Shown here piece by piece: positions 1 to 21,246 of a stretch of DNA of 21,246 nt (position 1 is the first letter of the stretch; every line of letters starts with the position of its first letter). Position numbers and translations under genes: made by a program. The notes under the pieces are model-generated. The model ran no database searches, was not told where the DNA came from, and worked only from the letters and a program-made list of their open reading frames with translations. This DNA comes from a virus, in the IMG/VR virus record IMGVR_UViG_3300008267_000479, positions 1 through 21,246 of that record; one strand, written 5' to 3'.

Positions 1-1092
1 TAGAGATCTTTTTGGATCTGGACCTTGGAACTCAACCTTACCATTGAAGAAGTTGTAGATTTCTCCACGGAACAAATCCAATGTAAAGTTATTCTTGTTG
101 TATACTCTTTTGAATGAGTTATCCAACTGTCTCCAAAGACCGACAGACAATCTGATATCATCTGGACCATCTTGACGTACTCTACCTCCTTGTCCCCACA
201 TTAAGTAAGTCTCAATGTCAGTAGCAACTTTAGTCAAGTGGGCAGCTTCCATTTGAGTTAAGAAAGTTCTAGAAAGATCACCATTATCAAATGCTCTCTT
301 AACTTTATCTTTACCCATAACTTTGATCATGTCTTCCAATGAAGTTACAGAAGGATCATTAGTTGCACCAAAGTTTCTCCAGATCTCAGTTACTGGAACT
401 GTACCATCTGCATTCATACCACCTTTGATCATCAAGTCTGCACGAGATGAGATAGAATAATGTACGTGAGCTTCAGCACCTCCAACAAAGTTGTAGAATT
501 CACGGAAACCAGTTCTTGTAGTAATGTCAGAGAATCTTTCTCCATACTCACCACGAGCAGAACCTTTTCTGAAAACTTTAGTACCATTAGTCAAATACTT
601 TGAATCAAGATACTTGTAGTTATCATTGTTCACTAACTGAACAGTGTAGACAAAACCATCACCTACAGGAAGAATATCCTCATCAGTAATGTACATCTCA
701 ACTCCGTTATATTTGTCATAAGTGATTATATCACCATGTCCAAATTCACGTCTGTTCAATTTAATTCTGAATGTAGAACCGTCTGTACCTTTGAATGCAG
801 TATTTGGTTCAATATCCTCAACAATGTAAGGAAGATCTACAGATACAGGAGTCTGCCATCTATACTCTCCACGAGCATTGTCAACCATAATTACATTCTT
901 GCCACCAAATGAAGACATTTGATAAAGTGGCATTTCAACTTTCTGAGCCATAGCCCAAAGGTCTACTGGACCTAAATCCATAGGTTCAGCATCTTTCAGC
1001 ATGTTAACCAAGTGGTAGGAATCCACATGGGAACTTGCTTGATAGGCGGTATCCCGGAGGAATATACCATTGTTTAAAACTGGAGTTGCCAT
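1..1092 (-). CDS. major capsid protein (HK97-fold type, crAss-like), 3' end cut by window
   Basis: Forms the icosahedral shell of the phage head. I translated 364 codons from ATG at 1092 with no stop before the window edge, so the C-terminus is missing. The start reads MATPVLNNGIFLRDTAYQ. A mixed alpha/beta protein follows, with a long stretch of short beta segments (about residues 70-190, including RGEYRWQTPV) and a helical part near residue 260 onward (LEDMIKVMGKDKVKRAF). The identification rests on this look together with its place after terminase, portal and a scaffold-like gene, the usual head-gene order. There is no Shine-Dalgarno; the leader is A/T only. Codon choice has more C-ending codons (TTC, AAC, GAC, TAC) and CGT for Arg than its neighbours, as expected for a very highly expressed gene. 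Main uncertainty: no homology search was possible. Confidence 0.85.
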   Translation of the reverse strand, partial: MATPVLNNGIFLRDTAYQASSHVDSYHLVNMLKDAEPMDLGPVDLWAMAQKVEMPLYQMSSFGGKNVIMVDNARGEYRWQTPVSVDLPYIVEDIEPNTAFKGTDGSTFRIKLNRREFGHGDIITYDKYNGVEMYITDEDILPVGDGFVYTVQLVNNDNYKYLDSKYLTNGTKVFRKGSARGEYGERFSDITTRTGFREFYNFVGGAEAHVHYSISSRADLMIKGGMNADGTVPVTEIWRNFGATNDPSVTSLEDMIKVMGKDKVKRAFDNGDLSRTFLTQMEAAHLTKVATDIETYLMWGQGGRVRQDGPDDIRLSVGLWRQLDNSFKRVYNKNNFTLDLFRGEIYNFFNGKVEFQGPDPKRSL

Positions 1093-1124
1093 TGTTTATT
1101 TGTTATTTAAATTGTTACTATTTA

Positions 1125-2384
1125 TTAAAATCTTCTAAACATATTATTCCCCTTAGAAAGTTTTCTAGGTTGTGATGTAGAAGATGGTTTTCTTTGTTCT
1201 GTTTCATATTGTTCTGTTACAGAAGAAGCAAGTTTTCTTGACTGTTCTGTTTTTAATTGTTTTACTACCTTCTCTGTAGCTTGTCTAGATCCTTGGTCTC
1301 TTACTCTAGTTTTGTATCCATTTGGATCTGCAAGTAACCAAAGTGCTTCTGCAATAAGATCATGTCTTGGTTCTACAAATTGATACTTCTCTAGCAAATG
1401 TCCAAGAAGGTTAGTTGGTTTTCCTGAAATAGACGGATAATTTGGTTGTACTAATCCAGAGAATAAAAGACCTTGAACTTTCTTATCAAGTTTAATTCCA
1501 CCAATTGCACCGGTTGCTAATGTGTTATATACATTTTCTTGGTATGCTTTAGCTTGATTTGCTTGTTGTTGTTTCTTCTGTTCTTGTTCTGCAAGTTGTT
1601 GTTCTATAATCTCAGCTTGCATTGCATCCAACTTAGGTTTAAATTGATTAGCTTTTTGTTCTAATCTATTTAAATCTTTCCAGTCTCTGATTTCTTCTTC
1701 AATTTCTTCAGGAGTACCAAACTGTGTAGCATGTAAGTACTGTCTTGCAATTTCTGCTTGATCATACTCATCTGATGGATCAAGTTGTCTCATTTCTTCT
1801 ACATGAGCCAAGGTTCTAAATAAACCTTTAAGATCTTGTCCTCCATCAGCAACATACTTAGCAGCTACTTGAAGTTCTTCTGGTAGTGCTTCAAAAAATT
1901 CTCTAGGAGTATTTCTTCTTATTTCATTTTCTCTTTCTGCAAAGTTTGCTTCAAATAATTCTCTAAAGTCTTTAGTAGTATAATCCTCTAGAGGTTTATC
2001 ATCTTCAAAAGGAATAAGACTACCTTCTTCAATCATTTTAGTAGCTAAATCATAAAGACCAGACTTATCTAATTTTGGTCTTCCCTTATTACCTGCATCT
2101 TCTTCTTGAGTAATAAGTTCATTAAGCTCATTGATTGTTTCTTCAATCTCAACAACTTTAGTTTCATCATCAGCATCTTTTGTAGATCCAGATGGTTTGT
2201 CAAAGAACGATGTATCAACTTTCTTTTCTCCAGAAAATACAGACTTAGGTTTATCATCATCTGTTGGAAGCATTACATTTTCTGCTCCCGGCATTCCAAA
2301 GATTTCATCAATATTAACATCTACTTGTTCTACCGTTGTAGAATCTTGTACCTGATCTTCAGGTTTTGTGTTGGTTGTTTCCAT
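1125..2384 (-). CDS. putative scaffold / head-assembly protein between portal and capsid genes
   Basis: 419 aa, very hydrophilic. Residues 1-100 are acidic and look disordered; 100-235 are helical with conserved-looking segments (GRPKLDKSGLYDLATKMIEE, GGQDLKGLFRTLAHVEEM). Residues about 235-285 form a Gln/Glu/Lys coiled coil, and the C-terminal 60 residues are basic, ending NNMFRRF. An acidic start, central coiled coil and basic C-terminus just before the capsid gene is the general layout of phage scaffolding proteins, whose basic tail binds the capsid protein. That role is inferred from layout and position, not from a recognised family. It is the first gene behind the promoter-like element at 2401-2419 and lies 32 bp from the capsid start, so the two should be co-transcribed. 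An alternative is a minor capsid or ejected head protein. Confidence 0.72.
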   Translation of the reverse strand: METTNTKPEDQVQDSTTVEQVDVNIDEIFGMPGAENVMLPTDDDKPKSVFSGEKKVDTSFFDKPSGSTKDADDETKVVEIEETINELNELITQEEDAGNKGRPKLDKSGLYDLATKMIEEGSLIPFEDDKPLEDYTTKDFRELFEANFAERENEIRRNTPREFFEALPEELQVAAKYVADGGQDLKGLFRTLAHVEEMRQLDPSDEYDQAEIARQYLHATQFGTPEEIEEEIRDWKDLNRLEQKANQFKPKLDAMQAEIIEQQLAEQEQKKQQQANQAKAYQENVYNTLATGAIGGIKLDKKVQGLLFSGLVQPNYPSISGKPTNLLGHLLEKYQFVEPRHDLIAEALWLLADPNGYKTRVRDQGSRQATEKVVKQLKTEQSRKLASSVTEQYETEQRKPSSTSQPRKLSKGNNMFRRF

Positions 2385-2400
2385 TCTGTTGGTTTTTTGT

Positions 2401-2419
2401 TATACTATAATATACAAAA
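2401..2419 (-). promoter_or_regulatory. promoter-like element, type A (copy 3)
   Basis: The minus strand carries TTTTGTATATTATAGTATA, identical over 19 bases to the element at 16545-16563 and sharing its first 13 bases with 19708-19724. It ends 16 bases before the ATG of the scaffold-like gene. I infer a promoter from its repetition only in front of first-in-unit genes. It does not match the Bacteroidetes TAnnTTTG box. Confidence 0.6.
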
Positions 2420-2473
2420 TAAATTTTAAAAATTTAAATAGCTTAGAAAAAAAGTTTGTAATATATGGCTAAC

Positions 2474-5218
2474 TTACTTTTCTTTCTTTGTATTTACATC
2501 ATATTTATTTTTGTTTTCCTGTGCAATTTGTAATTGTTTATCTGCAATCTCTCTATCAGTCTGAAGTCTTTCTCTTTCCAATTGAGTTTTTTGATTTTCA
2601 ATTGTCATTCTATTTGTTTCTTTTTCTCTTTGAAGACCCGTCTGTTCTTGATATTGTTCAGTCTCTCTTATTTCTTTCATTGCATCAGCATAGTCAGACA
2701 TTTGATTTTGATTAACATCTGCCATAGCTCCGTAACCAGATGCTCTAATTTCTGCAACTAGTATATCCCTTTGTCTATCTTTTTCTTTCTCTGCTGCAGT
2801 GGCATCAATCTTCATTTGTTCAATTTGCTGTTGAGACTGCATTTGTTGTTCTTGCATTTGTTGTTGTTGCTGCATTTCTTGTTGTTTCATCTCCTGTTGT
2901 TTTTGTTCAGAAGCTTTAAGAACAGTATTAAGAGCAGCAATTGAATCTGACTGAACAACTTTACCAAGATCATAGATAGAGGCTCCAGTAGTATTATTCT
3001 GCACAGCCATTTGTTTTAACTGTTCTAGAACAGCTCTATGATTAGCATTAGTACTAATAGAAATATTTAGATCTCTAAGTAATAAGTCTGTACCGTTTAT
3101 TTCAAAGTTAACTTTCTCATCAGCAGAAGTAATATAAGTTAATCTTGCTGATGGTTTTGTAGAATGATAAAATTGTGCTAGGTCTGTTCTCATTTGATGT
3201 ACTCTTGGCATCAAGTAATCACAGTGTTGTATAAAGAATATTTCTGTCTGAGCATATGATGCTGCCATAGCTTGTTCTACTCCGGTAGCAGTAGTTTGAG
3301 ATAACTGTTGTCCCATCCTTTGAGGATTAACACCAATTACTTCATATGCTTGAGACTTAAAATAATTAGCAAGTTGAATTCTAGACATAAGTCTATTAGT
3401 CTGCTCTAGATCAAGTTTTTGAAAATGTTGGAAGTTTAATGCATTCTCAGTATTTGTAATAGAAGTATCCAATGGTAACATTTGGAAGTTCTTCATTGCT
3501 ACATATGCTTTAGATAAGTTATTCTTACCCCAGTCTTCACCCATTGAGTGTCTAGGTAATGCATTCTGATCTAGCAAAATTACAGTACCAAGTTCATCTA
3601 CAAGAATATCTGCAATCTGATTATTGACAATATTATATCCAATCTGGTATGGTTTCATTAAGTCAATAAGTGCTGTAGACTTTGTATTTCTGTCTGAGAA
3701 TACAGATCCTTCTACAGGAAGTTTACAACCATAAAGTGTTGAATCACCTTTAAACTGAAACTTAAGTGGTCCAATATGATTTCTATCTACTCCAATGTAG
3801 ATAGGAGAAAATCCTCCTGGATTATTCATACCCCAGAATGAAGGTACATTTGGTCCAATCTTTACACCACCCCAAACTTCATTAATCCAAATCCAGTCTA
3901 TATGTTCTCCAAATAATAGATTGTCTTTATTTTTATTTTTAAAAAGTCTTGTATCATAGATAGGCTTATCTGTTATAGAATAATCTTCTGTAACAATCTC
4001 ATTAGTTACTTCTCCTTCTTCTGTAATTTTTGTTAAATGACCTACCTTTCTCTGAGACTTCCAATAAGCAGTAGTAACTCTTAATAAATATGCTGTACCT
4101 TGATCATAGTAATCTTCTCCTTCTGATATTAACTGAGTAATGACATCCGATCCATCAAGTACATTTCCTGACATAAATGATGTATACTGTCTGTAGGCAA
4201 GTGATGGCATGTTTACGTTCCAGTCATGGGACTTAGTACCATCATAGAAACTACCATCATTTTGAAGACCACCAATATTATAACCTGCAGATCTAATAGG
4301 ATATACAGATTCAAGAGCTCTATGTTGTTCGTCAGTAAGTAAATGTCCAAATTTATCAATGACATCAGATACAGTAAACATATCAGTTTTACCAACCCAG
4401 TTACCTTGAGATGTATATCTTACATCCGGAGACTTATGGTAGAATGTAAGTACAGGATTCCATAGTTCTACTTCATAGTCATCCTCCATCATTCTGAAAT
4501 GCCAATACTCTCTATCAGTAATTAACATATCTCTAAAAGCTCTTTCTTCCAGTTCATCCATTCTAAATCTCTCAACATCAACTTTATGTTGGTGTTCAGC
4601 CCATTGTTCTACCATGGACCGATAATCTTTTTTGAAAAACTGTTCTATTTCTGGTAATGTCTTTAAACTCTCTGGAGATAATTGTTGTTTTGCTTCTTCA
4701 GAATTTGGATCTAATCCCTGCTCTAACATTGCTGCTAACATCTTTGTTGCAGCATCTGCTAACAAAGTTTGTTCAACCATTCCTCTTTTTTGTTCAAGCA
4801 TCTCATTATATGAGAAGTCATCAACTGCTCTATATGTTAATCTTGTAGCTCTTTTAGCAAATTCTGCTACCAAAACATTAACAACATTTGGAATGATAGG
4901 ATAAAATTTTAATTCTAAAGCTGAGTAATCTTCTTTTGTAAGTGTCTCAACTATATCTCTATATTCATTATCTTCTTCTAAGATATAGTCAGTTCTATCA
5001 ATTACACCTTTTGCAAGTTTGTAATTCTTCATTAATCTTCTGGCATTTCTACGGATTTGTTTCAATCCTTGCCATTCTAACCAATCTAAATTCCAAGCTG
5101 CCCACTCTTCTGTTTTGTCTTTTTTAGGTAAGAACTGTAAAGGTTGAGTAATACTACCCAATCTATTCTGTTCTGTTTTAGCCCCTTTCTTAAGTTGTAA
5201 TGCGTTGTATACTTGCAT
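2474..5218 (-). CDS. portal protein (crAss-like)
   Basis: The 12-mer ring at the head vertex through which DNA is packaged and ejected. 914 aa, long for a portal. The N-terminal part has the helical start usual for portals (IRRNARRLMKNYKLAKGVID near residue 55, then a long helix through IIPNVVNVLVAEFAKRATRL). The middle is alpha/beta. The segment NPQRMGQQLSQTTATGVEQA and the helices after it resemble the portal stem/wing region. From about residue 766 the chain becomes Gln/Met-rich (QQEMQQQQQMQEQQMQSQQQ) and then a charged coiled coil up to residue 914; such an extension is familiar in crAss-like portals and could form the long barrel inside the head. It follows the terminase gene after 6 bp, fixing its place in the packaging cassette. 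Name given from order, size and segment resemblance. Confidence 0.88.
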   Translation of the reverse strand: MQVYNALQLKKGAKTEQNRLGSITQPLQFLPKKDKTEEWAAWNLDWLEWQGLKQIRRNARRLMKNYKLAKGVIDRTDYILEEDNEYRDIVETLTKEDYSALELKFYPIIPNVVNVLVAEFAKRATRLTYRAVDDFSYNEMLEQKRGMVEQTLLADAATKMLAAMLEQGLDPNSEEAKQQLSPESLKTLPEIEQFFKKDYRSMVEQWAEHQHKVDVERFRMDELEERAFRDMLITDREYWHFRMMEDDYEVELWNPVLTFYHKSPDVRYTSQGNWVGKTDMFTVSDVIDKFGHLLTDEQHRALESVYPIRSAGYNIGGLQNDGSFYDGTKSHDWNVNMPSLAYRQYTSFMSGNVLDGSDVITQLISEGEDYYDQGTAYLLRVTTAYWKSQRKVGHLTKITEEGEVTNEIVTEDYSITDKPIYDTRLFKNKNKDNLLFGEHIDWIWINEVWGGVKIGPNVPSFWGMNNPGGFSPIYIGVDRNHIGPLKFQFKGDSTLYGCKLPVEGSVFSDRNTKSTALIDLMKPYQIGYNIVNNQIADILVDELGTVILLDQNALPRHSMGEDWGKNNLSKAYVAMKNFQMLPLDTSITNTENALNFQHFQKLDLEQTNRLMSRIQLANYFKSQAYEVIGVNPQRMGQQLSQTTATGVEQAMAASYAQTEIFFIQHCDYLMPRVHQMRTDLAQFYHSTKPSARLTYITSADEKVNFEINGTDLLLRDLNISISTNANHRAVLEQLKQMAVQNNTTGASIYDLGKVVQSDSIAALNTVLKASEQKQQEMKQQEMQQQQQMQEQQMQSQQQIEQMKIDATAAEKEKDRQRDILVAEIRASGYGAMADVNQNQMSDYADAMKEIRETEQYQEQTGLQREKETNRMTIENQKTQLERERLQTDREIADKQLQIAQENKNKYDVNTKKEK

Positions 5219-5224
5219 AACTTA

Positions 5225-7429
5225 TTATTTAATATTTTTAAATGCTGATCTTCTTAATCCTCCTCTTGTTGATTTCATACCATTACCCATGTGCCTAAAT
5301 GGACTCTTATTTAATTTAAATAAATTTTCTGACTTTTGCAAGTTTTTAGCCGTATCATCCATGATAGTTCTTTTTGCAAATCCTCTATTTGATTCTTGAA
5401 TTCTCATAAATGCAACTAATGCAGCAAATGAAACTAGTCTATCCACGTTGACTCCATCTGCATATTCCCTCATCTCTTTGATCAACATAGGGTCTGGAAT
5501 CCTTTCTATACCGTAGGTTGTTCTTACAACAGTACCATCAGATTTTAGTTCTTGATCTAATTCCTCTTTGGTATATTCTATAGCATAACTAAGTAGATGT
5601 GCTTTAAATAAAGTTCCTGTATTTTTCCAACCATATTCCTGAAACACATTGTTATTTGATCCAAGATCTTTTAAAAACATGATTTGATTTTTAGGCACCA
5701 GGTATCTTTGTTTTTTTCTTGATATAATATACTGAATAAAAAGTGATATGTTATTTTCTACAAGAGTCCATGCATTATACCACTCCATAATTAGCTCTAA
5801 TTGTTTATGAGTTTGATTAATATCATTATATCTACCACACCAAGCAGCTACTATTTTACCTTGTTCTATGTAAGTTTCTGTATCTGAACCAGTATGTTTA
5901 GTAACTTGTACTGGAGCTTTCATTACATAGATAGAACATAGTGACTCAGAAGTTGTAGTTTTACCTTCACCCACGGGATCAATAGATGCATAATACATTC
6001 CAAATGTAGGATCTTTAACTGGTCTTTCCCATACAACAAGACATCCTGTTTTATCTTCAGTCTTTTTATTTATTGGAAAATCCATTATTGGTCTCTTGTT
6101 ACTTTTAGTAACTACCGGTTTTCCATCTACATCAGTAGATATATCTAGAAACTCATAACCATATTCTTTTTCTTCAATTCTTCTTTCTTGTGCAGCAAGT
6201 AGATGTGTAGGGAATACAGATACTGATCTATGATCAAATGCTTCTTTAATATTCCGTGGATGCTGAGAAATCCTTAATTGATAATCTTCCGGAGCAAGTT
6301 CATCTTTCCATTGTTTAAACTGTCTGTCTAATGCATCTATTGCTTCTTCTACAAGTGAATTACCATATTCATCTATGTACGGGGGCATAGACCACTGCTC
6401 AGGAATAAATAAACCTGACAAACCTACAGTACCTTTATCATCTATAAGATCTGTTTCTACAGCATAGATATCTTTAGATGTTGGATTTAAAATCATATCT
6501 TTTAATGGAAGACATTGAGATAAATCACCCACAGAACCTGCTGCTATAAACATACCAGTTGTAATAAGACCTGATCTCATGGCTGGTCTCATATACTCAT
6601 ATGTTTGATCCATCTTAGGTGCAATCCCTGCTTCCTCATGAAAGAAATATTTAACCGGACCCCCTACACCATTTGTTGGATCTTTCTCAAATGACATACC
6701 TTGTATAGTTCCTTTAAGACCTACCTCAGCTTTTCTGTCTCCTTTTCTAACTTCAATCTTCTGTTGCCACATCATGACTTTATCTGGTGACATTGGACGG
6801 TACCATGCTGTATGTTCATTTAAGAATGCAGCATATTCTTGTAAGAATTTCCAGGATCCTTTTTCATTGATATAATCTTTAAGACTAGCTCCCATCTTAA
6901 GAGTGACCCCTGCTTCAAACCATTGTTGGTTTATAAACTTACCCATATGGTAGTATGAAGATGCTATCTGACGTTTCTTTAAGATTGCAGAATGTTTATA
7001 GTTAATTTCTGCAAGAAGTTCATATAATGCTAAATGATACTGTGCATCCCTTATTTTAGCAAAACCAAACTGTTGAATTTCTTTGTCAAAGATTGGTAGA
7101 AAGTTTAGCCACATGTAGTATTCTCTTGCAAGAAACCATGTATCATCACCGTCTTTTACTATTATACCTTTTCTACACTTTGTCTTTTGATCATCCCAAT
7201 AGTTTATAAAGTCTCTGGATTTGTAGGGAGCTGTACAGTATACTCCATTTTTTTTAAATTTAAGGGACTCAGATATAAATACTGTATTGGTAGTTTCATT
7301 GAACTTGTATTTACCTGGTTCTTTAAATAACTCCCTAATGAAGTTACCGAAGTCTTCTCTGGAGTCAAAACTTGTAGTTGTCCAGTTTCCATTGTCATAG
7401 GTTGGTATATCTTGATAAATTTCACTCAT
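5225..7429 (-). CDS. terL: terminase large subunit (packaging ATPase and nuclease)
   Basis: Motor that pumps DNA into the prohead and cuts it. 734 aa with both halves visible. ATPase: adenine-side region and P-loop KKRQIASSYY at 151-160, where a leading Lys replaces the usual GK(S/T), as in lambda gpA; Walker B-like YFFHEEAG at 261-268 with Glu 265/266; coupling motif FIAAGSVGD at 294-302. RNase H-like nuclease: ASIDPVGEG with Asp484, TLVENN with Glu558, and NVDRLVSFAAL with Asp663, which fit the three acidic positions of terminase nucleases. The C-terminus is basic. The start codon overlaps the stop of the upstream gene as TAATG, so this ATG is well supported and translation may be coupled. 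The 5-base gap to the portal gene completes the cassette. Confidence 0.95.
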   Translation of the reverse strand: MSEIYQDIPTYDNGNWTTTSFDSREDFGNFIRELFKEPGKYKFNETTNTVFISESLKFKKNGVYCTAPYKSRDFINYWDDQKTKCRKGIIVKDGDDTWFLAREYYMWLNFLPIFDKEIQQFGFAKIRDAQYHLALYELLAEINYKHSAILKKRQIASSYYHMGKFINQQWFEAGVTLKMGASLKDYINEKGSWKFLQEYAAFLNEHTAWYRPMSPDKVMMWQQKIEVRKGDRKAEVGLKGTIQGMSFEKDPTNGVGGPVKYFFHEEAGIAPKMDQTYEYMRPAMRSGLITTGMFIAAGSVGDLSQCLPLKDMILNPTSKDIYAVETDLIDDKGTVGLSGLFIPEQWSMPPYIDEYGNSLVEEAIDALDRQFKQWKDELAPEDYQLRISQHPRNIKEAFDHRSVSVFPTHLLAAQERRIEEKEYGYEFLDISTDVDGKPVVTKSNKRPIMDFPINKKTEDKTGCLVVWERPVKDPTFGMYYASIDPVGEGKTTTSESLCSIYVMKAPVQVTKHTGSDTETYIEQGKIVAAWCGRYNDINQTHKQLELIMEWYNAWTLVENNISLFIQYIISRKKQRYLVPKNQIMFLKDLGSNNNVFQEYGWKNTGTLFKAHLLSYAIEYTKEELDQELKSDGTVVRTTYGIERIPDPMLIKEMREYADGVNVDRLVSFAALVAFMRIQESNRGFAKRTIMDDTAKNLQKSENLFKLNKSPFRHMGNGMKSTRGGLRRSAFKNIK

Positions 7430-7947
7430 TACATATCATATGCTAATCCTTGTCCACCTCTAACTCTACTTGATTGTTCTTCTTGAAGATCTTTATAAGC
7501 ACCTTTAAAAGATGCTCTGATTGCTTCATAATTTTTAGCAGCAGCAATAAGAGAGTTGATGTTTCCATCTCTACCTGCAGTTATGGTTGTTGTTTCCATA
7601 TATCTAGCTAATCTATCTAGCATAGAAGATATTCCTTTGTATGCTCTAGAGGTAGGTGTTTCATACATCCTTTCACAAAACCTAAGTGCTGTAAAGATTG
7701 TTTCATCTTCGGTAGAAAAGTCCCCGTCAATTTGTTCTAATATCATATGTTCCTTATCCACATCCGGAGTAAAGAAAAAAGGATTAAGATCGGGATTAGG
7801 ACAACACATATAAAAAAGATACATGTATATTTTAAGGTAGTCATCAGGGTATTCATCCATGACATCTTTAAGTGCCTTTAATGTATAACAATGTTCTGTT
7901 GGAATTACTACTCCATTTTGAACATCAAATAGTTTAGTTAAAATCAT
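7429..7947 (-). CDS. conserved-looking protein just upstream of terL; candidate small terminase
   Basis: 172 aa, no family recognised. Residues 1-60 are alpha/beta with an aromatic stretch (YLKIYMYLFYMCC). The centre has helices (FTALRFCERMYE, SSMLDRLARYMETT). The C-terminus is a helical, mixed-charge tail ending SRVRGGQGLAYDM. It overlaps terL by one base (TAATG) and the upstream nuclease gene by four (ATGA), so it is translated within the packaging cassette. The small terminase subunit normally lies directly before terL, and no other gene here fills that place, so this is a positional candidate. I see no helix-turn-helix at the N-terminus, which many small terminases have. A head-completion role is an equally open alternative. 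Confidence 0.75.
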   Translation of the reverse strand: MILTKLFDVQNGVVIPTEHCYTLKALKDVMDEYPDDYLKIYMYLFYMCCPNPDLNPFFFTPDVDKEHMILEQIDGDFSTEDETIFTALRFCERMYETPTSRAYKGISSMLDRLARYMETTTITAGRDGNINSLIAAAKNYEAIRASFKGAYKDLQEEQSSRVRGGQGLAYDM

Positions 7948-8774
7948 TTCTTTTTTATTTTGTCTTTGTTATCATGAAGATAATGCATAATTGCTATAAC
8001 TTCATCAACTAAGTAAGGTACTGAAATTGGTATGACTTCTTTTACAATTGGTTCTTTGTTTTCATCTAGTTTAGTTACTGGATATCCCCAATCGTCTTCA
8101 TTTTCAATTTCAAATGTTATATGATGTAAAAATATTCTACCTGGTTTAAGTTTAGGATTATGCTTTAGTATAATATACATATAAATACTCAACTGCAATG
8201 CATAATGATAAAAGTTACAATCATCTAAACTATCTACCGGAGGATTCATCTTTTCAGATTTACCTTCAAAATTTACAAATGACTCTTTCTTAATCTCTTT
8301 GTTAGTTTTGTAGTCAATGATATTTACTTTACCATTGACCACTTCTACTAAATCAGATTGACCACATATACCAACAGATCTAAGATAAACCATATGTTCA
8401 GGATAAACTCCTGGTTCTAATTTTTGTGAAGGAGCCACTTTAACACCTTCTTTAACTTCAGTTGGTTTAAATACTGGTACAGTAACTCCTTCTCTTTCTA
8501 TTGAAGCTAAAGAACATAAATCAGACTCTCTTTGATTATGATACCATGTCCCTAATGTAGTAGATCTGTCAGCTTCACCATTCCAAATCTGTTGAATAAT
8601 AGATGGTTCAATACCGTACCATTTAGATGTCTTTTTTTTACTTACTTTCTCAGCAATCTTTTTGGCATCAAAAGGTTTTTTAAAATGGGATACAAGTGTA
8701 GTTACACTTATCCAATTTATGTTTTCATCATCTATACTTTTGTAACTATGATCCGCTGCATTAAATACTATCAT
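7944..8774 (-). CDS. PD-(D/E)XK nuclease (RecB/Cas4-like)
   Basis: 276 aa with the RecB/Cas4-type nuclease motifs in order: GTWYHNQRE at 75-83 (motif I His79), GICGQSDLV at 135-143 (Asp141), NIIDYKTNK at 151-159 (Asp154, Lys156, the D-x-K pair) and YALQLSIYMY at 191-200 (Gln194 and Tyr198, the QxxxY motif). These place one catalytic metal centre for cutting DNA. The family is known in crAss-like genomes. Its place in the packaging unit suggests work on replication intermediates or on ends and branches before packaging, rather than host DNA degradation, but that is inference. There are no Cys clusters, so an iron-sulfur Cas4 type is unlikely. Ends in a Lys-rich tail (DNKDKIKKK). Confidence 0.88.
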   Translation of the reverse strand: MIVFNAADHSYKSIDDENINWISVTTLVSHFKKPFDAKKIAEKVSKKKTSKWYGIEPSIIQQIWNGEADRSTTLGTWYHNQRESDLCSLASIEREGVTVPVFKPTEVKEGVKVAPSQKLEPGVYPEHMVYLRSVGICGQSDLVEVVNGKVNIIDYKTNKEIKKESFVNFEGKSEKMNPPVDSLDDCNFYHYALQLSIYMYIILKHNPKLKPGRIFLHHITFEIENEDDWGYPVTKLDENKEPIVKEVIPISVPYLVDEVIAIMHYLHDNKDKIKKK

Positions 8775-8777
8775 TGC

Positions 8778-9077
8778 TTAGTCTTTAAGATTTTCTAATT
8801 CATCTTCCTCTTCTACAGTAGCAATAGCTTCCCATTTACCTACTGGACATTCTGATGATAAAGATCTAGTTTTAAAATTAAGAGAACATCCACATTCATT
8901 ACAACATGGAGCTGTACCTTTTACTGCACACTTTTTACCCTTGTGTTCACATTCATCACATATAGAATATCTAAGTCTAGCAATTTCTTCTACAGTTTCA
9001 TCACGGATAATAGTATTAGTTATCCCCTCCAGAATCTGTTTCCGGTTTTGCCAAATTAATTTGAGAGTATTTTTCAT
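8778..9077 (-). CDS. small Cys-rich zinc-binding protein with CPxGKW ending
   Basis: 99 aa. An N-terminal helix (1-38) leads into Cys40, 43, 50, 58, 59, 62, 64 and 77, with CDEC, CNECGC and CPVGKW blocks. This pattern (CxxC, then CxxCGC, then CPxGKW) is familiar from small phage proteins of unknown exact role and should bind one or two zinc ions. The tail is acidic (EEEDELENLKD). Its only in-frame ATG lies 62 bases inside the upstream IHF-like gene, an unusually long overlap here. The stretch after the Ile/Leu-rich start still looks protein-like, so I keep this start, but a non-ATG start nearer 9015 cannot be excluded. The nuclease gene follows after 3 bases. Confidence 0.8.
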   Translation of the reverse strand: MKNTLKLIWQNRKQILEGITNTIIRDETVEEIARLRYSICDECEHKGKKCAVKGTAPCCNECGCSLNFKTRSLSSECPVGKWEAIATVEEEDELENLKD

Positions 9078-9423
9078 CTTTAAAGTTTTGTTTTTTAGTT
9101 AATTCTTTTTCTGCTTTTTCATCTATTGCAGATAAAAGTTCTAGTTTTTCTTCTACACTCTTTTTATTATGATAAGCACCGAAAGTAGAGGTATCATGAT
9201 TTTGTAGAACTTTTTGATAATGAGGAATTGCTTTTTTAACTTTTTGAATTTTAATTACAAAATGACCTAGACCATCTACATTTATTCTTAAGTCACTTAA
9301 ACTGCTCATTTTTTTTCTTAATGTTTTATAGTAGTCTTCAATTAAGTTTTCTACTAAATCTTCAGAGACATCAAACTCTTCAACTATTTCTTTATACAAA
9401 CTATTTGCTTTCTTCGGATTCAT
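9016..9423 (-). CDS. IHF/HU-like DNA-bending subunit
   Basis: 135 aa. An N-terminal pair of helices (about 1-40, ANSLYKEIVEEFDVSEDLVE, then DYYKTLRKKMSS) is followed by RINVDGLGHFVIKIQKVKK at 46-64. This is the HU/IHF arrangement, where a helical dimerisation part precedes a beta strand with a Gly-x-Gly-x-Phe turn. The basic segment and the C-terminal Lys/Glu-rich helix are longer than in cellular HU (about 90 aa). Diverged IHF-like subunits are a recurring gene of crAss-like phages, in the same part of the genome. Likely role: bending or compacting phage DNA during packaging or as part of the virion. It overlaps the upstream winged-helix gene by 23 bases. Confidence 0.72.
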   Translation of the reverse strand: MNPKKANSLYKEIVEEFDVSEDLVENLIEDYYKTLRKKMSSLSDLRINVDGLGHFVIKIQKVKKAIPHYQKVLQNHDTSTFGAYHNKKSVEEKLELLSAIDEKAEKELTKKQNFKDEKYSQINLAKPETDSGGDN

Positions 9424-9781
9424 ATCCTAAAAATTTATAGTCTAATAATATTGTACCATTTGTTTGAACTTTTAAATCAGGATTCAACATAATAATTTTT
9501 TTATTAGAAGGATCTTTTATTATAAGTCCATTTTTCTCAGCTTTATTAATACAATTTCTTACAGTCTGCGGAGATTTAAATATCCAATCTTCTTCTGAAG
9601 ATGCATCAAGACAAAAGTTACTAAGTTCTATAGGTTGATTAAAACTTAATAATGTAAGACAGTCGAGATCAGACTCACTCATTGTTATACGGTTAATATA
9701 ACAATGAGTAAGAATCTGAAGTTTTACAACATCCCATTTGGGCATCTTAACCCTTTTTTGTACTTGATTAACAAGTGCCAT
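9401..9781 (-). CDS. winged helix-turn-helix-like protein
   Basis: 126 aa. Residues about 15-60 are helical. Residues 66-98 read as a recognition helix plus wing: WIFKSPQTVRNCINKAEKNG, then LIIKDPSNKKIIMLNP. The pattern (Ser-x-x-Thr-Val-Arg-x-x-Ile-x-x-x-x-x-x-x-Gly-Leu-Ile, then a charged hairpin) is that of winged-helix DNA-binding domains. It sits between the small coiled-coil protein (one-base TAATG overlap at 9781) and the IHF-like gene (23-base overlap). Being in the packaging unit and next to a DNA-bending protein suggests DNA binding linked to packaging or late regulation. I do not recognise a named family. Confidence 0.7.
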   Translation of the reverse strand: MALVNQVQKRVKMPKWDVVKLQILTHCYINRITMSESDLDCLTLLSFNQPIELSNFCLDASSEEDWIFKSPQTVRNCINKAEKNGLIIKDPSNKKIIMLNPDLKVQTNGTILLDYKFLGYESEESK

Positions 9782-10080
9782 TATCCTTTTCTTAACTTCT
9801 TATTACCAGCAGGTGCTTGTGCTGGAACTTTTTGATTTCTTACTGGTTCATCATCCTCTTCATTTTCTTGAGGTTGTTGAGTTGCTGCCATCATTGTTGC
9901 ATACTGAAGTTGCATAGTAGCTCTCTTATATCTTGCTTCCTCTACTTCAGTTAACAATTTTTCATACTTTGCTTGTGATTCAAGATAAGGAAGAGACTTT
10001 TCATAAAATTCTCTCATTTCATCTCTTCTTGCTTCTAATTGTTCTGGTGACAATTCTTCCATTTGTTGTTGGTTTTCCAT
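9781..10080 (-). CDS. small coiled-coil protein, first gene of the packaging unit
   Basis: 99 aa, no family recognised. Residues 1-70 are a continuous charged helix (LEARRDEMREFYEKSLPYLE, then KLLTEVEEARYKRATMQLQY) that should form a coiled coil. Residues 70-90 are acidic and Pro/Gln-rich, and the chain ends basic (GNKKLRKG). The start follows an A/T-rich leader without Shine-Dalgarno, 20 bases after the type B promoter-like element. It is joined to the next gene by TAATG. A structural or chaperone role for head genes is possible but not shown. Confidence 0.7.
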   Translation of the reverse strand: MENQQQMEELSPEQLEARRDEMREFYEKSLPYLESQAKYEKLLTEVEEARYKRATMQLQYATMMAATQQPQENEEDDEPVRNQKVPAQAPAGNKKLRKG

Positions 10081-10100
10081 AATATTCTTATTAATGTTTA

Positions 10101-10141
10101 GACAAATATATTAAAAAAGTTTAAACTGAATAGGTTTAAAC
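10101..10141 (-). promoter_or_regulatory. promoter-like element, type B (copy 2)
   Basis: On the minus strand, two GTTTAAAC palindromes (10119-10126 and 10134-10141) precede AATATATTTGTC (10101-10112). TATATTTG matches the Bacteroidetes -7 box TAnnTTTG. No clear -33 TTTG is seen. The same pair of motifs occurs at 18081-18110. It starts directly after the U-tract of the terminator at 10142-10171 and drives the packaging unit. Confidence 0.6.
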
Positions 10142-10171
10142 AAAAAAATCCAGGTATTAAATACACCTGGA
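10142..10171 (-). terminator. intrinsic terminator after the lysis/appendage unit
   Basis: On the minus strand, arms TCCAGGT (10165-10171) and ACCTGGA (10149-10155) flank a 9-base loop and are followed by seven U (10142-10148). It ends transcripts that come from the 10233-16523 unit. Confidence 0.85.
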
Positions 10172-10232
10172 CTTCATTAATCTATATATGTCTATCTTAG
10201 ATCTGATAACTACTGTAAAGTGTTATTATTTA

Positions 10233-10430
10233 TTACCCATGATTTGGACAGTTTTTACATGATTTATCACCTTTCCATTTTCCCTCTTTTCTTCTTTTTT
10301 TACCTCCATCAAAAGTGATTAAATTCGGTGCCCCTCCTAAAGACATTTTTTTAGAAGTAGTTTTTTTAGCACCACCTGATTTCATTTTAGCAACAGGTTT
10401 TACTGATGTTTTTTTAGTTGTAGCTTTCAT
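10233..10430 (-). CDS. small Lys-rich basic protein with C-terminal CxxC
   Basis: 65 aa, no family recognised. Residues 1-30 are Lys/Thr/Ser-rich (KATTKKTSVKPVAKMKSGGA) in a low-complexity, histone-tail-like way. A short ordered-looking part follows (LGGAPNLITFDGG), then a basic cluster (KKRRKEGKWKGD) and KSCKNCPNHG with a CxxC plus terminal His that could hold a metal with a partner. The charge suggests nucleic acid binding, such as a DNA-condensing or virion-internal protein; this is inferred from composition only. Last gene before the terminator at 10142-10171, and 2 bases after the upstream 52-aa gene. Confidence 0.7.
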   Translation of the reverse strand: MKATTKKTSVKPVAKMKSGGAKKTTSKKMSLGGAPNLITFDGGKKRRKEGKWKGDKSCKNCPNHG

Positions 10431-10432
10431 AG

Positions 10433-10591
10433 TTATCTATTTTTAATTGTAAAGTTTAAAATTGTCAAAGCATAGAAATTTCTAGGTGGGTCTACTTCAA
10501 TAGAAAACAGATCTACTAAAGATAGTCTACATCTAAATGTTACTGTCTTCCAACTTGGTTTATGACTCTTCCAGCTATTTCTAAACTTCAT
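10433..10591 (-). CDS. 52-aa protein downstream of the amidase gene
   Basis: Short gene found by reading the minus strand: ATG at 10591, TAA at 10433-10435. The protein starts MKFRNSWKSHKPSWK and goes on to a beta-like segment (TVTFRCRLSLVDLFSIEVDP) and a hydrophobic end (FYALTILNFTIKNR). It is basic at the start. It fits exactly between the amidase stop (one base gap) and the Lys-rich gene (two base gap), which is the packing seen throughout this unit, so I take it as real. No function recognised. Confidence 0.6.
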   Translation of the reverse strand: MKFRNSWKSHKPSWKTVTFRCRLSLVDLFSIEVDPPRNFYALTILNFTIKNR

Positions 10592-10592
10592 T

Positions 10593-11276
10593 TTATAATG
10601 TTTTAAGCATTGCTATTAACTTAGGTTGAGGAGATACATCTGTCTTATCTTTTCTATAAGAGTTATGTGTATACACTCCTGGTTCTGCTTTAAGAGCTTC
10701 ATAGGAAACATTCCACATTTCCTTCTCATTATACGTAAGTGGAATACCATGTATTTTTCCCCAATATACAAGCAATTGTCTTACAGATTCTATCTGAGCA
10801 TCTGTATAAGCATGATAGTATTTATGACCTTTGTAGGGAACTGCAAGTTCACATACTTGATCATTGGGTACTACTCTATCTACATAGTTGTAATACTTAC
10901 CATCTGCTTTTTGAGTTAATGGTCCCCAGTTGCATATCTCAATTCCTATTGCAAGTGGATCTAATAATCTATATGGTAATCCTTGAGCTCTAAATACATC
11001 AGACTTAACTCCTAAATGATATGCCCATTTCTTAGATGAAAATGCTTGACAGATTTCACCATCAAATGTATCTTTAGAAAGACCTCTACCAGATATAACT
11101 ACACATGTGGCAATACGACCTCTGTCATCAGCATTCCACATTTTAATTGTACCAGGAGCAGAAGAATTTCCTGCTGTATGATGTAGTACAATCTGTACTT
11201 TTTTAGTATCCTCATTTACATACTGTCCTTCCGAAAGAGGTACTTGTTTTATCTTTTTAAGATCTAGTTCAGCCAT
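10593..11276 (-). CDS. N-acetylmuramoyl-L-alanine amidase (endolysin, Amidase_2 type)
   Basis: Cuts the bond between MurNAc and L-Ala in peptidoglycan to release progeny. 227 aa, a single Amidase_2/PGRP-like domain. Visible features: IVLHHTAGNS at 29-38 with the zinc His (32/33), YHLG at 86-89, IGIEICNWG at 110-118 with Glu113, and near the end VYTHNSYRKDKTDVSPQP with His204 and Asp213, which complete the zinc site as His/His/Asp. There is no signal peptide, so it needs a holin to reach the wall, and a holin-like gene lies about 500 bp upstream in the same unit. Start is joined by TAATG to the 99-aa gene. Size is normal for a single-domain amidase without a wall-binding domain. Confidence 0.93.
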   Translation of the reverse strand: MAELDLKKIKQVPLSEGQYVNEDTKKVQIVLHHTAGNSSAPGTIKMWNADDRGRIATCVVISGRGLSKDTFDGEICQAFSSKKWAYHLGVKSDVFRAQGLPYRLLDPLAIGIEICNWGPLTQKADGKYYNYVDRVVPNDQVCELAVPYKGHKYYHAYTDAQIESVRQLLVYWGKIHGIPLTYNEKEMWNVSYEALKAEPGVYTHNSYRKDKTDVSPQPKLIAMLKTL

Positions 11277-11575
11277 TACTTGTTGAATTTTTTAACCCAA
11301 AATTTAGAAAGCCACTCTCCGGCTTTTTTAAATAGTTTGTTTTCAGATTCTACAACTACTTTAGTTCCTTCTTCTGTTTTAGAAACATTGACATCTAAGT
11401 TCTTACTATCTAAGATAAACTCTTTTTTTACTTCATCTTTGTGAACTTCAACATCTACATTAGGAGTATCAACTACTACGTCAACTTTTTTGTCTTTCTT
11501 AACTGCTTTAACTCTGACTTTTTTAGTTTTTACTTCTACTTCTACGTCTTTTACTTTTACTGATTTTTTGGCCAT
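11276..11575 (-). CDS. Lys/Val-rich repetitive protein in the lysis cassette
   Basis: 99 aa, no family recognised. Residues 1-80 alternate Val with charged residues (VKVKDVEVEVKTKKVRVKAV; VDVEVHKDEVKKEF), as in an amphipathic beta structure, and the last 20 residues form an amphipathic aromatic helix (LFKKAGEWLSKFWVKKFNK). The C-terminal helix could lie on a membrane. It sits between a two-helix membrane protein (10-base gap) and the amidase (TAATG overlap). A spanin-like or holin-regulating role would fit the place, but there is no lipobox or membrane-spanning segment to support it. Confidence 0.65.
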   Translation of the reverse strand: MAKKSVKVKDVEVEVKTKKVRVKAVKKDKKVDVVVDTPNVDVEVHKDEVKKEFILDSKNLDVNVSKTEEGTKVVVESENKLFKKAGEWLSKFWVKKFNK

Positions 11576-11585
11576 CTTTATTTAT

Positions 11586-11825
11586 TTAAGGATTTATAAT
11601 ACTTTCTCTTTTATCATCTACTGTAAACTGTGCAGTTGTTGCAATGGTTGCACTTACAGTTGCTAAATATGTTGCAGTTGTTACTACTGCTACTGGTAAT
11701 GTTACCGGTGCTGCTATTACAATACCTGCAACAGCTCCAGTAATAATTGCCCATCTCTGGACTCTTTTCCAAAACTTAGGAGTTTTAGCTCTCCATCTTT
11801 CTCTAAGAGTTTTCTTTTTCATCAT
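11586..11825 (-). CDS. small two-helix membrane protein, holin-like
   Basis: 79 aa. A strongly basic N-terminus (MMKKKTLRERWRAKTPKFWKR) is followed by two hydrophobic segments around residues 25-65, Ala/Val/Thr-rich and separated by a Pro kink (IAAPVTLP), and a charged end (DDKRESIINP). This is the size and charge layout of a small holin or antiholin: cytoplasmic basic start and two membrane helices. It overlaps the larger holin gene by 23 bases in another frame, a typical arrangement for a holin/antiholin pair. No family recognised. Confidence 0.65.
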   Translation of the reverse strand: MMKKKTLRERWRAKTPKFWKRVQRWAIITGAVAGIVIAAPVTLPVAVVTTATYLATVSATIATTAQFTVDDKRESIINP

Positions 11826-12351
11826 TAGTTGGTTTTATTGGTTCATCTTTTACAAACTTAGCTAAATATTTTAATATAGGTAAGTACTCTGTCCAACCTA
11901 ACCTTTTGAAGTTCTCTAAGTTAGACCAGAACAAGTTAATAATTACATAGTTATAAAATGCATAATGTAACCATTCATATACATTGAAGTTAAATCCAAA
12001 TATAGGTTTAACTTGTATATTTTCTGCCATAGCATGGGATATCCCTATCATCAGCATGTATACAAAAAGCTTAAACCAACCTTTACCAAAAAGTTCTGAA
12101 TCAAACTTTTTACCTTCTTTTTTAGATGCTTTAAGACCTGTATAGAATTCAAGACCGAAGAGTAATATGATACCTATACCTACAGGAAGAACAATACCAA
12201 ATATCTCATTAAAGTAATAAGCTATACTTGCAAGAATAGCACTTACTCCTGTACAGGTTCCTGCCAAATGAGGATGGAATGCACTATTGAGAAAGTGATC
12301 TACATCTCTATAACCTGCTGACATTACTAATTTTGTAAGTACTATTTTCAT
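11803..12351 (-). CDS. holin (Phage_holin_4 type)
   Basis: 182 aa membrane protein with hydrophobic helices at about 33-47, 50-69, 90-108 and 127-143. Between the second and third lies LEFYTGLKASKKEGKKFDSE, then FGKGWFKLFVYML. The order membrane helix, Tyr-Thr-Gly-x-x-x-Ala/Ser, Lys-rich loop, small-residue segment, Gly and Lys before the next helix is that of the toxin-secretion/phage-lysis holin family (Phage_holin_4). It would make the inner membrane lesion that lets the amidase through. A hydrophilic tail (DEPIKPTNDEKENS) faces the cytoplasm in my reading. It follows the 662-aa gene by 2 bases and overlaps the small membrane gene. Confidence 0.8.
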   Translation of the reverse strand: MKIVLTKLVMSAGYRDVDHFLNSAFHPHLAGTCTGVSAILASIAYYFNEIFGIVLPVGIGIILLFGLEFYTGLKASKKEGKKFDSELFGKGWFKLFVYMLMIGISHAMAENIQVKPIFGFNFNVYEWLHYAFYNYVIINLFWSNLENFKRLGWTEYLPILKYLAKFVKDEPIKPTNDEKENS

Positions 12352-12353
12352 AA

Positions 12354-14342
12354 CTATTCACATGGGTATGATAAAAGACAATCTGTACAATCTGTTCCTG
12401 TATAAGAACCATATATTGTATTTACTGTTGCTGTAGGAGATCCTAAACTGAATCCAACTAATACATAACAACCATTTGTACTAAAATCTAGTTGTAATGA
12501 ATATATATTATTAGCACCTAGTGTAAATGGCTCTATAGTATCTACAATAATATTTGGTCCTCCACAGCAAGGTTCTAATTCTACTACCTTCGTTCCTTGC
12601 AATGCTAATAAACAATCTGGGCATGTGCTAAATGCAACTCCAAATTTATTTAAGTAGACATCTAAAATATCTACCGTAGGATATCCATAACCTAGTATTT
12701 CAAAGCATGCCTGTTGTTCTGTACTTATATAATTACCGCTAACATATGTACCAACAGTAAAATTAGTAGAAGAGTATGCTGAATAAATAACTCCCGTATT
12801 ACAATCTCTTACTTGTAATATCATACAGATTTGCGTATTTATTCTACATATTTTACAACTATTAAATATACCTATCTGGCTTTCAAAATTAATAGGATAA
12901 GTTACTACTCCTCCAGTACTATAAGACATTACTTCCCAACAAGTTCCGTATGTATCAGAGAAAATAGTACCTTCTGAAAAAGACATATTAGCAGCCGGTA
13001 CAGATGTTACTTCTATTCTATCAGGATCACAACAAGATCTTATAGTAAGAAAATATTCTGTAGGACATGGGTAAACAGCTATACAGTCTGCACAGTTATC
13101 AGTACCACCAGAATATACAACATCTACTGTTATATCATAATTTGTAGGTAATTGTTGTGCTGGCCCTATAACTGACCAACATATACTATTTGTATCTACA
13201 AAAGCATCCCCTACATTTAAAGCTACTGTAGTAGAGATGGCTTCTCTAATCTCTGCACAACAAGATTCTATATACCAAATATCTGGACATGGATTTGCTG
13301 TAGTACAAGTGTCACAATCACCTAGTATTATTGTATCTACAGTAATTGATTCTTCAGATATAGGTCCACTTGTTTCACCAAAAACATTCCAACATAATCC
13401 ATTATTATCTACAAATGTATCTCCTACATTTAATCCTGGTAAAGATCCTGTAACAAACTCTTGTCCTTCTACACAACAAGATACAATTACAAGATTTTGT
13501 GGACATGGATTATTATCTATACACTCTTGACAAGAAACATAATTATTTACAAATGTTCTTGTAAAGTTTGTTACATCTGTAGATTCTTCTATTACTTCCC
13601 AGCAGTTGCCTTCATCATCAGAGTAGAAATTTCCAACTACTAATCCTGGACTAAATACTAACTCAGTAATGATTGGCTCACAACAGTTTTTAATAATAAA
13701 GTTACCCCCAGTAGCTATATCAGCACAAGGTCTTTGAATATCAAATGTATATGAAAGAGTAGCAAGATTTGGAACAGGTAATATAAATGGTGGACACTCC
13801 TCAGCTGTACATTCAGCAACTATATTAAATCCTACAAGAAATCTAGTTTTATGAAGATCATAATTAGAATTTAAAGTTACACTTGTTTCAAAACAAACTG
13901 TACCCTTTACAAATGGAAATGATTCAACTGGAATAAATGTAAAAGATTTTATAAAGTCTGATTGATCATCACAATCAAAATAATAAACTCCTAATACTAA
14001 ACTTAAACTATAACCTGACTGTATATAAGTATCAGCATTATTAAAAAATGCTGTTCCGGATAAAGTAACTACATCATCTGCAACAAGGTTAATTGGTAAT
14101 GGAATACCTACAGATTTATCAGTATATTTTACTATAGGTGCAAGTGTGCTATTTTCATAATTAAATATATCTCTTGACCATGTTGCATATGCATTATTTA
14201 AATCTGCATCTACACCATTGTATGCTCCATAAAGTAGACCACCTGCTGCTTCTGGTACAGGAACAAATGAAAAGGAGTGGGCAGCTATCTTAGTGTATTC
14301 TACTTTACATCCTGCTGGGTTTATAAATATCTGTGTACTCAT
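12354..14342 (-). CDS. large virion/appendage-like protein with six Cys-rich tandem repeats
   Basis: 662 aa, Thr/Ser/Gly/Asn-rich, beta-rich, with few Lys/Arg. Residues 1-205 are a non-repeated region with aromatic, beta-like segments (SLSLVLGVYYFD; TRFLVGFNIV). From 215 to 662 come six units of 65-80 residues with a shared frame: CC, then VG-x-x-F-x-D-x-x-G-x-CW-x-V, then C-x-x-C, then NPCP or similar. The pattern resembles secreted beta modules stabilised by disulfides or metal. Place between other virion proteins and the lysis genes suggests a tail fibre, receptor-binding or head-decorating protein. I do not recognise a family with an assigned function. Cys content is unusual for a phage structural protein. 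Confidence 0.8.
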   Translation of the reverse strand: MSTQIFINPAGCKVEYTKIAAHSFSFVPVPEAAGGLLYGAYNGVDADLNNAYATWSRDIFNYENSTLAPIVKYTDKSVGIPLPINLVADDVVTLSGTAFFNNADTYIQSGYSLSLVLGVYYFDCDDQSDFIKSFTFIPVESFPFVKGTVCFETSVTLNSNYDLHKTRFLVGFNIVAECTAEECPPFILPVPNLATLSYTFDIQRPCADIATGGNFIIKNCCEPIITELVFSPGLVVGNFYSDDEGNCWEVIEESTDVTNFTRTFVNNYVSCQECIDNNPCPQNLVIVSCCVEGQEFVTGSLPGLNVGDTFVDNNGLCWNVFGETSGPISEESITVDTIILGDCDTCTTANPCPDIWYIESCCAEIREAISTTVALNVGDAFVDTNSICWSVIGPAQQLPTNYDITVDVVYSGGTDNCADCIAVYPCPTEYFLTIRSCCDPDRIEVTSVPAANMSFSEGTIFSDTYGTCWEVMSYSTGGVVTYPINFESQIGIFNSCKICRINTQICMILQVRDCNTGVIYSAYSSTNFTVGTYVSGNYISTEQQACFEILGYGYPTVDILDVYLNKFGVAFSTCPDCLLALQGTKVVELEPCCGGPNIIVDTIEPFTLGANNIYSLQLDFSTNGCYVLVGFSLGSPTATVNTIYGSYTGTDCTDCLLSYPCE
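12357..13700 (-). repeat. six tandem Cys-rich protein repeats (coding)
   Basis: Units at about residues 215-281, 285-353, 355-427, 430-507, 509-582 and 586-662 of the 662-aa protein. Units 1-3 are the closest to each other (GNFYSDDEGNCWEV, GDTFVDNNGLCWNV, GDAFVDTNSICWSV, each later closing with a CxxC and PCP). Units 4-6 have drifted: 4 keeps FSDTYGTCWEV, 5 has lost the CC pair, and 6 has a longer middle and ends the protein. Confidence 0.8.
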
Positions 14343-14353
14343 TTTTTAATTTT

Positions 14354-15595
14354 TTATCTACTTACTTCCTCCCAATCCATTGATGCATATACAAGTTCTG
14401 TATTAGTACTTGCACTTACTATTAATGTAAGTTCAGAAGCATTATTAGTAAAACTATTTCTTTCTAGCTGAAAACTAAACAGGGCCTCTTTTAATATATC
14501 TAAACTTACTGAAGCTTGTGTACTTGATGTAAGAAATCCAGATGCTAATGTTCTACCTCCTGTAAAACTTGTCCCTGTAATATTATATTCTACAGCAGAA
14601 TCTGCTGCTGCCGGAACAAATAATCCTCCAGATGTAGCACCACCAGCTACTAGTTTCCAATTATATATACCTGTTGCTACACCCATTATGGATACTGCAG
14701 TAAGGATAACTACGGCATCCAAATATCCTGATCTAAGTTTAATGCTTACAATAGGGTAAAAAGTACCTGCTGTAGCTAAACTTGTAGGAGTAGTAATAGG
14801 TGTACCTATTGCTAATTGTGCTCCTCTAAGTTCATAACCTCCTTCAGATATAACACTAGAACAAACTTGTTTTAATGTGCTTGGATTATCTGTAACACCT
14901 AAGTTAGTTATCTCATATCTTAAAGGAAGAGATGCTGTTGTAATATATGTGGATGTAATATAATTAGCATGATTAAATCTATGGCAAAGTATAAAATTGC
15001 CATCTATAACAAAACCTATTCTTACGGTTCCTTCTCCCAACCACTCAATATCCATAAACATGATTTGAGCTTTGGTTATGTCTAATGTTATTCCTGATGG
15101 TCCAAAACCATCTAATGGATCTACATTCCAATTTTCTTGATCAAAGGAATTTTCCGTAGGAAAACCTGTTACTAAGCTTCTTTCTACAAAGCTTAATGTA
15201 TTATCAATAAGTTGTAAATATATTCCATTGTCTACACCAAAATAACCTACTCTTTGTCTTAAGTTACTTTGTCCGGGTGCCATTACAAATGTATTTAATA
15301 CTAGTAATGACTTACCAGGTTGATATGAAAATACTTTAGTGGTCTCTCTTAATACTTCAGATCCAGCTGTAGTATTTACATTTAAGTTTACTAAACCTTC
15401 ATTAGCACTAAATACTGCTGTTCCTCCACTAGCTGTAGATGTATTCCATAGACCATTATCTTTATATCTATGAGATGAATCAAATAAAGTTAAGGGTGTA
15501 GATACTCGTAATCTACCAAATGCATCTGCAAGCATAGGTTGATTGTTAAGTAAATTAAAATTACTTAACCCATTAGATGTAATAATAGTACTCAT
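14354..15595 (-). CDS. virion structural protein (appendage/fibre-like), beta-rich
   Basis: 413 aa from the ATG at 15595, which forms TAATG with the stop of the upstream gene, the junction used at four other places here; the upstream in-frame ATG at 15613 would add only MDSFRI and overlap more. Segments near the start (AFGRLRVSTPLTLFDSSHRY) and middle (QENWNVDPLDGFGPSG; ITKAQIMFMDIEWLGEG; LPLRYEITNLG) are of a kind I recall from structural proteins of marine, giant and Bacteroidetes phages. These have no precise function, but an N-terminal RLRVS-type stretch often lies before a jelly-roll-like domain. The Thr/Ser/Ala-rich C-terminal half looks exposed. It lies in the appendage unit with four small virion-like proteins. 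Confidence 0.82.
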   Translation of the reverse strand: MSTIITSNGLSNFNLLNNQPMLADAFGRLRVSTPLTLFDSSHRYKDNGLWNTSTASGGTAVFSANEGLVNLNVNTTAGSEVLRETTKVFSYQPGKSLLVLNTFVMAPGQSNLRQRVGYFGVDNGIYLQLIDNTLSFVERSLVTGFPTENSFDQENWNVDPLDGFGPSGITLDITKAQIMFMDIEWLGEGTVRIGFVIDGNFILCHRFNHANYITSTYITTASLPLRYEITNLGVTDNPSTLKQVCSSVISEGGYELRGAQLAIGTPITTPTSLATAGTFYPIVSIKLRSGYLDAVVILTAVSIMGVATGIYNWKLVAGGATSGGLFVPAAADSAVEYNITGTSFTGGRTLASGFLTSSTQASVSLDILKEALFSFQLERNSFTNNASELTLIVSASTNTELVYASMDWEEVSR

Positions 15596-15972
15596 TATCC
15601 TAAAACTATCCAACTAACTAATAACTCTGTACCAGTACCATTTACTACTATACTGTTAGCTTTAAAATAGTTGTTTAGTACACCAGCATCAAAGTTTACT
15701 ATTTCTCCTGGTTTAATAGTTGCTCCATTTACTATACCATTTGCACTACCTACATTAGCTACTGAAAAACTATAAGTATCGTCATTATTAGTCCATGATC
15801 CAGTTACTCTGTCAACAATTGCTTTTCTTGCTTGAGGTGCTAACAAAGCAAGTATTTCATCACAACAACCACTATCTATAAGAGCTTGTAACCCTTTTAG
15901 CATTTTGAGTTGCCAGGGGAAGTTATTCCCCTGTAACCCACTATTTCTTAAGTCTCCTATACTATTTGACAT
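15595..15972 (-). CDS. small virion protein with GNNFPWQLKML anchor motif
   Basis: 125 aa. The N-terminus SIGDLRNSGLQGNNFPWQLK (4-23), continuing MLKGLQALID, is a motif I know from the start of many phage appendage proteins, where it probably anchors the protein in the virion. The middle is helical with a CC pair (DSGCCDEILALLAPQARKAI). Residues 60-125 are beta (DTYSFSVANVG; NSIVVNGTGTELLVSWIV) and could be a small sandwich. It precedes the 413-aa structural gene with a TAATG junction, so the two products are probably made in a fixed ratio and used together. Confidence 0.78.
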   Translation of the reverse strand: MSNSIGDLRNSGLQGNNFPWQLKMLKGLQALIDSGCCDEILALLAPQARKAIVDRVTGSWTNNDDTYSFSVANVGSANGIVNGATIKPGEIVNFDAGVLNNYFKANSIVVNGTGTELLVSWIVLG

Positions 15973-15994
15973 AATAGTTTATTTAAGATTATTC

Positions 15995-16255
15995 TTATCT
16001 GTAAACTTCTGTTACTACCTGAATATTAAATTCAACTTCAGGAGTTGCTGGATCATCAATTACTACTAATGCTCCTGCTGGAACACCATTTGCATATGCT
16101 TCTTCTATAGAAGCATAAACTCCATAATCTAAAATTGATCTGAACAAGTCAGTAAGTTCTGCTGCTTTTTCTTCACCGGATGTATTTATTGAAGATATCC
16201 CATATACTTTTGGAGAAATGGTATCTACAGTTGCCGGTACTAATGCTTCTGCCAT
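15995..16255 (-). CDS. small virion-like protein (86 aa)
   Basis: 86 aa, acidic. Beta-like start (TVDTISPKVYGISSINTSGE), a central helix (KAAELTDLFRSILDYGVYAS), then AYANGVPAGALVVIDDP and a closing strand (EFNIQVVTEVYR). The Ala-rich turn with Gly-Ala before a short hydrophobic strand is like that in the next gene upstream (AAAIAAGLKPGDWYV), which suggests the two small proteins are distantly related. It lies 16 bases after that gene and 22 before the next. Probably a small tail/appendage component; no family recognised. Confidence 0.65.
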   Translation of the reverse strand: MAEALVPATVDTISPKVYGISSINTSGEEKAAELTDLFRSILDYGVYASIEEAYANGVPAGALVVIDDPATPEVEFNIQVVTEVYR

Positions 16256-16271
16256 GACTGATAAATTTTAA

Positions 16272-16523
16272 TTATTGAACAATTTTAACAACTTTGTCTG
16301 TTCCTGAAACAGATACATACCAATCACCAGGTTTCAAACCTGCTGCTATTGCTGCAGCATTGTTTGCATATACTCTCTGTGTTGAAATTTTAGTACCCCA
16401 ATCAAAGAAAAACTTATTTACCGACCTGTTAAGGTACTGGTACATCTGAGTAAGTTTAGACTTGTACTCAGGCATCGTAGATCTAGCATTATCTACATTT
16501 TCATACTCTGGATAAGTTGCCAT
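16272..16523 (-). CDS. small virion-like protein (83 aa), first gene of the appendage unit
   Basis: 83 aa. Helical first half (DNARSTMPEYKSKLTQMYQY, then LNRSVNKFFFDW) and a C-terminal beta part with VYANNAAAIAAGLKPGDWYV, then GTDKVVKIVQ. The AAAIAAGLKxGDxY turn is a recurring small phage structural module. It is the first gene after the type A promoter-like element at 16545-16563, with an A/T leader and no Shine-Dalgarno. Role in tail or fibre attachment is inferred from the unit. Confidence 0.68.
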   Translation of the reverse strand: MATYPEYENVDNARSTMPEYKSKLTQMYQYLNRSVNKFFFDWGTKISTQRVYANNAAAIAAGLKPGDWYVSVSGTDKVVKIVQ

Positions 16524-16544
16524 AAGATTTTATTTTAATTATAA

Positions 16545-16563
16545 TATACTATAATATACAAAA
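16545..16563 (-). promoter_or_regulatory. promoter-like element, type A (copy 2)
   Basis: The minus strand carries TTTTGTATATTATAGTATA, identical to 2401-2419. It lies 11 bases downstream of the U-tract of the terminator at 16575-16604 and 21 bases before the ATG at 16523, so it is placed to start the appendage/lysis unit. Confidence 0.62.
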
Positions 16564-16574
16564 AATTATTGAAT

Positions 16575-16604
16575 AAAAAAAATCCCCGGAAAAATTCCGA
16601 GGAT
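16575..16604 (-). terminator. intrinsic terminator between two minus-strand units
   Basis: On the minus strand, arms ATCCTCGGAA and TTCCGGGGAT (16595-16604 and 16582-16591) have one mismatch and a 3-base loop, followed by a run of U to 16575. It closes the unit that ends with the 66-aa membrane protein. Confidence 0.88.
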
Positions 16605-16627
16605 CTTATATTGAGAGGGCAGCAGAA

Positions 16628-16828
16628 TTAACCTACCAATAAGCCTAAAAGAAATCCTATAACTACCATAGCAATAATTACAGCATGTGCAATCTGTCTT
16701 CCTTCAGAATCTTCTTGCCACATATTAGACATTTTATTATATATAGGTTTACTAAATGCATTTTGTACTAAAAACAAAATAGCAATAGCAATAAGTCCTA
16801 TAGTAAAAAGTATACCTTTGAGTATCAT
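16628..16828 (-). CDS. small membrane protein with two helices
   Basis: 66 aa. Hydrophobic helix at about 3-23 (ILKGILFTIGLIAIAILFLV), a hydrophilic middle (KPIYNKMSNMWQEDSEGRQI) and a second helix at 48-66 (AVIIAMVVIGFLLGLLVG). No lipobox or family recognised. It overlaps the DUF3310 gene by 4 bases and is last in its unit, just before the terminator. With the holin-type genes 5 kb away in another unit, a lysis role is not implied; a membrane-bound helper or superinfection function is equally possible. Confidence 0.68.
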   Translation of the reverse strand: MILKGILFTIGLIAIAILFLVQNAFSKPIYNKMSNMWQEDSEGRQIAHAVIIAMVVIGFLLGLLVG

Positions 16829-17136
16829 AAACTGTCAATTCTTCTCTGTAAATATACTAAAGCTTTTTGTAAATCCTCTTTTTTTGTAGAAATATTTTTC
16901 TTACCTGCTCTAGCTAAGTACTTGACTACGTTGCCTAAATAGAAATCCTGATCTAATTCCCAAGCTTCTAAAACACTGAATACTTCATAAGTATTATCCT
17001 TACCACCATAGTATTCAGGTCTTGGTCCTTCATCCAGTATAACCACTCTTTTAGAAAGATCTATAGGAGTTAATGCTGCACCCATCTCTATTGCTGTTGG
17101 GCAACAACCATCTTTTTTATCCTCAGCCATTACCAA
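16825..17136 (-). CDS. DUF3310 family protein
   Basis: 103 aa. The family core is clear: PEYYGG at 40-45, then EVFSVLEAWELDQDFYLGNV and VKYLARAGKKN at 71-81, and a closing helix EDLQKALVYLQRRIDSL. DUF3310 proteins are common, small phage proteins of unknown biochemical function, sometimes seen fused to or beside nucleotide metabolism genes. The first 38 residues, with a CC pair (GCCPTAIEM), precede the family core. It overlaps the co-chaperonin gene by 7 bases and the membrane gene by 4. Start could be Met1 or Met3. Confidence 0.85.
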   Translation of the reverse strand: MVMAEDKKDGCCPTAIEMGAALTPIDLSKRVVILDEGPRPEYYGGKDNTYEVFSVLEAWELDQDFYLGNVVKYLARAGKKNISTKKEDLQKALVYLQRRIDSL

Positions 17137-17423
17137 ATAATAACTACATCACCTTCATTAAGGACAAGTTTAACTTCTCCATCAATATCAATTCTTTCTA
17201 CAACTTCCATGTTTAGAGAAGCTGTACGAATGTATACTTGGTCTCCCTCAGATATTTCTTCCACCTTGTCCCCTACTGCATATACTGTAAGTTTATTCCA
17301 CATCTTTATAGCTTCTGCCATAATCATGTCTTCATCCTTTGCACTTAACTGGATCCCAGAATCTTTTCTTTTTGGAACATCTAGCAAAATTGCTCTTCCT
17401 CTTAGTTTTTTAAATGGTTTCAT
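17130..17423 (-). CDS. GroES-like co-chaperonin
   Basis: 97 aa, the normal GroES length. The alignment to Cpn10 is clear in order: RGRAILLDVPKRKDSGIQLS at 8-27, where the GIQL tetrapeptide corresponds to the GIVL of the GroES mobile loop that docks on GroEL; KLTVYAVGDKVEEISEGDQV at 44-63, like the VLAVG and GD parts of GroES; and NEGDVVIIW at the end, like the closing strand. The stretch 28-43 (AKDEDMIMAEAIKMWN) is an insertion or a different loop. As with T4 gp31, it may replace host GroES to fold the capsid protein; that is inference. Start forms TAATG with the gene upstream. Confidence 0.72.
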   Translation of the reverse strand: MKPFKKLRGRAILLDVPKRKDSGIQLSAKDEDMIMAEAIKMWNKLTVYAVGDKVEEISEGDQVYIRTASLNMEVVERIDIDGEVKLVLNEGDVVIIW

Positions 17424-17710
17424 TATGTATTTTTTAAAGTAATTACTTTTACTACGGCCATTTGAGCATTTAGGATTTCTCCTATTGCATGGTCAAATAA
17501 CAAACTTTTTAAAGGGTGTCTTTCTTTCTCATAGTTATCCTTTAATATTTCTGCCATTTCTGCAGCTAATTTTTTTACTCTAATTACATCCGGATCTCCT
17601 GATGGATTAAAGTCTAAACCTACTAATCTCTCTCCAAAAGTAAGAGCTTTAGTGTTATTCATTTCTGAATCATTTTCTGGTACACTTGGTACTGGGTATT
17701 CTTCACTCAT
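17423..17710 (-). CDS. Acb2/Tad1-like helical protein, possible cyclic-nucleotide sponge
   Basis: 95 aa. Residues 1-20 are acidic and loose. The core has LTFGERLVGLDFNPSGDPDV at 23-42, then two helices (VKKLAAEMAEILKDNY; SLLFDHAIGEILNAQMAVVK) and a short VITLK end. The order GxxxVGxxFNPSG(D/N)PxV, helix, helix, Gln/Met-AVVKxIT matches a phage family whose helical hairpin is grouped with Acb2/Tad1 proteins. Characterised members bind cyclic dinucleotides or NAD-derived signals of CBASS and Thoeris defence. From memory of the pattern only; the NPSG branch may not bind nucleotides. It lies in the middle of the accessory unit, directly before the co-chaperonin. Confidence 0.62.
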   Translation of the reverse strand: MSEEYPVPSVPENDSEMNNTKALTFGERLVGLDFNPSGDPDVIRVKKLAAEMAEILKDNYEKERHPLKSLLFDHAIGEILNAQMAVVKVITLKNT

Positions 17711-17727
17711 ATTATAGATATTAAAAT

Positions 17728-18039
17728 TTACGCATCATACTTTTGCTTTGGCTTACTTTCTACAGGAGGTTTATCCTGTTGTTCATCTGGAAGATCTTCC
17801 AAAATATTAAACTTAATCTTCTCTAATAAACCTACTATAGCAAGATTACCATAAGCTTGTTCTCCTACTTTTACTTCCAATCCTTCTTCTTTTTCAGTGA
17901 TTGATAATAATACTTTATCTGACATAGTTAATAATTTACTTAATTCATCATAGAGCTCCCGTGCACGTAAGTTACTTCCACCAAGATCTCTAACCTCTTT
18001 GGTAATCTTTTCCCACAACTTTTTTTGTTGTGGTGTCAT
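17728..18039 (-). CDS. hypothetical protein, first gene of the accessory unit
   Basis: 103 aa, no family recognised. Residues 1-42 are helical and charged (PQQKKLWEKITKEVRDLGGS; ARELYDELSKLLTMS); 43-80 look alpha/beta (KVLLSITEKEEGLEVKVGEQ; AIVGLLEKIKFNIL); and the last 20 are a Pro/Lys-rich tail (PPVESKPKQKYDA). It is the first gene after the type B promoter-like element at 18081-18110 and lies 17 bases before the Acb2/Tad1-like gene. No direct clue to function. Confidence 0.65.
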   Translation of the reverse strand: MTPQQKKLWEKITKEVRDLGGSNLRARELYDELSKLLTMSDKVLLSITEKEEGLEVKVGEQAYGNLAIVGLLEKIKFNILEDLPDEQQDKPPVESKPKQKYDA

Positions 18040-18080
18040 CTCAGTAAACGATTGGATTAAACATTACACATTTGTTGGTG

Positions 18081-18110
18081 GACAAATATATAAACTTTTC
18101 TGGTTTAAAC
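18081..18110 (-). promoter_or_regulatory. promoter-like element, type B (copy 1)
   Basis: On the minus strand, GTTTAAAC (18103-18110) precedes TATATATTTGTC (18081-18092). TATATTTG fits the Bacteroidetes -7 box TAnnTTTG. The same two motifs occur at 10101-10141 with a different spacing. It follows directly on the terminator at 18112-18138 and leads into the 103-aa gene. Confidence 0.58.
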
Positions 18111-18111
18111 T

Positions 18112-18138
18112 AAAAACCCTAGAAAATTTTTCCAGGGT
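18112..18138 (-). terminator. intrinsic terminator after the peptidase/transferase-like unit
   Basis: On the minus strand, arms ACCCT and AGGGT (18134-18138, 18116-18120) extend inward by GAAAA/TTTTC-type pairing with one mismatch, and are followed by UUUUU at 18112-18116. Weaker U-tract than the other two minus-strand terminators. Confidence 0.7.
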
Positions 18139-18189
18139 CTTTAGCTATTAATCAATTAACCTTAAATATGAACTTCGTAAATATAGTAA

Positions 18190-18414
18190 TTATTTTCCAA
18201 TTGTACTATCTATCCTTTTTCTTAAATCTCTACCAAAGGTAATATTACTTTTAGCTCTTATTTCTTTGTGAGTAAACTGCCAAAACTCCCCTGTCTCACT
18301 AATGATCACAGTGTATATAGTATCTGTTTCATGCCCGTAGTCTGTTACTAACCAAATAAACCCCGGTCCTTTTGGTGTATTGACTTCTATCCTATTTGTT
18401 GGTTCATATATCAT
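18190..18414 (-). CDS. small beta-barrel-like protein (SH3/KOW-like)
   Basis: 74 aa. Beta-rich: RIEVNTPKGPGFIWLVTDYG, then IYTVIISETGEFWQFTHKEI, then RAKSNITFGRDLRKRI. The pattern of a TPKGxG turn, alternating hydrophobic strands, and a Gly-Glu hairpin leading to EIR is that of small SH3-like barrels, as in KOW or DUF-type phage proteins. A role in binding nucleic acid or protein partners is possible but not shown. It overlaps the transferase-like gene by 11 bases and is followed by an empty 51-base stretch and the terminator at 18112-18138. Confidence 0.7.
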   Translation of the reverse strand: MIYEPTNRIEVNTPKGPGFIWLVTDYGHETDTIYTVIISETGEFWQFTHKEIRAKSNITFGRDLRKRIDSTIGK

Positions 18415-19078
18415 ATCCTATAATTTTAATTTTCTCATCTCTTTCAACTAGCTGCTTGTATAACCCTACATCAGTAGACCATTCTTGACCAGTCCAGAAT
18501 TCAAATCCTGTGTAGTTAGATTTATACTCACAGCACTTTTCATATCCACCTAAGAGATACACATACTCACAACCCAGGATCTTGGCAGTCTCACATTCAT
18601 AGTACTGAGCTACGGTACCTAGAGATAATTTAGGGTCTTCATAATTCCATATAAACTGATAAGCCACAAACTGTTTCTCAAACACTCTATATATACTTAT
18701 ACCTACAAGTTTATCAGTATGATATTCTATAATCTGACAGTCTTTGAAAGACTCTAGTTTAATATCTCTCTTAAATCCATGGTACTTACAGTATTGCTCA
18801 TGGAGCTCTTCATATGCTTCTTGATGTCCTACTATATCTCCTATGACTACATTAACCTTTTTGGATAATTTCTTTGTAGTCTTACTAGGTTGATAAATAC
18901 TTAGATCTAATCTAGTACTACGTTCATTATACCATTTACCTTCCCACGGTATCCACCCAGATTTTATTGCTTCTGTAGGAGATTCATGTGGTTCAAGGAT
19001 ACCATAAGCTTTGTTCACTATAACCTCTAAATCACTGACTTTACCAAAGCCCTCTATATGATCAAAGTATATTTTCAT
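18404..19078 (-). CDS. GNAT-fold protein resembling the C-terminal domain of arginyl/leucyl-tRNA-protein transferases
   Basis: 224 aa. Residues 100-205 match the pattern of ATE1/Bpt transferases, which move an amino acid from tRNA to a protein N-terminus: FIWNYEDPKLSLGTVAQYYE at 142-161, AKILGCEYVYLLGGYEKCCE at 165-184, and YKSNYTGFEFWTGQEW at 185-200. The SLGT, LGxxYxYLG and YK-x(4)-GFEFW elements are the most telling. The N-terminal Cys cluster of cellular ATE1 is absent; residues 1-100 are unlike it. So tRNA use and N-terminal aminoacylation are a hypothesis; a general acyltransferase is the alternative. It overlaps the metallopeptidase-like gene by 4 bases. Confidence 0.66.
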   Translation of the reverse strand: MKIYFDHIEGFGKVSDLEVIVNKAYGILEPHESPTEAIKSGWIPWEGKWYNERSTRLDLSIYQPSKTTKKLSKKVNVVIGDIVGHQEAYEELHEQYCKYHGFKRDIKLESFKDCQIIEYHTDKLVGISIYRVFEKQFVAYQFIWNYEDPKLSLGTVAQYYECETAKILGCEYVYLLGGYEKCCEYKSNYTGFEFWTGQEWSTDVGLYKQLVERDEKIKIIGYDI

Positions 19079-19518
19079 TTCTTAAAGAACCCTTTCTTAG
19101 GTTGTTCTTTGGTATTAAACCCTAACTTATCAATTATCTTGTTAGCTTGTTCTTCAGCATAACTAATTGCCTCTTCTTCCTTGTCCTTGATGTTCCACTT
19201 ATTTAGTAACAAACTCATATGCATAGTCTCATGCATAACAGCTGTTGCTTTTTCTGTAGGGGAATACTTGGTAAAAGTACCCATGTTCAAAAACAAGAAA
19301 GGTTTGTTGGGTGCCTTTGCAGTAAGTTTCTTATCAGCCGGATCATAGTTAGTCCACCCATAAATATAAACTCCGTTACCAACAGTCTTATCTACTTCTT
19401 CTGCCTGAGCATCATTACGGTTGAGACCATGCATCTCTTCTACATCATAGTAATCAAAGATCTCGGTAGCATTCTTACCTATAAGGAGTACATACTCCCC
19501 CATGTCTATCTTTTTCAT
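19075..19518 (-). CDS. HExxH metallopeptidase-like protein
   Basis: 147 aa, no signal peptide. Residues 90-125 carry the zinc protease motif HETMH (96-100) in a helix (EKATAVMHETMHMSLLLNKW), followed by a Glu-rich helix KDKEEEAISYAEEQANKII, where Glu115 or Glu116 could be the third zinc ligand as in gluzincins. The start is alpha/beta (MGEYVLLIGKNATEIFDYYD) and 60-85 are beta (KPFLFLNMGTFTKYS), compatible with a minimal protease fold. The C-terminus is basic (KEQPKKGFFKK). Substrate unknown. It overlaps the transferase-like gene by 4 bases (ATGA type), so both are translated together. Activity is inferred from the motif alone. Confidence 0.75.
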   Translation of the reverse strand: MKKIDMGEYVLLIGKNATEIFDYYDVEEMHGLNRNDAQAEEVDKTVGNGVYIYGWTNYDPADKKLTAKAPNKPFLFLNMGTFTKYSPTEKATAVMHETMHMSLLLNKWNIKDKEEEAISYAEEQANKIIDKLGFNTKEQPKKGFFKK

Positions 19519-19527
19519 AATACTAAG

Positions 19528-19707
19528 TTAAACTTTATTTTGTATTTCTTCTGCCCAAGCTAGTATGTATTCATCCACCTCATTCTTAGGAAGCTCTAAC
19601 ATATTAATCAATCTCTCTAATAAATACATGACTTGCTCAGTATCTGGGTCCGGGGCTGGGATACTCAACTCATATTCTTGACCTGATTTAATCACATATA
19701 TTCTCAT
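19528..19707 (-). CDS. 59-aa protein, first gene of the minus-strand block
   Basis: No family recognised. Starts MRIYVIKSGQEYELSIPAPD (beta hairpin) and continues as helices (TEQVMYLLERLINMLELPKN, EVDEYILAWAEEIQNKV). I chose the ATG at 19707 over the in-frame ATG at 19776, because the longer form would add 23 residues of Gly/Tyr/Pro composition read from the C-rich control region and from the promoter-like element at 19708-19724. If that element is a promoter, the message would be nearly leaderless. Nine bases separate it from the metallopeptidase-like gene. Confidence 0.6.
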   Translation of the reverse strand: MRIYVIKSGQEYELSIPAPDPDTEQVMYLLERLINMLELPKNEVDEYILAWAEEIQNKV

Positions 19708-19724
19708 ATAATAATATACAAAAT
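19708..19724 (-). promoter_or_regulatory. promoter-like element, type A (copy 1)
   Basis: The minus strand carries ATTTTGTATATTATTAT directly before the ATG at 19707. It shares TTTTGTATATTAT (13 bases) with the elements at 16545-16563 and 2401-2419. It sits on the minus-strand edge of the divergent spacer. Confidence 0.5.
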
Positions 19725-19773
19725 TTTTGGGACTGGTACCATAGTATATAAGAGAATGTTGTGGCCCCCCTGT

Positions 19774-19839
19774 CACAGACCCCCCGGCCCCTCATCCTTC
19801 GGTGCCTACCCCCCTTCAAATCCTAGCAGGGGTCTTGTG
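19774..19839. other. C-rich foldable stretch in the divergent spacer
   Basis: In otherwise AT-rich DNA, this stretch and its flank carry C-runs at 19765-19770, 19780-19785, 19788-19791 and 19809-19814. CACAGACCCC (19774-19783) can pair with GGGGTCTTGTG (19829-19839) as a 10-bp stem with one bulged base, closing a 45-base interior. The minus strand has four G-runs of 4-6, so a G-quadruplex is also possible. I see no open frame worth keeping. Could be part of an origin, a structured leader RNA, or a divergence control site; nothing in the sequence decides between these. Confidence 0.5.
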
Positions 19840-19845
19840 CCAACA

Positions 19846-19889
19846 AAAAAAAACAAATCTTTTCCTAGGGTCAAATCTTTGTTTTTTTT
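19846..19889. repeat. inverted repeat, A-tract/T-tract
   Basis: Arms AAAAAAAACAAA (19846-19857) and TTTGTTTTTTTT (19878-19889) are perfect complements with a 20-base spacer that itself contains two CAAATCTTT copies (19854-19862, 19872-19880). On either strand a T-tract follows the fold, so a two-way terminator insulating the divergent blocks is possible; a bent-DNA or origin element is the alternative. Confidence 0.55.
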
Positions 19890-19894
19890 CTGTA

Positions 19895-19901
19895 ACAACC
19901 C
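19895..19901 (+). promoter_or_regulatory. ACAACCC leader motif, copy 1 (with 20320-20326 and 20960-20966)
   Basis: Each of the three plus-strand leaders has a run of T, then ACAACCC, and 3 bases later AC-T or ACTTG (TTTTTTCTTACAACCC before the second gene; TTTTTTTTTACAACCC in the right-end spacer). The motif could be a phage promoter or processing element for the plus-strand block. It is too short to be sure. Confidence 0.45.
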
Positions 19902-19905
19902 TCTA

Positions 19906-19928
19906 CATAGTACAAAATTAGTACTATG
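19906..19928. repeat. inverted repeat covering the start codon of the first plus-strand gene
   Basis: CATAGTAC (19906-19913) and GTACTATG (19921-19928) are perfect 8-base arms around AAAATTA. The second arm contains the ATG of the gene at 19926. It could be an operator for a dimeric repressor or, as RNA, a hairpin that hides the start codon. CATAGTAT also occurs at 19740-19747. Confidence 0.65.
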
Positions 19929-20267
19929 AAAATATATGATAAATTTATAACATTGGATGTTAAAATTATCCAATCCAAGAAAAACAATAAATGTGCTTTT
20001 CTTATTGATACAGTTACTGGGAAGATCGTTACCTCCAAACCCATTAACTATATCGAAGTCTTTGGTATAACTCTGAACGAATTCTATAAGATAGAACTCG
20101 GCAGATTTACCAATGACAAGGGGTATATAGACTTCAACTTTGTGAAAGTCAGTGCATATACCCCTATAACCAAACAGTTTGTAAGCAAACCGGTTTCTAA
20201 CACTGTAAAGGAGTCTCCACAGGCTACAACTCCTATACAGTCTGATAAACCTGCTTGGTTAAGATAA
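19926..20267 (+). CDS. hypothetical protein, first gene of the plus-strand block
   Basis: 113 aa, no family recognised. Residues 1-80 look like a small beta barrel (DKFITLDVKIIQSKKNNKCA; FLIDTVTGKIVTSKPINYIE; FYKIELGRFTNDKGYIDFNF), somewhat OB-fold-like. Residues 80-113 form a loose Thr/Pro/Gln tail ending SDKPAWLR. A barrel plus tail in an early-side gene of a phage suggests nucleic acid binding, but that is only a shape argument. Codon use and base composition are more balanced than in the late genes. The start lies inside an inverted repeat, and the stop codon lies inside the stem of the terminator at 20263-20294. Confidence 0.72.
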   Translation: MKIYDKFITLDVKIIQSKKNNKCAFLIDTVTGKIVTSKPINYIEVFGITLNEFYKIELGRFTNDKGYIDFNFVKVSAYTPITKQFVSKPVSNTVKESPQATTPIQSDKPAWLR

Positions 20268-20294
20268 TGGGTCCCTTCCCATTATCTTTTTTTT
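20263..20294 (+). terminator. strong intrinsic terminator after the 113-aa gene
   Basis: Perfect 9-base arms GATAATGGG (20263-20271) and CCCATTATC (20278-20286) around TCCCTT, followed by eight T (20287-20294). The gene's TAA is part of the left arm. Confidence 0.93.
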
Positions 20295-20316
20295 GTTCCT
20301 ATAAGGAACCTTTTTT
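20295..20316 (+). terminator. second terminator hairpin in tandem
   Basis: Arms GTTCCT (20295-20300) and AGGAAC (20304-20309) with a 3-base loop, followed by C and six T to 20316. It starts at the base after the previous U-tract, giving a doubled stop between the two plus-strand genes. Confidence 0.75.
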
Positions 20317-20360
20317 CTTACAACCCTGAACTTGATAAAAATAACTTTAATAATTAACTT

Positions 20361-20873
20361 ATGAGCAATTCAAAGAAAACAGAGGAAACTGTAAAAACCA
20401 ACTTGGCTAGAACTACTAAGATTGTTGCAACTTACGTGGGTCGAGGTCAGAACCAACAACAAGGTCATAAAAACTATGGTAAGAAATTCTTTAAGTATAA
20501 TCTTACTGGGCCAGAATCCGAGATAAAGGAATTTATAAATGATCCATCTAATCAAGAGTATGGTATCAAATATGATTCAGACGGTGTAACACCTCAGTAT
20601 TGGTGTAATTGGAAAGATCCATTTGGAACTAAAGGTACAAGATACAATGTTAATGTGTCAATGTACGGTACCTATGTATTAGACAAACAAGACTCTTATG
20701 ACATAGAAGATACTTTGGAAGAGCTTGAGAAAAGAGGTCTTCATACCACTGCAAGAGTCTATGCTGAGACTATATTGAGTGATAGAATGGGATTAGGTCT
20801 TAGTAGATCTAACGTGAATAGACTTGCTATGGCACCATCTGATGGAACAGGTGCTAATCTATCCGAGGAATAA
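20361..20873 (+). CDS. hypothetical protein, second gene of the plus-strand block
   Basis: 170 aa, no family recognised. The N-terminal 20 residues are polar. Residues about 20-115 are beta-rich (TTKIVATYVGRGQNQQQGHK; KKFFKYNLTGPESEIKEFIN; RYNVNVSMYGTYVLDKQD) with several aromatic and Asn residues. Then comes a helix (DIEDTLEELEKRGLHTTARV) and a loose tail ending DGTGANLSEE. The barrel-like core plus acidic tip recalls single-stranded DNA-binding proteins, but no motif settles it. It has its own leader (90 bases, A/T-rich, no Shine-Dalgarno) between the tandem terminators and its ATG, and its own terminator, so it is expressed alone. Confidence 0.75.
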   Translation: MSNSKKTEETVKTNLARTTKIVATYVGRGQNQQQGHKNYGKKFFKYNLTGPESEIKEFINDPSNQEYGIKYDSDGVTPQYWCNWKDPFGTKGTRYNVNVSMYGTYVLDKQDSYDIEDTLEELEKRGLHTTARVYAETILSDRMGLGLSRSNVNRLAMAPSDGTGANLSEE

Positions 20874-20895
20874 TTCCTTGGGTAGATCCCTTTGG

Positions 20896-20947
20896 TAATA
20901 GACAATGGTAACGATAATAAGTTACTATTGTTTATTACTTTTTTTTT
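20896..20947 (+). terminator. long-stem terminator after the 170-aa gene
   Basis: TAATAGACAATGGTAAC (20896-20912) pairs with GTTACTATTGTTTATTA (20921-20937) over 17 positions including two G-U pairs, loop GATAATAA, followed after C by nine T (20939-20947) and a second T-run (20951-20959). Confidence 0.88.
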
Positions 20948-20967
20948 ACCTTTTTTTTTACAACCCG

Positions 20968-21246
20968 CCACTTGGCAAGGTAGACTGTGGTGTTATTATG
21001 TTATATAATAATATTATATCTTTTATATACTTAAAAGATATTTAATCTCACATGGGTTTAGTAAGATTATTTTATAATATAAAGTATCTTACTTAAGACA
21101 TACGAGATAATTAAGATACTATGGGTTTATTTAAAATAATTTCTGCGGAAATATGTTTATCTAAGTTATCTATACTCAAACTTATCTCTCTACTTAAGCA
21201 TACTATACTATACCATATATTATATATTATATTATACTAATATTAA
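20968..21246. other. AT-rich non-coding right end with overlapping inverted repeats
   Basis: No convincing gene. ATCTTTTA/TAAAAGAT (21018-21025, 21032-21039) is a hairpin with a 6-base loop. AGTAAGAT (21060-21067) pairs with ATCTTACT (21086-21093), while AGTATCTTA (21083-21091), which overlaps the latter, pairs with TAAGATACT (21112-21120); the two pairings exclude each other. ATGGGTTTA occurs twice (21052-21060, 21121-21129). The final 50 bases are TATACTATA-like repeats. It may be the leader of a plus-strand gene outside the window, or an origin-type region. Confidence 0.5.

Follow-up and report, generated by a model that had tools for sequence, protein, structure and literature searches.

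The window analysed here, a stretch of viral DNA of 21,246 nt, comes from a freshwater crAss-like phage. The large terminase encoded in it matches PHROG 6681 (E 1e-57) and has about 25% identity with the terminases of gut crAss-like and Flavobacterium phages. We examined three adjoining ORFs, which are present as the preliminary description had stated and all lie on the minus strand. The first (19075-19518) encodes an HExxH protein of 147 aa, a putative zincin-type metallopeptidase. The second (18404-19078) encodes a homologue of ATE1/Bpt-like aminoacyl-tRNA-protein transferases of 224 aa, subsequently referred to as the ATE-like protein. The third (18190-18414), downstream of the ATE-like gene, encodes a small conserved partner of 74 aa that is strand-rich by sequence pattern. 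The HExxH and ATE-like genes share the four bases ATGA, the overlap that had been noticed before, and the start codon of the small gene is located inside the end of the ATE-like gene, with an overlap of 11 nt in the window. In all three genes dN was far below dS (for the ATE-like gene, dN/dS was roughly 0.1-0.3 against five relatives), and they are therefore under purifying selection.

The same run of short genes also contains, as context only, genes for a GroES-like co-chaperonin (17130-17423, minus strand; PHROG 3188, E 1.6e-5) and a DUF3310 protein (16825-17136, minus strand; Pfam, 42.2 bits). The GroES-like gene belongs to this neighbourhood whether or not an ATE-like gene is present. Cpn10/GroES-like and HSP20 genes could be observed near ATE-like genes in both clades described below (L215:7563-7895, L237:1001-1423 and the window gene at 17130-17423). 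An N-acetylmuramoyl-L-alanine amidase gene at 10593-11276 of the window (Amidase_2, E 1.7e-9) is a likely lysis gene.

One motif scan placed relatives of the ATE-like protein on 226 viral contigs, another, overlapping scan on 199. They belong to two sequence clades, to which we gave the names "freshwater" and "marine": members of the freshwater crAss-like clade are about 55-95% identical to the window protein, those of the marine groups about 30-40%. Two scans of cellular genomes returned no relative, both being based on motif patterns that divergent members would escape, and there was none in about 50,000 records of isolated phages. The human faecal phage record MT837240 was considered as a carrier and dismissed, as its weak match proved to be an aldolase-like ORF. 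The search with defence-system models gave no match.

A remote homologue of ATE1 and Bpt

The preliminary description had noted a C-terminal ATE1/Bpt signature, and this assignment is well supported: Pfam, NCBIfam, profile-profile, PDB-sequence and fold evidence all point to a transferase of the ATE1/Bpt type. The ATE_C domain (PF04377) scores 32.1 bits in the window protein, above the cut-off of 25 (E 2e-7), and is matched by 47 of 47 diverse relatives at E<=0.1. Among NCBIfam models, the Bpt "arginyltransferase" models were the top matches in all four phage proteins scanned. Their scores stay far under the equivalog cut-offs (31.5 versus 252 bits for the window protein, 42.3 versus 170 for L198), which indicates remote homology to Bpt rather than orthology. 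When PDB chains were searched with the family profile, ATE1 was found at E 4e-7, while the sixth and last match had an E value of 0.23. An hhalign comparison of the family with four Bpts, which like all Bpt sequences compared here were taken from retrieved records, gave a probability of 97.3% (E 2.8e-11) over residues 53-202, so that the end of the N-domain is included in the match. The Leu_Phe_trans family was not matched; a Pfam scan at E<=5 returned ATE_C and Acetyltransf_6 only.

The AlphaFold model of the ATE-like protein (pLDDT 89.8) is in line with these results. Human ATE1 (8tzv) was the best match both in Foldseek (E 6.1e-9) and in VIA, where residues 1-216 of the model gave a Z score of 14.8 with 210 aligned residues and an rmsd of 4.3, at about 14% identity in the structural alignment. 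Yeast ATE1, MprF, FemX and L/F-transferase followed in the Foldseek and VIA matches. Since GNAT acetyltransferases also reach VIA Z scores of 11-14 against the model, the fold by itself is not decisive. The protein might thus be an ordinary acyl-CoA-dependent GNAT acetyltransferase that resembles ATE1 by chance; RimI and other acetyltransferases align well too, and there is a weak Acetyltransf_6 match (E 0.039 in the window protein, E<=0.1 in 15 of 47 members). However, true Bpts match Acetyltransf_6 as well, and both in sequence searches and in Foldseek ATE_C and ATE1 rank above the acetyltransferases. The donor loop does not contain the acyl-CoA motif [QR]xxGx[GA], which has a single stray occurrence elsewhere, in L196, while the basic helix of the ATE type is kept. 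We therefore regard a chance resemblance as quite improbable.

The ATE-like protein has a GNAT core with ATE_C, a basic helix at about residues 64-76 and a C-terminal YKxxYxGFEFWTGxxW motif. In the sequence alignment, residues 60-77 correspond to the segment of Bpt and yeast ATE1 that starts the tRNA acceptor-stem helix. The aligned part of yeast ATE1 (residues 109-119) is located inside region 109-146, which contacts the tRNA acceptor stem (PMC10115844). Among 47 members, this stretch contains on average 6.5 K or R and 1.2 D or E residues, and a median of 1% of sequence windows are more basic. Judged by its sequence, the phage family retains a tRNA-compatible basic helix.

Thirty residues are invariant in all 47 diverse members. 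They include F5, H7, G41, W42, R53, R56, Y96, L151, G154, E161, Y174, Y179, E180, Y185, K186, the GFEFWTG patch (191-197) and W200. The equivalent of E161, acidic in every member, is D277 in S. cerevisiae ATE1 and E in K. lactis, while the four Bpts carry Q, L, H and H at this position.

ATE_N (PF04376) was not matched by any of the 47 phage family members in the Pfam search, whereas two true Bpts match the same model with 79 and 82 bits. The metal-binding cysteine cluster is missing as well: the 47 members have no Cys column in common, and in 16 of them the N-terminal part is devoid of Cys. Both features matter for the activity of eukaryotic ATE1 (PMC9884297, PMC10115844).

The lost metal site would fit a catalytically dead decoy, a protein that binds charged tRNA or the N-degron machinery of the host as a blocker. 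Phage proteins often mimic host factors. But the 30 invariant columns, including E161, E180, K186 and GFEFWTG, are preserved across families that are only 30-40% identical, which indicates a conserved active site and makes a dead decoy very unlikely.

With bacterial Bpt (aspartate/glutamate leucyltransferase, annotated as arginyltransferase, PRK01305), the phage protein thus shares the ATE_C core, a similar length, SLG and YLGY-type motifs, the basic helix before the GNAT core and the YKxx(Y/F)xxxE...W end. It differs from Bpt in the missing ATE_N domain and Cys metal site, the remoteness of its score, the acidic E161, the GFEFWTG end and, in the freshwater clade, the small partner gene. Eukaryotic ATE1 is its best structural match over nearly the whole length and has the basic tRNA-contacting helix and, in yeast, the acid at position D277 in common with it, but the CxxC...CC metal site is absent from the phage protein, which has half the size of ATE1 or less. 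L/F-transferase (Aat), FemX and MprF/L-PGS are aminoacyl-tRNA-using enzymes of the GNAT fold and significant Foldseek matches to the phage model. They show no sequence-family match; both FemX (about 335 residues) and MprF exceed the phage protein in size, and MprF is a membrane protein. Because the tests for the N-domain, the metal site and an equivalog-level score all came out negative, the phage protein should not be filed as an orthologue of either Bpt or ATE1.

The conserved gene pair and its neighbours

Gene neighbours were counted in 81 contigs of the window's own clade that carry the ATE-like gene; near-identical phages recur among them, so these contigs are not fully independent. The end of the ATE-like gene is visible in 79 contigs, and in 77 of them a small gene of 65-74 aa directly follows; in 61 of these 77 the small-gene match begins before the ATE-like match ends. 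In three contigs (L194, L195 and L197), the two genes are found together at another genome position, flanked by a PD-(D/E)XK nuclease gene and the terminase region, and no HExxH gene accompanies them. The ATE-like gene and the small gene behind it thus form the conserved unit, which moves as a cassette. The small protein has a mean column identity of 72% among 11 members. It gave no Pfam or NCBIfam match, its PHROG matches were sub-threshold and no confident PDB relative was found. The small beta-barrel proposed in the preliminary description is a candidate fold read from the sequence pattern. The small gene also occurs without the ATE-like gene (L112, L113, L114 and L116; in L116, it lies at 10617-10850, one short gene after the HExxH gene) and may therefore have a role of its own.

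The HExxH motif of the upstream gene (19075-19518) is real and not a chance occurrence, since 19 relatives all retain H96, E97, H100 and E115; the last of these would be the downstream acidic third ligand. The model of this protein (pLDDT 75) found no significant Foldseek match. Weak structural matches (Z 2.1-3.4) include jannalysin, YbeY, Ste24p and MATCAP, several of which are zincins, and the protein is likely a small metallopeptidase.

The preliminary description had proposed that transferase and metallopeptidase form one module in which one enzyme trims and the other tags protein N-termini. The transferase part of this proposal is well supported; a conserved trim-and-tag unit is not supported. 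Of 72 contigs with an ATE-like gene, 38 have the HExxH gene immediately upstream of it, and 54 of the 77 contigs that carry the HExxH gene have no ATE-like gene. Conversely, at least 23 contigs with 3 kb or more of upstream DNA have the ATE-like gene but no HExxH gene. Conservation of the pair across phages, the proposed check, thus showed that the two are not fixed partners, a place taken instead by the small gene; the HExxH gene is a frequent but separable neighbour and not a required part. A protease that exposes a new N-terminus, which the ATE-like enzyme then tags, could be read from the 4-nt overlap in the window and from the frequency of the arrangement. An independent pairing was seen in the marine phage L211, where a gene for a SprT-like HExxH protein (2266-2568) lies just downstream of a divergent ATE-like gene. 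Nevertheless, the many contigs with only one of the two genes and the relocation of the ATE-like gene and the small gene without the HExxH gene make such a division of labour very improbable, and we would give it hardly any weight.

The preliminary description had also suggested targeting for degradation, and here the evidence is indirect. A ClpS gene scoring over the Pfam cut-off is present in 8 of 21 contigs with the ATE-like gene, all of them among the 15 that belong to the clade of the window. Its distance from the ATE-like gene, calculated from contig positions, is typically about 10-14 kb. Residues equivalent to N34 and D35 of E. coli ClpS are invariant in the phage ClpS proteins, and the equivalent of H66 is found in 9 of 11. 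ClpS proteins of 84-86 aa are encoded in the window's clade with or without an ATE-like gene (L290-L297, L285-L289). As a strict partner, ClpS had to be dismissed: it also occurs in 3 of 8 contigs longer than 55 kb without the ATE-like gene and in two shorter ones, most records being fragments. ClpS is therefore lineage-wide context rather than a coupled gene. Its presence in these phages lends the suggestion indirect support, which is weakened by its occurrence where the ATE-like gene is missing. The 21 contigs contained no ClpP gene. For jumbo phages, ClpS has already been pointed out as a probable adaptor to host ClpAP (PMC7824862); the ClpS genes described here differ in that they belong to crAss-like phages, some of which also encode the ATE-like enzyme.

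A tRNA-Arg(UCU) gene, a candidate donor partner, was rejected on similar grounds. It is found at 14 of 81 loci with the ATE-like gene (27 of which have more than 6.5 kb of upstream sequence; e.g. L013, L025, L045 and L051) and at 9 of 55 loci of relatives without it (20 with such upstream sequence). Being as common in one group as in the other, it is a lineage trait.

The marine members have different neighbours. In large marine phages, an AdoMet_dc (SpeD) homologue (Pfam, E 1e-10) is encoded just upstream of the ATE-like gene (L251:5600-6004 and L264:5615-6004, both with a 4-nt overlap, as well as L246, L255, L261, L266 and L268). Some SpeD homologues of phages are ornithine or arginine decarboxylases (PMC10407285). 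In most marine members, a gene of PHROG 3704 (labelled ferredoxin; about 211 aa, E 8e-55) is located immediately upstream, often with a 1-nt overlap (e.g. L214:932-1567, L209:5360-6001 and L260:5329-5997; about 45 marine loci).

These differing neighbours leave room for an acceptor other than a protein. The same chemistry could be directed at a target other than a protein N-terminus destined for degradation: a side chain of a virion protein, the small partner, an amine of a lipid or peptidoglycan-like kind, or a modified nucleobase. FemX, MprF and L/F-transferase, which share the fold and occur among the structure matches, would be precedents, and a change of acceptor is also suggested by the missing ATE_N metal domain. 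However, it is ATE1 that matches best over the whole length, and ClpS co-occurs in many freshwater members. We consider a different target somewhat unlikely.

Possible function in N-degron tagging

The reading we favour, to which we assign about as much belief as doubt, is that the ATE-like protein is an aminoacyl-tRNA-dependent transferase which, together with its small partner, tags protein N-termini, and that the product is handed to ClpS and ClpAP for destruction. The basic helix would grip the acceptor stem of a charged host tRNA, and the active site in the GNAT fold would take the amino acid from the tRNA and move it to an amine, most likely a protein N-terminus. The small protein might act as a partner that is probably stabilising or substrate-selecting and replaces the lost metal-binding N-domain of ATE1. 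The tagged product would be a secondary N-degron, with host or phage ClpS as its reader and host ClpAP as its destroyer. Among these steps, we infer the use of tRNA, the donated amino acid, the acceptor, the role of the partner and the degradation outcome from the homology, the fold and the gene context described above.

A broader proposal goes further. Some crAss-like phages might encode both a writer (the ATE-like protein with the small protein as specificity factor) and a reader (ClpS) of an N-degron and act via host ClpAP against chosen host or defence proteins, the writer being a metal-free and so far virus-only branch of the ATE/Bpt enzymes. Taken as a whole, we regard this scheme as unlikely.

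In the open-access literature, we found no published ATE/Bpt-type transferase in a phage. For a virus family that covers both crAss-like and marine phages, such an activity would mean that phages tap the pool of charged tRNAs for protein tagging. It would also provide an example of an ATE-type enzyme that functions although it lacks the metal site required by eukaryotic ATE1, and the little-known bacterial N-degron pathway would become testable as a route of phage takeover. With an ATE-like tagger and ClpS, the adaptor that reads such tags, phages may steer the protein-degradation tags of their hosts.
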